From NCBI GenBank assembly GCA_900321715.1, contig ONXC01000003.1:1-64000 (forward strand): 64,000 nucleotides of DNA, given 5' to 3'. Both the position numbers and the translations under genes were made by a program. The DNA is from an uncultured Bacteroidales bacterium (GTDB taxonomy: Bacteria > Bacteroidota > Bacteroidia > Bacteroidales > UBA932). The notes beneath the pieces are model-generated. The model searched no databases. It worked only from the letters and a program-made list of their open reading frames with translations, and was not told the origin of the DNA. The number at the start of each line of letters is the position of its first letter. Within the stretch, counting starts at the first letter, position 1. Below, piece by piece: positions 1 through 64,000 of the stretch.

Positions 1-2694
1 GTGCAGGCCGCGCTGCTCACGGATACGGTCGAAGATAACCACGTTATCGTTGATGGCGTAACCGATGATGGTAAGGATAGCGGCGATGAACGTCTGGTCT
101 ACATCCAGGTTGAACGGCAGGATACCGTTGAACAGGGAGAAGAAGCCGATGACGATGAGTGCGGTGTGTGCAAGTGACACAACGCCACCGAGACCCCAGG
201 TCCAGCCCTTGAAGCGAACTGCGATGTATGCGAAGATTGCAATGAGGGCAAGGAACACGGCGATGAATGCGCTGCGTGTGATATCGCGGGCGATGGTAGG
301 ACCAACTTTATCGGAGGAGATGATACCGTTGGGGTTCTCCAGGGTTGAGTTGAAATCGGCCAGCTGGATATCCTCAGAGTAGAAGCCCTTGAGAGCCTCA
401 TAGAGGAGGCCTTCAATTTCTGCATCTACCTCTGTGCTCTCTGAGCTGTTCTTGTACTGGGTGGTGATCTTCATCTGGGCGTCTCCACCGAACTGCTTCA
501 CCTCAACGGAGTACTGGTCAATGCCTTCTGCCTCAGCGGCGGCCTTGAACACATCCTCAACGGAAGCACGGACATCTTCTGCGGTGACGCTCTTGTCGAA
601 GCGCACGATGTAGGTACGGCCGCCGGTGAAGTCAACACCATAGCTGAAGCCCTTGAAGGCGATGGAAGCGATGGAGATGATGATGAGGGCGCCGGAAATC
701 ATGTAAGACCACTTCTTGAGGCCGATGAAATCTACCTTGGTGTTCTTGAGGATGTTCTGGGTGAGCTTGTTGGAAAGGGCAACGGTCTTGCCGGCCTTGA
801 TTCTGTCGTCGAAGATGATGCGGGTGACGAAGATGGAAGTAAGGACGGAAGTGATGATACCGATGATGAGGGTGGTAGCGAAGCCCTGGACAGGACCGGA
901 ACCAAAGATGTAGAGGATGATACCGGTGATGAGGGTGGTGAGCTGACCGTCAATGATAGCGCTGTAAGCGTTCTTGTAACCGTCATGTACTGCAAGCGAG
1001 AAGCCCTTGCCTGCTGCAAGCTCTTCCTTGATGCGCTCATAGATGATAACGTTGGCATCCACGGCCATACCGAGGGTCAGGACCAGACCGGCGATACCGG
1101 GCAGGGTAAGGACGGCGCCGAAGCTTACGAGCACACCGAAGAGAAGGAGGACGTTGCACAGAAGAGCAACATCTGCGATGAGACCTGCGCCCTGGTAGAA
1201 GAATACCATGTAGATGAGCACAAGGCAGAATGCGATGAGGAAGCTGATGAGACCGGCACGGATTGATGCGCTACCGAGTGAAGGACCAACCACCTGCTCC
1301 TGGATGATGGTTGCAGGGGCGGGGAGCTTACCGGATTTGAGCACGTTTGCAAGGTCTTCGGCTTCCTGGACGTCGAAGTTACCGGTGATCTCAGAGGAAC
1401 CGCCGGTGATCTCTGTGTTGACGGTAGGATAGGAATATACAAGACCGTCGAGGACGATAGCGACCTGCTTGCCGATATTGTCCTTGGTGAGGCGGGCCCA
1501 GATGGAGGCGCCTTCTGCGTTCATGGTCATGGACACTGAAGGAGCGCCGTTACCGCCGTTCTGAGCACCGTTGAAGTTAACACGTGCGTCTGTGACTACG
1601 CCGCCGTCAAGGGGAGCCTTGCCGTCACGGGAAGTGGCCTTGATGGCTACCAGCTCATACAGGTTTGAACCCTGCACATACTCTGTGGGCTTCACGGACC
1701 ACATGCCACGGAAGCCCTGGGGAAGGACGTCGGAGGCCATTGCAAGGTACTTGTTGACGGTGGTGGTGTCAATGCCGGCTGCGAAACCGAGGCATGCGGT
1801 GTTCCAACCTGAAGGGGAGAATACCTGGAACAGGGGATTGGCCACGAGGGTGCTGTCACTGAGGTTTCCAAGGATCTCTGCCACGCGGGCGTCTACGGCA
1901 TAGAGGTCTACCTCATTGCCCTGGAATGTGGGCCAGAACTCAAGGGATGCGGTGCCCTGGAGGAGCTTACGCACACGCTCAGGGTCTTTCACGCCGGGGA
2001 GTTCGATGAGGATCTTGCCGGAGTTACCCACCTGCTGGATGTTGGGCTGGGTTACGCCGAAACGGTCAATACGGTTACGGAGGACGTTGAAGGAGTTGTC
2101 AACGGCGCTCTTGGCCTCTGCGCGGATAACGGAGATTACCTGGGCGTTGGTGGCGTCGTTGGCTACCTTGTCACGGAGCTCATAGGTGGCGAAGACCTCT
2201 GCCAGACGGCGGCCGGGGGCAACCTGCTCCCAGGCCTCTGCGAACAGGCCGATGAAGTCTGCGCTGGAGTTCACGTTACTAGCCTTTGCCTGAGCAAGAG
2301 CTGCAACGAAATCAGGGTCTGAGCTGTTTCCGGAAAGAGCCTTCACGAGGTCTTCCAGCTGAACCTGCAGCATGACGTTCATACCGCCCTTGAGGTCCAG
2401 ACCCAGGTTGATTTCCTTTTCCTTGGTGCTCTTGTAGGTGTAACCGAGGAATACCTTCTCATTGGAGATAGAGTCAATGTATGCCCTATTCCTGATGTTT
2501 GCCACAGAATCTGCAACGTACTCACGTACCTCTGCGGCGGTGTTGTTTGCTTCAACGAAAAGCTGTGCCTGCTCTTCTGCGTACTTGGCAGCCTTCTTCT
2601 CCTGGATGCGGGTTACCGCGGTAAAGGAGAGCTGCCAGATGCTGGCAATGGCAAGCATAATCGCTACAAATCTGATCCAACCTTTGCTTTGCAT
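1..2694 (-). CDS. secDF: Protein translocase SecDF fusion, 3' end cut by window edge
   Basis: Fused SecD-SecF, the proton-driven inner-membrane accessory of the Sec translocase that helps pull secreted proteins into the periplasm. The minus-strand frame from the ATG at 2694 is open for 898 codons to base 1, so about 100 C-terminal residues are missing. The N-terminus has one membrane segment (WIRFVAIMLAIASIWQLSF), followed by the SecD motif NLGLDLKGGMNV near residue 95-106. The SecF half carries GVDFTGGRTYIVRF (about bases 595-650), and the last visible residues NDNVVIFDRIRE match the conserved SecF membrane region. Fusion of the two halves is usual in Bacteroidetes. The gene appears transcribed alone, divergently from the 2838 gene, with a TAnnTTTG promoter element about 70 bp upstream. 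Identification is firm. Confidence 0.96.
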   Translation of the reverse strand, partial: MQSKGWIRFVAIMLAIASIWQLSFTAVTRIQEKKAAKYAEEQAQLFVEANNTAAEVREYVADSVANIRNRAYIDSISNEKVFLGYTYKSTKEKEINLGLDLKGGMNVMLQVQLEDLVKALSGNSSDPDFVAALAQAKASNVNSSADFIGLFAEAWEQVAPGRRLAEVFATYELRDKVANDATNAQVISVIRAEAKSAVDNSFNVLRNRIDRFGVTQPNIQQVGNSGKILIELPGVKDPERVRKLLQGTASLEFWPTFQGNEVDLYAVDARVAEILGNLSDSTLVANPLFQVFSPSGWNTACLGFAAGIDTTTVNKYLAMASDVLPQGFRGMWSVKPTEYVQGSNLYELVAIKATSRDGKAPLDGGVVTDARVNFNGAQNGGNGAPSVSMTMNAEGASIWARLTKDNIGKQVAIVLDGLVYSYPTVNTEITGGSSEITGNFDVQEAEDLANVLKSGKLPAPATIIQEQVVGPSLGSASIRAGLISFLIAFCLVLIYMVFFYQGAGLIADVALLCNVLLLFGVLVSFGAVLTLPGIAGLVLTLGMAVDANVIIYERIKEELAAGKGFSLAVHDGYKNAYSAIIDGQLTTLITGIILYIFGSGPVQGFATTLIIGIITSVLTSIFVTRIIFDDRIKAGKTVALSNKLTQNILKNTKVDFIGLKKWSYMISGALIIISIASIAFKGFSYGVDFTGGRTYIVRFDKSVTAEDVRASVEDVFKAAAEAEGIDQYSVEVKQFGGDAQMKITTQYKNSSESTEVDAEIEGLLYEALKGFYSEDIQLADFNSTLENPNGIISSDKVGPTIARDITRSAFIAVFLALIAIFAYIAVRFKGWTWGLGGVVSLAHTALIVIGFFSLFNGILPFNLDVDQTFIAAILTIIGYAINDNVVIFDRIREQRGLH

Positions 2695-2766
2695 TGTTTT
2701 TGTATTTTTAGTTTAATATTTTGGCATATTTCTTGGCGTCAGTAGACACCACGGCAAAATAGGTTG

Positions 2767-2774
2767 CAAATTTA
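2767..2774 (-). promoter_or_regulatory. Bacteroidetes-type -7 promoter element for secDF
   Basis: On the minus strand this reads TAAATTTG, an exact match to the Bacteroides -7 consensus TAnnTTTG, and lies about 73 bp upstream of the secDF start in a 143-bp divergent intergenic region. No experimental start site is available. Confidence 0.55.
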
Positions 2775-2815
2775 CGATTTTTTTCTGAATTAACAGCTTT
2801 CTCACAACTATTTCT

Positions 2816-2823
2816 TAATTTTG
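2816..2823 (+). promoter_or_regulatory. Bacteroidetes-type -7 promoter element for the 2838 gene
   Basis: TAATTTTG matches TAnnTTTG and ends 14 bases before the ATG at 2838, so the predicted 5' leader would be about 10 nt or less. It faces away from the secDF promoter in the same gap. Confidence 0.55.
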
Positions 2824-2837
2824 CAGGCTACATTTGA

Positions 2838-4250
2838 ATGACGTTAAGGAGAATCGGCATATCTGTCCTACTTTTTACCGCAGGCTTTAGCCTGTGGGGG
2901 CAGAGCCTGTCCAAGGGCGACAGCCTCATGATGGAGTGCCGGTTTGAAGCCGCCATGTGGGCGTTTTTGCAGGCCCGTGACGATAAAGGAGTGGAACGCG
3001 CACAGTATGCCATGAGCATGGCCGATTTCTGCGCCGCGCCGCATGTGGTTGCAAAAAAACGCTTTTCCAGAAAAGACTTTTTCCTGTACTATCCGCTTAA
3101 GCCTCAGGCATGGAGAAACGGCCCTTCGGGGCTTGCCTATGTGCCAGGGGGCTCAAAAGAGGTGTTTTTCAGCGCGCCGGACAAGGCCGGAAGCCCCAGC
3201 ATATTCACTTCCCGCGACCAGGACAGCCTGTGGAGCGCCCCCAGGCTTCTTGGAGAGGCTTTCGTGAGTTCCGGCAGCGAGGTTTTCCCCATGCTTGGCG
3301 CGGACGGAAAGACCCTCTATTTTGCCTCCGACGGCCTTGCGGGGTTGGGCGGATTTGACATCTTCTCCTCCACCTGGGACGCGGAGGCGGGCCGATGGGG
3401 GGATCCCGTGAATATGGGCTTCCCGTTCAATTCCCCCGCCGACGACTACCTGATGGCGGATTCCGCCGACGGTGAGTACACGCTCTTTGCCTCAAACAGG
3501 GATTGCGCGCCGGACAGCGTGACGGTATACGTGCTGGATTATGAGAAAACCTTTGCCCGGTCGGCTGTAAGGGATGGATCGGCCCTAAAAAAACTGATGG
3601 AACTTGCGCCCGTGTCTGACCCAACCCGCATTGACAACGACGCCGCCGTGGAAGATTTCACAACTGGAAACGCCACCACCCAGCGGTATATGAAAAAGAT
3701 GGAGGAATCCCGCGCGCTGATGGACTCCATAAGCCGTCACATGATGCCGGGAGATACGCTTCTGAATATATTCAGGGCCAAATTGGCGCTGGTATCGGCC
3801 GAACTCCGCGAAGTGGAGATGAGCTTCCTCATGAACGGCGCCGTAGGCTTTGAGGAGGACAAGGAGGTTGCAGGTGCGGAACTTGGCTATACCTTTGCCA
3901 GGGGCTCCCTGGGGCCGGATTTCAAGCCAAAGTTTGCAGCCAAGGAGGCGGCACAGTCTTTCCGCGTGGCGCCGGTGGGCCGATTTGCCCAGGACAACAC
4001 CCTGCCGCCGGGTCTTGTGTATCAGATCCTGCTGTTTGACTCCCCCACCCACGCAGACCTTGAGGACATAAAAGGACTCACACCCGTCTACGAGAGACTG
4101 GGCGTGAATCTACGTTACAATTACTATGTGGGCATGTTTTCTTCCTATGACGATGCCCTTGAGGAGCTGAATGTGGTGCGCCTTCTGGGATTCCCCAAGG
4201 CCCGCATCACGGCGTGGCAGGACGGAAGGGCAGTACCCGCAAGACTATAA
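2838..4250 (+). CDS. Secreted PD40 beta-propeller protein with SPOR-like C-terminus
   Basis: A 470-residue exported protein of unknown exact role. It has a signal peptide (ISVLLFTAGFSLWGQ), a short helical region with TPR-like spacing, then PD40/WD40-like propeller blades. DGKTLYFASDGLAGLGGFDIFSSTWD is the typical PD40 signature, at about residues 155-180. The last ~85 residues (VYQILLFDSP...YYVGMFSSYDDALEELNVVRLLGF) resemble a SPOR fold, which in other proteins binds denuded peptidoglycan. Bacteroidetes encode many PD40 periplasmic or outer-membrane-associated proteins linked to envelope or secretion complexes, but nothing here ties this one to a system. It converges with dsbD, the two stop codons overlapping by 6 bp. 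The family-level call is moderate and the SPOR assignment is tentative. Confidence 0.7.
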   Translation: MTLRRIGISVLLFTAGFSLWGQSLSKGDSLMMECRFEAAMWAFLQARDDKGVERAQYAMSMADFCAAPHVVAKKRFSRKDFFLYYPLKPQAWRNGPSGLAYVPGGSKEVFFSAPDKAGSPSIFTSRDQDSLWSAPRLLGEAFVSSGSEVFPMLGADGKTLYFASDGLAGLGGFDIFSSTWDAEAGRWGDPVNMGFPFNSPADDYLMADSADGEYTLFASNRDCAPDSVTVYVLDYEKTFARSAVRDGSALKKLMELAPVSDPTRIDNDAAVEDFTTGNATTQRYMKKMEESRALMDSISRHMMPGDTLLNIFRAKLALVSAELREVEMSFLMNGAVGFEEDKEVAGAELGYTFARGSLGPDFKPKFAAKEAAQSFRVAPVGRFAQDNTLPPGLVYQILLFDSPTHADLEDIKGLTPVYERLGVNLRYNYYVGMFSSYDDALEELNVVRLLGFPKARITAWQDGRAVPARL

Positions 4251-6146
4251 GTCAAGGAACTCCACGAAGCCGTCCGTGCTGAGATTGTACCCTCGGGGCC
4301 CCCGGATGGTATTTCCCTCAGAATCCAGAATGAAATAATTGGGCTGGGCGTTAACCCCGAAGCGCTCCAGGACCATATGGGAATTAACCCTTCCAACGTC
4401 TTTCAGAACCTTTCCTTCCGGGGTTGTGACCCATTTGTCCTCCGGGAGCGGAGTTTTGTCGTCCACATAGAGTGAAACAATTACATAATCCCTTCTGAGG
4501 CGCTCCAGGACACGGGGGTCGCTCCACACGCGGGCCTCCATCTCACGGCAGTTCACGCAGCCGTGGCCAGTGATGTCCACAAACACCTTCTTCCCCTGCG
4601 CTGCCGCGGCGGCGATGCCGTCTTCAAGATTGTCGTAGCCCGTGAGGCCGTGAGGAAGGGACACGCCGGAGGTTTCCGGCAAGGCCACAGTCTTTGGCTC
4701 AACAACCCCCACAGGCGGAGCGTATGTGCCCAGCACAAAGTCCTGGGTCTGGATGGGCGGAAGATAGCCGCTGAGTGCCTTGAGGGGCGCTCCCCACATT
4801 CCGGGAATCAAGTACACCACAAAGGCGAAATCGGCAATTACAAGCGCCAGCCGGCCCACGGAAATGTATTCCAGGGGGGAGTCGTGCTTGAAGCGGATCT
4901 TGCCAAGGAGGTACAGGCCGAGGAGGGTGAATACCACTATCCAGATGGCAAGGTAAACCTCCCTGTCAAGGATGTGCCAGTGGTAGGTTTGGTCTGCCAC
5001 GGAAAGGAATTTGAGGCCGAGGGCTATTTCCACGAAGCCCAGCACCACCTTCACGCTGTTGAGCCATCCGCCGCTCTTTGGAAGTTTTGTAAGGATGGAG
5101 GGGAACAGCGCCAGAAGCGCAAAGGGCAGGGCAAAGGCAATACTGAAAGCCAGCATTGTGACCATGGGTGCCCAGAATTCTCCCTGGGTGCTCTTGATAA
5201 GGACCGTCCCCACGATGGGACCGGTGCAGCTGAAACTCACAAGGACCAGCGTAAGGGCAAGGAAAAATATGCCCAGAAGGCCGCCCTTGCCGCTCTTTTC
5301 ATCGGCCTTGGTGGTCCAACTTGCAGGAAGCGTTATCTCAAACGCGCCAAAGAAGGACGCCGCAAACACCATGAAAATCACAAAGAATATGATGTTGGGG
5401 AGCCAGTGGGTTGCCAGCCAGTTGAATATATCGGCCGTGATGGTTTCCCCGCCAAGGGCCCACGTAAGGCCGATTATCACGCAGATGGGAACGGTGTACA
5501 GAAGCACTATGAAAAGGCCGTACATGGCGGCGTTGACGCGCCCCTTGGCGGCCGATCCGCTCCTTTTCAGGAAGAAGGAAACGGTCATGGGGACCATGGG
5601 GAAAACGCAGGGCGTCAGGAGCATCAAGAAGCCCCAGAGGATGGCTTCAAGGACAAGGCTCCAGAGGCTGCCGCCGGAGGAGGCCGATGCCCCTTTCACT
5701 TGAATGGTTGTCTCAAAATCTGCGGGAGGAAGGCAGTTTCCATTGTTGCAGGCCTGCCATTCTATGGCCACATTCACATCACAGGGGCCCTCCTGAAGGG
5801 TTTGGATGCGCTGGACAATGACCACGGGGGACTGGCAGGTGCCTATCTCCAAGCGGAAGATGTCGTCGTACTCCTTATCCACCTTGGATGTGATCTCCGC
5901 GGGAGAAACGGCTTCTATGGCGTCTCCCGTAACGGAAAACACCGTTGGGTTAGGACCTAGTTCGTATTCCTGAAGGTCGTAGATGTGCCAGCCGGCCTGG
6001 ATAGTGGCCTGGGCCTTTATCTCATAGACGTTCTTTTTCACCTTTTTGGCGCTCACCTCCCACGTCACGGGGTTCTGGGGCTGCGCCTTTGCGGGTGCAA
6101 TGAAGGCCAGAAGGGCCGATATAATGATGACGGTTCTTTTAAGCAT
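4245..6146 (-). CDS. dsbD: Thiol:disulfide interchange protein DsbD
   Basis: Inner-membrane reductase that passes electrons from cytoplasmic thioredoxin to periplasmic disulfide and cytochrome-maturation partners. The 633 residues show a signal peptide and an N-terminal alpha domain with a CNNGNC pair (about Cys133/138). The polytopic beta domain has LLTPCVFPM (Cys about 180) and SFSCTGPIVG, the two membrane cysteines of the family. The C-terminal thioredoxin-like gamma domain has GCVNC near residues 529-532. All three cysteine pairs are present, so the protein should be active. The start at 6146 lies 3 bp after the stop of the upstream YhhN gene, implying a two-gene operon. It overlaps the convergent 2838 gene by 6 bp. 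Identification is firm. Confidence 0.95.
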   Translation of the reverse strand: MLKRTVIIISALLAFIAPAKAQPQNPVTWEVSAKKVKKNVYEIKAQATIQAGWHIYDLQEYELGPNPTVFSVTGDAIEAVSPAEITSKVDKEYDDIFRLEIGTCQSPVVIVQRIQTLQEGPCDVNVAIEWQACNNGNCLPPADFETTIQVKGASASSGGSLWSLVLEAILWGFLMLLTPCVFPMVPMTVSFFLKRSGSAAKGRVNAAMYGLFIVLLYTVPICVIIGLTWALGGETITADIFNWLATHWLPNIIFFVIFMVFAASFFGAFEITLPASWTTKADEKSGKGGLLGIFFLALTLVLVSFSCTGPIVGTVLIKSTQGEFWAPMVTMLAFSIAFALPFALLALFPSILTKLPKSGGWLNSVKVVLGFVEIALGLKFLSVADQTYHWHILDREVYLAIWIVVFTLLGLYLLGKIRFKHDSPLEYISVGRLALVIADFAFVVYLIPGMWGAPLKALSGYLPPIQTQDFVLGTYAPPVGVVEPKTVALPETSGVSLPHGLTGYDNLEDGIAAAAAQGKKVFVDITGHGCVNCREMEARVWSDPRVLERLRRDYVIVSLYVDDKTPLPEDKWVTTPEGKVLKDVGRVNSHMVLERFGVNAQPNYFILDSEGNTIRGPRGYNLSTDGFVEFLDL

Positions 6147-6149
6147 ACG

Positions 6150-6830
6150 CTATTTTTTATCGGCCTTGAAAAGGCGCACGCCGCCCCAGGCAAGGAGGCT
6201 CTGGGCGGCAACGTAGGTTACCATTACAAGGAATTCCAGGATTACTTTTGCGCCATGGAAGGTCTGAACGGCGATGAGGCTGTCGGAGAGGGCGAAGAGC
6301 ACGGCGCCCACGGCGAGGATAATCCAGGTGGCTTTGTTCTTTTCACGGATAACTCCGGCGAGGGCGCTCCAGATAAGGAGCATCAGCATCATTCCGTACA
6401 CAGCGAACGGCACCAGGAAGGTTCCCTCAACGCCGATTGCCATAAGAAGGCCTGCGGTTGCCGCTACCATCACCACAACTGCCAGAACCCACTGGGCGGG
6501 CTTCAGGCCCTTCCAACTGCGGCCGCCGAAGTTTATGCAGTAGAAGATGTGGCCTACGAGGAAGCATACCAGCCCGCACGCGAATGTGGGGAAGCCGTCC
6601 GGGATGAGGAGGATGTCTCCGGCTGCGCCAAGAAGCTGGGCTATGACAAGAAGACGGATTGTTCTTGATTCCATCCCTCCTGCCGCCGCCACGGTTGTGA
6701 GGGCGATAAGGGGAAGAAGGGCGGGCTTTACGATTGCTGCAATGGGGGCGTTACCAAACCAGCGTGCCACAAAGTTCACAAGAGCGGCTACAAGAAGCGC
6801 TACGGCGGGGATGATCCAGGACTTTTTCAT
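6150..6830 (-). CDS. YhhN/TMEM86-family membrane protein (lysoplasmalogenase-like)
   Basis: A 226-residue polytopic membrane protein of the YhhN family, whose animal members (TMEM86) hydrolyse the vinyl-ether bond of lysoplasmalogens. The bacterial role is largely unproven. The family core is visible as GDILLIPDGFPTFACGLVCFLVGHIFYCINF (about residues 75-105), and eight or so hydrophobic segments fill the rest. The frame is open upstream to 6857, but the ATG at 6830 (MKKSWIIPAVALLV) gives a natural N-terminus and is preferred. It lies immediately upstream of dsbD with 3 bp between them, so the two are probably co-transcribed. The family call is good; the substrate is unknown. Confidence 0.75.
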   Translation of the reverse strand: MKKSWIIPAVALLVAALVNFVARWFGNAPIAAIVKPALLPLIALTTVAAAGGMESRTIRLLVIAQLLGAAGDILLIPDGFPTFACGLVCFLVGHIFYCINFGGRSWKGLKPAQWVLAVVVMVAATAGLLMAIGVEGTFLVPFAVYGMMLMLLIWSALAGVIREKNKATWIILAVGAVLFALSDSLIAVQTFHGAKVILEFLVMVTYVAAQSLLAWGGVRLFKADKK

Positions 6831-6877
6831 ATTCAAGGTCAAATTTTGGCTAAACATACAAATTATTTTTCAAAAAC

Positions 6878-6907
6878 TTGCGCTTTGAGTAAAAATTCGT
6901 ATCTTTG
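6878..6907 (+). promoter_or_regulatory. Promoter of tRNA-Ser, near-consensus -33/-7
   Basis: TTG at 6878-6880, 19 bp, then TATCTTTG at 6900-6907: both Bacteroides promoter elements with canonical spacing. The tRNA begins 41 bp after the -7 element. Confidence 0.7.
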
Positions 6908-6948
6908 CAGTCCCGCTTCACCGCGGGAGTTTCAAACGCTTTAAGCCC

Positions 6949-7037
6949 GGAGGGGTGGGTGAGTGGCTGAAACCAGCAGTTTGCTAAACTGCCGTACGGG
7001 TCATTCTGTACCGGGGGTTCGAATCCCCCCTCCTCCG
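6949..7037 (+). tRNA. tRNA-Ser (anticodon GCT)
   Basis: An 89-nt class II tRNA. The acceptor arm GGAGGGG pairs with CTCCTCC (one G-T). The anticodon loop reads TTGCTAA with GCT at 6983-6985, followed by a long variable arm of the serine type. The T-arm is GGGGG-TTCGAAT-CCCCC. The discriminator is G and the 3' CCA is not encoded. It decodes AGC/AGU serine codons. It has its own promoter and terminator, so it is an independent unit. Confidence 0.95.
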
Positions 7038-7044
7038 CAAAAAA

Positions 7045-7076
7045 ACGCCTTACAGACATCTGTAGGGCGTTTTTTT
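7045..7076 (+). terminator. Rho-independent terminator of tRNA-Ser
   Basis: A stem of about 10-11 bp (ACGCCTTACAG with CTGTAGGGCGT, one T-G pair and a small loop) followed by seven T residues, starting 8 nt after the tRNA. Confidence 0.85.
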
Positions 7077-7148
7077 CATTTCTACCAGATCTATGTCCTA
7101 CGCTTATGGGGCAGCGCTTCTGAATCCGGCTTCTTCTGGCATCCCGCT

Positions 7149-7276
7149 CCTTATTGTTCTCCCCTTGCGGTGGAAGCTAAATGGCTGATTTATAGCTTAT
7201 TCTGGATTCTTCTCCCAGAAATATTTCTGGGAGAAGATTCTATAAACGCCTGATTAACAAGGCATTAGCCCCCACT
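7149..7276 (+). repeat. Palindromic intergenic repeat, copy 1
   Basis: The copy has a conserved left flank (CCTTATTGTTCTCCCC), a left terminal arm GGTGGAAGCTAA (7169-7180) and a degenerate right arm TTAGCCCCCAC (7265-7275). In the middle is a perfect 28-bp palindrome (7209-7236, half-arm CTTCTCCCAGAAAT). The same flank, arm and central hairpin recur at 57935-58062 in opposite orientation, and the arms recur at 7511-7553. It encodes no protein and has MITE- or REP-like organisation. The type is inferred. Confidence 0.7.
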
Positions 7277-7294
7277 GGGGTTTTTGCCTTTTAT

Positions 7295-7302
7295 TATCTT
7301 TG
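7295..7302 (+). promoter_or_regulatory. Orphan -7-like element upstream of the Abi-like fragment
   Basis: TATCTTTG matches TAnnTTTG, 110 bp upstream of the small reading frame at 7412. It could be the surviving promoter of a deleted gene. A chance match is possible in AT-rich DNA. Confidence 0.35.
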
Positions 7303-7411
7303 ACACCGCGAATGGATAAAACAAAACCCGCGCGTTTGATTTCTCAGGGACGCACGGGGATTCCACTGCAAATATATGAACAATTATTAAACTTTCAAAT
7401 ATTTATACAAA

Positions 7412-7495
7412 ATGAAATACGCAGAGTATGAGGTAGCGTTCTCTCCAGCAAGGCTAATTCCACATAAACTACTAAATAAGATAGATTTACTTTAG
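7412..7495 (+). pseudogene. Fragment resembling N-terminus of an Abi-type gene
   Basis: A 27-codon reading frame, MKYAEYEVAFSPARL then unrelated residues and a stop. From memory of the family, the first 15 residues look like the start of Abi-like abortive-infection proteins common in Bacteroidetes (M-x-Y-x-x-Y-E-x-A-x-S-x-x-R-L). The rest of that ~300-residue protein is absent. It sits between two copies of the palindromic repeat and behind a possible promoter, as expected for a decayed defence gene. The match is short, so the call is weak. The remainder of 7077-7559 outside the two repeats shows nothing else recognisable. Confidence 0.3.
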
Positions 7496-7510
7496 TTCGG
7501 CCTCTTTGCT

Positions 7511-7553
7511 GGTGGAAGCCAAGTGGTTGATATACATACACTTAGCCTCCACC
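7511..7553. repeat. Palindromic intergenic repeat, short copy 2
   Basis: A 43-bp hairpin made of the two terminal arms only: GGTGGAAGCCAA at 7511-7522 and TTAGCCTCCACC at 7542-7553, pairing over about 15 bp with G-T wobbles around a short AT-rich loop. It lacks the central palindrome of the long copies. It lies 6 bp from the 3' end of the leftward 7560 gene but has no T-tract, so terminator function is doubtful. Confidence 0.65.
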
Positions 7554-7559
7554 CGGGGA

Positions 7560-8006
7560 TTATCTTCCGGCCTTCTTGAAGAGGTCTTTCTGGAAGCCTT
7601 TCTCTATAACGGTGCTGATGCAGGTGCTGGTGCTGCGGAAGCCGTTGAACATGGTTGCATCGGCCTTGTAGGTTTTGCTCTCCCAAAGTTCGTTGCCTTC
7701 CTTGTCAAGGACAGAGGGGGTAAGCCAGGTGCGGGGGCTGTTGAAGACCATCTTCTTCTTAGCCTCTACACGGAGGGTGAAATCGGCCTCTGAAGCCTCT
7801 GAAACGCACACCCAGGCGCCTGCGGCAGCAAGTTCCCTGGTGACGTCCTCAATCTCGTCCTGGGGGATGGGGTGATCGTCGTCGTTGACAATCTCAACAT
7901 AAACTTTATTGCCGGGAGCAACTGCCTCCTTGAGGGTTGTCTGGGCAAGGGCGTTGGTGCAAATTAGACCCAGAGCCACTGCCAGAATGGATTTCAATGC
8001 TTTCAT
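7560..8006 (-). CDS. Secreted protein of unknown function, 148 aa
   Basis: It has a cleavable signal peptide (MKALKSILAVALGLICTNALAQ) and a mature domain of about 126 residues with alternating strands and helices. I see no catalytic motif or lipobox. The text VEIVNDDDHPIPQDEIEDVTRELAAAGAWVCVSEASEADFTLRVEAKKK loosely recalls small periplasmic domains that pair a conserved strand with an ADF/ADY motif, such as LpoB/CsgG-like proteins, but the similarity is too weak to assign. It is monocistronic between the repeat patch and the Sel1/TPR gene. The function is unknown; that it is a real exported protein is well supported by the signal peptide and codon pattern. Confidence 0.7.
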   Translation of the reverse strand: MKALKSILAVALGLICTNALAQTTLKEAVAPGNKVYVEIVNDDDHPIPQDEIEDVTRELAAAGAWVCVSEASEADFTLRVEAKKKMVFNSPRTWLTPSVLDKEGNELWESKTYKADATMFNGFRSTSTCISTVIEKGFQKDLFKKAGR

Positions 8007-8092
8007 CGAATTAAATATTTAATTATTAAATCTTTTCGTTACAAAGATTATGCGAAGGTAAGAAAAATTTGCAATGTGGCCGCAAAATGCGG

Positions 8093-10057
8093 TTATTTGA
8101 AACGGACGCGGGAGCGGATGTCCTGGGGAACCTGGCGGGAGTCCACGTACTGCCACTCGTCTATCATATAGCCGCCGTGCTGCTTGATGTTCTTCTCGAT
8201 AGCCTCCATAATGCCAAGGCGGTAAAAGAGGTCCTCCGTTGACGCGAAAGCGAATTCAGAATGGCCCTGGAGGCTGACTATAAGGGTGTCGATGCAAAGG
8301 TTGCACTGCGCGATGCCCTCCATTATCTTTTCTACAGGAACGGTGATTTCTTTTGGCTCTGCGTCCGTGGAAGTATCTACGTTCACCATATCTTCCTCTA
8401 TCTCCTGTTCAATTTCCTGATCCGGAAACTTCTCATAGCCGTCAAAGATATCGGGGTCGTCGTATTTCTCCTCAAAATCGTCGTACTCCTCAAAGCCGCC
8501 GGGGTCTTCCGCGCCTATTGATTCCAGCTCTTCAGATGACGGCAGCCTTACAAGCCCGCCCGTAGCGGCATTCAGGAGTTGGATGAACATATAGACCCGC
8601 TGGAGGCCAACCATCGGCATAAGGGAATAGGTCTTGTCATCTTCCAGGACGAAGATTACCGTGCCGCGGATCTCCTGGGCCTGCCCGTAAATAATGGTTC
8701 CGGCCATGTTGTCCGGAAGGTCCTTCATATAGCCGTCTTTGTCCACAAGCATTGCCACGTGGCAGCCTTCCAGAGAAAGCGCCTTGGTTATGCGGGAGAG
8801 AACGGGTGAAAAGTGCACCACGTCAAAACCCCGGGCGTCTACTTTTTCTGCGAGGGCTTCCAGGTTCAGTGTTTCGCCATCATCCACGTCCATTGCGTAA
8901 TAAAAGCCCTGCGGATATACGGCAATCACGCCCCGGCTGTCTTTTGAGTCCTCATCCTCGGGGTTGACTTTCAGATACTCCTTGAGCCAGAGCTCCTCTA
9001 TCTCTTCCGCGTGGTTGGAAAGTTCTCTTGAAACATAGCCACGGGCCACCTGCTCCAGGGTAAACTGTTCCCTGTCTCCAAGGCGCGCCGCCTGCAGGCT
9101 GGCTTTTGCCACTCCACCCCTGCCAAGTTCATGCAGGATAACAGACTTAAGCCAAAAACAGTTGCCGTGACCCATCTCACAGCCGCGCTCAAGCGACTCC
9201 AGGGCCTGGATAATGTCTTCGGTATAGCCAAGGTTGCCATAATACAGACATATTCCCTTGAGAAAACAGGCGTAGCGGTCGTGATGGGCTATAGCGTAAT
9301 CCAGACCTTCTGATATTTCCTTGTGAAGGGCTTCCTGCTCTTCCGGGGAAAGTGCCAGGAAATCCTCCTGACTCATCCTGGCCTTGAAGCGGCGGCAGTT
9401 CACGGCTCCATTGCGGGCACCTTCATCGGCCACCAGGCAGGCTCGGTCCCAGTCTCCGGCCGATTGGTAAAGCGAAGCCAGAGAATAATAACTCTCATTG
9501 TCTCCGCGGTCTATATTCACACGGAAAGCCTTTTGCGCAGCCTCCGGGTCCGTGTCCTCCAGCGCCATGCCCAGCAGATCATAGTAGAGCGTATCGCACT
9601 CCGGGTGTTTCTCTATGTGCTTCTGGAGGATATCGGCCACCAGGGCAGGGTCCTCGCGGAATCCGTAGTCCCCGAAAATGGTGTTTTCCATAGTCATGAC
9701 CTGGGCCAGTTCGCTGCCTGCCTTATAGGAGGTGTCCATAAAGAAGGCGTGCATCTTGGGCATTGCTTTATCGGCCTCAGTGCGGCCGTCAAAGTACATC
9801 TGCGCCAGGGCGGCATTGGCGTCCTGAACGCCGCTGCTGCCTGCCCAGGTGAGAAGGACTTCGGCCTCTTTGAGACATTTTCCGCCGGGATTCACAAGCG
9901 ACAGCCATCGGCCATAACCATAGGCGGCGTAGGGGTCACTTTCACTGCAGGCTTTTAGTTTTTCCACCATCTCCGGGGCCAGGCTCTTGACGCGACAGCC
10001 GGTTAGGAAATGCTGGAGGAAGTTGCGGTCCGGGGTGATTTCAAAGGTCTTTTGCAT
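8093..10057 (-). CDS. Large Sel1/TPR-repeat protein, 654 aa
   Basis: No signal peptide is visible, so it is probably cytoplasmic. The first ~350 residues are helical repeats of Sel1/TPR character (AAYGYGRWLSLVNPGGKCLKEAEVLLTWAGSSGVQDANAALAQMYFDGRTEADKAMP). The middle region (about 375-505) is mixed alpha/beta with a self-contained look (GVIAVYPQGFYYAMDVDDG...VHFSPVLSRITKAL). A strongly acidic segment (about 525-575, rich in D, E and Y) precedes a conserved-looking C-terminus. It is the last gene of the leftward run starting at 14941, only 1 bp after the stop of the lipoprotein gene, which suggests translational coupling. Sel1 proteins usually scaffold other proteins. No specific function can be given. 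Confidence 0.6.
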   Translation of the reverse strand: MQKTFEITPDRNFLQHFLTGCRVKSLAPEMVEKLKACSESDPYAAYGYGRWLSLVNPGGKCLKEAEVLLTWAGSSGVQDANAALAQMYFDGRTEADKAMPKMHAFFMDTSYKAGSELAQVMTMENTIFGDYGFREDPALVADILQKHIEKHPECDTLYYDLLGMALEDTDPEAAQKAFRVNIDRGDNESYYSLASLYQSAGDWDRACLVADEGARNGAVNCRRFKARMSQEDFLALSPEEQEALHKEISEGLDYAIAHHDRYACFLKGICLYYGNLGYTEDIIQALESLERGCEMGHGNCFWLKSVILHELGRGGVAKASLQAARLGDREQFTLEQVARGYVSRELSNHAEEIEELWLKEYLKVNPEDEDSKDSRGVIAVYPQGFYYAMDVDDGETLNLEALAEKVDARGFDVVHFSPVLSRITKALSLEGCHVAMLVDKDGYMKDLPDNMAGTIIYGQAQEIRGTVIFVLEDDKTYSLMPMVGLQRVYMFIQLLNAATGGLVRLPSSEELESIGAEDPGGFEEYDDFEEKYDDPDIFDGYEKFPDQEIEQEIEEDMVNVDTSTDAEPKEITVPVEKIMEGIAQCNLCIDTLIVSLQGHSEFAFASTEDLFYRLGIMEAIEKNIKQHGGYMIDEWQYVDSRQVPQDIRSRVRFK

Positions 10058-10058
10058 A

Positions 10059-11204
10059 TCAATAGTATTCTATCACTCTTTCAATGGTGCTGGTGGATTC
10101 CTGACCGGTCCAGCGGGCAATGACGGTTTCTTCGTGGGTTACCCAGTTGCCGTATTTGTCGTAGGTGTAGTTTGTGAAGGTATCCGTGTAGGTAGGTGTG
10201 GCCACGTCTTCATACCATTCCTCGTTCTTTACGATGTCATAGTGCTCATTGTAAGTCTTGAGCCTCTTCCCGGGAGTAAGTGAAATGGAGGAAGGTGTTC
10301 CGCCCAGTTCAAATGTTTCCATCTCCAGGTAACGGGGGTTATCCAGCATCTTGTAGGTGTGGGTATCCCAGCCGGTGTCAAAATTATACGAGTTTTGCTC
10401 TTTGAACACAAAGTCCTTGTACATACCGTTGGGATAGTAGGTGATGTTCAGGACTTTGTAGCGTAGATTGTCGGTTTCCAGGGATTTGGGATAGCCTCCT
10501 TCATACACCCAGGTATAGAAATAACTTTCTTCGTATTCCTTTTCATCCGAGCCCATCATCAGGAGGTAGGTATGTTCCTCAACAAACAGATTCCCGTCAT
10601 CGCCAAAGGTGTATATTGTCTCGCGGAAAGTTTTTCGGTCCGGCTGAACCATCACGTAGCGGATAAGCGAAAGATCCTTTATGATGCCGTCCAAGTAACC
10701 GGCAACCGAAGGACCCGCAAAGAAAAAGTCCCCGGCAACATATTTTCCTTCATTATTGTACTCGAATTCATAATAATCGCCGCCGTCGGTATAATAAGAG
10801 TCATAGTAGACACGCTTTATGCATCGGCCCTTGCTGTCATAAGTATAACGCCACTCGTGTCCGCTCTCGGAATCTGTGGTGTTTACATAAGCCTGTTTCA
10901 CAAGGCGTCCGGACTGGTCGTACTCATACTCATCGTAAGTGGTGTAAGTGCCGATGTGCCACTTTTTCACAGGGCCGCGAAGGCCTTCCTTTTCACGGTC
11001 CGTGCGATCCCAGAAATTGGTGTCGTACCAGGGTTCAGGGTCAAAATTAGGTTCCTCCGAACCGGGAGTTCCGGGATTTTCAGGGTCGTCGGTTTTCCCT
11101 CCTGGGGTCTGGCCCTGGGGGTCATTCTGATTATTAACGGGCTGCTGAGCCGGGGTGCAGGCCCAGATGGCCAGTGCCGACAGAAGGATAATCGTCTTTT
11201 TCAT
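10059..11204 (-). CDS. Surface or periplasmic lipoprotein with YD-like beta repeats
   Basis: A 381-residue lipoprotein: MKKTIILLSALAIWAC gives a lipobox with Cys16. A low-complexity Pro/Gly/Asp/Asn linker of about 45 residues follows. The rest is built of tyrosine-rich beta hairpins of the form 'Y-T-Y-D-x-x-G-R-x-x-K' (EYDQSGRLVKQAYVN, YTYDSKGRCIKRVYYD, YTYDKYGNWVTHEET). These resemble YD/RHS repeats, but there are far fewer than in RHS toxins and no toxin domain. It lies 16 bp after the SSS transporter gene and 1 bp before the Sel1/TPR gene. The function is unknown; it probably sits in the outer membrane. Confidence 0.6.
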   Translation of the reverse strand: MKKTIILLSALAIWACTPAQQPVNNQNDPQGQTPGGKTDDPENPGTPGSEEPNFDPEPWYDTNFWDRTDREKEGLRGPVKKWHIGTYTTYDEYEYDQSGRLVKQAYVNTTDSESGHEWRYTYDSKGRCIKRVYYDSYYTDGGDYYEFEYNNEGKYVAGDFFFAGPSVAGYLDGIIKDLSLIRYVMVQPDRKTFRETIYTFGDDGNLFVEEHTYLLMMGSDEKEYEESYFYTWVYEGGYPKSLETDNLRYKVLNITYYPNGMYKDFVFKEQNSYNFDTGWDTHTYKMLDNPRYLEMETFELGGTPSSISLTPGKRLKTYNEHYDIVKNEEWYEDVATPTYTDTFTNYTYDKYGNWVTHEETVIARWTGQESTSTIERVIEYY

Positions 11205-11220
11205 ATTGAAATACAGGGGG

Positions 11221-12534
11221 TTATTTACGTTTCAGAATCCAGAGGCCCGCCATGGTGAGGAGGGCGTTGAGGGGGAGAATCTCGTAGGAGAAGTGGTAGC
11301 CGTGGAACCAGGCCACGGAGTTAAGGTCCAGTACAAGGCAGATCACAGGGGCAAGTATGGCAACCACGGGAACCCATTTGTCCCTTACCTTTGTTTTGCT
11401 GCAAAGGCCAAAGGCAAACAGCCCCAGGATGGGCCCGTAAGTGTAACTTGCCAGGCGGTAAACGGCGTCAATGACACTGGTAGAATTAAGGGCGGCGAAG
11501 ACCAGTATGCAGGCTGCCATAATAACGGCCATGGCGGTATGGACAAGCGTTCTACGGTTATCGTTCCTCAATATATCAACGGTAAAGGAAGTGGTAAGCG
11601 CCGTGAGCGCGGAACCTCCTGCGGGGAACCCTGCCATTACAAGGCCGATAATGAAAAGTGCCGCCACAAGGCCTCCTGCGGGCATAAGACCGCTCCAAGC
11701 CACGGTGGGGAACAGCTCATCCGAGCGTTCCACGGTAAGGCCGTGAAGCCCGGCGAACTGATAGAGGTACACTCCAAGAAGGAGGAACAGCGCAATCACA
11801 ACCGTCTGCATCAGGGAAGACACTATGAGGTTCTTCTGTGAGTCCTTTACATTCTTGCAGGCGAGGGTTCTCTGCATCATATCCTGGTCAAGGCCGGTGG
11901 TTCCCACAACCACAAAGAGGCCGCCAAGGAGCTGCTTCCAGAAAAATTGCGGATGATTGACGTCATCGAAGTAAAACACCCTCATAAGTGATGTGTCCGG
12001 CTTCCCCACCTCATGGCCGATAAGCACAAGGCACAGGATGACGGCAAGGAGCATGGACACGGTTTTCACTATATCAAGGCCGATAACAGCCTTCACTCCA
12101 CCGCGCACGGTATACAGCCACTCCAGAAGCACCACAACAAGCACCGTTACCCAGAACGGAATGCCAGCAGGGCCCGCCAGAAGCAGCTGAAGCGTAGCTA
12201 TCATAAGGAAAAGCCTCACAGACGCACCAAGCATCTTGGATACAAAGAAAAACCATGCCCCGGTCTTATGGGAACTCACGCCAAACCGCTTGTCAAGGTA
12301 CTCGTAGACAGACACCACGCCAAGGCGGAAATACAGCGGCGTAAGCACAAAAGCAATGACAAGGTAGCCCAGGAAGAAGCCTATGCACATCTGGAGATAT
12401 CCAAAACCGATGTTCCCCACCATCCCGGGCACGGATACAAACGTAACTCCGGACAGGCAGGAGCCGATCATAGCAATGGCAACCTTCCACCAGGCGGTGG
12501 ACCGGGTGGCGTAGAAATCCTTATTCCTGGACAT
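11221..12534 (-). CDS. Sodium:solute symporter (SSS family) lacking the usual first helix
   Basis: A 437-residue polytopic protein of the SSS family, which couples Na+ entry to uptake of sugars, amino acids, vitamins or similar solutes; the substrate cannot be told here. Family hallmarks are AIAMIGSCLSGVTFVSVPGMVG near the N-terminus, WLYTVRGGVKAVIGLDIVKT, and TTGLDQDMMQRTLACKN. Relatives usually carry one more membrane helix (about 30-35 residues) before the SRNKDFY-like segment. Here an in-frame TGA immediately precedes the ATG at 12534, so the reading frame cannot be extended. The start lies inside the LytTR gene (14-bp overlap), suggesting coupled translation and regulation. Either the missing helix is a real variant or there is a sequence or assembly error. 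Confidence 0.85.
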   Translation of the reverse strand: MSRNKDFYATRSTAWWKVAIAMIGSCLSGVTFVSVPGMVGNIGFGYLQMCIGFFLGYLVIAFVLTPLYFRLGVVSVYEYLDKRFGVSSHKTGAWFFFVSKMLGASVRLFLMIATLQLLLAGPAGIPFWVTVLVVVLLEWLYTVRGGVKAVIGLDIVKTVSMLLAVILCLVLIGHEVGKPDTSLMRVFYFDDVNHPQFFWKQLLGGLFVVVGTTGLDQDMMQRTLACKNVKDSQKNLIVSSLMQTVVIALFLLLGVYLYQFAGLHGLTVERSDELFPTVAWSGLMPAGGLVAALFIIGLVMAGFPAGGSALTALTTSFTVDILRNDNRRTLVHTAMAVIMAACILVFAALNSTSVIDAVYRLASYTYGPILGLFAFGLCSKTKVRDKWVPVVAILAPVICLVLDLNSVAWFHGYHFSYEILPLNALLTMAGLWILKRK

Positions 12535-13300
12535 TCAGATTGTTCTTATGTGATCGGCCGATAGGGAGAGGATTCTCCACGCCAAGCAGCTTTACACTTA
12601 CTGCCGTGCGTTTCTCTATCCTCCAGACAGGAACGATGTAGGAACGGTGGATGCGCACGAACTTTCCTTCCGGAAGCTCTTCCAGAAGGTCCTTGAGCGG
12701 TTTCTGGGTTACAACGTCATCGCGATGGTCAAGGTGGAAGCAGGCGTAGTTATTCCGGCCCTCGATATACTGGATAGCACTGACGGGGATGTGGATGGTC
12801 TTATACTCCGACTTCACAAGGATGTCATCGTCGCGGACCACTTCTTCGGCCCTGGTGCGCACGGCTTCCTCCTTTTCCTGACGGGTTTCATCGGCCTCCT
12901 TTTGGGCCGATAGGCGCCGGGCCCTGGCGTCAAGCATGCCCACGGGGATGCCGTAGGACACCACGGCGATAAGCATTATCCACATGGCGCGGATATGCGG
13001 GGCAAGGCCGGTTCCGTACTCCGGATTACGCGGGAATTCCACCGGGGTAAGGGACATGAGGAAGGTGGCCGCCGCTGTTAAAAACAGGACTCCCAGTACC
13101 GTAAAATAGCCTTTTCTGCCGTCTAGAAGGACCGGCCCAAGGGCTTTCCTGCACAGGAAGAAAACAAGGTACAGCCAGCCTATGTACAGCAGCACATAGC
13201 TGGAGTGCCACTGCACCCAGTCCCCTATAGGAAAGAGAAACATCATCAACGGCATCAGGATGACGCCGAAGATGATGTCTAACCAGGTGATAGTTTTCAC
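12521..13300 (-). CDS. Membrane-bound LytTR-type transcriptional regulator
   Basis: 259 residues: four predicted membrane helices (about residues 8-125), a charged coiled-coil linker (RRLSAQKEADETRQEKEEAVRTRAEE), and a C-terminal LytTR DNA-binding domain (about 160-255). Its hallmarks are IQYIEGRNNYACFHL, KPLKDLLEELPEGKFVRIHRSYIV and a PIGRSHKNNL end. There is no receiver domain, so the sensed signal is probably read by the membrane part. The start is GTG, 3 bp after the OmpA/TPR gene stop, and the 3' end overlaps the SSS transporter start by 14 bp. By context it may control this operon or sense solute status, which is an inference. LytTR sites are not obvious upstream. Confidence 0.85.
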   Translation of the reverse strand: MKTITWLDIIFGVILMPLMMFLFPIGDWVQWHSSYVLLYIGWLYLVFFLCRKALGPVLLDGRKGYFTVLGVLFLTAAATFLMSLTPVEFPRNPEYGTGLAPHIRAMWIMLIAVVSYGIPVGMLDARARRLSAQKEADETRQEKEEAVRTRAEEVVRDDDILVKSEYKTIHIPVSAIQYIEGRNNYACFHLDHRDDVVTQKPLKDLLEELPEGKFVRIHRSYIVPVWRIEKRTAVSVKLLGVENPLPIGRSHKNNLNVQE

Positions 13301-13303
13301 GGT

Positions 13304-14941
13304 TTAAAACTCATAACCGGCAAACTCGATATCCTTGGGGGCCCTTGCCTTAAGGTCGGCATTGCGGAAGGCCTTTTCAAGGTTCTTCTTCACGCCTTCT
13401 GCGTCTCCCTGACGGGCGCTGATGATGGCCTTGAGATACCACACTTTAGGATCTCCGCAGTGGGCGGTCTTGAGGGCCTTGTCAAGCTCATCCACAAGGA
13501 TAAGTGAAAGGACGGTGTTATGGCAGCAGCCCTTGGGTTCTTTCAGGACCTGGACGGCTTCCTCGTACTGGCCGGTGAGGATAAGGACAATGCCGAGGTT
13601 TTCCTTGGCCTCAGGGGAGGTGGACTTGCGGAAGCAGTCCTCTGCGGTCTCAAGGTCATCTTTACGGAGTGCCAGGACGCCGATTGCGTTCACAACGTCA
13701 TCGTCACCGCTCTGAACCTTTGCAAGCTCTTTCTCTGCGGCGGCGTTCTTGCCCTGCTGGAGATAGAGGGCTGCAAGGTTATACTGGGCGCGGTCACTGC
13801 CGAATTTATCGATAGCCTTGCGATACACGCTTTCCTTCTGGGCGGGATCCTTCACAACGGATGCAACGCGGAGGAGGGCTTCCTCATCAAGGGCGTTTTC
13901 ATTGTTTGCAAGGAGTTCCACAAGTTCCTCGTTGGTGTAGTTCTTATACTCTACGTTTGCGATGAGGCGTGCGCGGCGGAGCTCAGGAAGGACTTCACCC
14001 TTGAGGGCGGTGTACACCTGGGACATGTTCTTGATCTCATTTTCACGCACTGCGGGGTCTGAGTACATGGAAAGGACGCGGAGGATTAGGTCTTTGTCCT
14101 CAATGTTGCTCTCTGAGACAAGCTGCTGGAAGCCTTCCCAGTCTTCACCTACGCTCTTTACCTCAGGGGCCGATGTCTCTGTGCCCTTGGTAACCTTGTT
14201 CCAGGCCTTGAGGGCGCTGTCTCCACGGTTGCCGGAAAGCTTGTTGTTGAGGTCTGCGCCGCCTTCGGGGGAGGCATAGGCCACGATTTCAGTGCTGGTG
14301 ACGGTTGAGCGTTCGTCGGCCTGGACAGCCTCAAGAGCAGCGACGAAGTCCTTTACGGAGCTTCCCTTAAGCTCTGAGCCGCGGACCTCTGAGCTATTTA
14401 CCAGATACTTGATCTGTCCCTCAGTGGTGCTGGAGAGGGTTTCCTGATAATTATCGGCCTTGAAGGCAACGTTACCGGTGCGCTTTACAAGCATGTAGGT
14501 GGTGTTGGCGCCGTCGGCTACTTTCTTGGAGGGAAGATCTATGGCCTTCTTGCCGGCGTATACCTTGCCACGGAGCTCAAGATAGCTCTTTTCCATGCCC
14601 TCAACGTACTCAAAGTGAACTTTTTCAGTCACTTTCTGGCCGTCGGAGGAAACTACTTTGAAGTTATCCTTTACGTCTTCTCCCTGATACTTGAAGGGTT
14701 TCATTGCGGCCTCGCCGCCTTCATAGACGATTACGGGGGTTACCTCCAGGATGACCTTGGAGTTGAAATAATCCTTGGGGTAGGTTACGGAAACGGTGGC
14801 GTCAATGTTGCCGCCAACGACTTCCAGCACCTGGGGGGTGCACTCTACAAGTACGTCATCGGCCATCTTGGCCATTTTCTCCGGGGATGCGCAAGCTGCC
14901 GCAAGGGCCGCTACTGCAAGAAAAACTGAAATCTTTTTCAT
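13304..14941 (-). CDS. OmpA-like/TPR outer-membrane lipoprotein
   Basis: 545 residues. MKKISVFLAVAALAAACASPEK is a lipoprotein signal with Cys near residue 17. The N-terminal half carries beta-rich domains. SEVRGSELKGSSVKDFVAAL and VAYASPEGGADLNNKLSGNRG (about 195-250) resemble the peptidoglycan-binding OmpA C-domain of Bacteroidetes. The C-terminal half is TPR repeats (YNLAALYLQQGKNAAAEKELAKV, NLGIVLILTGQYEEAVQVLKE). The ATG at 14941 was chosen over the upstream frame start because it begins the signal peptide and sits 30 bp after a TAnnTTTG element. It is the first gene of the five-gene leftward run and is probably an abundant anchor between outer membrane and cell wall. Confidence 0.8.
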   Translation of the reverse strand: MKKISVFLAVAALAAACASPEKMAKMADDVLVECTPQVLEVVGGNIDATVSVTYPKDYFNSKVILEVTPVIVYEGGEAAMKPFKYQGEDVKDNFKVVSSDGQKVTEKVHFEYVEGMEKSYLELRGKVYAGKKAIDLPSKKVADGANTTYMLVKRTGNVAFKADNYQETLSSTTEGQIKYLVNSSEVRGSELKGSSVKDFVAALEAVQADERSTVTSTEIVAYASPEGGADLNNKLSGNRGDSALKAWNKVTKGTETSAPEVKSVGEDWEGFQQLVSESNIEDKDLILRVLSMYSDPAVRENEIKNMSQVYTALKGEVLPELRRARLIANVEYKNYTNEELVELLANNENALDEEALLRVASVVKDPAQKESVYRKAIDKFGSDRAQYNLAALYLQQGKNAAAEKELAKVQSGDDDVVNAIGVLALRKDDLETAEDCFRKSTSPEAKENLGIVLILTGQYEEAVQVLKEPKGCCHNTVLSLILVDELDKALKTAHCGDPKVWYLKAIISARQGDAEGVKKNLEKAFRNADLKARAPKDIEFAGYEF

Positions 14942-14971
14942 ATTTAATGTCTTAGTTTTGTTCCTAGTGTA

Positions 14972-14979
14972 CAAATATA
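14972..14979 (-). promoter_or_regulatory. -7 promoter element of the OmpA/TPR operon
   Basis: The minus strand reads TATATTTG, 30 bp before the ATG at 14941 and directly after the secG terminator. It probably drives genes 13304 through 8093. Confidence 0.6.
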
Positions 14980-15013
14980 ATAAAAAAACGGCGTGCCGCA
15001 AAGCACGCCGTTT
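14980..15013 (-). terminator. Terminator of the secG operon
   Basis: A perfect 11-bp stem (AAACGGCGTGC with GCACGCCGTTT) and 6-nt loop, followed on the minus strand by a run of seven T. It starts 22 bp after the secG stop. Confidence 0.88.
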
Positions 15014-15035
15014 GATTTCATTTTGGGTCCTTAAA

Positions 15036-15383
15036 TTACTCTTCAGGATTCTCCTGGGTTACAGGGAACTCTGCGGCAGCAGCCTCTTCCTGGGAATCGG
15101 CCTGGTTCAGGATCTCTGTGGAGATGGTGTCATTGGTGCCGCGCTGGGTGCCGCCACGGGCAACGAACACGGTGATGATGGACAGAACCAGGATGAAGGC
15201 TACGAGGTACCAGGTGGCCTTTTCAAGGATGGTTGCTGTCTGGCGTACGCCAAGAGTCTGGTTTGCGGATGTGAAGTTGGTTGCAAGGCCGCCGTCCTTG
15301 CCGTTCTGAAGGAGGACGACTGCAATCAGGAGAATGGCTGCAATAATAATGAGGACAACCAATACTGTAAATGCTGCGTTCAT
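15036..15383 (-). CDS. secG: Preprotein translocase subunit SecG
   Basis: 115 residues, two membrane helices (about 5-26 and 58-78) joined by the conserved loop LLQNGKDGGLATNFTSANQTLGVRQTATILEKATW, which identifies SecG, the small partner of SecYE. An acidic C-terminal tail follows, as in other Bacteroidetes. It is the last gene of a leftward run (sigma-54-type activator, lptE, TPR protein, secG) and ends at a strong terminator, so secretion and LPS-export parts share a transcript. Confidence 0.95.
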   Translation of the reverse strand: MNAAFTVLVVLIIIAAILLIAVVLLQNGKDGGLATNFTSANQTLGVRQTATILEKATWYLVAFILVLSIITVFVARGGTQRGTNDTISTEILNQADSQEEAAAAEFPVTQENPEE

Positions 15384-15399
15384 ATCTTGTTGTTACTTT

Positions 15400-15984
15400 T
15401 TATGTCAGCTGATCAATAAGGGATGCAAAGTAAGCACTTTTTTCCGGAAATTCCAAAATCAGACGGGAATAAATGCGTCTGGCCTCCTCTAATCGGCCCT
15501 GTTCCGCGAAAATACGGGCAAGAGTCTCTGTAGCAAAGCGCTCCGCAATATCCGAAGTGTCTGATTCTTCCCCGGCGGTAGAAGAGGATTTGAAGGCAAA
15601 TCGGCTGAAGATATTGTCACCGCCTTCCTTCACGTTGTCGTACTGCGCCTGGGAGAAGTAGTCTCCTCCTACAACCCTCACCTGGTGCTCCCCGTCATTA
15701 TGGGCCGATTGAGGCTCCATGAACGAAGCCAGGAGTGCGCCAAGGTCTTTATCGGAGCAGTCTGTCTCACGCGCGCCATATGCGAGCTTTGCCATTGCAC
15801 GGCGGTTCTGGACATAAAGGGCGCTCATGGCATACTGCTTTTCTCCCCAGCTGTCTCCGCCCAGTTTGGACATCCTGCGGGCAAGTTCCATATGGGCGGC
15901 GCCGTACCAGGGGTAGAGATTGACTACTCCCGTTAGTTCGTCCAGCGTGAGGCTGCGAAGGATGATGTAAGAAGAACCTACCAT
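15400..15984 (-). CDS. Conserved TPR-like protein between lptE and secG
   Basis: 194 residues, no signal peptide. The N-terminal helices (LTLDELTGVVNLYPWYGAAHMELARRMSKLG) and the C-terminal single TPR (ETLARIFAEQGRLEEARRIYSRLILEFPEKSAYFASLIDQL) are the clear parts; the middle is low-complexity and acidic. A protein of this kind in this position (activator-lptE-TPR-secG) is, to my knowledge, a recurrent Bacteroidetes arrangement. Its ATG overlaps the end of lptE by 7 bp, implying coupled translation. Its role is unknown; it might support envelope biogenesis given the neighbours. Confidence 0.75.
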   Translation of the reverse strand: MVGSSYIILRSLTLDELTGVVNLYPWYGAAHMELARRMSKLGGDSWGEKQYAMSALYVQNRRAMAKLAYGARETDCSDKDLGALLASFMEPQSAHNDGEHQVRVVGGDYFSQAQYDNVKEGGDNIFSRFAFKSSSTAGEESDTSDIAERFATETLARIFAEQGRLEEARRIYSRLILEFPEKSAYFASLIDQLT

Positions 15985-16487
15985 TGTGCTACTGTTGCAT
16001 TGAATATGTCTTCCACCAGTTTCTCTATGATTGTCTCGCAGAGGCCGGATTCGACGGCATCCAGGGAAAGGGTTGCGTCAAAGTCCTCGTAGGCGGAGAA
16101 ATTGTTTGAGACGTCGTCTTCGGGGTATTTCTTGTTGGAGAACTCTATCTTCACGGTTACGGTGAGACGGTTCTGGGAAGCCATTTCGTTTGCCGTAACC
16201 GCCGTTGCCTTTACATCATAGCCTGTTATGGTGCAGACCAGCTCCAGATCTCCGTCTACGTCAACCTCTTCAAGGCGGGTAAGCTTGCGGTATTTCTCCT
16301 TGAGGGCCTCCGTGAGGTCATTGGAAAGGGAGGGGTTCACCCTGAGAGCAGTATACTCCGCAAACGGGATGGTGATTGTCTTCACGTCCGGCTGGATGGA
16401 CGTCCCGGAAAAGGAGTATATTCCGCAGGAGGTGAGGAGACCGCCGACGAGGCCTGCAATGAAGATACGTAAAAACAGCTTTCTCAT
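15978..16487 (-). CDS. lptE: LptE-family LPS-assembly lipoprotein
   Basis: 169 residues with a lipoprotein signal ending in LLTSCGIYSFSGTSIQPDVKTI, the standard opening of Bacteroidetes LptE-like proteins. LptE plugs the LptD barrel and helps deliver LPS to the outer leaflet. The rest alternates strands and helices as in the family (DLTEALKEKYRKLTRL, VSNNFSAYEDFD). Its ATG overlaps the activator stop (ATGA, 4 bp), and its stop overlaps the TPR gene start. lptD is not in the window. Good family call. Confidence 0.87.
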   Translation of the reverse strand: MRKLFLRIFIAGLVGGLLTSCGIYSFSGTSIQPDVKTITIPFAEYTALRVNPSLSNDLTEALKEKYRKLTRLEEVDVDGDLELVCTITGYDVKATAVTANEMASQNRLTVTVKIEFSNKKYPEDDVSNNFSAYEDFDATLSLDAVESGLCETIIEKLVEDIFNATVAQW

Positions 16488-17686
16488 TTCTTGCGGTATT
16501 CTTCGGGGAGTTTACGATAAAGGGTGCGCTCGCTCATTCCAAGTTCCTCGGCGGCCTTCTTGCGGTTACCGTGGTACTTTTCAAGGGCCTGGCGGATAAG
16601 TTCTTCCTCAGTGCGACGAACACTTAAGGAATGTTCCACGGAGGGCTGTTCCTCGGGCTGAAAATCTTCCTGCTCCTGCCATTCGGCCTCTTCTTCCGGT
16701 GCCGATGTCTCCTGCGGAAGAGGAAGTTCCCTTCTATCCATTCGTGCCTTGAGGGCGTCAACCTCCTGTTTTATGTCAAGGATGGCCTTGAAGATAGCCT
16801 GGCGTTCATCGGCATTGAAAGCACTGCCCTGCGCCTGCTGAGCGGCACCCGCGTCATATATCACGGGAATGGGCTCGCCTTCCTCCATGGGCATAAACGG
16901 CTGTAGTTCCGCGGCCGATAATTCTATGCGCTGGAGGGTAGGGGTGACCTTGGTGGAAAGCTGGGCGGTAAGGCTCTGGGTGAAACCCTGAAGCTGGCGG
17001 ATGTTGCCCGGCCAGCGATATTGCTCAAGAAGGCGGATCGCCTCCGGTTTCAGGCTTATCTTGCACATTCCGTTCACCTCAGAGAAGTCAGAGGTAAACT
17101 TGCGGAAAAGAAGATATATGTCTCCACGACGGTCCCTGAGCGGAGGAATGCGGATTTGGGCGGCGGAAAGACGGAAGTAAAGGTCTTCGCGGAATTTTCC
17201 ACGTTTCACCGCCTCATAAAGATGCACGTTGGTGGCGGCGACAATCCTTACATCGGTATGCTCAACCTTGTTTGAACCAACCTTGCGGTATTCTCCGCTC
17301 TGAAGGACGCGGAGAAGGAGCGCCTGACTTTCCAGCGGAAGCTCTGCAATCTCGTCCAGGAAGAGCGTTCCGCCATCGGCCTCCTCAAAATAACCTTTGC
17401 GGGTATCCGTTGCGCCGGTAAACGACCCCCTCACATGACCAAAGAGCTCTGAGTTTACAAGTTCCTTGGGAAGGGCGCCACAGTTGACCACGAAGAACGC
17501 CCCCTGCTTCCTGGGAGAGAACTGATGGATGATGCGGGCAAAACTTTCCTTGCCCACACCGCTTTCTCCCTGGATGAGCACGCTGAGGCCTGTGGGTGCA
17601 AATTTCACCGCCGTCTCAAGGGCTTCGTTCAGGGCAGGGTCGTTGCCGATTATATCGTATTTATTCTTTAGTGCTTGTAAGTCCAT
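16484..17686 (-). CDS. Sigma-54-type AAA+ transcriptional activator without receiver domain
   Basis: 400 residues. The AAA+ domain (about 10-240) has Walker A GESGVGKE, the sigma-54 loop as GSFTGA (usual form GAFTGA), Walker B GTLFLDEIAEL and the arginine-finger region REDLYFRL. A low-complexity E/Q-rich linker leads to a Fis-type helix-turn-helix at the C-terminus (KYHGNRKKAAEELGMSERTLYRKL). There is no N-terminal response-regulator or GAF domain, so activity may be controlled by level or a partner. It is the first gene of the lptE-secG run. The Ala-to-Ser change in the loop is conservative. Confidence 0.9.
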   Translation of the reverse strand: MDLQALKNKYDIIGNDPALNEALETAVKFAPTGLSVLIQGESGVGKESFARIIHQFSPRKQGAFFVVNCGALPKELVNSELFGHVRGSFTGATDTRKGYFEEADGGTLFLDEIAELPLESQALLLRVLQSGEYRKVGSNKVEHTDVRIVAATNVHLYEAVKRGKFREDLYFRLSAAQIRIPPLRDRRGDIYLLFRKFTSDFSEVNGMCKISLKPEAIRLLEQYRWPGNIRQLQGFTQSLTAQLSTKVTPTLQRIELSAAELQPFMPMEEGEPIPVIYDAGAAQQAQGSAFNADERQAIFKAILDIKQEVDALKARMDRRELPLPQETSAPEEEAEWQEQEDFQPEEQPSVEHSLSVRRTEEELIRQALEKYHGNRKKAAEELGMSERTLYRKLPEEYRKK

Positions 17687-17720
17687 AATGTAATAGCTTA
17701 CAAAAATACTAAAAATTTCC

Positions 17721-17759
17721 GAAAAAAGAGGCCGGCACCCTTTGGAGATGCCGGCCTTT
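17721..17759 (-). terminator. Terminator of tonB
   Basis: Stem of about 9 bp (AGGCCGGCA with TGCCGGCCT) followed on the minus strand by CTTTTTTC, 17 bp past the tonB stop. Confidence 0.85.
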
Positions 17760-17776
17760 AAATCAAGATGGATGTC

Positions 17777-18472
17777 CTAGCGGAGCTGGAAGATCACGGG
17801 GAAGGTGTAGGTAACCTTAACCGCGCGGTCACGCTGCTTGCCGGGTTTCCACTTGGGGGAGCTGGAAACAACGCGGACAGCTTCCTTGTCAAGGGACTCG
17901 TCAACGCCACGGAGAACCCTCACGTTGGTGACACGACCATCGGCCTCCACGGTGAACTGCAGGGTGACACGGCCCTGAACGCCGTTCTCCTTTGCAATTT
18001 CCGGATAAACCAGACGGGAGTTAACCCACTTTGAGAACTCGTTGGCGTCTCCGCCGTTGAAGGAAGGCTTCTGTTCTACCAGCTGGAAAGGAATGGCTTC
18101 CTCTTCCACAGCCTCTTCCTCAACCTCGGCCTCTTTGTAGTCCATGATGTCTACGCCAAGGTTTGCATCATCTTCAGTGTTGATGAAAAGATCGTCCTCA
18201 AGTTTGATGTCATCGTCAACGATGTCGATTTGGTCGGAAAGGACGGGGATCTGGGGAGCCTCCGGCGGGGGCGGGGGAAGCTCGTTCTGGATGGCGATCA
18301 TCTCCTCTTCGACGAGAACTTGGGTTGTGTCTTCAAGAACGGCAACGCTCTTTTCACGAGAAGAGAAGTTGAAAGCAAAATACACGATGCCGAGAGCGAT
18401 CACCAGACCGATCTCAGTGAGGAGCAGTCTCTTGTTTTCGAGGCTTGCTTTGGGTGATTTCTTTACTTCCAT
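17777..18472 (-). CDS. tonB: TonB energy transducer
   Basis: 231 residues: a short cytoplasmic N-terminus, one membrane helix (about 19-38, LLLTEIGLVIALGIVYFAFNF), a periplasmic stretch with a PPPPPEAPQ tract and long acidic runs (EEEAVEEEAIPF), and a C-terminal TonB domain (about 135-231: FSKWVNSRLVYPEIAKENGVQGRVTLQFTVEADGRV). It would transmit proton-motive force to outer-membrane receptors such as the SusC at 38.8 kb. The ATG at 18472 (MEVKKSPKAS) is preferred to the longer open frame because a TAACTTTG promoter element sits 33 bp upstream of it. Monocistronic. Confidence 0.93.
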   Translation of the reverse strand: MEVKKSPKASLENKRLLLTEIGLVIALGIVYFAFNFSSREKSVAVLEDTTQVLVEEEMIAIQNELPPPPPEAPQIPVLSDQIDIVDDDIKLEDDLFINTEDDANLGVDIMDYKEAEVEEEAVEEEAIPFQLVEQKPSFNGGDANEFSKWVNSRLVYPEIAKENGVQGRVTLQFTVEADGRVTNVRVLRGVDESLDKEAVRVVSSSPKWKPGKQRDRAVKVTYTFPVIFQLR

Positions 18473-18505
18473 ACCTTTATGATTTTGATTGTTTTTCTTC
18501 TGATG

Positions 18506-18513
18506 CAAAGTTA
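18506..18513 (-). promoter_or_regulatory. -7 promoter element of tonB
   Basis: The minus strand reads TAACTTTG, an exact TAnnTTTG match that supports the start at 18472 and rules out translation from the longer frame to 18568. Confidence 0.6.
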
Positions 18514-18674
18514 CAAAACCCATTCCAAGGTAAAAAATAATGCGCCCGCGAAAATCTCGCAGACGCACTTTTTTAAACGCTTGATTTTCAATTGTTTATA
18601 ATTAGGCCGATTCTAAAAAATCTCGCACGGCCGTTGATTCACGTCGAAAACCATCATTTTTGGGCCATTTACAA

Positions 18675-19238
18675 TCATTTCTCTAAAACGGCCAATAACT
18701 GTGCCCTGTGCGTTGTATCAGACTGCCGAATACGCTCTTTGAGACGGTAAAGCTTGTTGTAAACGTAGGGTTTGTCCTTCTCAAGAAGGGTGGAAATGGT
18801 GGTTGAAGAGAAGCCGGAAGCAGTGAACATATAGAGAAGATAGTCCTCTTCTTTCCATGCGGGAAATGACTCGCGGAGCTTAGTCATTATGCCGTCATAT
18901 CTGGAGTTCAGGGAGTGCTCCAAACTCTTCTGGACAGAAGGATCACTGCGCAATCCCTCAACGATTGAACGGACTTCTTTCAGAATCCTGGGCTGCAGGT
19001 TTTCCGTACCTTCATATATATAGTACTGTTCGCAGAGGCGGTCCAGGGTGTCCAGTTTTTTATCGGCCTTCTGCTCAACGGCAGAGAGACGGGATTTGAG
19101 ATCCTCCGCGATTGACATCACGCGCTCGTTCTCTTCCCTCTCTTCACTTAGCTGCTTTTCCAGCTGTGCCTTCCTGGCCCAGAAATACAGGACCAGGGTA
19201 GCAAGCACAGCGGTTATGAAAAGCAGAAGGGCGCCCAT
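18675..19238 (-). CDS. Membrane-anchored coiled-coil protein with C-terminal HTH-like domain
   Basis: 187 residues: one N-terminal membrane helix, a coiled coil (about 22-65, QLEKQLSEEREENERVMSIAEDLKSRLSAVEQKADKKLDTL), and a helical C-terminal half. The motif LYMFTASGFSSTTISTLLEKDKPYVYNKLYRLKERIR resembles the LuxR-like or DUF6377-type DNA-binding end of large Bacteroidetes sensor regulators, here as a stand-alone short protein. It lies 3 bp after glyS and probably ends the sufS-glyS transcript. It could be a membrane-tethered regulator; DNA binding is inferred from the motif only. Confidence 0.6.
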   Translation of the reverse strand: MGALLLFITAVLATLVLYFWARKAQLEKQLSEEREENERVMSIAEDLKSRLSAVEQKADKKLDTLDRLCEQYYIYEGTENLQPRILKEVRSIVEGLRSDPSVQKSLEHSLNSRYDGIMTKLRESFPAWKEEDYLLYMFTASGFSSTTISTLLEKDKPYVYNKLYRLKERIRQSDTTHRAQLLAVLEK

Positions 19239-19241
19239 AGA

Positions 19242-20780
19242 CTAGAGGTTGCGGAGGAGGTTGGTGAGCGAAACCTTCTTCTCGATGAGGGCGCGGAGGT
19301 CCTCAATCTTTACGCGCTCCTGAGTCATGGTGTCGCGCTCACGGACGGTTACACAGCCGTCCTGGAGGCTGTCGTGGTCAATTGTTACGCAGAAAGGAGT
19401 GCCAATTGCATCCTGACGGCGATAACGCTTGCCGATGGAGTCTTTTTCGTCGTACTGGTAGGAGAAGTCGTACTTGAGCTCATCCACAACTTTCTGGGCA
19501 AGCTCCGGCAGACCGTCTTTCTTGACCAGCGGCATGACGGCCACCTTGATGGGAGCCAGGGGAGCGGGAATGCGCATCACAACGCGTTCCTCGCCGTTTT
19601 CAAGCTTCTCTACTGTGTAGGAATGTGCAAGCACGGCAAGGCACATACGGTCTACGCCGATAGACGTTTCTATCACGTAAGGAGTGTAGGAAGTGTTCTC
19701 CTCGGGGTCAAAGTACTCGATCTTCTTGCCGGAGAACTTCTGGTGGTTACCAAGGTCGAAGTTTGTACGGCTGTGAATGCCCTCAAGCTCCTTGAAGCCG
19801 AAGGGGAAGTTGAACTCGATATCCGTTGCAGCATTGGCGTAGTGGGCCAGTTTCTCGTGGTCGTGGAAGCGGTAGTTCTCTGCGCCCATACCAAGGTTCA
19901 CATGCCATTTCATACGGGTTTCCTTCCACTTTTTGAACCATTCAAGTTCTGTTCCGGGCTTGATGAAGAACTGCATTTCCATCTGCTCGAACTCCCTCAT
20001 GCGGAATATGAACTGACGGGCCACAATCTCGTTACGGAAGGCCTTGCCGATCTGGGCGATACCGAAGGGGATCTTCATACGGCCGGTCTTCTGGACATTG
20101 AGGTAGTTCACAAAGATACCCTGTGCCGTTTCGGGGCGCAGATAGATGAGGTTTGCTCCGTCTGCGGTTGAGCCCATGGAGGTTGAGAACATGAGGTTGA
20201 ACTGGCGTACCTCTGTCCAGTTGCAAGTGCCAGAAATAGGGCAGACTATATTACAATCGATAATTATTTGCCGATATTCAGCAAAATCGTTGGCTTTTTC
20301 TGCGGCAACATAGCGATTGTGAATCTCATCCCACTTGGCCTTCTCACGGAGAACGTTAGGGTTGGTTGCACGGAACTGCTCCTCGTTGAAGCTTTCTCCG
20401 AATTTCTTGCGGCCCTTGGCCACTTCCTTCTCTATTTTCTCCTCAATCTTGCCAAGATAATCCTCTATGAGGACATCGGCCCTATAGCGCTTTTTGGAGT
20501 CTTTATTGTCAATGAGGGGGTCGTTGAAGGCACCTACGTGGCCGGATGCCTCCCAGATGCGGGGGTGCATGAAGATGGCGCTGTCAATGCCCACGATGTT
20601 CTCATTCAGGCGGGTCATGGCTTCCCACCAGTAGTTCTTGATGTTGTTTTTAAGCTGTACGCCCATCTGGCCATAGTCATAGACAGCGGCCAGTCCGTCG
20701 TAGATCTCAGAGGAGGGGAAAATGAATCCGTACTCCTTGCAATGGGCTACAAGCACCTTGAAAAGTTCGTCCTGTGTCAT
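19242..20780 (-). CDS. glyS: Glycyl-tRNA synthetase (single-chain type)
   Basis: 512 residues, class II synthetase of the dimeric single-subunit kind. The N-terminus reads MTQDELFKVLVAHCKEYGFIFPSSEIYDGLAAVYDYGQMG, then KNNIKNYWW, FMHPRIWEASGHVGAFNDPL, LRPETAQGIFVNYLNV (motif 2 area) and the C-terminal anticodon-binding domain (APIKVAVMPLVKKDGLPELAQKVVDEL). The frame is open upstream to 20894, but the ATG at 20780 matches the family N-terminus. It lies 10 bp after folK in the suf-folK-glyS run. Identification is firm. Confidence 0.96.
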   Translation of the reverse strand: MTQDELFKVLVAHCKEYGFIFPSSEIYDGLAAVYDYGQMGVQLKNNIKNYWWEAMTRLNENIVGIDSAIFMHPRIWEASGHVGAFNDPLIDNKDSKKRYRADVLIEDYLGKIEEKIEKEVAKGRKKFGESFNEEQFRATNPNVLREKAKWDEIHNRYVAAEKANDFAEYRQIIIDCNIVCPISGTCNWTEVRQFNLMFSTSMGSTADGANLIYLRPETAQGIFVNYLNVQKTGRMKIPFGIAQIGKAFRNEIVARQFIFRMREFEQMEMQFFIKPGTELEWFKKWKETRMKWHVNLGMGAENYRFHDHEKLAHYANAATDIEFNFPFGFKELEGIHSRTNFDLGNHQKFSGKKIEYFDPEENTSYTPYVIETSIGVDRMCLAVLAHSYTVEKLENGEERVVMRIPAPLAPIKVAVMPLVKKDGLPELAQKVVDELKYDFSYQYDEKDSIGKRYRRQDAIGTPFCVTIDHDSLQDGCVTVRERDTMTQERVKIEDLRALIEKKVSLTNLLRNL

Positions 20781-20790
20781 ACTATTAATA

Positions 20791-21276
20791 CTATTCAAAA
20801 ATTTCAGGGAAGGCTTCGCGGATTTCCGGTTTGGATATCTCCAGAAGCGGTTTTTTTGCAAAGTCACGCTCTGCGATGAGGGGGTGTGGAACAATTAAAT
20901 CCTTGTTCTTGATAGTGAACGCCCCGTAGCAGAGTATGTCAATATCTATTATCCTGTTATGGTAAATACGGTTTCCATCGGCATCAAAAAGAGGCTCTGA
21001 GAGGTCTCTGCCAAGCTTTTCCTCCACTTCCTTCACCTTGTGGAGAATCTCCATGGCATGTTCTTCAGGGTTGCCGATACGGGGAAGCCTGTAGAGCACG
21101 CAGAAATTGAGGAAAGCAGGGCCGTCAAAGCCCCAGGAGGGCGTTTCCACTATGCGGGAAATGCGCTCCGGATGGGTGCCGAAAGCCTGGTCCAGAAGGT
21201 TTACGGCCTTCAGGAGGTTAAGCTCCCGCTCACCAAGATTGGATCCAAGTCCAAGATATACGTTAACTCTCTCCAT
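20791..21276 (-). CDS. folK: 2-amino-4-hydroxy-6-hydroxymethyldihydropteridine pyrophosphokinase
   Basis: 161 residues. Adds pyrophosphate from ATP to the pterin precursor in folate synthesis. Family signatures are VYLGLGSNLGERELNL at the N-terminus, VETPSWGFDGPAFLN, RIIDIDILCYG (metal-binding Asp pair) and LIVPHPLIAERDF. Length is normal. Its ATG overlaps the end of the upstream sufT-like gene by 14 bp, implying coupled translation, and glyS follows after 10 bp. Confidence 0.94.
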   Translation of the reverse strand: MERVNVYLGLGSNLGERELNLLKAVNLLDQAFGTHPERISRIVETPSWGFDGPAFLNFCVLYRLPRIGNPEEHAMEILHKVKEVEEKLGRDLSEPLFDADGNRIYHNRIIDIDILCYGAFTIKNKDLIVPHPLIAERDFAKKPLLEISKPEIREAFPEIFE

Positions 21277-21649
21277 CTAATTTTCCGTAATCGTCTTCTT
21301 CATAGTCTAGGCCCAGTTCCACGCGGGCTTCATCGGACAGCATACTGCGGTCCCAGGCGGGCTCAAAAGTAAGCTCAATTGTGCATTTCTGCACACCCGG
21401 AACGGCCGAAACTCCCTCCTGGACCTCCTGCAGCACTTGATCGGCCATGGGGCAGTTGGGGGCGGTGAATGTCATGAGGATAGAGACTTCCCGGGCCTTA
21501 TTTATGGTCAGTTCATATATAAGGCCAAGGTCATAGATATTCACCGGGATTTCTGGGTCGTACACCTCTTTAATTGCAGCTATGACGGCCGCATAAAGGG
21601 GCTGAAGCTCCTGTACATCCTCTGCAGTAAGTATGTCCTTATTCTCCAC
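21263..21649 (-). CDS. MIP18/DUF59 (SufT-like) Fe-S assembly factor
   Basis: 128 residues. The domain has EVYDPEIPVNIYDLGLIYEL and MTFTAPNCPMADQVLQEV, the DPE and CP signatures of MIP18/PaaD/SufT proteins that aid maturation of Fe-S proteins. Context fits: sufS and sufE are directly upstream. Start choice: the open frame reaches a TTG at 21673, but a GTG at 21649 has a strong AAGGAG 7 nt upstream and overlaps sufE by only 11 bp, so it is preferred. The conserved cysteine (NCPM) is present. Confidence 0.88.
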   Translation of the reverse strand: MENKDILTAEDVQELQPLYAAVIAAIKEVYDPEIPVNIYDLGLIYELTINKAREVSILMTFTAPNCPMADQVLQEVQEGVSAVPGVQKCTIELTFEPAWDRSMLSDEARVELGLDYEEDDYGKLDGES

Positions 21650-22046
21650 GTGCAATCTCCTTAATTGTTTCAATCATTGACACCAGGCCGTTTGCCCTTG
21701 TAGGGGAGAGGTTATCCTTAAGGCCGATTTCCGCAACAAATCCAAAGTCATCTGAGGCAATTTCCTGGGGCGTATGGCCCGAATAAACGTCTATCAGAAG
21801 GGATATTATACCTTTGGTGATAATAGCGTCGCTATCGGCCTTAAAATAGAGTTTTCCGTCCTTTATTTCGCTGGAAAGCCATACCCTGGACTGGCATCCT
21901 TTAATAAGCCTGTCCTGAGTCTTTTCCTCTTCCGGAAAAGGCTCCAGGGCCTTTCCGAGCTCTATCAGATACTCATATTTATCCAGCCACTCCTCATACA
22001 TTGAGAAGTCCTCTATAACCTGCTGTTTCTTTTCTTCCAGTGTCAT
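21639..22046 (-). CDS. sufE: Cysteine desulfuration protein SufE
   Basis: 135 residues. Accepts sulfur from SufS as a persulfide and relays it for cluster assembly. The active-site cysteine is in LIKGCQSRVWL (about Cys50), and LSPTRANGLVSMI is the conserved C-terminal segment. Its ATG overlaps the sufS stop by 4 bp (ATGA). Scaffold genes sufBCD are not in this window. Confidence 0.94.
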   Translation of the reverse strand: MTLEEKKQQVIEDFSMYEEWLDKYEYLIELGKALEPFPEEEKTQDRLIKGCQSRVWLSSEIKDGKLYFKADSDAIITKGIISLLIDVYSGHTPQEIASDDFGFVAEIGLKDNLSPTRANGLVSMIETIKEIARGE

Positions 22047-23242
22047 ACCAACATATTAACTGCCTTATCAAGGCACTCTATAAAATACCTGGCCTCATCC
22101 ATGGTGTTATACGGGGCAAAAGATGCCCTCAGAAGGCCTGTGACGCCCAAACGGTCCATAAGAGGCTCTGCACACATCTGACCGGAACGGAGGGCTATTC
22201 CCATCTTGTCCATGATGAGGGCAAGGTCCTCGTGATGGGCGCCTTTGACGGCAAAAGAGAACAGAGGAATCTTGTTTTCCAAGCCTGTTCCATATAGCGT
22301 AATCCTCTCATCCTCAGTTAGTTTCTTATAAACAAACTCTGTAATTGCGGGATCCGTCTCTGCTGATTTTGCAAATTCCAGGGCCGGAACAAGGGTAGGA
22401 GCAGAGTTAAAGTTCTGAGTACCAGCCTCAAACTTAGTAGGAGCCTTAGCAAATGTGGTACCAGAAAAACTCACGGATTCAATCATTTCACCGCCGCCCA
22501 TAAAGGGGGGCATTGCATCCAGAAGATCCTTCTTTCCGTAAAGGACGCCGGTTCCAGTTGCTGCATAAATCTTATGACCGGAAAAAGCGTAAAAGTCACA
22601 GCCTAGCTCCTGCACGTCTACTTTGGAATGCACAATGCCCTGAGCTCCGTCAACAAGGACGGGAACGCCGTGTTTATGACAAACAGCAACTAATTCCGGC
22701 ACGGGATTTACAAGGCCTAACACATTGGAAATGTGACAGATAGCCACAATTTTAGTGCGCTCAGAAATGAGTTTTTCCAAAGAGTCGGGGGAGAGCACGC
22801 CATTTTTCTCAATGTCAAGGACTTTAATGACGGCCCCCTTTCTCTGACAAAGCAGCTGCCAGGGAACAATATTGGAATGGTGCTCTGCAACTGAAACAAT
22901 TATCTCATCTCCGGCACCGACAAATGCCTCTCCAAAACTTTGGGCAACAAGGTTAATGGAAGCCGTGGCTCCTGAAGTAAAAACTATCTCTGAAGCATAC
23001 TGTGCATTAAGATATCCGCGCACATATTCACGGGCGTTTTCATATGCCTCAGTAGCATCAGAAGCCAATTTGTGAACGGCCCTGTGGATATTTGCATTGG
23101 CACTTTGGGAGAGCCTTTTCTGCAGCTCAACAACAGAATCGGGACGCTGCGCCGTTGCAGCGTTGTCCAGATAAACCAGTGGCTTCCCATAGACCTTCTG
23201 GTCCAGGGCCGGGAACTGGTCTCTTATGTTTTTGAGCAGCAT
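22043..23242 (-). CDS. sufS: Cysteine desulfurase SufS
   Basis: 399 residues, PLP-dependent group II cysteine desulfurase. Motifs are VYLDNAATAQRP, SVAEHHSNIVPWQ, VLVDGAQGIVHSKVD, the PLP lysine in FYAFSGHKIYAATGTG, and the catalytic cysteine in ALRSGQMCAEPLM (histidine pair reduced to QM compared with the common HHC). The frame is open to 23434, but the ATG at 23242 starts the natural N-terminus (LLKNIRDQFPALDQ). It heads the leftward run sufS-sufE-sufT-like-folK-glyS-18675 gene and is divergent from ruvA with a 42-bp gap. Confidence 0.94.
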   Translation of the reverse strand: MLLKNIRDQFPALDQKVYGKPLVYLDNAATAQRPDSVVELQKRLSQSANANIHRAVHKLASDATEAYENAREYVRGYLNAQYASEIVFTSGATASINLVAQSFGEAFVGAGDEIIVSVAEHHSNIVPWQLLCQRKGAVIKVLDIEKNGVLSPDSLEKLISERTKIVAICHISNVLGLVNPVPELVAVCHKHGVPVLVDGAQGIVHSKVDVQELGCDFYAFSGHKIYAATGTGVLYGKKDLLDAMPPFMGGGEMIESVSFSGTTFAKAPTKFEAGTQNFNSAPTLVPALEFAKSAETDPAITEFVYKKLTEDERITLYGTGLENKIPLFSFAVKGAHHEDLALIMDKMGIALRSGQMCAEPLMDRLGVTGLLRASFAPYNTMDEARYFIECLDKAVNMLV

Positions 23243-23249
23243 AATGATA

Positions 23250-23280
23250 TTGTAAAATCCTACAAATTTACATAAATTTG
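23250..23280 (+). promoter_or_regulatory. ruvA promoter, -33 and -7 elements
   Basis: TTG at 23250-23252, 20 bp, then TAAATTTG at 23273-23280. The ruvA ATG begins 5 bases later, so the transcript should be leaderless or nearly so. Confidence 0.65.
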
Positions 23281-23284
23281 CGAT

Positions 23285-23872
23285 ATGATAGACTATATTA
23301 AAGGACAAATCATTGAGCTTTCGCCCACAGAGCTTATTCTGGAGAACGCTGGAATAGGTTACAGCATCCTGATCTCGCTTCAGACATACGAGGCATTCCA
23401 AACCAAAACACAGGCCGTAGCATACATCCACCACTATATCCGGGAGGACGAAGAACTGTTCTATGGCTTTGCTACTAAGGACGAGAGAGAACTCTTCCGC
23501 CTTCTCATCGGAGTATCAGGAATTGGTGTTGCATCGGCCAGGATGATGCTCTCTACGCTCACCTCAGATGAGATCCGCCAGGCCATACTCTCGGAGGACG
23601 TAAACAAGATCAAGAGCGTAAAGGGAATTGGCCTCAAGAGTGCCCAGAGGCTGGTTTTGGAGCTCAAAGACAAGGTTGTAAAGGGAGAAGGACAGGCCGA
23701 TACAGTGCTCTTCAAGGCAGGAAATTCCGCCCTGGTGGAAGAGGCAACAACGGCCCTCACAATGCTTGGATTCTCAAAGGCAAACATTGCCAAGGTTATG
23801 CCTTCAATCCTCAAGGACAACCCTTCTGCTAGAGTAGAAGATATAATAAAAGCCGCCCTTCAGCGGCTATAG
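23285..23872 (+). CDS. ruvA: Holliday junction branch migration subunit RuvA
   Basis: 195 residues. Binds the four-way junction and loads the RuvB motor. An N-terminal OB fold (IDYIKGQIIELSPTELILENAGIGYSI) is followed by two helix-hairpin-helix motifs (LIGVSGIGVASARMML and IKSVKGIGLKSAQRLVLEL) and a C-terminal RuvB-contact domain (TALTMLGFSKANIAKVMPSIL). ruvB is 22 kb away on the other strand, as is common in this phylum. A parS-like palindrome begins 2 bp after the stop. Confidence 0.96.
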   Translation: MIDYIKGQIIELSPTELILENAGIGYSILISLQTYEAFQTKTQAVAYIHHYIREDEELFYGFATKDERELFRLLIGVSGIGVASARMMLSTLTSDEIRQAILSEDVNKIKSVKGIGLKSAQRLVLELKDKVVKGEGQADTVLFKAGNSALVEEATTALTMLGFSKANIAKVMPSILKDNPSARVEDIIKAALQRL

Positions 23873-23873
23873 C

Positions 23874-23887
23874 GTTCCACGTGGAAC
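23874..23887. promoter_or_regulatory. parS-like palindrome, site 1
   Basis: GTTCCACGTGGAAC, a perfect 14-bp palindrome identical to the chromosomal parS core bound by ParB in Myxococcus and close to the general parS consensus. It lies in the 21-bp gap between convergent ruvA and mnmG. Confidence 0.75.
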
Positions 23888-23893
23888 AAAAAA

Positions 23894-25753
23894 CTAGCGA
23901 CCAAAGTATACTAGCAATACCGATATATCAGAAGGGGACACCCCGGAGATTCTTGAAGCCTGAGCGATAGTCTCGGGCTTATATCTTTTGAGCTTCTGAC
24001 GGCACTCTATAGACAGACTCTGTAGAGAATCAAAATCAAAGTCTGAGGGTATTCTGATGTATTCAAGGCGCCTGTTTTTATCGGCTTGAGCTTTCTCACG
24101 TTCGATATAACCAGAGTACTTAATACCTATTTCTACAGCGGCCACTACATCTTCTGAATAAGTTCCACGTGGAACAAATTGGATAAAATCAGAGAGAGAA
24201 ACTTCGGGTCTGGAGACAATATCTACCAATCTCTTGGACTCTGAAAGAGGTGTAGAACCTAAAGACTCAAGTACAGGATTGGCAACGTCTGCGCGGAGTT
24301 TTACTCTGGATACCGCACAAGAAAGAGCCTCAACATCCTCCTGTTTTCTCATCATCAGAGAGTACCTTTCCTCTGAGGCCAGACCCAGAGAATGCGACAG
24401 AGCAGTAAGGCGGAAATCGGCATTATCCTGCCTCAAAAGTATCCTATACTCCGCCCTGGAGGTGAACATACGGTAAGGCTCATCAACGCCCTTATTGATG
24501 AGATCGTCTATGAGAACACCTATATAGGCCTGGTCTCTGGAGAGCACAAACGGATCCTTTTCCTGAAGGTACAGGTGGGCATTAACACCAGCCATAAGGC
24601 CCTGACAAGCCGCTTCCTCGTATCCTGTGGTACCATTAACCTGACCAGCCAGAAAGAGGTTATCTACTATCTTGGAGCGTAGACTGTGATGGAGGTACTG
24701 GGGGTCAAAATAGTCGTATTCAACAGCATAAGCGGGCTTGAATACAACTGCTTTCTCAAGACCTTCTATATGCCTCATTGCCTCCAGTTGTACTTCCAAA
24801 GGAAGCGAAGAAGAGAAGCCCTGGAGATAGTACTCGGGAGAATTCACACCTTCCGGTTCAAGGAAGAGCTGGTGGGAATCTTTATCGGCAAAAGTCCTTA
24901 ACTTGTCTTCAATGGACGGACAGTAGCGTGGACCTTTACCATGAATCATTCCGGTAAATAGCGGGGACTTATCAAAACCGGATTTCAGAATCTCATGAAC
25001 GGTATCGTTGGTATGAAGGAGGAAGCAATCCATCTGGACTCCTCCGGACTGGACGGCAGAAGGTACATCAAGGAAAGAGAAGCGCTCAGGATTTTCGTCT
25101 CCCTTCTGACGAAGCATCTTATCAAGATCAAGAGAGCGGACATCGATTCTTGGAGGAGTACCGGTTTTCATCCTGGCAGTAGGAATTCCAAAAGCAGCCA
25201 GCTCATCGGAAATTCTGTAAGCAGCCTTCTCTCCAATTCTGCCGCCTTCAAAAGAATGCTGACCAACAAACATCTTTCCGTTAAGGAAGGTGCCGGCGGT
25301 TAAAATTACCGCTCGAGAGTAAAATTCTGCACCTGTAATTGTACGGACTCCCGTGATTTTTTGATTCTCAAAGAGAAAATTCTCCGCAAAATCTGCGTAA
25401 ATCCTTAATTTTGAATTACTTAGGAGAATTTTGAGCCATTGCGAAGAAAACTTCTGTTTATCGCATTGTGCGCGCGGACTCCACATTGCTGGGCCCTTAG
25501 AGCGGTTGAGCATCCGGAACTGGAGAGTGGAGGCATCGGTGACAAGTCCGGAGAATCCACCAAGCGCATCAACCTCCCGGACAATCTGACCTTTGGCAAT
25601 TCCTCCAACAGCGGGGTTGCAACTCATCTTAGCAAGACCACCGAGATCCGGAGTAAGAAGGAGAACAGAGGATCCCATATTGGCCGCGGCCATGGCGGCT
25701 TCGCAGCCGGCGTGACCTCCGCCTACAACTATAATGTCAAAACGGTTGTTCAT
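23894..25753 (-). CDS. mnmG: tRNA uridine-5-carboxymethylaminomethyl modification enzyme MnmG
   Basis: 619 residues, FAD protein that with MnmE modifies the wobble uridine (U34) of several tRNAs. Motifs are IIVVGGGHAGCEAAMAAANMG (FAD-binding), DLGGLAKMSCNPAVGGIAKGQIVREVDALGG, SRAEYRILLRQDNADFRLT and the C-terminal helical domain (IQASRISGVSPSDISVLL-like). Length is normal. A second parS-like palindrome lies inside the gene. Its start overlaps the ybeY stop by 4 bp. In many bacteria this gene (also called gidA) is close to the replication origin, which matches other signals in this window. Confidence 0.96.
   Translation of the reverse strand: MNNRFDIIVVGGGHAGCEAAMAAANMGSSVLLLTPDLGGLAKMSCNPAVGGIAKGQIVREVDALGGFSGLVTDASTLQFRMLNRSKGPAMWSPRAQCDKQKFSSQWLKILLSNSKLRIYADFAENFLFENQKITGVRTITGAEFYSRAVILTAGTFLNGKMFVGQHSFEGGRIGEKAAYRISDELAAFGIPTARMKTGTPPRIDVRSLDLDKMLRQKGDENPERFSFLDVPSAVQSGGVQMDCFLLHTNDTVHEILKSGFDKSPLFTGMIHGKGPRYCPSIEDKLRTFADKDSHQLFLEPEGVNSPEYYLQGFSSSLPLEVQLEAMRHIEGLEKAVVFKPAYAVEYDYFDPQYLHHSLRSKIVDNLFLAGQVNGTTGYEEAACQGLMAGVNAHLYLQEKDPFVLSRDQAYIGVLIDDLINKGVDEPYRMFTSRAEYRILLRQDNADFRLTALSHSLGLASEERYSLMMRKQEDVEALSCAVSRVKLRADVANPVLESLGSTPLSESKRLVDIVSRPEVSLSDFIQFVPRGTYSEDVVAAVEIGIKYSGYIEREKAQADKNRRLEYIRIPSDFDFDSLQSLSIECRQKLKRYKPETIAQASRISGVSPSDISVLLVYFGR
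24162..24175. promoter_or_regulatory. parS-like palindrome, site 2 (inside mnmG)
   Basis: A second exact GTTCCACGTGGAAC, 288 bp from the first and within coding sequence. By eye no third exact copy occurs in the window. Confidence 0.75.
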
Positions 25754-26169
25754 ACTTTATCACGGAGACCAAGGTAATAATTCTCCTTGGATCTCATCAT
25801 GGCAATATCTTCCTCAGAGTGGTCGTCGTATCCAATAAGGTGAAGAAGACCGTGAACTATGACGCGGTTTAATTCCGTAGGGAAATCAACGCCGTAGAAA
25901 GAAGCATTCTCACGGACAGAATCAATGGAAATGAACAGATCACCAGAAAGACGGTCACCCTCACAATAATCGAAAGTAATGATGTCAGTGTAATAATCGT
26001 GTCCCAGATATTTTATATTGACATCCAGAATATAATTATCGGAGCAGAATATAATAGCGACATCACCCAACTTCTTGGCTTCGCTGCCTGCAACAAACTT
26101 GAGCCAGCGGGAAGTAAGGCGCTTCTCCTTAAAAGGGAAGTTAATATCTTCGTTGAAATAGGTAACCAT
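25750..26169 (-). CDS. ybeY: Endoribonuclease YbeY
   Basis: 139 residues, metal-dependent RNase for 16S rRNA 3' maturation and ribosome quality control. The zinc motif is HGLLHLIGYDDH (H-x3-H-x5-H) at about residues 105-116, preceded by YLGHDYYTDIITFDY and GDLFIS as in the family. It overlaps mnmG downstream by 4 bp and the STAS gene upstream by 1 bp (TAATG), so the phosphatase fusion-STAS-ybeY-mnmG genes probably form one transcript. Confidence 0.94.
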   Translation of the reverse strand: MVTYFNEDINFPFKEKRLTSRWLKFVAGSEAKKLGDVAIIFCSDNYILDVNIKYLGHDYYTDIITFDYCEGDRLSGDLFISIDSVRENASFYGVDFPTELNRVIVHGLLHLIGYDDHSEEDIAMMRSKENYYLGLRDKV

Positions 26170-26471
26170 TACTCAAACTCAAAAATTGAAATAAAACCTG
26201 TTAGCTCCAGGACATCCTTGACAACTTCATTGACATTCTTAAGGATAACCCTGGACCCTACGCTCTTTGCTTTCTTAAGAATTCCAAGAAGAAGACGCAG
26301 GCCGCTGGAGGCTATATACTCAAGCCCGGAGCAGTCAATAACGACATCCCTTCCCTTGCTGTCAAGAAGTGGCTGAAGTGAAACCTCGGCGTCGGCAGAG
26401 GCAGCCGTGTCCAGTTCTCCGTTTAAGATAGCCAGAATTTGTTTTTCTGACTGCTGAATCTCAATTGTCAT
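26169..26471 (-). CDS. STAS-domain anti-sigma factor antagonist
   Basis: 100 residues, a single STAS domain of the SpoIIAA/RsbV kind. The key segment is VVIDCSGLEYIASSGLRLLL; Ser56 (the Ser before Gly-Leu) is the expected phosphorylation site. In known systems the dephosphorylated form binds the anti-sigma kinase and frees a target. The ATG at 26471 overlaps the upstream phosphatase/kinase stop by 4 bp (ATGA), which favours this start over the longer frame to 26519. Confidence 0.88.
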   Translation of the reverse strand: MTIEIQQSEKQILAILNGELDTAASADAEVSLQPLLDSKGRDVVIDCSGLEYIASSGLRLLLGILKKAKSVGSRVILKNVNEVVKDVLELTGFISIFEFE

Positions 26472-27880
26472 ACTATGGATTTTGTTAAAGTTAACACGTT
26501 GAATTCTGTCTTTCGGCAATAGGACACAGAGTCCATTATCTCACGGGAAAGGAGAATACCAAGGCCTCCTATAGAGCGTTCCTCGGCGCTTAAGGTGATG
26601 CTTTGAGGAACAACCGCGGTTGGGTCAAAGGGAATACCTTTGTCAACTATGGTGAAGCGCAGCTCCTTAAAGTCGCTATCGGCATAAATGGACACCATGC
26701 CTTCCTTGGGAGAAGGATAGGCATAGCTCACAACGTTCACAACCATCTCCTCTACCGCAAGCCGTATACTGAGCCCAAGCTTTCCTTCAAGCTGAAGATT
26801 GGCGCAGATTCCCTTCAGGAAATCGCTAAGCTTAGAAAGCTCCTCAACCTTATTCTTAAGGACTAGACTCTCTTTGAAAAGAGTCATCTTGGGATAGTGG
26901 ATAAGGAGCATCGTAAGGTCGTCGCTCTGGGGGGCTCCGCCAATGAATTCATGGGCCGATTCCCGAAGCGTCAGAACGGTCTGCTCAGGCGAAAGAGAAG
27001 AGCTCAGGGACAGCTTGAGAGCATCCTCCAGGCGTGACTTGCCAAAGGGTTTTCTCTGTGTATTCTTTGCCTCAGTTAGTCCGTCAGTATAAAGGAATAT
27101 GGACGATCCCGGAGTGAGCTCTATGAACTCTTCCTCATAAACGGTGTCGGGAAAAACGCCCAGAGGAAGATTGGCCTTGGACGGCAGGACAGAAACGTTT
27201 CCGGAAAGAAGGAAAGGTTTGTCGTGACCGGCGTTACTGTAGCGGAACTTTCCTGTATAGAGATCCAGGCACCCTACAAAGAAGGTCACAAACATATTTG
27301 TGTCGTTATCCCTGCACGCCTGGGTATTGAGCACTGTCAATATACGCGAGGGGCTTTCCTCTTTTTCAGAAACAACCCTGAAAAGGGAATGGATAACAGA
27401 CATGAGCATTGCCGATGGAACACCTTTCCCGCTTACATCACCAACACAGAAAAAGAGCTTTCCGTCACGACGATAAAAGTCAAATAGGTCTCCTCCCACC
27501 TCACGTGCGGGTTCCAGAAGGCCAAAGATATTGTCATGGAATGCCTTGGGAAGCATTTCCTTCTGGATGCTGCGCGCGACAGAAAGTTCTCCGTTTATGC
27601 GCGCCTGCACCTGGGAGGCCTCGCGGAGTTTTGCCTCACTGCGGGCATAATGGTAAAGCATCACGGCAAGCACGCCAATGCCAAGAAGAGCCATCAGAAG
27701 ATGTTCCTGATGCATTGTCCGGATAGGGGCCGATATTTCCTCGGACAGATCCTCATGAACCTCCTGTTCCACCAGGTCAATAGTGCGCCTATAATGCAAA
27801 ACTGAAATAATCTCCACCAAAACGGCAGCGACAACAGCAATGCACACTATGACAATCCACTTTCTGGACGGTTTTTTCAT
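26468..27880 (-). CDS. Membrane PP2C (RsbU/SpoIIE) phosphatase fused to an RsbW-like kinase
   Basis: 470 residues. Two N-terminal membrane helices (about 8-28 and 61-80) flank a short extracytoplasmic segment. A SpoIIE-type PP2C phosphatase follows (about 95-325: EVGGDLFDFYRRDGKLFFCVGDVSGKGVPSAMLMSV, NAGHDKPFLL, LYTDGLTEAKN, SDDLTMLLI). The C-terminal ~135 residues are a GHKL ATPase of the anti-sigma kinase kind (RLAVEEMVVNVVSYAYP as N-box, IVDKGIPFDP, GGLGILLSREIMD). Phosphatase and kinase that act oppositely on a STAS protein are therefore in one chain, with the STAS gene next. The downstream target is not in the window. Confidence 0.9.
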   Translation of the reverse strand: MKKPSRKWIVIVCIAVVAAVLVEIISVLHYRRTIDLVEQEVHEDLSEEISAPIRTMHQEHLLMALLGIGVLAVMLYHYARSEAKLREASQVQARINGELSVARSIQKEMLPKAFHDNIFGLLEPAREVGGDLFDFYRRDGKLFFCVGDVSGKGVPSAMLMSVIHSLFRVVSEKEESPSRILTVLNTQACRDNDTNMFVTFFVGCLDLYTGKFRYSNAGHDKPFLLSGNVSVLPSKANLPLGVFPDTVYEEEFIELTPGSSIFLYTDGLTEAKNTQRKPFGKSRLEDALKLSLSSSLSPEQTVLTLRESAHEFIGGAPQSDDLTMLLIHYPKMTLFKESLVLKNKVEELSKLSDFLKGICANLQLEGKLGLSIRLAVEEMVVNVVSYAYPSPKEGMVSIYADSDFKELRFTIVDKGIPFDPTAVVPQSITLSAEERSIGGLGILLSREIMDSVSYCRKTEFNVLTLTKSIV

Positions 27881-27912
27881 GGTGTAAAGTTACATATTTC
27901 AAACGAAAATTC

Positions 27913-27920
27913 TAAATTTG
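27913..27920 (+). promoter_or_regulatory. -7 promoter element of the NRPS gene
   Basis: TAAATTTG fits TAnnTTTG, 21 bp before the ATG at 27942, in a 61-bp divergent gap shared with the phosphatase/kinase gene. A good TTG -33 partner is not evident, so the promoter may be weak or activator-dependent. Confidence 0.5.
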
Positions 27921-27941
27921 TGAATACCAAACACTCTAACG

Positions 27942-30900
27942 ATGAAACCGGCCCCCACTAACACCATACTTCAGGACTTTCAAAAGCACGTCAACAACTC
28001 CCCGGAACACGTAGCAATTGTATATGAAAACGCCAGCCTGACATACGAAGAGGCCAACCGCATCTCTGACAACCTGGCTGCATATATTGAGTCAAAGGTC
28101 CCTCAGAAGAGCGTCGTGGGAATAATGATCGGCCGTGGCATTCATATGCTTACCGCCCCCATCGGCGTACTTAAGGCAGGCTGCGCTTACCTTCCCCTTG
28201 ATCCCTCGTATCCGCCTGAGCGCCTGCAGTTTATGATGAAGGACGCGGGCGCCGCCATGCTCATCGCCGACGAGTCCCTTCTACCCATCCTAAAGGACAC
28301 GGACGTACCCGTTGTAAAGACGGCCGATATTGAAAAGCTGCACCCCGGAAAACCGGTTTCTGAGCCATCGGCCGATGACCTCTTCATCCTTCTTTACACC
28401 AGCGGCACCACCGGTACGCCTAAGGGCTGTATGCTGAGCCACAGGAACGTCTATGCCTTCTGCTCCCACCACAGGGACAATATGGGGTTTGGCCCCGATA
28501 CCCGTATGACCGGCTACGCCAGTTTTGGCTTTGACGCCTTTGCGGCAGACCTATACACCACAATTATCTCCGGCGGAACCCTGTACGTCATTCCGGACCG
28601 CATACGCCTGGACCTTCATGCCCTCCACGCCTACTATGAGGAAAACGGTATCACACACTGCTTCATGACCACCCAGGTGGCCACTCAGTTTGCCATCAAT
28701 TACCCGGACTGCAAGGGCCTCAAGGTCATGTTCACGGGGGGAGAAAAGATGTCCAGTTTCCCGCTTCCGCATTACAGGCTTTTCAACTGCTACGGTCCTA
28801 CGGAATGCATGTGTTACGTGGTGGACGAGGAAGTGAAAGTGCAGGAGGACAACATCCCTATCGGCCTTCCCCTTGAGGGCGTACATACCTATATTGTAGA
28901 TAAGGACGGCAGGCAGGTTCCGCAGGGTGAAAGCGGAGAACTGTGGGTTGCCGGCTGGCAGGTGGGCCTTGGATACCTCAACCGGCCGGATAAGACCGCC
29001 GAGGTATTCATCCCCAACCCCTTTGAGAAAGAGCCTAAATTTGCCCGCATCTACCGCACCGGAGACATTGTCCGCCAGAGGGCCGATGGAAAGATAGAAT
29101 ACCTTGGACGCCGTGACGGCCAGGTGAAAATCCGCGGCTTCCGCATTGAACTCAAGGAAGTGGAGGCCGTGATAAGGGAATTCCCGGGCATCAGGGACGT
29201 TACCGTCCAGGCTTTTGACGAGCCCGGCGCCGGCGGCGGAAAATTCCTGGCGGCATACATAGTAAGCGATAAAGAAATTGACATTCAGGAGCTTGACGCC
29301 TTCATTGCCGATAAAAAGCCCCCGTATATGGTCCCGGCCGTGACCATGCAGATAGAGGCCATCCCCCTCAACGTAAACCAGAAGGTGGACGTGAAGGCCC
29401 TGCCAAAGCCGGAGCCCCAGGAACGGAAGACCGAGGGCCATGTTGCCCCCTTGAATGTCCTGGAAGAGGAACTGGCGGCCCTTGTAAAGGATACGGTTGG
29501 AATAGGCGGCTTCGGCCTTACAGAGCCTCTCTACTACAGTGGCCTATCCTCCCTCAGCGCCCTCAGGCTAGCAACGGAACTGTACAAGAAATACGGCATA
29601 GAGCCCAATATGGACAGTTTTGCAAAGACTGCCAGCCTCCAGAGCATTGAGAACGAAGTCCTTAAGGTTCTGATGAAGCCAAAGGTGGCCGATAGTGAGG
29701 GAAAATCGGCCCAGGATGAGCCGCAGGAGCTCACCTTCCAGCAGATGGGCCTGTACCTTGACTGCGTCAAAAACCCTTCCTCAACGGCCTACAACCTGCC
29801 TTTTATCCTCACTCTCCCGGATGGCGTTGGCGCAATTGAGCTGAAAGCCGCTCTGCTTGACATCCTGAAATCCCACCCCGTACTCACAGGCCGCTTTGAG
29901 CAGCGTGACGGAAAGGTTTTGATTGCTCCGGGAACGGCTCCGGAAGACATCCCTTACATAAAACTGAAGTCAGAGAAAGAATTCCTCCCTCTCAAAGAGA
30001 ACTTCATGCAGCCCTTTGACCTCTCAAAGGGCCCTCTCTACAGGCTCAATATAGTACAGACTCCCGGCAAGCTGCGCCTTATGGGAGACTTCCATCACCT
30101 GGTGTTTGACGGCAGGTCCTACGACGTTTTCCTTTCAGAGCTTGCCGCCGCCCTTGAAGGCCGTAAACCGGAAAAGGAAACCTACACCTATTTCCAATAC
30201 GCCCAGGACCAGAAATCCTATCATGAAAGCGCAGAATTCAAGGAGGCCGATTCTTACTTTGCTGCCCGTATGCAGGGAAAGGAAGAGGAAACCGGCCTTA
30301 TCCCGGACAAGAAGCCGGAAGAAGGGGAGGTTGGCCACGAAAAATGGCTCCGCAAAAAGGTTGGGGCAAACGTCATGGCGCGCTGCCACGCCCTTGGCAT
30401 ATCGCCCGCCAGCTACTTCCTGTCCGCCGCATTCCTTACCGTAAGCGCCTTCTGCGGGCAGAAGAAAGTGTTCCTCTGCACCGTTGCCAACGGCCGCACG
30501 GATATGCGCGCATCTGACACCTTCGGCATGTTTGTGAACACTATGCCGCTGGTGGGAGAGATTGGCACCCAGAGGGCCGATGACTTCCTGAAGGAGACAG
30601 ACGCCGGCTTCTCCTCCACCCTTTCATACCAGAACTATCCCTTTGCTAGGATATCATCGGCCTACGATTTCCATCCCACGGTGATGCTGGCATACCAGGT
30701 GGGACTGCTGGAAAAATACAGCGTCAACGGTGAGGCTCTTGAGGATGAACTCATAACTCAGGACACGCCAAAATTCCCCCTTAGCATATTCATCGAAGGC
30801 ACGGAGGAAGCTCCGGAACTGGCGCTTGCCTACGACGACTCCCTGTACTCGGAGCCCCTTGTGCAAAGTTTTGCCGATTCCCTTGACACCGTGTGCCGCG

Positions 30901-33900
30901 GCCTTCTGAAGGACTGCCCCGTAACGGAGATTCCGTTTGTGGAGGGAGACCGCCTTGAAGAGCTTGACAGCTTTAATAATTTCACTCAGGAAGTAGACCT
31001 CAAGGAGACCGTCGTTTCCCTTTTCCGCAAGCAGGCAAAGGCCACTCCGGATGCCCCTGCGGTACTTTTTGAAGGCAAGACCATCAGCTACAGGGAACTT
31101 GAACACATAACGGATTCCCTGGCCGCAACAATCCTTGGATTTGGCCTTAAAGAGGAGGATGTGGTTTCCGTCCTCATTGGCCGAAACTCCTGGATGACAA
31201 AGGCCTCCATGGCAGCAATGAAGGCCGGCTGCGCGTATCAGCCGCTGGATCCTTCCTACCCGCCGGAGCGCCTTAACTTCATGATAAAGGACTCCGGGGC
31301 AAAACTTCTTATTGCCGATAAAGAGCTTCTCCCTCTTGTAGGAGACTACAAGGGCCCCGTGCTTACTACTGAGGAGCTTGAGAAACTACAGGATCTGCCC
31401 TGCAAAGCTATCGGCCCTAAGCCGGAGAGCCTCTACATCCTGCTTTACACCTCCGGTTCCACGGGTACGCCTAAGGGCGTCATGCTGGAGCAGCGCAACC
31501 TTGTGAACTTCTGCGCCTGGTACAATAAATATTTCGGCCTCAAGGCCGGAGACCGCGTTGCGGCCTTTGCAAGTTACGGGTTTGATGCAAACATGATGGA
31601 CCAGTACCCCGCCCTCACCTGCGGCGCTTGTGTGTGCATTATCCCGGAGGCTGTCCGTCATGACCTTGGCGCCCTTGACCGTTTCATCACGGAAAACGGC
31701 GTTTCGCATAGCTTCATGACCACCCAGGTGGGCGTCATGTACGCCAGGAACTTCCCTGAAAACAAGTCCCTGAGGCACCTTTCCGTAGGCGGAGAAAAAC
31801 TGGTTTCCATGCCGCCGCCCTCATACGCTTTCTACAACGGCTACGGCCCCACGGAGTGCACCATCTTCTCCACCATCTTCCACGTCAAGGAAAAGGAGGA
31901 CAACATTCCCATCGGCCATCCGCTCAGTAATGTCCAATTATATGTGGCCGATTCTGAGATGCGCCGCCTCCCCGTTGGTGCGGCCGGAGAACTTCTCATA
32001 GGCGGCGCCGGAGTGGGCCGGGGATACCTCAACAACCCTGAAAAGACGGCCCAGAGCTTCATAGAAAACCCTTTCCAGCCCGGTGTAAGGCTGTACAAGT
32101 CCGGCGACATTGTGCGTTACAGACCGGACGGCAACATTGAATTCGTGGGCCGCCGTGACGGTCAGGTAAAGATCCGCGGCTTCCGCATAGAGCTTAAGGA
32201 AGTGGAGGCCGTAATCCGGGAAATCCCGGGCGTAAAGGACGTCACCGTACAGGCGTTTTACGCCCCTTCCGGCGGCAAGTTCCTGGCAGCATATGTTGTG
32301 GCCGATGGTACCTTCGACACAAAGGCGGCGGCAGACTACATCCGTGAACGTAAACCGCCGTATATGGTGCCTGCCTCATGGATGCAGCTTGACAAGATTC
32401 CGCTCAACGTAAACCAGAAGGTTGACAGAAGGGCCCTGCCGCCGGCAACCCCCAGCGCCATGGACGACTACGTTGCCCCCGCTACAGATACGGAGAAGAC
32501 CCTCTGCACCATTTTTGCCGATGTCCTTGGCGTTGAGAAAGTGGGCGCAACGGATTCTTTCTTCGACCTTGGAGGAAGTTCCCTCATGGTCACAAACGTA
32601 ATGGTGAACGCAGAGAAGAAAGGCCTTCGCTTTGCCTATTCCGATGTATTCTCCCATCCATCGGCCCGTGCCCTTGCTAAATTCCTTGGCGGAGATGAGG
32701 CTCCATCAGGAGAAGACAGTAACATTACTGAATACGATTATTCCGCCATCGACGCCCTCCTGAAGAAGAACAGCCTTGAATCTTTTGCCAAAGGAGTGCG
32801 CATTGGCCTTGGAAAGAACATCCTCCTTACCGGTGCAACCGGATTCCTTGGGGTGCACGTCCTGAAGGAGCTTATAGAGAGCACCGGCCCGGACACCACC
32901 ATCTGGTGCCTCCTGCGTTCAAAGGGAGAGATTACGCCCCAGCGCCGCCTGAGGGAAATGCTTGTCTACTACTTTGAGAAGGATTACCGTAAACTCCTGG
33001 GCACCCGTATACAGGCCGTGGAAGGCGACATAACTAAGCCGGAAAGCCTTGACGCCCTGAAGGACATTGACATGGTGTTCAACTGCGCAGCAAACGTCAA
33101 GCACTTCTCCAAGGGAACGGACATCGAGGACATAAACTATGGCGGCGTAAAGAACCTGGTGGCCTTCTGTGAACGGCGTGGAGCCTATCTGGTGCACGTT
33201 TCTACGGAAAGCGTTGGCGGCCTCACTCCCGGAAAGGTTCCCGCTACGCTCACGGAGCAGACGCTCTTTTTCGGGCAGCTCACAGACAACCAGTACGTCC
33301 ATTCAAAGTTCCTTGCCGAGCGCCATATCCTGGAGCATATGGTTGAAGGAAAACTGAAGGCAAAGATCCTCCGCGCCGGTAACCTGAGCCCCCGCGCCCA
33401 GGACGGAGAATTCCAGGTGAACATGAACGCCAACGCCTCCATGGGCCGATTAAAGGCCTTCAAGATGCTTGGCGCCTGCCCCTACGGGCTCCTTGAAGAG
33501 AGCCTGGAGTTCACGCCTATCGACGAGGCGGCCCACGCCATGGTGCTCCTTGCCGGAACGCCCCTTGAGAACTGCGTCTTCAACGTTTCCAACGACCACC
33601 TCATCCCCATGGAGGACATCCTTTCACGCCTCAGGATAATAGACGGAAGGCCTCTTGAATATGTGGAGATGCCCGCGTTCCGGAAGCTTATGAAAAAGGC
33701 CAACGCAGACCCCGTCAAGGCAAGGATACTGGCTCCGCTGGTGGCTTATGAGCAGTCTGCAGCAGAGAAGGAGGGCGTGGAGACAAAGTCCTCCACAACG
33801 TTCACCATGCAGATTCTCCACCGCCTTGGCTTCCGCTGGGACCACACTTCAAGCCTCTATCTTGATATGATATTCGAAATGCTGCGTACAATGCAGTATT

Positions 33901-33908
33901 TTGATTAA
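27942..33908 (+). CDS. Dimodular NRPS with terminal thioester reductase (A-PCP-C-A-PCP-R)
   Basis: 1988 residues. A1 (about 10-490) has LYTSGTTGTPKG at 151-162 and the terminal PLNVNQKVD lysine. PCP1 has its phosphopantetheine serine in GLSSLS (about Ser537). The condensation domain (about 600-1035) carries an intact HHLVFDG (His718-Gly724). A2 (about 1050-1500) has LLYTSGSTGTPKG; PCP2 has DLGGSSL (about Ser1547). The reductase (about 1620-1988) has the NAD(P)-binding ILLTGATGFLG and the Tyr1785-x3-Lys1789 pair of extended SDRs. No thioesterase, epimerase or methyltransferase is seen. Expected logic: load one amino acid, couple a second, release reductively as a dipeptide aldehyde (or alcohol). 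By-eye specificity residues DAAFFGCCYK (A1) and DAMFSGGIFK (A2) match no code I know. No phosphopantetheinyl transferase, transporter or resistance gene adjoins it. Confidence 0.93.
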   Translation: MKPAPTNTILQDFQKHVNNSPEHVAIVYENASLTYEEANRISDNLAAYIESKVPQKSVVGIMIGRGIHMLTAPIGVLKAGCAYLPLDPSYPPERLQFMMKDAGAAMLIADESLLPILKDTDVPVVKTADIEKLHPGKPVSEPSADDLFILLYTSGTTGTPKGCMLSHRNVYAFCSHHRDNMGFGPDTRMTGYASFGFDAFAADLYTTIISGGTLYVIPDRIRLDLHALHAYYEENGITHCFMTTQVATQFAINYPDCKGLKVMFTGGEKMSSFPLPHYRLFNCYGPTECMCYVVDEEVKVQEDNIPIGLPLEGVHTYIVDKDGRQVPQGESGELWVAGWQVGLGYLNRPDKTAEVFIPNPFEKEPKFARIYRTGDIVRQRADGKIEYLGRRDGQVKIRGFRIELKEVEAVIREFPGIRDVTVQAFDEPGAGGGKFLAAYIVSDKEIDIQELDAFIADKKPPYMVPAVTMQIEAIPLNVNQKVDVKALPKPEPQERKTEGHVAPLNVLEEELAALVKDTVGIGGFGLTEPLYYSGLSSLSALRLATELYKKYGIEPNMDSFAKTASLQSIENEVLKVLMKPKVADSEGKSAQDEPQELTFQQMGLYLDCVKNPSSTAYNLPFILTLPDGVGAIELKAALLDILKSHPVLTGRFEQRDGKVLIAPGTAPEDIPYIKLKSEKEFLPLKENFMQPFDLSKGPLYRLNIVQTPGKLRLMGDFHHLVFDGRSYDVFLSELAAALEGRKPEKETYTYFQYAQDQKSYHESAEFKEADSYFAARMQGKEEETGLIPDKKPEEGEVGHEKWLRKKVGANVMARCHALGISPASYFLSAAFLTVSAFCGQKKVFLCTVANGRTDMRASDTFGMFVNTMPLVGEIGTQRADDFLKETDAGFSSTLSYQNYPFARISSAYDFHPTVMLAYQVGLLEKYSVNGEALEDELITQDTPKFPLSIFIEGTEEAPELALAYDDSLYSEPLVQSFADSLDTVCRGLLKDCPVTEIPFVEGDRLEELDSFNNFTQEVDLKETVVSLFRKQAKATPDAPAVLFEGKTISYRELEHITDSLAATILGFGLKEEDVVSVLIGRNSWMTKASMAAMKAGCAYQPLDPSYPPERLNFMIKDSGAKLLIADKELLPLVGDYKGPVLTTEELEKLQDLPCKAIGPKPESLYILLYTSGSTGTPKGVMLEQRNLVNFCAWYNKYFGLKAGDRVAAFASYGFDANMMDQYPALTCGACVCIIPEAVRHDLGALDRFITENGVSHSFMTTQVGVMYARNFPENKSLRHLSVGGEKLVSMPPPSYAFYNGYGPTECTIFSTIFHVKEKEDNIPIGHPLSNVQLYVADSEMRRLPVGAAGELLIGGAGVGRGYLNNPEKTAQSFIENPFQPGVRLYKSGDIVRYRPDGNIEFVGRRDGQVKIRGFRIELKEVEAVIREIPGVKDVTVQAFYAPSGGKFLAAYVVADGTFDTKAAADYIRERKPPYMVPASWMQLDKIPLNVNQKVDRRALPPATPSAMDDYVAPATDTEKTLCTIFADVLGVEKVGATDSFFDLGGSSLMVTNVMVNAEKKGLRFAYSDVFSHPSARALAKFLGGDEAPSGEDSNITEYDYSAIDALLKKNSLESFAKGVRIGLGKNILLTGATGFLGVHVLKELIESTGPDTTIWCLLRSKGEITPQRRLREMLVYYFEKDYRKLLGTRIQAVEGDITKPESLDALKDIDMVFNCAANVKHFSKGTDIEDINYGGVKNLVAFCERRGAYLVHVSTESVGGLTPGKVPATLTEQTLFFGQLTDNQYVHSKFLAERHILEHMVEGKLKAKILRAGNLSPRAQDGEFQVNMNANASMGRLKAFKMLGACPYGLLEESLEFTPIDEAAHAMVLLAGTPLENCVFNVSNDHLIPMEDILSRLRIIDGRPLEYVEMPAFRKLMKKANADPVKARILAPLVAYEQSAAEKEGVETKSSTTFTMQILHRLGFRWDHTSSLYLDMIFEMLRTMQYFD

Positions 33909-33913
33909 CTTTG
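33906..33913 (+). promoter_or_regulatory. -7 promoter element of hflX
   Basis: TAACTTTG overlaps the last codons of the NRPS gene and precedes the hflX ATG by 6 bases, so hflX can be transcribed independently with almost no leader. The -33 element is weak. Confidence 0.5.
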
Positions 33914-33919
33914 CGCCCT

Positions 33920-35104
33920 ATGAGTGAATTCAAGACCAACAAAGCAGTATTTGTGGGCGTCATCCTGGAAAAGGGCGGCGAACGTAAAGTGAAGGAGTAT
34001 CTGGACGAGCTCCAGTTTCTGGCCGAGACAGCCGGCGCAATAGGTGACAAGATGTTCACCCAGAGGCTGGACAGGCCGGACAAGGCAACTTATATCGGCC
34101 CCGGAAAACTGGAGGAAATAAAGGAGTACTGCCTGGATAATGAGATAGAGTACGTCATATTTGACGACGAACTCACCGGCATGCAGCAGCGAAATATTGA
34201 AAAGATAATAGCCTGCTCCGATGTCATAGACCGTACCAGCCTTATCCTTGAGATATTTGCCCAGAGGGCCAAGACTTCATATGCCAAGATGCAGGTGGAA
34301 CTGGCCCACTACAACTACATGCTGCCCCGCCTTGCGGGCATGTGGACTCACCTTGAGCGCCAGAGGGGCGGTATGGGCACCCGCGGCGGTATGGGTGAAA
34401 CCCAGATAGAGATTGACCGCCGAATTGTAAAGCAGCGTATCTCCAAACTTAAGGAAGACCTAAAGAAAGTGGACAGGCAGATGGCCACGCAAAGGGGCAA
34501 CAGAGGCTCTCTGGTGCGTTTAGCCTTGGTGGGGTATACCAATGTAGGGAAAAGCACTTTGATGAATCTACTGGCCAAATCTGACGTGTTTGCAGAGAAT
34601 AAACTCTTTGCCACCCTGGACACCACCGTCAGAAAGGTTGTCATAGAGAACGTGCCGTTTCTCCTGAGCGACACAGTAGGGTTCATCCGTAAACTCCCCA
34701 CCCAGCTTGTGGAGGCCTTCAAGAGCACTTTGGACGAGGTCCGTGAGGCCGATGTCCTTGTGCATGTAGTGGACATTTCCCACCCTGATTTCGAGGAACA
34801 GATGGAGGTTGTGGAAAAAACTCTCCAGGATATCGGCGCTTCAAACAAGCCCTGCTACGTTGTTTTCAACAAGGTGGACGCCTACACCTATGAGCCCTAT
34901 GACGAATTCTCCCTGGAGCCAAAACAGCCCGCAAACCGCACCCTGGAAGAGCTCAAGCATAGCTGGATTGCAGAGGAAAAGACTCCTTGTATATTCATAT
35001 CGGCCAAGGAGAAGATAGGCATAGAAAAACTCCGCAACGACCTATATAAGATAGTTGCGGAGATTCATGCGGGAAGATATCCTTTCAATAACTTCCTATG
35101 GTAA
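33920..35104 (+). CDS. hflX: Ribosome-associated GTPase HflX
   Basis: 394 residues. Splits stalled or stressed ribosomes. The N-terminal HflX domain includes DRPDKATYIGPGKLEEIKEY and FDDELTGMQQRNIEKI; the coiled coil follows the glycine-rich ERQRGGMGTRGGMGETQIE. The G domain has G1 GYTNVGKS, G3 DTVGF, and FNKVDAY as G4. The ATG at 33920 is used rather than a TTG at 33911, because the latter falls inside the -7 element. It begins 11 bp after the NRPS stop, but the own promoter and housekeeping role suggest no functional link. Confidence 0.95.
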   Translation: MSEFKTNKAVFVGVILEKGGERKVKEYLDELQFLAETAGAIGDKMFTQRLDRPDKATYIGPGKLEEIKEYCLDNEIEYVIFDDELTGMQQRNIEKIIACSDVIDRTSLILEIFAQRAKTSYAKMQVELAHYNYMLPRLAGMWTHLERQRGGMGTRGGMGETQIEIDRRIVKQRISKLKEDLKKVDRQMATQRGNRGSLVRLALVGYTNVGKSTLMNLLAKSDVFAENKLFATLDTTVRKVVIENVPFLLSDTVGFIRKLPTQLVEAFKSTLDEVREADVLVHVVDISHPDFEEQMEVVEKTLQDIGASNKPCYVVFNKVDAYTYEPYDEFSLEPKQPANRTLEELKHSWIAEEKTPCIFISAKEKIGIEKLRNDLYKIVAEIHAGRYPFNNFLW

Positions 35105-35105
35105 C

Positions 35106-35143
35106 AAAAAAGAGACCGGCTCAAGTGAGCAGGTCTCTTTTGG
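35106..35143. terminator. Bidirectional terminator between hflX and the Sus-cluster lipoprotein
   Basis: AAAAGAGACC (35108-35117) pairs with GGTCTCTTTT (35132-35141), with an inner GCTCA/TGAGC stem. A and T runs flank both sides, so it can serve both convergent genes. Confidence 0.87.
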
Positions 35144-35158
35144 ATAATATGTCAAATA

Positions 35159-37090
35159 TTATTTTGACATGGGGGTAAACAGCTGACTTGTAAAGGAGTT
35201 TTCTGCTCTGTTGACAAAAAGGCTATTTCTCTTTGAGAGGGGCCTCCTGGCGGGTGCAGATAAAGGAACGTCAACTACATCGGGATCTACCAACAGGATA
35301 TAATTCATGCAGGTAAACCAACCTACGCAGTTATCGCCGTCAAATCCAGCAAACCAGATCTGCGTGAAGTTCACGGTATCATCGGCAGTAACAAGGGCGA
35401 TAATGCCATCTGCTACATATGCTCCACAAATTAAATAATCTTCAGTGGCGATGACTTCTGCATCTGCTGAAGCATATGCAGGTTTGACGTCATAACCATA
35501 GGCCTGACCGGCAACCTCGTTCTCAAGAGTATACAGAACACCGTTATAGTATTCCATATAAAGGTCGTCGGAGAACCCATAATGGTCGCCGCCACCATAG
35601 GTGAAGCCGTGAGCAAGGATTCTGTCGGAATCTTCGGCAACGTCTTCTGCCTCTTCAAAAGTGATGTACGAGAATGCTTCACGGTCAACGGGACCATGCT
35701 CGTCATCGGTTGCGAATGCCACCCAGGTCTTGCCCAGAAGATCGGCCTTGGAAATGCCATCCACAAAGTCTGCAGAAGAGTATTCAAGCTGTAAAGGAGT
35801 AAGGTTTCCATATACAAAACTTTCGCTCTGTACAAACTTTACTTCTGCACCTTCGTCAGAGACAGGAACGGCTACCACTGAATATTTTCCGGGAGCGGAT
35901 CCTGCGGGAACAGGAACCTTGACAACACCTGGTGCAGAGACAACAACTACGTTTTCGTCATTATTCTCGATAAGCTCGAATGCGGGTGAGGGATCATCTG
36001 CTCCGGGGATGACTGCAAGGGCTACGTTTGTAACATCTGCACCTTCAAATGCAAGATTTACCATTGCTGCATCCGGCTCTCCGGACTTGGAGATGACTCC
36101 TTCAAAAGTGAAGCTGATAGAATAGTCGGCAACCACGACGCCGGGGAATGTGATGGTAATAATATCATCGGCCTGGGTCTTGTTGAATCCGCCAAGTCCA
36201 TCAATGTAATAGTACGGAGCCCACTGAATCTGTGCAGGAAGACCATTATCCTGATAGCTCAGAACCCTGTTGAAAGTCCACTTGTCCTCGGAACGGAGGC
36301 TTTTGAAAGCAGCAGGGTGGTCAATCTCCATGGGACCTGCATTAGTTCCGTCGTTGTATTCATAACCAACAAGGTTGTAGTCAAAGTATACGAGGCCGTC
36401 CATAGTAATGTCTACATCGGCAAACTTCGTTCCTTTCTGGAGAATCTGGAAAGTGAAAAACTCTGCAGGCTCTCCGCCAAGCTTGATATAACTGTTGGAT
36501 GTGCACTCAGGAGCCTTTCCATAAGGATTGACAAGCCTGAAGGAATTAGGATCAAGCTCGCTCTGCTGAATCTCAACTGCAAGCGGTACGGTCCATCCCC
36601 AGAATCTGTCAATATACTTACCTTCACCAAGGCTTACCCAAGGTTCGGGAAGATTGATTTCAATATGGAGCGCAGATGCGCCATAAGGGGTGGTCTCCTC
36701 CTGGATAGCAAGGTCAAGGCCATACAGGTCTCCGTAATTGTACTTTGACATGTCAATAGGTAAAGATACCTTGCTCTCCTTCTCACCGGCTTTGAACTCA
36801 GCGGTAACATTGGATTTACCTTCTGCAAAAACGGTCTTGGATGTATCAGTAACAGCAATCTTTGCCGTTGAGGCGGCATCCTTTGCTATACGGCTGATTG
36901 TAATATCAAGACTAGTAAGGTCTGCAGACAGCTTATAGCTCTGCTCCGCAGTTGAAGGGAAGAAATACTGAGCTCCTGATACGGGTTCTGCCGGCTGATA
37001 GGGATTGGCATCCTTCTTCTGGCAGGAAATAGCCAGAAGGGTTGCAGCCGCTACAAATAAATATATAAAGTTCTTTCTCATAATCATCAT
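35159..37090 (-). CDS. Surface lipoprotein of the SusCD cluster, 643 aa
   Basis: Lipoprotein signal MRKNFIYLFVAAATLLAISCQKKD, then tandem beta-sandwich regions (LTSLDITISRIAKDAASTAKIAVTDTS; VAVIPGADDPSPAFELIENNDENVVVVSAPG) typical of surface glycan-binding or SusE/F-like lipoproteins encoded third in such clusters. No catalytic domain is recognised and no type IX sorting tail is present. The C-terminal ~25 residues are unusually basic and polar. Either the ATG at 37090 or the one at 37081 could be the start; both give a good signal. It follows susD by 8 bp. It probably binds the nutrient imported by the pair, but the ligand is unknown. Confidence 0.75.
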   Translation of the reverse strand: MMIMRKNFIYLFVAAATLLAISCQKKDANPYQPAEPVSGAQYFFPSTAEQSYKLSADLTSLDITISRIAKDAASTAKIAVTDTSKTVFAEGKSNVTAEFKAGEKESKVSLPIDMSKYNYGDLYGLDLAIQEETTPYGASALHIEINLPEPWVSLGEGKYIDRFWGWTVPLAVEIQQSELDPNSFRLVNPYGKAPECTSNSYIKLGGEPAEFFTFQILQKGTKFADVDITMDGLVYFDYNLVGYEYNDGTNAGPMEIDHPAAFKSLRSEDKWTFNRVLSYQDNGLPAQIQWAPYYYIDGLGGFNKTQADDIITITFPGVVVADYSISFTFEGVISKSGEPDAAMVNLAFEGADVTNVALAVIPGADDPSPAFELIENNDENVVVVSAPGVVKVPVPAGSAPGKYSVVAVPVSDEGAEVKFVQSESFVYGNLTPLQLEYSSADFVDGISKADLLGKTWVAFATDDEHGPVDREAFSYITFEEAEDVAEDSDRILAHGFTYGGGDHYGFSDDLYMEYYNGVLYTLENEVAGQAYGYDVKPAYASADAEVIATEDYLICGAYVADGIIALVTADDTVNFTQIWFAGFDGDNCVGWFTCMNYILLVDPDVVDVPLSAPARRPLSKRNSLFVNRAENSFTSQLFTPMSK

Positions 37091-37098
37091 CTAATTAA

Positions 37099-38820
37099 TT
37101 AAAACGATGTTGCAATAGGAGAATCTCCAGTGGGAGGAATAGGTTCAGGATTGTTGGTGCAGGCCGTATTATAGTTGGTTTCGGTCTGAACAATGCAAGT
37201 ATTCATCCAGGTGGGAGTGGTAGCAGAATTCCAGCGATAGTTCTCCGTGTGGTTGGTACCAGGATAGTTACGGATGATACCCTTCTGGAGACGCTTGATA
37301 TCAAGAGTAGCAAAACCTTCACCCCAGAGCTCTACGCGACGCTGCCACCAGCACTCGTTTACGAATGCAGAGGTAGTGGTGTTGCCATAGGCCTCATTGT
37401 GACTTCCATAAACATAGCTGGCGTCACGGGTCTTTGCAAATGCGGTAAGGAGGGCAATACCTTCAGCCTCGTTCTGACGGCCGGCGGCCTCAGCCTCGAT
37501 CAGGTACATTTCCTCAACGCGCATGAGAGGAACAGCTACTACAAAGCCGATATACTGGTTGTCGCGGCCTGCATCGCCACCGGCGGTGCGGAACTTGAGC
37601 TCAAGACCACCAACTTTGTTGTAACCCTCGGTCACATTACCGGCGTTGAGAATCCACTCACCGTGACCGGAAGCTGCATAGGGATTGAGGGCTGCAATCT
37701 TAGTATCGTCATCAGGAAGATCGTCAATTGCAAAGTCTACATAGCACTTCTTGCGGAAGTCTGTAGCAGGAATGGTCTCATACAGGTGACGGTCGATCAG
37801 GAAAGGCTGGCCGTAGTTTGCAGCATAGCCGCAACCGGAAACCTTAGGATTGATCTCGATACACATCATGGAACCCCAGCTTGAGTCACCGTCGTTCACA
37901 AGGATGTTGGGATCATCGGCCTTGTAAGTTACACCGAACATCCAGGCGTCGTTAGGAGTATTGAAACCAAGGTCCTTGTCGCAGTAAGCGGCCTCATCCA
38001 TAAGGGTATAACCCTTCTGAGCCTTCTTGGCATAAGTGACTGCATTTGCCCACTGACCAGTCTCAAGATATGCACGGGCCTTAAGGCCGAATACAACCGT
38101 TGAGTCCGGGGTATAGACATCGGTACGTGAATAACCGGGAGAGACAAGCTCGCCGTTCTCGTTAAACTTGGCGGTAAGGAGAGATTCGGCCTTGTCAAGG
38201 TCTTCAAGGATGAATTCCCACATCTTCTCGTTGGTAGCACGGGGATTGGATGCAAGGTCCTTTGCTGCTGTTTTCTCGTTAACGATAGGAACGGTAGGAG
38301 AGTTTTTGTCCACGGTGTAAGGCTTGGGAGCGAACATACGGGCAAGGTCCATGTAGAACATTGCACGGAGTGCATATGCCTGGCCTGCACCGTCACGCTT
38401 TGCGCCTTCGGGCTCTTCACCGGAAAGGTTGATAACGTCGTTGCAACCCTTGATCCATCCATAATAGTATGTCCAGGGAAGCTGAGCGGTCCTGGTACCA
38501 GGACCCATTGATACAATTGCATACCAGTAGGTATACCAGTTCTGGTAAGGATAAACGATATCCTGACCCTGTACGTCCCTTTCAAGGAAGAAAGCGGGAA
38601 TACCAAAGTCGAAAGGATATTTGTCATCGGCATCACCGTAAGTGAAGTCTCCAACAAGGGTAGATGTAAGAGCCGACACAAACAGGTTATAGGAGCCGGG
38701 AGCGTTGGATACCTGGTCCTTGGTAGCATAAGACGTCTGAGGAGTGAACTCCTTGATGCAGCTTGAAAGGACAAGCAGGGAAGCAAGCGAAATAAGAGTT
38801 ATCTTGATAATATTTTTCAT
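37099..38820 (-). CDS. susD: SusD/RagB family nutrient-binding outer-membrane lipoprotein
   Basis: 573 residues, lid and binding partner of the SusC transporter. Lipoprotein signal MKNIIKITLISLASLLVLSSCIKEF; helical TPR-like SusD fold with APGSYNLFVSAL, QAYALRAMFYMDLARMF and C-terminal EMYLIEAEAAGRQNEAEGIALLTAFAKTRDASY and ECWWQRRVELWGEGFATLDIKRLQKG, all family hallmarks. Start: AGGAGG is 8 nt upstream of the ATG at 38820 and only 2 nt from the one at 38826, so 38820 is preferred. It lies 15 bp after susC. Confidence 0.95.
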   Translation of the reverse strand: MKNIIKITLISLASLLVLSSCIKEFTPQTSYATKDQVSNAPGSYNLFVSALTSTLVGDFTYGDADDKYPFDFGIPAFFLERDVQGQDIVYPYQNWYTYWYAIVSMGPGTRTAQLPWTYYYGWIKGCNDVINLSGEEPEGAKRDGAGQAYALRAMFYMDLARMFAPKPYTVDKNSPTVPIVNEKTAAKDLASNPRATNEKMWEFILEDLDKAESLLTAKFNENGELVSPGYSRTDVYTPDSTVVFGLKARAYLETGQWANAVTYAKKAQKGYTLMDEAAYCDKDLGFNTPNDAWMFGVTYKADDPNILVNDGDSSWGSMMCIEINPKVSGCGYAANYGQPFLIDRHLYETIPATDFRKKCYVDFAIDDLPDDDTKIAALNPYAASGHGEWILNAGNVTEGYNKVGGLELKFRTAGGDAGRDNQYIGFVVAVPLMRVEEMYLIEAEAAGRQNEAEGIALLTAFAKTRDASYVYGSHNEAYGNTTTSAFVNECWWQRRVELWGEGFATLDIKRLQKGIIRNYPGTNHTENYRWNSATTPTWMNTCIVQTETNYNTACTNNPEPIPPTGDSPIATSF

Positions 38821-38835
38821 ACTCATTTCCTCCTT

Positions 38836-41800
38836 TTAGAATGTAACCTGAACACCACCGGAGATGGTCCTTACAGGTGAATAAACGTTCATAGAAGAAG
38901 TGCTCTCGAATGAGTACCTGGGATCAAAGCCCTGCCTTACGCTGATGAAGCCAAGGTTTTCACCAAGTACATAGAAGCGGATCTTGTGGATATACTTGTC
39001 AAGGTTGAAGATTTTGCTTACCGGAACGTTATATCCAACTGCGAAAGACTGGAAGTTGAGGTAACTTGCGTCTGTGAGGAATCTGTCACCATAAGCAGCG
39101 TATTGGTCGGCGTACTGCCAACGAGGAAGATTGCTGCCGGTATTGGTCTTGCTCCAGGAATTTACCCAATCCTTATGGAAGGTAGAACCTGCACCCTGGG
39201 TGTTTACAACAGGTCTCATAAGCTGCTGGTAACGGCTATCCATAATCTTACCACCAAGCTGGTAGTCGAAGGTTACGGAGAGGTCGAAGTCGCCGATACG
39301 GAGAGTTGAGCCGAAGCCGCCGAACAGGTCAGGGAGAGTTGAGCCGTGAGGATAACGGGATGCTTCACCGGGTTTGGTGGTGGTGCCGTCCTCGCTGTCA
39401 GCGGCCTTTGCAACGTTGTTGGTGATAGGATCACCGTTTTCGTCCTTCAGGCCTCCGAGAGGGCTCAGATCCTTATCATAGTAGTAAAGGGCCTCACCGT
39501 TCTTATCTACACCGGCGTACTTGTAAGTCATGTAGTTGTTGATATCACCGCCAACTTCATACCAGAAAGGAGCCTCATAGAATCCGCCGTAATCAGTGAT
39601 CTTGGATTCAGGCAGACGGAGGATCTTACCCTTGTTGGTTGAAGCGTTGAGGTTGATTGCCCACTCCACAAGCCTTGTGCGGATAGGAACCAGGCTGAGG
39701 TTGAGTTCAAGACCGTAGTTGCAGATATCACCATTGTTACCATAGTAACCACGGGAACCGGCAGACTCAGGGATTGACAGCCAGAACAGCTGGTTTGCAG
39801 TCTTCTTATAGTAAGCGTCAAGACCACCGGCGATCCTGCCCTGCAGGAAGCTGAATTCAACACCAATGTTGGAGTTGGTTGTGGTTTCCCAAGTGATCTC
39901 AGGGTTACCCTGGAGACGGAATGAAGGAACCATGCTGGTCTTATCGGCATTAGGTGTAAGGCTGTAGGTATCTACATAGGCGTATGCAGCGGTGTTATCG
40001 TTACCCTGCTGGCCGATTGAAGCCTTAAGTTTGAGGAGGTCGATCCAGGTAGCGTTCCTCATGAACATCTCCTTGGAGATAATCCAGGCTGCACCAACAG
40101 ACCAGAAGTTACCCCAGCGGTGATTCTTGTCAAAGTATGAGGAAGCATCCCTACGATAGCTCAGTGACAGATAAGCAGTGTTATTGTCATCGATCTGGGC
40201 GCTCACGAAGTAACCTTCCACGTTATATGCCGATGCATATGAACCGGAGGCAACCTGTTTGTCGGCGAATGCATTGATTTCAAGGATTTCCGGGGAGAAT
40301 GTACCGCGGGCGGTTGCATTCAGGTTGGAACTCTTGGAAACATAGTACTCGTGACCGGCCATCACATTGACGTTGATTCTGTCGGCGAATGTGTTGGCAT
40401 AAGTGAGACTCTGGATATTGTTTGTACGGATACTTGTGGTGTTGGTCTTGTAGAGTTCACCGTTAACACCGGTCTTGGGACCATAAAGTCCGTTGTCATA
40501 AGTCATACCCTGAGTGCTGCCCCAGATAATGGTAGAAGATACATTTGCGTGGAGGTGCTTGGTAATGTCGATATTAGCGGAAAGGTTTCCGTTAAGCTGA
40601 TTACCCTTGCTCTCAACCTTGTTGTAACGGTTGCTTCCCAGAGGGTTACCGGTCTGGAGGAATGCACGGCCTACACCGTAGTTCTTTGCAGCCACACCGT
40701 AGTCGTACTGGGGATTGCCGTTTTCGTCTGTACGGATAACAGGATTGCCGTCCTTATCAAGTACGCGCACGTAGATAGGATAGATAGGAGCAATCATGGA
40801 AGTGTAGTACATCAGGTTGGTGGAACCAAGTTCACTTGCACTCATGTTAGGGTTGGAAGTGGTGAGTGAATTGGTGTAGCCGATGTTACCGCTGATCTTG
40901 AGCCACTTCTTGGCCTGGTATTCGGCCTTGAGGCGGGCGGCGATACGCTGATAACCTGAGTACTCGATGATACCGTCTTCGTTGAGGTAGTTGATGCTGG
41001 CATAGTAGTTGGCCCTGCTGTTACCACCGTTTACATTGACGTTGTATTCCTGACGGAGAGCGTTCTTGTAAGCAACATCACGCCAGTTATCATTGATCAT
41101 ATAATAGGTTTCACCGTTGAAAGGATAGCTGCGGCCCAGAGTTGCGTTGGGATTGAGCTTACCGTTAAGGCCGATAAGGTTCTGACCCTCAGGAATGGTA
41201 TAGATGTTATAACCGAGGTCGGAGAGCAGCTTCTTATTGGCGCTGAGGTTTGCTGCGCTTGCATCCTGACCATTGAAGAGGTAGTAGTTGTTGAGGAGGG
41301 TGTAGTAAGCCTCATAGTACTCACGGGGATCAGTGATTGTGTTGTAATCCTGAATGGCACGGGAGCTTACGCCAACCTTTGCGTCAACAGTTACCACGGC
41401 CTCGCTGGAGCGGGCGCGCTTGGTGGTGATAAGGATAACACCAGAAGCACCACGGGCACCGTACAGAGCTGCAGAAGCAGCATCCTTCAGAACAGTGATA
41501 GATTCAATATCACTCTGAGGGATGTTGGAAAGACTTGCAGGATAAGGAGCGCCATCGACAATGATGAGGGGTTCTGTGTTGGAATACAGTGAAGAGATAC
41601 CACGGATGTTCATCACACCTGAACCGGCACCAGGAGCGCCGCTTGCACCTCTCATCTGCAGACCAGGTACATTACCCACGAGGGCGTTTGCAACGTTGGT
41701 GGTCTGACGCTTTGCGAGTTCGTCGGACTTCATGACGGTTGCAGAACCTGTAAATGCTTCCTTTGTGGTGGTACCGAAGGCAACCACAATGGTTTCATCC

Positions 41801-42114
41801 AGCAGCTGGGAGTCTTCCTCAAGAATAATCTGAATATTCTTGCGTCCATTAACTTCCACTGTCTGAGTGAGATAACCAAGGCTGCTCACGACGATAGTTG
41901 CATTTGAGGGAACGCTCAGTTTGAAGCTACCGTCTGCGTCAGTCAAGGCATAGACTGTGGTGGATCCCTGGAGAATTACATTTGCTCCAACAATAGGATC
42001 ACCGACTCCGTCCACAACGCTACCGGACAGATTGATATTCTGTGCCGATGCTGCGAGTGAGAACAGCGTCAATACCATAGCCGTGAAAAAAATGCGGATT
42101 TTTTTCATAAGCAT
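38836..42114 (-). CDS. susC: SusC/RagA family TonB-linked outer-membrane transporter
   Basis: 1092 residues. A signal peptide is followed by a carboxypeptidase-regulatory-like domain (INLSGSVVDGVGDPIVGANVILQGSTTVYALTDADGSFKL), a TonB-box-like segment and plug (DETIVVAFGTTTKEAFTGSATVMKSDELAKRQTTNVANALVGNVPGLQM, IRGISSLYSNTEPLIIVDGAPY), then a long 22-strand barrel ending in GGVQVTF. It imports a ligand held by SusD, driven by TonB. No glycoside hydrolase, peptidase, regulator or anti-sigma gene adjoins it, so the substrate is unknown. ATG at 42114 or 42108 are both possible. Few GGCCGAT motifs occur here compared with neighbours. Confidence 0.95.
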   Translation of the reverse strand: MLMKKIRIFFTAMVLTLFSLAASAQNINLSGSVVDGVGDPIVGANVILQGSTTVYALTDADGSFKLSVPSNATIVVSSLGYLTQTVEVNGRKNIQIILEEDSQLLDETIVVAFGTTTKEAFTGSATVMKSDELAKRQTTNVANALVGNVPGLQMRGASGAPGAGSGVMNIRGISSLYSNTEPLIIVDGAPYPASLSNIPQSDIESITVLKDAASAALYGARGASGVILITTKRARSSEAVVTVDAKVGVSSRAIQDYNTITDPREYYEAYYTLLNNYYLFNGQDASAANLSANKKLLSDLGYNIYTIPEGQNLIGLNGKLNPNATLGRSYPFNGETYYMINDNWRDVAYKNALRQEYNVNVNGGNSRANYYASINYLNEDGIIEYSGYQRIAARLKAEYQAKKWLKISGNIGYTNSLTTSNPNMSASELGSTNLMYYTSMIAPIYPIYVRVLDKDGNPVIRTDENGNPQYDYGVAAKNYGVGRAFLQTGNPLGSNRYNKVESKGNQLNGNLSANIDITKHLHANVSSTIIWGSTQGMTYDNGLYGPKTGVNGELYKTNTTSIRTNNIQSLTYANTFADRINVNVMAGHEYYVSKSSNLNATARGTFSPEILEINAFADKQVASGSYASAYNVEGYFVSAQIDDNNTAYLSLSYRRDASSYFDKNHRWGNFWSVGAAWIISKEMFMRNATWIDLLKLKASIGQQGNDNTAAYAYVDTYSLTPNADKTSMVPSFRLQGNPEITWETTTNSNIGVEFSFLQGRIAGGLDAYYKKTANQLFWLSIPESAGSRGYYGNNGDICNYGLELNLSLVPIRTRLVEWAINLNASTNKGKILRLPESKITDYGGFYEAPFWYEVGGDINNYMTYKYAGVDKNGEALYYYDKDLSPLGGLKDENGDPITNNVAKAADSEDGTTTKPGEASRYPHGSTLPDLFGGFGSTLRIGDFDLSVTFDYQLGGKIMDSRYQQLMRPVVNTQGAGSTFHKDWVNSWSKTNTGSNLPRWQYADQYAAYGDRFLTDASYLNFQSFAVGYNVPVSKIFNLDKYIHKIRFYVLGENLGFISVRQGFDPRYSFESTSSMNVYSPVRTISGGVQVTF

Positions 42115-42397
42115 TAGAGATTAGTTAAACATAAATATTGATACAAACTTTGAATTTGCACCTAAATACACTACCTGTTACCTATAATTATATAGGAAAC
42201 GTGGTTGCAAAGAAATAAAAAAAAATTAAAAATTACAAGTCCGATTTTTAGGTCCTAACTTACAGATTATTAGTAATAAAAGTTTTTATTAAGTTTAAAA
42301 TTGGTTCTTTAAAACAAAAATACTTATAATTTAAAATAAATCAAAGAAAAAATTCAATAAATTATAAGTTTAAAAATAAAGATGGATTTTTAAACAA
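42115..42397. other. AT-rich intergenic region upstream of susC
   Basis: 283 bp with no credible reading frame. It should hold the susC promoter and a long leader, but I see no clean TAnnTTTG element. It contains long A and T tracts (42205-42235) and a small hairpin CCTATAATTATATAGG (42181-42196). No other structure recognised. Confidence 0.5.
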
Positions 42398-42428
42398 TTA
42401 GGGCGATTTCAAATTGAAACCGCCCTAA
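42398..42428 (-). terminator. Terminator of frdAB
   Basis: Stem TTAGGGCG...TTTCA with TGAAACCGCCCTAA (one mismatch, loop AAT), followed on the minus strand by TTGTTTAAAAA, 20 bp past the frdB stop. Confidence 0.75.
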
Positions 42429-42447
42429 CTTTGTAGTAATTAATACC

Positions 42448-43191
42448 TTACTCACTAAAACGGGCTTTCAGGTATTCCCTGTTAAGACGGGCAATATGAT
42501 CAATGGTAACATGCTTGGGACACTCCATTTCACAGGCACGGGTGTTTGTACAGTTACCAAAGCCTAGTTCGTCCATCTTGGCAACCATGGCGCGTGCACG
42601 GCGGGCTGCTTCAGGCTTACCCTGAGGCAGGAGAGCCAGGGAACTTACGCGCGCTGCAACAAACAGCATGGCACTTCCATTCTTACAGGTTGCAACACAA
42701 GCACCGCATCCTACGCATGCTGCAGCATCCATGGAGAGTTCTGCGTCATCGTGAGGAATAAGGAGGGTATTACCATCCTGTGCGCTACCGGTACGTACGG
42801 TGATGAAACCGCCAGCCTGGAGAATCTTATCAAATGCACCGCGGTCCACAACAAGGTCCTTGATCACAGGGAAAGCGCCGCTGCGCCAGGGTTCTACGGT
42901 AATGGTTGCGCCGGGTTTGAAGTGACGCATGAACAGCTGGCAGGTTGTAACTTGGTCGTCCGGACCATGTGCACGGCCGTCAATGTACAGGGAGCAGGCT
43001 CCGCAGATACCTTCACGGCAGTCATGGTCGAAGGCAATGGGATCAATTCCCTTACGGATAAGTTGATCGTTCAGGATATCAAGCATTTCGAGGAAAGAAG
43101 CGTCTTCCTCCACATCCGTAACGTGGTAGGTCTCGAAATGGCCTTTTGCTTTGGCGTTTCTCTGACGCCATACTTTTACATTATATTCCAT
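42448..43191 (-). CDS. frdB: Fumarate reductase/succinate dehydrogenase iron-sulfur subunit
   Basis: 247 residues. The N-terminal plant-type ferredoxin domain has [18 protein letters not shown] (2Fe-2S). The C-terminal domain has [18 protein letters not shown] and [24 protein letters not shown] for the other clusters. It passes electrons between the flavoprotein and the membrane quinone site, in Bacteroidales mainly for anaerobic fumarate respiration. It lies 8 bp after frdA and is the last gene before a terminator. Confidence 0.95.
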
Positions 43192-43199
43192 ACTCGGGA

Positions 43200-45149
43200 T
43201 TAGTCTTTATAGTTACGGGTTGCTATCTTGATGTTCTCATACTTGAGTTCTTCCTTATGGAGTTCAGGCTCCTTGCCTTCACCCTTGTACTCCCATGCAC
43301 CAACATACATGAAGTTTTCGTCGTCGCGCTTGGTTTCACCGTCCTCGGTCTGCATCTCCTCACGGAAATGACCGCCGCAGGATTCCTTCCTGTGAAGGGC
43401 GTCACGGGCCATAAGTTCACCAATATCAAAGAAGTCTACAAGGCGGAGGGCCTTTTCAAGCTCCTGGTTGAATTCCTCGTTGCAGCCAGGTACGCGGACT
43501 GATTTCCAGAACTCTTCACGGAGTTTGCCGATTTCCTCGATACCCTTTTTCAGACCGGCCTCATTACGGGCCATACCTACATACTCCCACATGATGTGGC
43601 CAAGTTTCTTGTGCAGGCTATCCACGGTTTCAGTACCCTTGACGGCAAAGAGCTTTGCAATGCGCTCCTTGACAGCCTTCTCTGCAGCATCAAACTCAGG
43701 GGCATTGATATCCGTCTTAGGCTCTGCAAACTTATGTGAAAGATAATCACCAATGGTGTAAGGCAGGATGAAGTAACCATCGGCCAGACCCTGCATAAGG
43801 GCACTTGCACCAAGGCGGTTTCCGCCGTGATCTGAGAAGTTGGCTTCACCGATTGCATACAGGCCGGGGATGGTGGTCTGGAGGTCATAGTCTACCCAGA
43901 GGCCGCCCATGGTATAGTGGATGGCGGGATAGATCATCATGGGCTCTTCCCAAGGTGATGAGGAAGTAATCTTCTCATACATCTGGAAGAGGTTTCCATA
44001 ACGCTCCTCTACCCTCTGGTGACCAAGACGCTTGATAGCATCGGCAAAATCAAGGAACACGGCAAGGCCGGTCTCGTTTACGCCGAAACCTGCGTCGCAG
44101 CGCTCCTTGGCGGCACGTGATGCAACGTCACGGGGAACAAGGTTACCGAAGGCGGGATACCTGCGCTCAAGATAGTAGTCGCGGTCCTCTTCAGGAATCT
44201 GGGAGGCCTTGATTTCATGCTTACGGAGTTTAATGACATCCTCCATCTTCTTGGGAACCCAGATACGGCCGTCGTTACGGAGGGACTCACTCATGAGGGT
44301 GAGCTTGCACTGCTGGTCTCCGTGAACGGGAATACAGGTGGGATGGATCTGGGCAAAACAGGGATTTGCAAAGAAAGCGCCCTTGCGGTATGCCTGCATT
44401 GCGGCCGATCCATTTGAGTTCATTGCATTGGTGGAAAGGAAATAGGTATTTCCGTAACCGCCGGTAGCAAGCACAACGGCGTGAGCGCCAAAACGCTCAA
44501 TCTCACCGGTAACAAGGTTACGGGCAATGATACCCTTGGCTTCACCATTGATAATCACAAGATCAAGCATCTCATGACGGGGATAGCTCTTTACGGTACC
44601 TGCTGCAATCTCCTTATTGAGGGATGCATAGGCACCAAGGAGGAGCTGCTGACCGGTTTGTCCCCTGGCATAGAAAGTACGGCTTACCTGGACACCGCCG
44701 AAAGAACGGTTTGCAAGATAACCGCCGTATTCACGTGCAAAAGGAACGCCCTGGGCAACGCACTGATCGATGATTGAGGCGCTTACCTCTGCCAGACGAT
44801 ACACATTGGCTTCACGGCTGCGATAGTCACCACCCTTGATGGTGTCGTAGAACAGACGATAAATGGAGTCGTTGTCGTTCTGGTAGTTCTTAGCAGCGTT
44901 AATACCACCCTGAGCAGCAATGGAGTGAGCACGCCTGGGGGAGTCGCTGATACAGAAAATCTTGACGTTGTAGCCCATCTCACCAAGGGATGCAGCTGCG
45001 GATGCTCCGCCAAGACCGGTACCTACTACAATCACTTCCAGTTTCCTCTTGTTGTTGGGAGAAACTATCCGGATTTCCGCCTTGCGCTTGGACCATTTGT
45101 CCTTGAGCGGTCCTTCCGGAATCTTGGAAATTAATTTAGGATCTGCCAT
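43200..45149 (-). CDS. frdA: Fumarate reductase/succinate dehydrogenase flavoprotein subunit
   Basis: 649 residues, the covalent-FAD catalytic subunit of the non-classical (epsilon/Bacteroidetes) type. Motifs are [42 protein letters not shown] (histidine for FAD attachment), [13 protein letters not shown] and [19 protein letters not shown]. In relatives the order is cytochrome b (frdC)-frdA-frdB, but upstream here is ruvB with only 66 bp between and no cytochrome gene, so the membrane anchor must be encoded elsewhere. A near-consensus promoter (TATAATTG at 45179-45186) precedes it. Confidence 0.95.
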
Positions 45150-45215
45150 ATAATTATATTAATTGTGTTTCTAGAATGCAATTATACGCATTTTTCGTGA
45201 ATAAATTGTCACTTT

Positions 45216-46253
45216 TTAGAACAAAGTGTTGTCGTCGGGGGTATATTTGCGCTGATTGAGGTACTCTGTCATACCCATGTGCTCATAAGCCATCTCTGTT
45301 GCAACCCTGCCGCGCGGAGTGCGTATGATGAATCCCTCCTTGATAAGGAAAGGTTCATAAACCTCCTCAATAGTACCAGGATCCTCACTGGCCGATGTTG
45401 CAAGAGTGCCTATTCCAACCGGACCTCCCTTGAAATTCTGAATGAGTGTACGGAGAATCTTGTTATCGATTGCATCAAGGCCCCTCTTGTCAATCTTCAG
45501 CTTATTAAGGGCAAAACGCGTTATATCAAGATTGATGCGGCCGTCTCCAAGGACCTGGGCAAAGTCACGCACGCGCCGTAACAATGAATTGGCAATACGC
45601 GCAGTACCGCGGCTTCTAAGTGCAATCTCATATGCTGCATCGGCATCAATATCAAGTGAAAGGATGCGCGCACTCCTAAGGACTATATTCTTAAGATCTG
45701 CGGTATCATAGTACTCCAGGGCACATGTAATGCCAAAACGTGCACGGAGAGGAGCCGTGAGAAGACCGCTGCGGGTAGTGGCGCCAACAAGGGTGAAAGG
45801 ATTGAGGGAAATCCTGACAGAGCGTGCTCCGGGACCCTTGTCAATCATGATATCTATCACGTAGTCCTCCATGGCCGAATAGAGATACTCCTCAACCTCC
45901 GGCGAAAGCCTGTGGATTTCATCGATAAAAAGGACGTCTCCCTGTTCAAGTGAAGTGAGAAGGCCGGCAAGGTCTCCGGGCTTATCCAGAACAGGACCGG
46001 AAGTGACCTTCATGTTTACCCCCATCTCATTTGCTATGATATGTGCGAGAGTGGTCTTTCCCAGACCGGGAGGCCCATGAAAAAGCACGTGATCAAGGGC
46101 TTCTCCACGCATTTTAGCAGCCTTTATATATATGTCCAGATTGGACACTATCTCCTTCTGGCCGGTAAAATCACTAAGCCCCTGCGGCCTTATAATTCCG
46201 TCAAATTCACTATCTTTGTGGTCGATTGCACTGTGCGGGTCAAATTCACTCAT
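45216..46253 (-). CDS. ruvB: Holliday junction branch migration ATPase RuvB
   Basis: 345 residues, hexameric AAA+ motor of branch migration. It has [18 protein letters not shown], Walker [21 protein letters not shown], Walker [26 protein letters not shown], sensor [21 protein letters not shown] and the C-terminal winged helix ([27 protein letters not shown]). A promoter element TATATTTG lies 26 bp upstream. It is divergent from mfd across the putative origin region. Confidence 0.97.
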
Positions 46254-46278
46254 TGCTCCTGAGGGTTCAATTCAAATA

Positions 46279-46286
46279 CAAATATA
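46279..46286 (-). promoter_or_regulatory. -7 promoter element of ruvB
   Basis: The minus strand reads TATATTTG (TAnnTTTG), 26 bp before the ruvB ATG. Confidence 0.55.
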
Positions 46287-46323
46287 GTTTTTATTTTTTT
46301 ATAACTGATGTTTTTTATATAGC

Positions 46324-46496
46324 TGTGGATAAGTTGATAACTATATAAAATCATCTAAAAATCAATTACTTACAATAAATTTAAACTGTTGAAAACTATT
46401 TGACAGGCTGTTGAAAGATAGTTTAAATGTTTTTCACCGGGCGGCACTTCTATTTATCAACAGGTTATAAACAGGGTTATCAACAGCTTTTCAACA
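46324..46496. other. oriC: Candidate replication origin: DnaA-box cluster in AT-rich ruvB-mfd gap
   Basis: A perfect DnaA box on the minus strand (TGTGGATAA, 46324-46332) is accompanied by two TTATCAACA (46454-46462, 46477-46485), TTATAAACA (46465-46473), TTTTCAACA (46488-46496), and inverted TGTTGAAAA (46387-46395) and AGTTGATAA (46332-46340). The intervening DNA is very AT-rich, suitable for unwinding. Gene orientation switches here from mostly minus to mostly plus. dnaA and dnaN are not nearby, which is not unusual outside a few phyla. No experimental support. Confidence 0.6.
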
Positions 46497-46510
46497 CAAA
46501 AAAGGGGCAG

Positions 46511-49500
46511 ATGTTAATAAGTAAAAAATCCACGGCTCAGCTTCAGGAAAAACTCTTAAAGAGTAAGGAAATCTACTGCTCCGGTCTTTTTCTCTCTGCA
46601 AGATGGGCGGTAATATCCCAGGCCGCACAAAACAATATAAACCTTCTTCTTCTTCCCACTATGGAATCGGCCGAATATTGCAGCGCCGACCTTTATAACC
46701 TCACGGAAGGAGACTGCGTCTTTTTCCTTCCCGTCTCCGGAAAAAACGTAGAAAGAAGTAACTACAAATCATCCCTTGGTGTCCAAAGAACTGCCGCAAT
46801 AGGTAAAATCCTGGAGGCTAAGGCCGATGAACAGATTTTCATAGTAACCTATCCAGAGGCCCTGGAAGAGCTGATTCCTTCGCAGAACAATCTTGTATCG
46901 GCCCATCTTGAAATAAAACCGGGAGACAGGCTTCCCTATGAAAAACTTAGGGAAATCCTTACGGAGAAAGGCTTTGAGAAAGTGGATTTTGTGTCAGCTC
47001 CGGGTCAGTACGCCATAAGGGGCGCCGTCATAGACATATTCTCCTATTCGCTGGATAAGCCCTACAGAATCAGTTACTTCGGAAATGAGGTTGAGAAGAT
47101 CCATACCTTCGACTGCAACACTCAGCTTTCAGTAGGCAATATAGAAAAGGCCGATATATACTCCAACATAGCCGCCGGCGGCGAGGAAGGCGGAGACTCA
47201 ATCATCGGCCTTCTTCCGGAAGATACAACCGTATGGCTGGATTCCTCCGACATGTACAATAACCGTGATTTTCTGAAGGACCTTCTGAAATACCGGCATG
47301 TGTATCTTGATGTTCCCCTTAAAAAACAGGGCGTAAGCACCGTAGAATTCAATATTGCACCCCAGCCTGTCTTTAACAAGAACTTTGAACTCCTCATAAG
47401 TGACATCCAGTCAAGGCTGGAATCCGGATACAAAGTTTATATAATAGGGGAGAAGGAAGCCCAGCTGGAAAGGCTTAAATCCATCATGGTCCAGGAAGAG
47501 AAGATAGCGCTTCCTGAATTCATAAAGGGGAAGAATCTCCATTCAGGATTCATAGATCAGCAGGACAAGATATGCCTGTACACTGACCATGAGATTTTTG
47601 ACAGGTTTCACCGCGTCCGTATCCGCCGTACGGTTGAAAAGAGCGAGCAGCTTACCCTCAATGACCTGAGCGCCTTTAATATAGGTGATTACATAGTCCA
47701 TATAGACCATGGTGTGGGAGTGTTCGGCGGCCTTGTGAAGATGAAGGACGACTACGGAAGGGTTAAAGAAGTGGTGAAACTAATGTACGGCGGCTCTGAC
47801 GTAGTATTTGTATCAGTCCATTCGCTAAACAAGATTTCCCGCTTCCGTTCAAAGGAAGGGGAACCTCCAAGGATAAACAAGCTTGGCTCCAAAACCTGGA
47901 CAAACCTCAAGATATCGGCAAAATCCAAGATGAAGGATATTGCCAAGGAACTTATCCAGCTGTACGCCGCCCGCCGCTCATCCAAGGGCTTTGCCTTCAG
48001 TGCCGATACCTACCTCCAGGAAGAACTTGAATCATCCTTCATGTATGAGGATACTCCGGATCAGGAGAAGGCTACAAAGGCAGTAAAAAGGGATATGGAG
48101 GACAGCTGCCCCATGGACCGCCTGGTTTGCGGAGATGTTGGTTTTGGAAAGACGGAAATAGCCATCAGGGCTGCTTTCAAGGCCGTTACTGACTCAAAAC
48201 AGGTTGCGGTTCTGGTCCCTACAACCATCCTTTCCCTGCAGCACTATGAAACCTTCAAGGCACGCCTCCAGAACCTTCCCTGCACGGTGGAATATGTGAG
48301 CCGGTTAAGGAGCGCAAAGCAGATTACTGATATAAAGAAACGCCTTAAATCCGGCGCTATAGACATACTTATAGGCACTCATAAGATCCTTGGAAACGGC
48401 TTTGAATTCAAGGACCTTGGGCTTCTTATAATAGATGAGGAGCAGAAGTTTGGGGTATCGGCCAAGGAAAAGCTGCGCCAGATGAAAAATACCGTAGACA
48501 CCCTTACGCTTACGGCAACTCCAATCCCCAGAACCCTTCAGTTCTCCCTTCTTGGCGCGCGTGACCTTTCAATAATCCAGACCCCTCCGCCAAACCGCAT
48601 CCCTATCCAGACAGAGATAATCCTCTTCAACCAGGAAGAGATAAAGAGCATAATCAATTATGAACTGAACCGCGGAGGCCAGATTTTCTTCCTTCACAAC
48701 AAAGTGGAGGAGCTTCGTTCCGTTGAGGAAATCCTCCACCGCCTGGTGCCTGACATGAAGATATGCGTGGCACACGGCCAGATGGAATCCCGTGACCTTG
48801 AAGACCGTATGCTCTCCTTCATGAGGGGAGACTATGACCTTCTCCTTTGCACCACAATCATAGAAAACGGCCTGGATATCCCCAACGCCAATACTATAAT
48901 CATAAACCAGGCACAGAATATCGGCCTGAGTGACCTCCACCAGCTAAGGGGCAGGGTGGGCCGATCCAACAAGAAAGCTTTCTGCTACCTCATAGTGCCG
49001 CCTCTTATCACAATTACAGACGAAGCCCGCCGCAGGCTCAAGGCCATCGAGGAGTTCTCAGACCTTGGCAGCGGATTCAACATTGCCATGCAGGACCTTG
49101 ACATCCGCGGCGCCGGCAACCTCCTTGGCGCAGAGCAGAGCGGTTTCATTGCCGATATGGGCTATGAGACGTATCAGAAGATCCTCTCCGAGGCAATGGA
49201 GGAGATAGGGATAGAGACCGGCGTAACCCATCAGAGGGCCGATGAAAAATATGTGGACGACTGCATCATAGAAACAGACCGCCCGGCCTTTATTCCGGAC
49301 AATTACATAGACGTTACCGCAGAAAAGATACGTATCTACAAAGTGCTGGATTCCCTCACCGAAGACCGTGAGATAGACCGTATAGGGAGCCAGCTTGAAG
49401 ACAGGTTCGGCCCTCTTCCGGAAGAGGTTAAAAACCTTATAAACGTAGTTAAAATAAGGAATCTTGGCGCGCAGCTTGGCTTTGAGAAGATAATAGTGAA

Positions 49501-49702
49501 AAACGGCATGCAGATCATGTTCTTCATCTCAAATCCCATATCCCCGTACTACAAGTCAAAGGTGTTTGAAAGGGCCATGACGGCAGTCAATATTTATTCG
49601 GCCGATTTCAAGCTCAATCAGGACGGAGGAAAACTCAGAACCGTGTCCCGCGGGGTGGATTCGCTTGATAAGGCCCTTGAAATTTTGAAAAGACTGCAAT
49701 AA
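46511..49702 (+). CDS. mfd: Transcription-repair coupling factor Mfd
   Basis: 1063 residues. Removes RNA polymerase stalled at DNA damage and recruits UvrAB. The N-terminal UvrB-like region contains LPYEKLREILTEKGFEKVDFVSAPGQYAIRGAVIDIFSYS; the RNA-polymerase-interaction domain has FNIGDYIVHIDHGVGVFGGL; the translocase has Walker A CGDVGFGKTEIAIRAAF, DEEQKFGVSAKEKL, TLTATPIPRTLQFSLLGARDLSII and QLRGRVGRSNKKAFCY; the TRCF C-terminal domain ends the protein. The ATG at 46511 is preferred, as the longer frame to 46427 runs through the DnaA-box cluster. Confidence 0.96.
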   Translation: MLISKKSTAQLQEKLLKSKEIYCSGLFLSARWAVISQAAQNNINLLLLPTMESAEYCSADLYNLTEGDCVFFLPVSGKNVERSNYKSSLGVQRTAAIGKILEAKADEQIFIVTYPEALEELIPSQNNLVSAHLEIKPGDRLPYEKLREILTEKGFEKVDFVSAPGQYAIRGAVIDIFSYSLDKPYRISYFGNEVEKIHTFDCNTQLSVGNIEKADIYSNIAAGGEEGGDSIIGLLPEDTTVWLDSSDMYNNRDFLKDLLKYRHVYLDVPLKKQGVSTVEFNIAPQPVFNKNFELLISDIQSRLESGYKVYIIGEKEAQLERLKSIMVQEEKIALPEFIKGKNLHSGFIDQQDKICLYTDHEIFDRFHRVRIRRTVEKSEQLTLNDLSAFNIGDYIVHIDHGVGVFGGLVKMKDDYGRVKEVVKLMYGGSDVVFVSVHSLNKISRFRSKEGEPPRINKLGSKTWTNLKISAKSKMKDIAKELIQLYAARRSSKGFAFSADTYLQEELESSFMYEDTPDQEKATKAVKRDMEDSCPMDRLVCGDVGFGKTEIAIRAAFKAVTDSKQVAVLVPTTILSLQHYETFKARLQNLPCTVEYVSRLRSAKQITDIKKRLKSGAIDILIGTHKILGNGFEFKDLGLLIIDEEQKFGVSAKEKLRQMKNTVDTLTLTATPIPRTLQFSLLGARDLSIIQTPPPNRIPIQTEIILFNQEEIKSIINYELNRGGQIFFLHNKVEELRSVEEILHRLVPDMKICVAHGQMESRDLEDRMLSFMRGDYDLLLCTTIIENGLDIPNANTIIINQAQNIGLSDLHQLRGRVGRSNKKAFCYLIVPPLITITDEARRRLKAIEEFSDLGSGFNIAMQDLDIRGAGNLLGAEQSGFIADMGYETYQKILSEAMEEIGIETGVTHQRADEKYVDDCIIETDRPAFIPDNYIDVTAEKIRIYKVLDSLTEDREIDRIGSQLEDRFGPLPEEVKNLINVVKIRNLGAQLGFEKIIVKNGMQIMFFISNPISPYYKSKVFERAMTAVNIYSADFKLNQDGGKLRTVSRGVDSLDKALEILKRLQ

Positions 49703-49706
49703 TTGT

Positions 49707-49714
49707 TACTTTTG
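49707..49714 (+). promoter_or_regulatory. -7 promoter element of coaX
   Basis: TACTTTTG with a TTG at 49685-49687 (19 bp apart). The ATG at 49721 is 6 bases after it, so the transcript should be nearly leaderless. It overlaps the last codon of mfd. Confidence 0.6.
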
Positions 49715-49720
49715 CAGGCT

Positions 49721-50440
49721 ATGTCTAATCTGCTCATAGAAATAGGAAACACCGCGCTCAAGGCTTCCTGGTCAGACAGGATGACCCTTGGCAAGACCTT
49801 CCGCTACCAGGGAGAGAAGTATATGGACTTCATACTCTCCCTTACAGCGCGTGAAAAACCCGCCGTAATGGTGGTGTGCAGCGCTTTTCCCCTTTCAGAG
49901 CAGGAGTCGGAGTGCCTCAGGGCGGAATGCGATAAATTCCTTATCCTGGACAGGAACAACCGTGATCTTCTCCTGAAAAACGGTCTTCCCTCATACCTTT
50001 CCTATGACAGGGCCGCTTCCATTGCCGCCGCACGCTACCTTTTCAAGGGGCGCAGCTGCACCATAGTGGACTTCGGCACCACCCTCACCATAGATTTCAT
50101 CTCCAGTGACGGTACATATTCCGGAGGTAATATCTCCCTTGGATGCCGTACCCGCTTCAAGGCCCTCCAGCGCTATTCCAAGGCGCTTCCACTTGTGGAA
50201 ATCCCCCAGAACCCAGACCAAATTGGCCAGAGTGAGGTATCTTCCATAGAGAGCGGAGTAGTTTCAGGCATCCTTTTTGAAATTGAGGGCTACCTGAATC
50301 TCCACCCGGAGAATATAGTGGTATTTACCGGAGGAGACGCTAATTATTTTGCCAAACGCCTGAAAAGTTCCATCTTTGTAATCTGTAATCTGGTACTTAT
50401 GGGTTTGGCCCTAATGGCAGACGAATATGCTCAAAGTTAG
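49721..50440 (+). CDS. coaX: Type III pantothenate kinase CoaX
   Basis: 239 residues, first step of coenzyme A synthesis. Family motifs are LLIEIGNTALKASW (phosphate loop, usual D replaced by E in the DxGNT motif), TIVDFGTTLTIDFI, YSGGNISLGCRTRFKALQRYSKALPLVEI and VVFTGGDANYFAKRL. The Asp-to-Glu change at the first motif is worth noting but conservative. It ends inside the start of the next gene (14-bp overlap), so the outer-membrane protein is probably coupled to it. Start set by the adjacent promoter element. Confidence 0.9.
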   Translation: MSNLLIEIGNTALKASWSDRMTLGKTFRYQGEKYMDFILSLTAREKPAVMVVCSAFPLSEQESECLRAECDKFLILDRNNRDLLLKNGLPSYLSYDRAASIAAARYLFKGRSCTIVDFGTTLTIDFISSDGTYSGGNISLGCRTRFKALQRYSKALPLVEIPQNPDQIGQSEVSSIESGVVSGILFEIEGYLNLHPENIVVFTGGDANYFAKRLKSSIFVICNLVLMGLALMADEYAQS

Positions 50441-51722
50441 AAGAATATTGGCGGTATCGGCCCTTCTCATGCTTTCCTGTGTCTTTGCAAAGGCACAGAC
50501 TGAAGGCACGTACAGCGGCTTCTCGCCTTATTCCGTATATGGCGTAGGTAACCTCCATACTCCGGGCACGGCCTGGAACCGCGGTATGGGCGGTGTGGGT
50601 ATAGCAGCCCGCAACCACAGGTTCATCAATATCATGAACCCTGCCTCCGTAACAGCCAGGGACACCCTCTCCTTCATGGCCGATTTCGGCCTTAACGGCA
50701 GGATATCCCTTTTCTCGGAAGGAGACAAGAGGGCCCTCAATACCACCTTCAACATTGACGATTTCACCATCTCGTTCCCCATGTGGAACCATACGGCGTT
50801 CATGGTTGGTATCAACCCCTTAAGCGACGTAGGTTACAAGATAGCCTATTCAGAACTCTCGGAGGATAACCTCACCACCGGCCGTCAGAGTTTCTCTTCA
50901 ATCGGCAATGGAGGTGTATATCAGATATTTGCAGCAGCCGGCGGCACTTTCTGGAACCGCCTTTCCGTTGGCGCCCAGGTAAACTACAGCTTTGGTAACA
51001 TCAACAAGAAGGCTGCCATGAGCTATGAAGACGAAGCAGCCCGTTCCTGGACCACCGGAGACTCCCTCCAGGTGAACAACGTCACCGCAAAGATCGGCCT
51101 TCAGTATGAGCAGCCCGTAGGCCGCGGCTCAAGCTTTATCCTTGGAGCCACCTATAAATTCTCCACGGCTTTCACAGGATATCACATCCACTATGAACAG
51201 ATGGGTGTTTACAGGAACAGTAAGACTGATAATCTTTCAACCTCCGGTCTCAGGATGGGAGACGAGCTTGGCATAGGAATCAGCTACAAGAAGGGAGATA
51301 ATCTCCTGGTAGAATTTGACTACACCAGGGCCGATTGGAGCCGTTCCGGCTTTGATTCCGCCGCCGGATTCTCAAATAACGGCCTTGTAGGATTCTCCTC
51401 TTCGGTTGGCCAGAGTTTCCGTCTTGGAGCGGAGATAACCCCCAACAGAAACGATATCCGTTATTTCCTAAAACGCTGTACATACCGCGCCGGAGCATAC
51501 TACGACAGCTCTTATTACACAGTGGACGGAGCACATGTAGATGCCGTAGGAATCACCCTTGGAATGACACTTCCGGTATTCCGCTGGTACAACGGATTAT
51601 CAATTGGCCTGGATTTTGGAAGAAGAGGACTCCAGACCTCCCAGGTAAAGGAAACCTACTTTGGTTTCAACGTGGGAATGAATATATTTGACATTTGGTT
51701 CAAGAAGCCGCATTACGAGTAA
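50427..51722 (+). CDS. FadL/OmpP1-like outer-membrane beta-barrel protein
   Basis: 431 residues: signal peptide (ILAVSALLMLSCVFAKAQ), then a barrel rich in aromatic beta strands. It opens with TYSGFSPYSVYGVGNLHTPGTAWNRGMGGVGIAARNHRFINIMNPASVTA, a start seen in Bacteroidetes FadL-like proteins, and ends with strand-like YFGFNVGMNIFDIWFKKPHYE. Probably a passive channel for hydrophobic or other small molecules; ligand unknown. It sits in a run coaX-barrel-TPR-lptC-ppiD that I recognise as conserved in the order. Confidence 0.75.
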   Translation: MLKVRRILAVSALLMLSCVFAKAQTEGTYSGFSPYSVYGVGNLHTPGTAWNRGMGGVGIAARNHRFINIMNPASVTARDTLSFMADFGLNGRISLFSEGDKRALNTTFNIDDFTISFPMWNHTAFMVGINPLSDVGYKIAYSELSEDNLTTGRQSFSSIGNGGVYQIFAAAGGTFWNRLSVGAQVNYSFGNINKKAAMSYEDEAARSWTTGDSLQVNNVTAKIGLQYEQPVGRGSSFILGATYKFSTAFTGYHIHYEQMGVYRNSKTDNLSTSGLRMGDELGIGISYKKGDNLLVEFDYTRADWSRSGFDSAAGFSNNGLVGFSSSVGQSFRLGAEITPNRNDIRYFLKRCTYRAGAYYDSSYYTVDGAHVDAVGITLGMTLPVFRWYNGLSIGLDFGRRGLQTSQVKETYFGFNVGMNIFDIWFKKPHYE

Positions 51723-51749
51723 TTTGACAAAAACAAAAAACAAGATACT

Positions 51750-53078
51750 ATGAAAAGATTAGCTATCATCACCGCTTCCCTCCTGACCGTTCTTTCAGGA
51801 TGGAACATGAGCGCCCAGACCTCAAAGTATGGTCACGGCGAAGACAGCCTGAACTGCCTGAAGTATCTCTCATTCTACACTGAGCGTTTCAAGAAGGATG
51901 AGAAGGACCCCATGGCACTTTCCAACTGGCGTCAGGCCTACAAGTACTGCCCTGCTACCGCTTCAGAGAACATCTTTGTGAACGGTACCAAGATGATGAC
52001 AAACCTGTATCGCAGCACCAAGAACGCCCAGCAGCGTGCTGCAATCGCAGACACCATCCTCATGCTTCAGGACCAGCGTCTTGCCGCTTATCCCAAGAAG
52101 AAGACCACTATCCTCAACAATAAGGGTCAGTACATCATCAACTACAAGAGCGCAGACGTACAGTACATGTATGATAACCTCTCAGGTATTATGAATGAGC
52201 TTGGTAAGGACACCAAGAGCAATATCCTGAGCGCCCTCATGCAGTCTGCAGTGGCCCAGTACAGGGAGGAGAAACTATCGGCCGATGAAATAATCGCCCT
52301 CTATGAGAACGTGAGCGGTATCATCGATCAGGCTCAGCCCCGCAATGAGAAGGAGACTGCCGCCATCGCTGAGGACAAGGAGAAGATAGAGTCCATCTTT
52401 GCAGCCAGCAAGGTAGCTTCCTGCGAGAACCTAATCGCCATCTTCGGCCCCCGCTTCGATGCAGATCCTGAGAACCTTGCCCTCGTAACCAAGATCGTCC
52501 AGCTCATGAACGGCGCCGACGACTGCGCTTCCAATGACCTGTACCTCAAGGCTGCAACCGCCAAGTACAAACTGGATCCTTCACACGGCAGCGCATTCGG
52601 CCTGTACCGTCTGAATGCCGCCCGCGGCAATATCGCCGATGCCGGCAAGTACCTCCAGGAGGCTATTGACTCCCCCGAGTCCGACGATCCCACCGATGCC
52701 CAGTACTTCTACGAGATGGCAACCTTCTGCTATAAGAACGGTATGCGCGCAAGGGCTTACGATGCAGCACGCAAGGCAGTAGACCTTGACTACGGTTATG
52801 CCGGAAAGGCCTACATGATCATGGGTAACCTCTGGTCATCGGCCTCCTGCGACGACGTAGTTAACAAGTACGCCCGCTACTGGGCAGCAACCGACTGCTA
52901 CCAGAAGGCTCGCAGCGCAGATGCTTCCCTTGCCGACGACGCCTCCGCTTCAATTGCAACTGTGAGCCGCTACTATCCCGAGGCTGCAGAGGCCTTCATG
53001 TACGACCTAACCAAGGGACAGTCCTACACCGTCAGCTGTGGCGGTATGGTAGCAACCACAACCGTACGCGTGCAGTAA
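51750..53078 (+). CDS. Secreted TPR protein, 442 aa
   Basis: Signal peptide MKRLAIITASLLTVLSGWNMSAQ, then helical repeats throughout (NWRQAYKYCPATASENIF; DDPTDAQYFYEMATFCYKNGMRARAYDAARKAVDLDYGYAGKAYMIMGNLW). Codon use is strongly biased to a few preferred codons, suggesting high expression. It lies 27 bp after the barrel gene and 3 bp before lptC. Probably periplasmic, perhaps a scaffold for outer-membrane biogenesis given the neighbours; function unproven. Confidence 0.75.
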   Translation: MKRLAIITASLLTVLSGWNMSAQTSKYGHGEDSLNCLKYLSFYTERFKKDEKDPMALSNWRQAYKYCPATASENIFVNGTKMMTNLYRSTKNAQQRAAIADTILMLQDQRLAAYPKKKTTILNNKGQYIINYKSADVQYMYDNLSGIMNELGKDTKSNILSALMQSAVAQYREEKLSADEIIALYENVSGIIDQAQPRNEKETAAIAEDKEKIESIFAASKVASCENLIAIFGPRFDADPENLALVTKIVQLMNGADDCASNDLYLKAATAKYKLDPSHGSAFGLYRLNAARGNIADAGKYLQEAIDSPESDDPTDAQYFYEMATFCYKNGMRARAYDAARKAVDLDYGYAGKAYMIMGNLWSSASCDDVVNKYARYWAATDCYQKARSADASLADDASASIATVSRYYPEAAEAFMYDLTKGQSYTVSCGGMVATTTVRVQ

Positions 53079-53081
53079 GAG

Positions 53082-53711
53082 GTGAGAGTACCCCGCATAT
53101 TTAACGCGATTGCAAGCACCCTGGTGCTTGCTTTCGTTGTTTATTCATGTAAGAGCAACCTTGCCGAAGCCCAGAAGCTGGACCTCTCCGTCACCCCTAT
53201 CCAGGTGGTGGATACCATGCTTCTCATAAATTCGGACAACGGACGCCTGAAAATGCGGGTTGAAGCCCTCAGGATGGAGGTTTATGAGTACGACACCCTG
53301 TCCTACAACTATTTCCCAAAGGGTATAAACGTCTTCGGCTACAATGAGGATGACGGCCTTCTTGAGACCACCATCGTGGCCGATGAAGCCCGCCACAATA
53401 AATATGCGCATGGCGGAGACGATATATGGTCGGCCTACGGAAACGTTGTGGTAAAGAATATCCTCAAGCGTGAGAAGATAGAGACGGACACCCTTTACTG
53501 GGATGCAAAGAACAAGGAAATATGGACGGACTGCTATGTTAGGCTGTCCTCAGACGACGGTGTGATGCAGGGTTATGGCATGCGCTCGGACGAAATGGCG
53601 CGTAATTCCATCCTCCTTCATCCCTTCGACAATACGTTCTTTGTGAACTCGGATTCCACTAAGGTTGTGATAGATACACTCAATTTTATCGGCCCTCTAC
53701 AAAAAAAATAG
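53082..53711 (+). CDS. lptC: LptC-like LPS-export lipoprotein
   Basis: 209 residues with a GTG start 3 bp after the TPR stop. An N-terminal hydrophobic segment ends in VVYSCKSN, so it may be lipidated. The mature part repeats short beta strands of the LptC/OstA jelly-roll slab (GRLKMRVEALRMEVYEYDTLSYNYFPKGINVFGYNEDDGLLETTIVADEARHN; NVVVKNILKREKIETDTLYWDAKNKEIWTDCYVRL), which pass LPS across the periplasm. Together with lptE at 16 kb it shows an LPS-producing outer membrane. Confidence 0.87.
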   Translation: MRVPRIFNAIASTLVLAFVVYSCKSNLAEAQKLDLSVTPIQVVDTMLLINSDNGRLKMRVEALRMEVYEYDTLSYNYFPKGINVFGYNEDDGLLETTIVADEARHNKYAHGGDDIWSAYGNVVVKNILKREKIETDTLYWDAKNKEIWTDCYVRLSSDDGVMQGYGMRSDEMARNSILLHPFDNTFFVNSDSTKVVIDTLNFIGPLQKK

Positions 53712-53732
53712 TGGTATTTCCGCGGAAAAATG

Positions 53733-53740
53733 CTATCTTT
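53733..53740 (+). promoter_or_regulatory. -7 promoter element of ppiD
   Basis: TATCTTTG (TAnnTTTG) 40 bp before the ppiD ATG; leader of about 35 nt. Confidence 0.55.
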
Positions 53741-53780
53741 GCAGCCCTTATACTGATTATAATTAAAAAAACACATAAAA

Positions 53781-55862
53781 ATGGCAGCTTTAGAGACCAT
53801 CAGAACCAAATTCGGCATTGGTGCATCGCTCATCATTGCCTTCGGTCTTTTACTCTTCCTTGTGAACCCCTCCGACATTATCCAGACCATCCAGTCTGCT
53901 TCAACAAAGTATGATGTCGGCAAGATTAACGGAAAACGCATCACCTACACTGACTTTGAGCAGGAGGTAAAGCAGAACGGCCAGGTCCGTGAAATGCTCA
54001 CCGGCCAGTCCGCTTCCAGCGAGCAGGCCCAGAAGCAGGTCCGTGAGATGACATGGCAGGAGCTGGTAGAGCGTTACCAGATCATCCCTACCATCCAGAA
54101 CGCAGGTATCCGCGTAGGACAGCAGGAGGAAATCGATATGTTTGTAGGTGATAACCTCTCTCCTATCGTGGCTTCTTCCGGTATTTTCATGGACGAGAAC
54201 GGAGAGTTCTCTCCCGCACGTGTCCGTGACTTCATGGAGCAGACCTCAGACGACTACAACGGCCTCCTGGTGCGTAACTACATCCAGAACGCAGTTCGTA
54301 CCAACCGCTACACTGAGAAATACAACTCCCTGTTCCTGGCTTCTTCCTACATGAACAGCCTTGAGGTTAAAAACGCCGTTGCAGAGGGTAACACCGCAGC
54401 AACCGTGAGCTTTGTGATGGATCCCAATACCTATTTCCCTCAGGATTCCACCATCGTTATCTCTGACTCTGAGATCAAGGCTTTCTACAAGGACCGTAAG
54501 GAGAACTACAAGCGCAAGGCAGCCCGCGATATTGAATATGCAGTGTTTGAGGTTACCCCTTCAGCCACCGATATCGCAGCTCAGAACGATGAATTCGTAA
54601 AGCTCTATGACGAATTTGCAACTACGGAGAACATGCGTGCCTTCCTTCAGCGCAACTCAGACCGCCAGTTTGAGGACCGCTGGTACAAGGAAGGAGACCT
54701 TCGCACCGTCAACCGTGACGTCGAGGCCTTCGTAAGCGCCAATAATAGCGGTGTCTCTCCCGTTTACCAGAGCGGAAGCAGCTTCTATGCAGCCCGCATC
54801 ATGGCAACCGGTAATGTTCCGGACTCCGTTTATGTGCGTCACATCATGTTCCAGGGAGCAGATGCCCGCCACCTGGCCGACAGCCTTCTCCCTCTTGTGA
54901 ACAAGAACAACTTCTCCACAATGGCCACTCTCTACTCCGCCGACAAAGGCAATGCCTATGACGGAGAGCAGGGTAACCTTGGCTGGATGACCCAGAATGC
55001 CGTCATCCCCGGCTTCGAGCCCGTCCTTTCGGCCCAGATCGGCAAACCTATGATCCTGAACACCCAGTATGGCGTTCACATCGTAGAGGCCGTGAAGGCT
55101 ACCAAGCCCGTGGCAAAGAAGAAGGTTGCCATCTTTGAGAAGGCTACCCTTCCCAGCAAGGAAACCTACGCATCCGTGTACAACAAGGCCAACCTCCTTG
55201 CAGTACGTGCAGCAGGTAAGTACAGCGGTTACAAGGCTGCCTGTGATTCCACCGGCACCTATTCCCGCAGCATGAAGATCAACGAGGGAACCGACACCTA
55301 TGGTTCTATCGGCCACGCAAAGGAAATCACCCGCTGGGCATTTGACAACAAGCCCGGAAAGGCTTCCGGTATCATTACCGTTGACAATAACTACTTCTTT
55401 GTAGTTGCCGTCAAGGAAGCTTACGCAGAGGGTTATGCTCCCGTTTCAGAGGTTTCAGACGCAATCCGCAATGAACTCTACCGTGAGAAGTACTCTGCAA
55501 AGCACGCAGAGGACGTAGCCGCCAAGATTGCCGGCCTTACTTCCCTGGAGGCTATCGCAGAGGTTCTTGGAACAACAGTTTCCACCCTTTCAGACGTAAC
55601 CTTCTCCACCAATTCCGCTCCTACCACAGAACCCGCATTCGTGGGTGCAGTGGCAGCCGCCAAGGAAGGTGAGATCACCGGTCCTGTAGCAGGCGTCCTT
55701 GGTACCTATGTGTTCCAGGTAAACGGCCGTGACGCTGCTTCCTTCTTCACAGAGGAAGATGCAAAGGCAGCCCAGGCCCGTATGGATTCCTATCACAGCC
55801 AGATGCTCATGCCTCTTATGGCAGAGAAGGGCGTAGATGACAACCGTGCCCGTTTCTATTAA
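53781..55862 (+). CDS. ppiD: Periplasmic folding chaperone/peptidyl-prolyl isomerase PpiD
   Basis: 693 residues: N-terminal membrane anchor (about 12-31, GASLIIAFGLLLFLVNPSDI), SurA-like chaperone region (about 40-330, GKRITYTDFEQEV, RVGQQEEIDMFVGD), one clear parvulin domain (about 345-440, VYVRHIMFQGADARHLADSLLPLV; GEQGNLGWM; FEPVLSAQIGKP), and a second degenerate one after 480. It assists folding of proteins leaving the Sec channel. Codon use is very biased, and only one GGCCGAT-type heptamer was seen in 2.1 kb, unlike mfd. Confidence 0.9.
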   Translation: MAALETIRTKFGIGASLIIAFGLLLFLVNPSDIIQTIQSASTKYDVGKINGKRITYTDFEQEVKQNGQVREMLTGQSASSEQAQKQVREMTWQELVERYQIIPTIQNAGIRVGQQEEIDMFVGDNLSPIVASSGIFMDENGEFSPARVRDFMEQTSDDYNGLLVRNYIQNAVRTNRYTEKYNSLFLASSYMNSLEVKNAVAEGNTAATVSFVMDPNTYFPQDSTIVISDSEIKAFYKDRKENYKRKAARDIEYAVFEVTPSATDIAAQNDEFVKLYDEFATTENMRAFLQRNSDRQFEDRWYKEGDLRTVNRDVEAFVSANNSGVSPVYQSGSSFYAARIMATGNVPDSVYVRHIMFQGADARHLADSLLPLVNKNNFSTMATLYSADKGNAYDGEQGNLGWMTQNAVIPGFEPVLSAQIGKPMILNTQYGVHIVEAVKATKPVAKKKVAIFEKATLPSKETYASVYNKANLLAVRAAGKYSGYKAACDSTGTYSRSMKINEGTDTYGSIGHAKEITRWAFDNKPGKASGIITVDNNYFFVVAVKEAYAEGYAPVSEVSDAIRNELYREKYSAKHAEDVAAKIAGLTSLEAIAEVLGTTVSTLSDVTFSTNSAPTTEPAFVGAVAAAKEGEITGPVAGVLGTYVFQVNGRDAASFFTEEDAKAAQARMDSYHSQMLMPLMAEKGVDDNRARFY

Positions 55863-55872
55863 TAGGTAGAGT

Positions 55873-56976
55873 ATGTCACTAAAATGTGGAATAGTAGGCT
55901 TGCCCAATGTGGGCAAGTCTACTCTTTTTAATTGCGTGAGCTCCTCAAAGGCCCAGAGCGCAAACTATCCTTTCTGCACCATAGACCCTAACGTGGGCTC
56001 TACAAACGTGCCTGATAAGCGTCTGGAGGTCCTTACTGACATCTGCCAGCCCAAACGTACGGTTCCCGCTACGGTGGAGATTGTGGATATCGCGGGCCTT
56101 GTAAAGGGTGCATCAAAGGGAGAAGGACTTGGTAACCAGTTCCTTGCAAATATCCGTGAGACTGATGCCATCCTTCATGTTCTCCGCTGCTTCGACGACG
56201 GAAACATTGCCCACGTGGACGGTTCCGTAGATCCCGTCCGTGACAAGGAAGTGGTGGATACAGAGCTCCAGATCAAGGACCTTGAGACGGTGGAAAACCG
56301 CATCAAGAAGGTTGAGAAGATGGCAACAACGGGAGGTGACAAAGAGGCTAAAAAGCTCCTTGGCCTGCTTCTGAGGTACCGTGAGGCACTTCTTAAGGGC
56401 CTTTCCTGCCGTACTGTCACGCTTGAAAACGCTGAAGAGGAGCAGATGTCCCATGACCTCTTCCTCATCACCAATAAGCCCGTGATGTACGTCTGCAACG
56501 TAGATGAGGCATCGGCCGTGTCCGGAAACGCTTACGTAGACGCCGTGCGTGTAGCTGTGGCTTCAGAGAACGCTGAGGTGCTGGTGATTGCCGCCAAGAC
56601 AGAGGCCGAGATTGCGGAAATTGAAGAGTACGAGGACCGCCAGATGTTCCTGGAGGAGCTTGGGCTTGAGGAATCCGGTGTGGTGCGCCTTATTCAGGGC
56701 GCCTACAAACTTCTTGGCCTCAGGACCTTCTTTACAGCCGGGGCCGATGAATGCCGCGCCTGGACCATCAAGGCAGGGGACAAGGCTCCCCGCGCCGCCG
56801 GTGTGATCCACACGGATTTCGAGCGCGGCTTTATCCGTGCAGAGGTTATCAAGTACGAGGATTTTGTGCAGTACCGCACAGAAGCCGCCGTACGTGCCGC
56901 CGGAAAAATGGGCATCGAGGGTAAAGACTATGTTGTTCAGGACGGCGACATAATGCACTTCCTGTTCAACGTCTAA
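55873..56976 (+). CDS. ychF: Ribosome-binding ATPase YchF
   Basis: 367 residues, exactly the usual length of this universally conserved Obg-family ATPase involved in translation and stress. It has G1 CGIVGLPNVGKSTLFN, NYPFCTIDPNVGSTNVPD, G3 DIAGLVKGASKGEGLGNQFL, an NVDEAS G4 variant, and the C-terminal TGS-like RAWTIKAGDKAPRAAGVIHTDFERGFIRAEVI. It is 10 bp after ppiD. Its stop overlaps the convergent nuclease-family gene by 11 bp. Confidence 0.97.
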   Translation: MSLKCGIVGLPNVGKSTLFNCVSSSKAQSANYPFCTIDPNVGSTNVPDKRLEVLTDICQPKRTVPATVEIVDIAGLVKGASKGEGLGNQFLANIRETDAILHVLRCFDDGNIAHVDGSVDPVRDKEVVDTELQIKDLETVENRIKKVEKMATTGGDKEAKKLLGLLLRYREALLKGLSCRTVTLENAEEEQMSHDLFLITNKPVMYVCNVDEASAVSGNAYVDAVRVAVASENAEVLVIAAKTEAEIAEIEEYEDRQMFLEELGLEESGVVRLIQGAYKLLGLRTFFTAGADECRAWTIKAGDKAPRAAGVIHTDFERGFIRAEVIKYEDFVQYRTEAAVRAAGKMGIEGKDYVVQDGDIMHFLFNV

Positions 56977-57904
56977 TCTGTAGCCATACAGGACAGTGGT
57001 CCGAGACCCCTCCAAGGTATCTGGGACCTGAGTAGGTGCGTAAGGGCTTTGTTCCCGTTGCCGCCTTGTCCCGAGTTTGCAGAAATGGGATATACAAAAT
57101 CTCCATTTCTGCATTTTTTATGGCGCTGGATGTGAAGAACATATCTATCAGTTCCCATTTGCCGTCATATTTTATGGTGCCTTGCCCCTTTTTATAGAAC
57201 TCTTCTGCTTTGTTCCACAGCGTAGGTTCCAGCTTGTGATAAACGGGATTAGCCGGGGTGTCATTGAAATCGCCCATTGCGATAATCTTCTGGATTCCAA
57301 GCGTTTGCATGGAATCGGCCAGCTGTTTTAAACGTTCCACGGCAATGTTCCTCCGCGCCTCAGATGCCGCCGCTCCGCCAAATTTTGACGGGTGGTGATT
57401 CACTAGGAACGCTACAGTGTCTCCTTGCTGCGTTGTAAAAGTGGCAACCAGGATATCCCTGGTGGTCATTATGGTGGAATCGGCATTAAAGAGATGGGCA
57501 GGGTGGGAGTCAAGTTGTTTCAGGCCCCGGTACAGGAGAGCAACATCTATCCCGCGGCGGTCCGGGGAGTCGAAGTGGACAATCCTGTAATCCAGTTTTC
57601 TAAGGACGGTAGTCTGTGTCAGGCGCCTCAGTACAAACGCGTTTTCAATTTCCGCAAGGCCGATAACTTCCGGCACCGCGCCCTCCCGGGCCGATGCCCA
57701 CAGGATGCCCTTTGCCACGGCGTTACACTTGGCGTAGAATCGTTTCCTGGTCCAATGGCGGGAGCCGCGGGGGGAGAAATCGGCATCAGAGACGCTTGTG
57801 GAGTCGTTTCTGTAATCAAAGAAGTTCTCGAGGTTCCAGAACATTACGTTGAGGGTGTCCGTGTGGCCTGCAAGCAGGAAGAGTGCTAATAACAGTGTTT
57901 TCAT
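56966..57904 (-). CDS. Secreted endonuclease/exonuclease/phosphatase-family protein
   Basis: 312 residues. Signal peptide (MKTLLLALFLLAGHTDT) then an EEP fold: VMFWNLENFFDY (metal-binding Asn/Glu), GLAEIENAFVL, VALLYRG, FLVNHHPSKFGG, IAMGDFNDTPANP and a final GVSDHCPVWLQI (Asp-His). All catalytic positions of this Mg-dependent family are present; substrates can be DNA, RNA, phospholipids or inositol phosphates. Start at 57904 is set by the adjacent promoter. It is one of only two minus-strand genes right of the putative origin. A hairpin with T-run for ychF lies within its 3' part. Confidence 0.85.
   Translation of the reverse strand: MKTLLLALFLLAGHTDTLNVMFWNLENFFDYRNDSTSVSDADFSPRGSRHWTRKRFYAKCNAVAKGILWASAREGAVPEVIGLAEIENAFVLRRLTQTTVLRKLDYRIVHFDSPDRRGIDVALLYRGLKQLDSHPAHLFNADSTIMTTRDILVATFTTQQGDTVAFLVNHHPSKFGGAAASEARRNIAVERLKQLADSMQTLGIQKIIAMGDFNDTPANPVYHKLEPTLWNKAEEFYKKGQGTIKYDGKWELIDMFFTSSAIKNAEMEILYIPFLQTRDKAATGTKPLRTYSGPRYLGGVSDHCPVWLQIRR
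57078..57119 (+). terminator. Probable ychF terminator embedded in the convergent gene
   Basis: TGCAGAAATGG (57078-57088) pairs perfectly with CCATTTCTGCA (57103-57113) around a 14-nt loop, followed on the plus strand by TTTTTTA. It is 100 bp past the ychF stop and inside the coding sequence of the opposite-strand nuclease-family gene. Confidence 0.6.
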
Positions 57905-57908
57905 GGTG

Positions 57909-57916
57909 CAAAGGTA
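57909..57916 (-). promoter_or_regulatory. -7 promoter element of the nuclease-family gene
   Basis: The minus strand reads TACCTTTG, then CACC and the ATG: only 4 bases between the element and the start codon, so a leaderless transcript is predicted. Confidence 0.55.
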
Positions 57917-57934
57917 AAACAAAGAAGCGGTACG

Positions 57935-58062
57935 GGTGGAGGTTAAGTTGTTGAGAATTAGTTTGTTACAAAGGTTTCTACCAGAATTATTTCTGGGAGA
58001 AACTTCTGTAACTAATTGATACAGTAATAATTAGGCTCCACCGGCAGGGGAGAACAATAAGG
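57935..58062 (-). repeat. Palindromic intergenic repeat, copy 3
   Basis: Opposite orientation to copy 1. Arms GGTGGAGGTTAA (57935-57946) and TTAGGCTCCACC (58031-58042); central imperfect hairpin GTTTCTACCAGAA with TTCTGGGAGAAAC (12 of 13 pairs); conserved outer flank (reverse strand CCTTATTGTTCTCCCC) at 58047-58062. It fills the gap between the nuclease-family gene and galK and lies just upstream of the galK promoter. Confidence 0.7.
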
Positions 58063-58085
58063 GTGGAGGGAAAGGAAAAAATGAT

Positions 58086-58093
58086 TATATTTG
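58086..58093 (+). promoter_or_regulatory. -7 promoter element of galK
   Basis: TATATTTG (TAnnTTTG), 34 bp before the galK ATG, directly after the repeat copy. Confidence 0.55.
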
Positions 58094-58127
58094 TATGATA
58101 CAAGGAAATAACACTAAAACAAACTAT

Positions 58128-59273
58128 ATGAAATCTAGAATTCAGGAAAAGTACAAGGCTCTCTTCGGTGAAGAAGCGCCCGTCTATGCATCTGCCGGCC
58201 GAATCAACCTCATTGGTGAGCACACTGACTATAACGGTGGTTATGTGTTCCCCGGCGCCATCAATTTTGGCATCATGGCTGCAATCAAGCCCAACGGAAC
58301 GGACAAAGTGAGGGTTTTCTCCCTTGATTTTGACCAGATGTCGGAGTTCGGCCTCAAGGAAGAGGACAAACCCAAGGAAGCATGGGCATGCTACGTATTT
58401 GGCGTATGCCGTGAAACCCTCAAACGCGGCGGCAAGGTGGAAGGCTTCAACGCTGTATTTGCAGGTGACGTTCCCCTTGGCGCCGGCCTCAGTTCATCGG
58501 CCGCCCTTGAAAGCACCTTTGCATATGCCATCAACGATATCTGGGACAATAAGATAGAGAAATTTGAACTGGCAAAGATAGGCCAGAGCACAGAGCACAA
58601 TTACTGCGGTGTGAAGTGCGGCATCATGGACCAGTTTGCCTCCATCTTCGGTAAGGAGGGCGCCCTTATCCGCCTCAACTGCAAAACCGGAGAGTACAAG
58701 TACTTCCCGTTCCACCCCAAGGGTTACAAGCTTGTCCTCATTGACTCCTGCGTAAAGCATGAGCTTGCTTCCAGCGCCTACAACAAGCGCCGTGAAAGCT
58801 GCGAAAAGGCTGCCGCAGAGATCAAGAAACTGCACCCGGAGGTAGACTTCCTCTCAGATGCAAAGCGCCTCTGGCTGGACGAGGTCCGTGACAAGATCTC
58901 TCAGGAAGACTTCCTTCGCGCAGAATACGTGATTGGAGAGGTCCAGAGGGTTCTTGATGTGTGCGACGCCCTTGAAAGAGACGACTACGAGACCGTGGGT
59001 GAGATGATGTACCAGACTCACTTCGGCCTTAGCAAGCTCTATGAGGTGTCCTGCGAAGAACTTGATTTCCTCAACAAACTTGCCCGCAAGATGGACGTTA
59101 CCGGTTCCCGCGTCATGGGCGGCGGCTTTGGCGGCTGCACCATCAACCTGGTGAAGGATGAACTCTATGACGGCTTCATCAAGGCCGCCAAGGAGCAGTT
59201 CACCGCAAAATTCGGCCACGCTCCAAAGATTTACGAGGTAGTTATTTCCGATGGCGCTCGCAAACTGCAGTAA
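58128..59273 (+). CDS. galK: Galactokinase
   Basis: 381 residues, GHMP kinase that phosphorylates galactose at C1 in the Leloir pathway. Motifs are ASAGRINLIGEHTDYNGGYVFPGAI (sugar-binding), DVPLGAGLSSSAALE (phosphate loop), GVKCGIMDQFASIFG and VMGGGFGGCTINLV. The frame is open to 58095, but the ATG at 58128 suits the family N-terminus. No galT, galE or galactose transporter adjoins it. Its 3' end overlaps the CpXC gene by 23 bp. Confidence 0.95.
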   Translation: MKSRIQEKYKALFGEEAPVYASAGRINLIGEHTDYNGGYVFPGAINFGIMAAIKPNGTDKVRVFSLDFDQMSEFGLKEEDKPKEAWACYVFGVCRETLKRGGKVEGFNAVFAGDVPLGAGLSSSAALESTFAYAINDIWDNKIEKFELAKIGQSTEHNYCGVKCGIMDQFASIFGKEGALIRLNCKTGEYKYFPFHPKGYKLVLIDSCVKHELASSAYNKRRESCEKAAAEIKKLHPEVDFLSDAKRLWLDEVRDKISQEDFLRAEYVIGEVQRVLDVCDALERDDYETVGEMMYQTHFGLSKLYEVSCEELDFLNKLARKMDVTGSRVMGGGFGGCTINLVKDELYDGFIKAAKEQFTAKFGHAPKIYEVVISDGARKLQ

Positions 59274-59865
59274 TTGCGGGAAGAGCACGGAGGTTTCTAT
59301 CCCCCGCAGCATCAACACCGCCCTTGACCCGGAACTCAAAAGCCGGGTCAGGGACGGTTCTCTTTTTATCTGGGAGTGCCCGTACTGCGGAAGGCGCAGC
59401 GTGGCGGTCTCGGAAACCCTTTACCATGATCCTTCCGCCAGGCTCATGCTGTGGCTTCTTCCCGGCATGGCGGAACCATCCCCAGAGGCCCAGGAGGCCG
59501 TAAAAGGACTTGAAGGCTACACGCTCCGCGTTGTCCGTGAGGTTGGAGAGCTCATAGAAAAGATAAATATTGCCGATGCCGGCCTGGAAGACACCACCAT
59601 CGAGATGTGCAAGTGGGTGACCAGGAGGGAGTTATCGGCCAAAAATCCCGCGGCGGCAGACGCCCGCCTGAAATTCCTCCGCACGGAAGGTGCAGACCAC
59701 GACCTAGTGTTTGCCTTCCCTCTTGACGGAAACATGCAACTTGTGAACGTGGGCTTCAACGTGTATGAAGACGCCCGCGGCATCCTGTCCAGAAACCCGG
59801 CCGTAAAGCCCTCTGAAGGCTTTTCTGAGGTTAACGGAGAGTGGCTTGAAAGATTCTTCCGCTAG
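59251..59865 (+). CDS. CpXC-domain protein, 204 aa
   Basis: No signal peptide. The N-terminal CpXC domain holds two cysteine pairs, CSNCG (about 6-9) and CPYCG (about 43-46), probably a zinc site, followed by YHDPSARLMLWLLPG. A helical middle and C-terminal half follow without known motifs. The family is widespread but uncharacterised. It overlaps galK upstream by 23 bp and is followed by the large outer-membrane gene after 1 bp, so expression is probably coupled. The start ATG is chosen because it places the first cysteine pair correctly. Confidence 0.75.
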   Translation: MALANCSNCGKSTEVSIPRSINTALDPELKSRVRDGSLFIWECPYCGRRSVAVSETLYHDPSARLMLWLLPGMAEPSPEAQEAVKGLEGYTLRVVREVGELIEKINIADAGLEDTTIEMCKWVTRRELSAKNPAAADARLKFLRTEGADHDLVFAFPLDGNMQLVNVGFNVYEDARGILSRNPAVKPSEGFSEVNGEWLERFFR

Positions 59866-59866
59866 G

Positions 59867-62800
59867 ATGAGGCCGATGAGACGGGGACTCGTCATACTAT
59901 TGCTGCTTTTCTGGGCCGTCTTTCCGGTCCGCGCCCAGTTTGTCCTTACCGGAGACGACCCTGGCTATCTTCGCTGGTATTCAATAGACACACCTTACTA
60001 TAAGATAATATACCCGGAGGGGGCCGATTCCCTTGCCGTCAATTACGGCACCCTTCTTGAAAAATTCCGCCCTGCAATAGGTCTCAGCCTTGGTTTTGTG
60101 CCCGGAGAGGGACAGTTGAGGATGCCGGTGGTGCTCCATACCCACAATCCAGTTTCAAACGGCTCCGTTGCGTGGGCTCCAAAGAGGATGGACCTTTTCA
60201 CTCTCCCGGATGCTTATGGCTCAGACCCCACCCCATGGGACGTCCAACTGGTAGCCCACGAACCCCGTCACCAGGCGCAGCTGGAGCTTGACCGTCACGG
60301 ATTCGTAAGGTTCTTCTCCTATGTAGTGGGCCAGGTGTGGGATCCGGCGGTGTTTCAGATGTATCTTGCCCGCTGCCTTGCGGAAGGAGACGCCGTTACT
60401 GTTGAAACAGGCCTTACAGCTGGTTCCAGGGCCCGTACGGCCGATTTCCTTAACTATTATCAGGTGTCGCTTGATGCCGGTGAGTACAGAAACTGGTACC
60501 GCTGGCGCTATGGTTCTTACAAGCGTTTTACTCCAGACCTTTATAAACTTGGATATATTACCGTAGCGGGATCCCGCGCCCTTTACCATGACCCTCTCAT
60601 TCTTGCAAACGCCCTGGATAAGAGCCGTGAGAACCGCTTTATTCTGGGGACGCTTAACCTCCAGAGAGTAATCCGGGACCGCAGCGGGCTTAAGTTCAAG
60701 GAGGCTTTCCCCAAGATTCTGGATTATTTCAATGATACGTGGCAGAAGGATGCCGTAGCCCGCGCGCCATACATCCCGATGCATCAGATATCGGCCCCGG
60801 AGGAATTCCCGGTAGACTATAGCTCTCCGGCCCGGCTTGACGGCCACGTCTATCTCAAGCGTTCAGGGTATCTCCGCCCCACTGAACTTGGAGAATGGGC
60901 CGATGGTAAATTCCAGAGTATCAGGCCTTTCGCTGCCGGCTCATCCTCTTTGTTTGTAGACAGCGTCAACGGGCGTATCTATTGGTCGGAAACCATATAT
61001 CATCCCCGCTGGAGCCTTGACGGAAAGTCAATCATACGGTATTTTACCCCTTCTACAGGTAAGGTGACAGACCTTACTTCCGAAGGCCGGTTATATAACC
61101 CCCAGCCTTCTCCGGATGGCACTAGGGTAGCAGTTGTTGAGTATCCGCTTAACGGCGGCTCTTCAGTAGAGATTCTGTCTGCTACGGACGGGCATGTCAT
61201 AAGCCGGTTCATCGCCCCGGACGGAATTCAGGCGTCGGAGCTTGCCTGGATGGGTGAGACTATCTATGTGTCAGGCGTTTCCGAAGGTGGATACGGCATT
61301 TATAAAATAGGCCCAGACGGCTCTTTCGGCACAGAGCTGGAGCCCTCCATTCAGAAGCTTGTAAATCTTGACAGCGCAGACGGGCGCCTGCAATGGACAT
61401 CGGACCTTGACGGGGCAAATGCCCTTTACAGCTATGATCCCGCCACAAGGAAGCTTACCCAGCTTAGCTCCACGCGCTTTGGCTCCACGGACTTCTGCTT
61501 TGCCGGGGATACGCTGTATAGCATCTCGCAAACGCTTGAGGGTCAGATGCTTTTCTCTACGCCCGCAGATTCCCTCCTTTCCAGAAGGGCCGATTTTTCC
61601 AAGGAGCATGTCTACCCTATAGAGGACCGAATTACCCGCCAGGAGAATTCTTTCCGGAAACCCGTGGTTGAGGAAGTTGAAATATCGGCCCCTAAACGGT
61701 ACAGGAAGCTGCCTCACCTTATGCGTTTCCACTCCTGGGCGCCCATCTTCTTTGACTACGACGACGTTGAGTCCTTCTCCATGGACTATGTCTGGAGTCC
61801 TGCGGCCCCCGGCCTTACCGGATATTTCCAGAACACGCTTGGGACCATGTCCGGAATGGTGGGTATGGCTGTGCGCCCGGATCCCTACAAGATGGAGACA
61901 TGGAGGCCTTCCCTTCATGCAAAGTTCAAATACTCAGGTCTTTATCCCGTGATTGAAGGCTCTTTTGACTTTGGTGATACTATGGCCGATATTGTGGTAA
62001 AGGCCAGGATGAAGGACGAGCAGGAGATCTCCTATGCCCTTGCCGATGGCACACGCGACAATCTGCAGGTAAGCGGAACCCTGAGGGCGTACATCCCTTG
62101 GGGATTTGCAAAGGGAGGCATATCCTGGGGCTTTATCCCGCAGCTATCCTACGGCATCTCCAACAGCCTTTTTGACAACGCCACACGTGGTCTCACAATA
62201 ACGGAAAAGGACCCTGAGACGGGAGAAATAAAGGCTTATGAATGGGATGAGGGCCATGTTCCGGCGTATGTTCCCATGCAGAGGCTTGGGATATCGGCCC
62301 GAGGATATGTTATGAGATCAAGGGCACGCTCACAGGTGTATCCCCGCTGGGGAGCTGGCCTGGAGGCCGGATTCAACTTCCGCCCCGCAATGACAGGGAC
62401 TTTCATCCCCAACGCCTACGTATATGCTTATGGGTATCTTCCCGGTATCTGGCGCACCCAGGGGCTAAGGCTCACAGGAACCTTCCAGCACAGGATAAAT
62501 GTAAGCGACGACGTTTTCCAGCTTGGAGAACTCACGGCAAACACTCTTCCAAAGGGATTTTCATCGGCCGCAAAGCTGCAGACGGGACGCCTCTATCCCT
62601 GGCAGCTCAATGCATCGGCCTCCTACGCCGTCCCTGTGTACGTTGGAGAAATAGCCCTGCCGCCAATTCTCTATATCAAGAACTTCCTCGTTATCCCCAA
62701 TTTTGACTTCACGCTCCTTCCCGGAAATGACAACCTATGGAGCGCCGGGGCCGATATTACCGCGGAAATGGGTAAATTCATCGTGCCCTTCGACTGCTCC

Positions 62801-62899
62801 CTGGGCGTTTCCGTCTCCTACCTTGGCGGAAGCGCATTTGACGCCGTGGGCCAGCGTGACCGCTGGTCCGTAGGGCTCATTATGAGTTACGATTTCTAG
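59867..62899 (+). CDS. Large outer-membrane protein: gluzincin-like region, propeller, C-terminal barrel
   Basis: 1010 residues. Signal peptide (GLVILLLLFWAVFPVRAQ). At 130-135 it reads AHEPRH, which fits the zinc-peptidase HExxH motif (His131, Glu132, His135) within LVAHEPRHQAQLE. The middle (about 330-560) has PD40-like propeller blades (YHPRWSLDGKSIIRYFTPSTGKVTDLT, YNPQPSPDGTRVAVVEYPL). From about 640 a beta barrel of surface-antigen type runs to a terminal aromatic (SVGLIMSYDF). Whether the HExxH site is active is unknown. ATG at 59867 (1 bp after the CpXC stop) or 59876 may be the start. Its TAG stop shares CTAG with the TAG of the convergent symporter gene. Confidence 0.7.
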   Translation: MRPMRRGLVILLLLFWAVFPVRAQFVLTGDDPGYLRWYSIDTPYYKIIYPEGADSLAVNYGTLLEKFRPAIGLSLGFVPGEGQLRMPVVLHTHNPVSNGSVAWAPKRMDLFTLPDAYGSDPTPWDVQLVAHEPRHQAQLELDRHGFVRFFSYVVGQVWDPAVFQMYLARCLAEGDAVTVETGLTAGSRARTADFLNYYQVSLDAGEYRNWYRWRYGSYKRFTPDLYKLGYITVAGSRALYHDPLILANALDKSRENRFILGTLNLQRVIRDRSGLKFKEAFPKILDYFNDTWQKDAVARAPYIPMHQISAPEEFPVDYSSPARLDGHVYLKRSGYLRPTELGEWADGKFQSIRPFAAGSSSLFVDSVNGRIYWSETIYHPRWSLDGKSIIRYFTPSTGKVTDLTSEGRLYNPQPSPDGTRVAVVEYPLNGGSSVEILSATDGHVISRFIAPDGIQASELAWMGETIYVSGVSEGGYGIYKIGPDGSFGTELEPSIQKLVNLDSADGRLQWTSDLDGANALYSYDPATRKLTQLSSTRFGSTDFCFAGDTLYSISQTLEGQMLFSTPADSLLSRRADFSKEHVYPIEDRITRQENSFRKPVVEEVEISAPKRYRKLPHLMRFHSWAPIFFDYDDVESFSMDYVWSPAAPGLTGYFQNTLGTMSGMVGMAVRPDPYKMETWRPSLHAKFKYSGLYPVIEGSFDFGDTMADIVVKARMKDEQEISYALADGTRDNLQVSGTLRAYIPWGFAKGGISWGFIPQLSYGISNSLFDNATRGLTITEKDPETGEIKAYEWDEGHVPAYVPMQRLGISARGYVMRSRARSQVYPRWGAGLEAGFNFRPAMTGTFIPNAYVYAYGYLPGIWRTQGLRLTGTFQHRINVSDDVFQLGELTANTLPKGFSSAAKLQTGRLYPWQLNASASYAVPVYVGEIALPPILYIKNFLVIPNFDFTLLPGNDNLWSAGADITAEMGKFIVPFDCSLGVSVSYLGGSAFDAVGQRDRWSVGLIMSYDF

Positions 62900-64000
62900 C
62901 CCAGGAGGATTGTCAGGAATATCCCCAGGATGCCTATAGGGGCAAAGTAACGGATAAGGAAGTAAACCACGTTAAATAGCGTACGATTGCGGGTGCCGCC
63001 GTTGGTAAGCTCGTCACGGACATCGGCCCGGGACATTTTCCAGCCCACGAACATGGCAAACAGGAGGCCGCCAAACGGCATAAGCCAGTCTGAGCAAAGG
63101 TGGTCAAGGAAGTCAAAGAAGCCGCCGGAAAGCGAGCACGCAACGCCAATTGCCCAAACAATGGCTCCAAGGCCGATAGTTGCCTTGGTCCTGCTCACGC
63201 CCTTTTCCTCCACAAGATACGCTACGCCCACTTCAAGAAGGGAAATTGAAGAAGTGAGGGCCGCAACAAGTACAGAAAGGAAGAAGAGGATGGAAATCAC
63301 CGCGCCAACCCAGGGAGTCATCTGGGAGAAGATATACGGCAGGGTGTCAAAGAGAAGGCCGGGACCCTGACCGGGCTGAATTCCCGCCGCAAAAACGGCC
63401 GGCATCACTGCAAAACCCGCAAGAAGCGCAAACAGGAGGTCAAAAACGGCCGTTCCGCCTGCCGAGACCATCAGATTCTCCTCCTTTGAAACGTAGGAAG
63501 CATATGTGAGGATGGTTCCTACGCCAAGGGACATTGAGAAGAACGCCTGTCCCATTGCCGATGTAATGACGGATGGGGTGATCTTTGAGAAATCCGGCTT
63601 CACAAGGTATTCTACACCCTTTCCAGCTCCAGGAAGAGTGAGGCCGAACACTACTATTATTATAATAAGGATAAAGAGAAGCGGCATAGTGACCTTTGTG
63701 AACCTCTCAATCCCCTTCTTTACGCCAAGGAGAATAACGATGGCCGTTCCCACCATAAATGCCGTATGCATGAAAATAGGCTCCCAGGTAGAGGAGAGAA
63801 GGCTTTCAAACAATCCGGTGGAATCCTGCGTAAATCGCAGCGTACAGGCTTTGAGGAGATAATCCACGGACCAGCCGCCCACAACGCTGTAGAAGCTGAG
63901 CAGAAGAAGAGGTGTGATTACGGTAATCATCCCCGCCCAGCGGTAATTGCTGCCGGGGGCAAGTTTACGCATAGCGCCAAAGGTACTGCTACCGCTCCGC
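62896..64000 (-). CDS. Neurotransmitter:sodium symporter (NSS) family transporter, 5' end cut by window edge
   Basis: At least 368 residues of a LeuT/MhsT-type Na+-coupled amino acid transporter. Visible hallmarks are KLAPGSNYRWAGMITVITPLLLLSFYSVVGGW, MGQAFFSMSLGVGTILTYASYV (TM6), DLLFALLAGFAVMPAVFAAG and LFFLSVLVAALTSSISLLEVGVAYLVEEKG (TM8). The usual first two helices are missing from the window: the frame stays open from the ATG at 63972 to base 64000, and the residues RSGSSTFGA before that Met match the family, so Met at 63972 is internal. Substrate unknown, probably an amino acid. Confidence 0.9.
   Translation of the reverse strand, partial: RSGSSTFGAMRKLAPGSNYRWAGMITVITPLLLLSFYSVVGGWSVDYLLKACTLRFTQDSTGLFESLLSSTWEPIFMHTAFMVGTAIVILLGVKKGIERFTKVTMPLLFILIIIIVVFGLTLPGAGKGVEYLVKPDFSKITPSVITSAMGQAFFSMSLGVGTILTYASYVSKEENLMVSAGGTAVFDLLFALLAGFAVMPAVFAAGIQPGQGPGLLFDTLPYIFSQMTPWVGAVISILFFLSVLVAALTSSISLLEVGVAYLVEEKGVSRTKATIGLGAIVWAIGVACSLSGGFFDFLDHLCSDWLMPFGGLLFAMFVGWKMSRADVRDELTNGGTRNRTLFNVVYFLIRYFAPIGILGIFLTILLG

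Follow-up and report, generated by a model that had tools for sequence, protein, structure and literature searches.

The 64,000-nucleotide stretch of DNA analysed here (the window) stems from a Bacteroidales bacterium of rumen kinship and carries, between ybeY and hflX, a cassette of three genes: a STAS gene and a PP2C/HATPase gene on the minus strand and a nonribosomal peptide synthetase (NRPS) gene on the plus strand. The features of the locus are:

26169..26471, minus strand: STAS (anti-sigma-factor-antagonist-like) protein, 100 aa from an internal ATG, with Ser in IASSGL
26468..27880, minus strand: PP2C phosphatase of the SpoIIE type with an RsbW-like HATPase in the same chain, 470 aa, anchored in the membrane (hairpin assigned by eye)
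27881..27941, no strand: divergent intergenic region between NRPS and PP2C, 61 bp
27942..33908, plus strand: dimodular NRPS gene, ATG start, 1988 aa, A-PCP-C-A-PCP-R
27963..29408, plus strand: A1 adenylation domain, about residues 8-489
29454..29657 (limits approximate), plus strand: PCP1 carrier domain, Ser537 in GLSSL
29724..30917, plus strand: condensation domain, residues 595-992, HHLVFDG intact
31023..32420, plus strand: A2 adenylation domain, residues 1028-1493
32499..32687, plus strand: PCP2 carrier domain, residues 1520-1582, Ser1547
32820..33905, plus strand: terminal thioester reductase (R) domain, about residues 1627-1988, Thr1755/Tyr1785/Lys1789
33911..35104, plus strand: hflX (flank, outside the cassette), probable ATG at 33920

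Architecture and conservation of the synthetase

The original observation of one intact A-PCP-C-A-PCP-reductase chain is borne out by the order of the Pfam domains (two AMP-binding, one Condensation, two PP-binding and one NAD_binding_4, a Male sterility-type reductase) and by the catalytic residues, which place the protein among the dimodular, reductase-terminated NRPSs. In an alignment of nine members, the carrier serines S537 and S1547, the condensation-domain residues H718-H719 and D723-G724, the adenylation-domain lysines K481 and K1493 and the reductase residues T1755, Y1785 and K1789 are all invariant. The gene is under purifying selection, with dN/dS values of 0.067-0.111 against five relatives. 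A phosphopantetheinyl transferase is also present in the genome: the assembly contains one PF01648 match over the cut-off (G000:C10:166261-166458, in a 212-aa ORF), which shares the contig of the NRPS and lies about 132 kb away from it. Among plasmid records, 2649 had an NRPS match, none of them at ≥60% identity.

Motif anchoring yielded the codes DAAFFGCCY plus Lys for A1 and DAMFSGGIF plus Lys for A2, at positions that follow GrsA numbering. When the last A domain was also read from an alignment (some motif-anchored rows have unread positions), 60 of 89 representatives had a code conforming to DAMF[SA]G[GA][IV]F; the first A domain is more variable. Judged by code tables, both codes of the window look hydrophobic.

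The divergent gene pair and its chromosomal site

The STAS gene, whose start was set by its 100-aa relatives (the mechanical ORF begins at 26519 with TTG), overlaps the PP2C gene by 4 bp. SpoIIE, HATPase_c_2 and STAS all scored above their Pfam cut-offs, so that a PP2C phosphatase, a HATPase kinase and a STAS protein are encoded together, as in RsbU/RsbW/RsbV-type switches. The same combination of PP2C, RsbW-like kinase and STAS protein is found in SypE/SypA, and excerpts of PMC12826045 describe SypE as a single chain with both a kinase and a phosphatase domain, although SypE has a receiver domain, whereas the full-length relatives of the window's protein have a PDC/dCache sensor. Unlike these known systems, the putative switch in the window is linked to an NRPS. 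The extracellular PDC/dCache sensor of the relatives (about 230 aa) is missing from the window's PP2C protein, and the phosphatase of the window and its nearest relatives has lost it.

In the intergenic region, TAAATTTG at 27913-27920 is conserved in all six compared loci and fits the consensus of the Bacteroidota -7 box; no clear -33 box was seen by eye within 27881..27941. A scan for sigma-70 promoters and terminators gave no excess over shuffled sequences (6 vs 6.3 and 11 vs 11.9, respectively). At the other end of the NRPS gene, 11 bp separate the stop codon from the probable ATG of hflX, and a TAACTTTG box at 33906-33913 overlaps the stop.

In a congener (locus L103), ybeY adjoins hflX with no gene between them, which identifies the cassette as a three-gene block carried at a site that is unoccupied there. 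PP2C, STAS and R-domain matches were absent from the other 15 of 16 congeneric hflX loci, inspected with up to 1.5 kb of flank. The NRPS is 79 and 76% identical to its counterparts in genomes G162 and G091, compared with 72 and 73% for hflX, values that are suggestive, not decisive, of horizontal transfer between genera.

Linkage of NRPS and partner-switch genes in relatives

The synthetase had been described as stand-alone and as lying alone, a description that has to be given up: the divergent PP2C-STAS pair starts 61 bp away, and PP2C and STAS genes recur next to the NRPSs of relatives. At least 567 NRPS relatives were found on at least 597 stretches, and the best 80 named loci were kept, a sample biased to close relatives. 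From these best 80 of at least 567, 20 loci were dropped because their NRPS ORF was incomplete; a short upstream flank excluded 12 of the other 60, leaving 48 with at least 2.5 kb upstream. Based on custom HMMs built from few members, which supplied the PP2C, STAS, MATE, HATPase and R-domain matches of the linkage surveys, PP2C lies within 4 kb of the NRPS in 35 and STAS in 33 of these 48 testable loci; either gene is found in 36 and neither in 12. With the window included, the 61 complete loci from the same best 80 comprise 40 with a PP2C gene within 4 kb, 13 without one and 8 that were not assessable.

All NRPS neighbours were also clustered with no family selected beforehand. Of 225 clusters, the PP2C/HATPase cluster ranked first (39 of 57 representatives) and the STAS cluster second (27 of 57), in a single-linkage procedure that may lose small STAS genes to overlapping ORFs. 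The 45 ORFs of the former include 39 with a PP2C match, four with a MATE match and two with a HATPase match only. The PP2C gene may lie upstream of the NRPS, divergent or co-directional, or downstream of it, and the arrangement changes at least 14 times, absence being counted as a state, on a rough R-domain tree (a quick tree of the last 395 residues per ORF, with two long-branched rows, L134 and L185). PP2C also accompanies NRPSs that are only 35-40% identical to that of the window (L112-L121). Conversely, 23 of the 29 top-ranked PP2C matches among 300 congeners have an NRPS match a few kb away on the same contig (hand count). The phylum sample, in which up to four candidates were scored per listed genome, consists mostly of genomes at least 90% complete (370 of 395), so that uncultured rumen lineages may be under-represented.

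PP2C-STAS pairs also occur without an NRPS. Six of the 29 top PP2C matches (G285, G308, G384, G395, G427 and G447) lie on stretches without an R-domain match, as do the pairs of G221 and G244, some of the NRPS-free stretches (L106-L111, L124 and L125) being short contigs. In G427 (L107), such a pair is located next to hflX, and the window's own genome contains a second pair (L220) on another contig with no R-domain match nearby. A barrel-like gene present in L124 was not found in the window's genome at 1e-5, in a search run without a positive control. These NRPS-free pairs, together with the divergent transcription of pair and NRPS in the window, would fit a partner switch that acts as a general signalling module with its own output and merely shares its site with an NRPS outside its control. 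We consider such independence unlikely, because NRPS and switch genes have re-associated in different gene orders and because PP2C, STAS and NRPS form one-direction runs with short gaps in several loci, such as L175, L178, L179 and L201.

Release chemistry and predicted product

Among solved structures, the R domain is best matched by the PCP-R didomain 6vtj, over 480 of 480 residues, and by the AusA reductase (4f6l, E 3.6e-36), and its conserved residues correspond to the Ser/Thr-Tyr-Lys triad given for R domains in excerpts of PMC8949500. The NRPS has no N-terminal condensation domain, so the amine of the first residue is expected to stay free and could then trap the aldehyde. Judged by its anatomy (the R-domain triad, the kinship to 6vtj and 4f6l and the missing N-terminal condensation domain), the originally proposed reductase-released dipeptide, an aldehyde with a pyrazinone as possible end product, is well supported as a prediction.

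Among the closest described parallels is AusA, the aureusimine/phevalin synthetase of Staphylococcus aureus, for which passages of PMC12153313 give the same A1-T1-C-A2-T2-R order and the release of an amino aldehyde followed by cyclisation. The NCBIfam AusA model NF047350 matches residues 7-1982 of the window's NRPS with 964 bits, well below the equivalog cut-off of 2500, and the match begins at model position 413, the N-terminal part of the model having no counterpart. Moreover, the window's NRPS differs from ausAB-type loci in that it has PP2C-STAS neighbours instead of an adjacent phosphopantetheinyl transferase gene. Were the R domain to carry out a four-electron reduction, the product would be a dipeptide alcohol in place of the aldehyde or pyrazinone. 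R domains can release alcohols and perform two- or four-electron reductions, as noted in passages of PMC8949500, and the sequence fits either; yet the amino aldehyde reported for AusA, which shares the architecture, and the free amine available for trapping make the alcohol quite improbable.

Related synthetases and the habitat of relatives

Human gut bacterial reductase NRPSs reportedly give dipeptide aldehydes or pyrazinones (Guo et al. 2017). That the aldehyde form inhibits proteases is mentioned in a passage of PMC12153313. By description, the window's enzyme resembles them in being a short, R-domain-ended NRPS of an anaerobic gut bacterium and differs in that its relatives mostly bear ruminant-gut names. 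Such MAG names are found on 63 of the 80 named loci (the best 80 of at least 567 relatives); 15 others have a run number only and two are UBA genomes. A human-gut, host-cathepsin setting is not supported by these names.

A comparable neighbourhood was already reported in 2010 in a rumen methanogen. As described in excerpts of PMC2812497, in the NRPS cluster mru0068 of Methanobrevibacter ruminantium M1 two serine phosphatases surround a two-module NRPS together with an anti-sigma factor antagonist and a MatE efflux protein; a supplementary legend speaks of a thioester reductase domain, the main text of a thioesterase. This published description shares with the window the two-module NRPS and its phosphatase and antagonist neighbours, whereas the methanogen locus is archaeal and includes MatE. 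In the window's assembly, nine MatE matches (eight over the cut-off) lie on contigs C7, C15, C17 and C27, and none was found on C10, the window's contig. Within excerpts of the open-licence PMC literature, PMC2812497 was the only report of phosphatase and antagonist genes next to an NRPS; the Bacteroidales linkage may still have been published. In some relatives, a MATE exporter and an RsbW-like kinase domain are joined in one chain beside the NRPS (L117, L119 and L121 by Pfam; L200 and L204 by custom HMMs). This fusion is present in two of 30 genomes searched and was not detected in the window's own at 1e-30.

Discussion

That the NRPS is truly a lone gene, with PP2C and STAS nearby only because they are common and the block was inherited together, is very unlikely: PP2C relatives are indeed frequent in the genus (general-type PP2C in 202 of 300 congeners at 1e-40), 12 of the 48 testable loci (from the best 80 of at least 567) lack both genes and NRPS-free pairs exist, but the window's assembly (2.04 Mb, 81% complete) has only three SpoIIE genes, PP2C/HATPase is the top neighbour cluster, it takes all three placements and it accompanies even distant NRPSs. 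The recurrent neighbours suggest a regulated production unit instead.

We therefore favour, with some confidence, a dimodular synthetase, probably governed by a partner switch, that releases a free-amine dipeptide aldehyde able to cyclise to a pyrazinone and perhaps to inhibit proteases. In such a unit, the phosphopantetheinyl transferase of the genome would prime the NRPS, which would load and join two, probably hydrophobic, amino acids, and the R domain would release the dipeptide as a free-amine aldehyde that could cyclise to a dihydropyrazinone or pyrazinone, as with the aureusimines. In the neighbouring membrane protein, the PP2C half and the kinase half would determine whether the STAS protein is phosphorylated, a partner switch that may control the making or export of the compound.

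A bolder and distinctly doubtful extension is a self-contained chemical-signalling circuit, in which the NRPS product, or a related amino-acid cue, would be sensed extracellularly by the dCache-PP2C-kinase of the relatives, with STAS switching synthesis or export. If this were true, the MATE-kinase fusions would let STAS gate the exporter directly, and the window would represent a sensor-less, perhaps constantly set, version.

Collectively, these findings recast what looked like an orphan synthetase as a testable, probably regulated unit that is common to many uncultured ruminant-gut Bacteroidales. The common code at the last position and the variable first one provide a concrete chemical prediction. 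To our knowledge, the outputs of partner switches in this phylum are poorly known, and the linkage suggests that one of them may be the control of a reactive small molecule. The Bacteroidales cassette may also bear on the rumen-methanogen neighbourhood described in 2010 (excerpts of PMC2812497).

A reductase-terminated NRPS with AusA-like architecture

The NRPS gene and the two genes divergent from it are arranged as follows:

27942..33908, plus strand: NRPS open reading frame, ATG start, 1988 codons
26468-27880, minus strand: SpoIIE-type PP2C phosphatase fused to an RsbW-like ATPase, divergent from the NRPS
26169-26471 (or to 26519 with a longer start), minus strand: STAS protein, divergent from the NRPS

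According to Pfam, the NRPS contains two adenylation (A) domains, two carrier (PCP) domains, one condensation (C) domain and one Male-sterility-type NAD-binding reductase (R) domain. The expected catalytic residues, among them the reductase's Tyr1785 and Lys1789, are invariant in a nine-member NRPS alignment, which bears out the original observation of a single A-PCP-C-A-PCP-reductase chain with intact motifs. The NCBIfam model of aureusimine synthetase (AusA) matches residues 7-1982; the architecture is thus AusA-like, but the score, 964 bits where the cut-off is 2500, does not qualify the protein as an AusA equivalog. The best solved relative of the PCP-R part is 6vtj (480 of 480 residues, E 6.5e-85), which we take to originate from a rumen methanogen, and the AusA reductase 4f6l is also among the best (E 3.6e-36). 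Comparison with five relatives yielded dN/dS values of 0.067-0.111, with synonymous changes far exceeding amino-acid changes, and the gene is therefore maintained. Its G+C content (~0.55 across 28001-34000, compared with 0.46-0.48 in the preceding 4 kb and 0.46 at 35-36 kb) is uninformative by itself, because values of up to 0.58 occur elsewhere in the window.

Sixty of the 89 representatives share the code DAMF[SA]G[GA][IV]F in their last A domain, and the code of the first A domain is more variable; read against known code tables, both presumably specify hydrophobic residues. The NRPS lacks the N-terminal condensation domain kept by other clades and is among the 13 of 61 complete sequences shorter than 2100 aa. 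In the AusA route, the released aldehyde cyclises to a pyrazinone (PMC12153313), and the free amino terminus predicted for the product of the window's NRPS would fit such a cyclisation. The enzyme, together with its likely product class, is ordinary among reductase NRPSs.

Among the loci fetched around relatives (L numbers), L086 (genome G212) and L087 (G277) encode mosaic NRPSs. Their front half is like that of a 2,400-aa clade (L088), with a condensation domain at the N-terminus in L086, and their back half, from about residue 1000 of the window's protein, resembles the window's clade, as if modules had recombined. Four loci (L136, L148, L174 and L185) each contain two adjoining NRPS reading frames, both with an R-domain match.

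PP2C and STAS genes recur beside related NRPSs

The NRPS had been described as lying alone, a view corrected by the divergent PP2C and STAS genes, which adjoin it and recur beside its relatives. When gene order was compared around relatives from congeners and family members, PP2C and STAS were still found beside the NRPS at, for example, L070, L079 and L082, though the remaining neighbours differ. A PP2C gene also adjoins NRPSs that share about half their residues with the window's (L099-L101) and even those only 35-40% identical (L112-L121), with STAS matches at L113 and L115-L117; the PP2C at L096 is shorter and lacks the ATPase half.

A 13-member R-domain alignment, scanned against the genome collection, identified at least 567 relatives, of which the best 80 were kept. 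Sixty of these had a complete NRPS reading frame, 48 of them flanked upstream by 2.5 kb or more. Within 4 kb of the NRPS, these 48 loci showed PP2C in 35 cases, STAS in 33, either in 36 and neither in 12; at any flank length, PP2C or STAS was present in 44 of the 60 complete loci. With the window included, PP2C was found in 40 of 61 complete loci and missing in 13, eight being not assessable. It lies upstream and divergent (20), upstream and co-directional (14), downstream and co-directional (5) or downstream and opposite (1), and on a rough R-domain tree of the 61 rows the arrangement changes at least 14 times, absence (13) counting as a state. These counts are given without a probability, because related loci are not independent.

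We also clustered all 381 reading frames within 4 kb of the NRPS, with no family preselected, for 57 representatives below 90% R-domain identity. PP2C/HATPase ranked first (39/57) and STAS second (27/57), followed by a cluster with a median length of 436 aa (11/57), one that is sodium symporter-like by its first residues (8/57) and hflX (7/57). Of the PP2C matches obtained in 300 congeners, the 29 ranked highest included 23 that lay a few kb from an NRPS match on the same contig.

The PP2C-STAS module is not exclusive to the NRPS, because NRPS-free pairs exist and a PP2C of this general type occurs in 202 of 300 congeners (threshold 1e-40). In G427 (L107:9033-12688), STAS and PP2C adjoin hflX as in the window, without an NRPS. 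The window's own assembly (81% complete, 2.04 Mb) has three SpoIIE genes: a second PP2C-STAS pair, with a sensor-length PP2C-HATPase of 724 aa, lies on another contig (L220:5622-8112) with no R-domain match nearby, and a third phosphatase (L219:5872-10132) has a MATE gene in its vicinity and no NRPS separating the two. Seven more pairs (L106, L108-L111, L124, L125) are on stretches without an R-domain match, some on short contigs.

Genes of ~430-456 aa lie beside STAS-PP2C at L124:6977-8263, L177:2464-3834 and L125:2346-3635; the first matches the Alginate_exp barrel family marginally (26.9 bits, cut-off 25.2), and the second looks by eye like a secreted barrel.

Occupancy of the ybeY-hflX site

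In G217 (L103), whose hflX is 94% identical to the window's, ybeY adjoins hflX with nothing of STAS, PP2C or NRPS between them. Among 16 congeneric hflX loci (flanks of up to 1.5 kb), only the window's own had an R-domain, PP2C or STAS match. The cassette occupies this site in close relatives (for example, L067, L068, L069, L073, L076 and L078) and other sites in L070, L079 and L082. Relative to L067, the PP2C gene has a dS of 0.074, far below that of the NRPS (0.249) and hflX (0.437) at the same locus, possibly reflecting local gene conversion or transfer.

Sensor, switch and exporter domains

We infer all functions of the window's cassette from sequence. An MCP-like PDC sensor precedes the PP2C and ATPase domains in all four dCache-type relatives scanned (L070, L087, L098, L099). 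The window's 470-aa protein has kept the membrane segments and lost ~230 sensor residues, which the phosphatase of the close relative G412 retains. A parallel is provided by SypE/SypA, in which kinase and phosphatase domains united in a single chain have a STAS protein as their target (PMC12826045), as may be the case here for the fused chain and its STAS partner.

Single chains in which a MATE transporter is joined to an RsbW-like HATPase domain were detected by Pfam at L117:3217-4920, L119:17169-18872 and L121:6748-8508 and by our own HMMs at L126, L127, L200 and L204. Five of the seven (L117, L119, L121, L200, L204) lie beside a reductase NRPS; no NRPS was seen on the stretches fetched for L126 and L127. 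Such chains might connect the partner switch to export directly.

Distribution and published parallels

NRPS matches (1e-100) were obtained in 66 of 300 congeneric genomes and in 29 of the 118 with completeness of 90% or more and contamination of 5% or less. In a phylum-wide sample of 395 genomes, the window's own was the sole R-domain match (1e-50); this sample missed relatives, because the collection-wide scan finds them under Prevotella, Muribaculaceae and other names. Among the best 80 of at least 567 loci, 65 have names at or below the level of Bacteroidales, and the names of the other 15 go no further than Bacteroidia or Bacteroidetes. By label, 63 carry ruminant-gut MAG names (RUG and RGIG, which we read as such, or deer), 15 a run number only and two UBA names; many ruminant-gut record titles also state animal and organ. 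Within the collections covered, the setting is therefore the ruminant gut and not the human one.

Leahy et al. (2010, PMC2812497) reported a two-module NRPS from the rumen methanogen M. ruminantium whose neighbours comprise two serine phosphatases together with an anti-sigma factor antagonist and a MatE protein, and they proposed that this neighbourhood serves sensing, regulation and export. The arrangement of NRPS and predicted partner-switch genes in Bacteroidales is similar. A rumen survey reporting 5,346 NRPS clusters across 8,160 genomes does not mention the NRPS-PP2C/STAS linkage in its accessible portions (PMC8241843). The predicted partner-switch linkage recurs across ruminant-gut Bacteroidales and is the part worth following.
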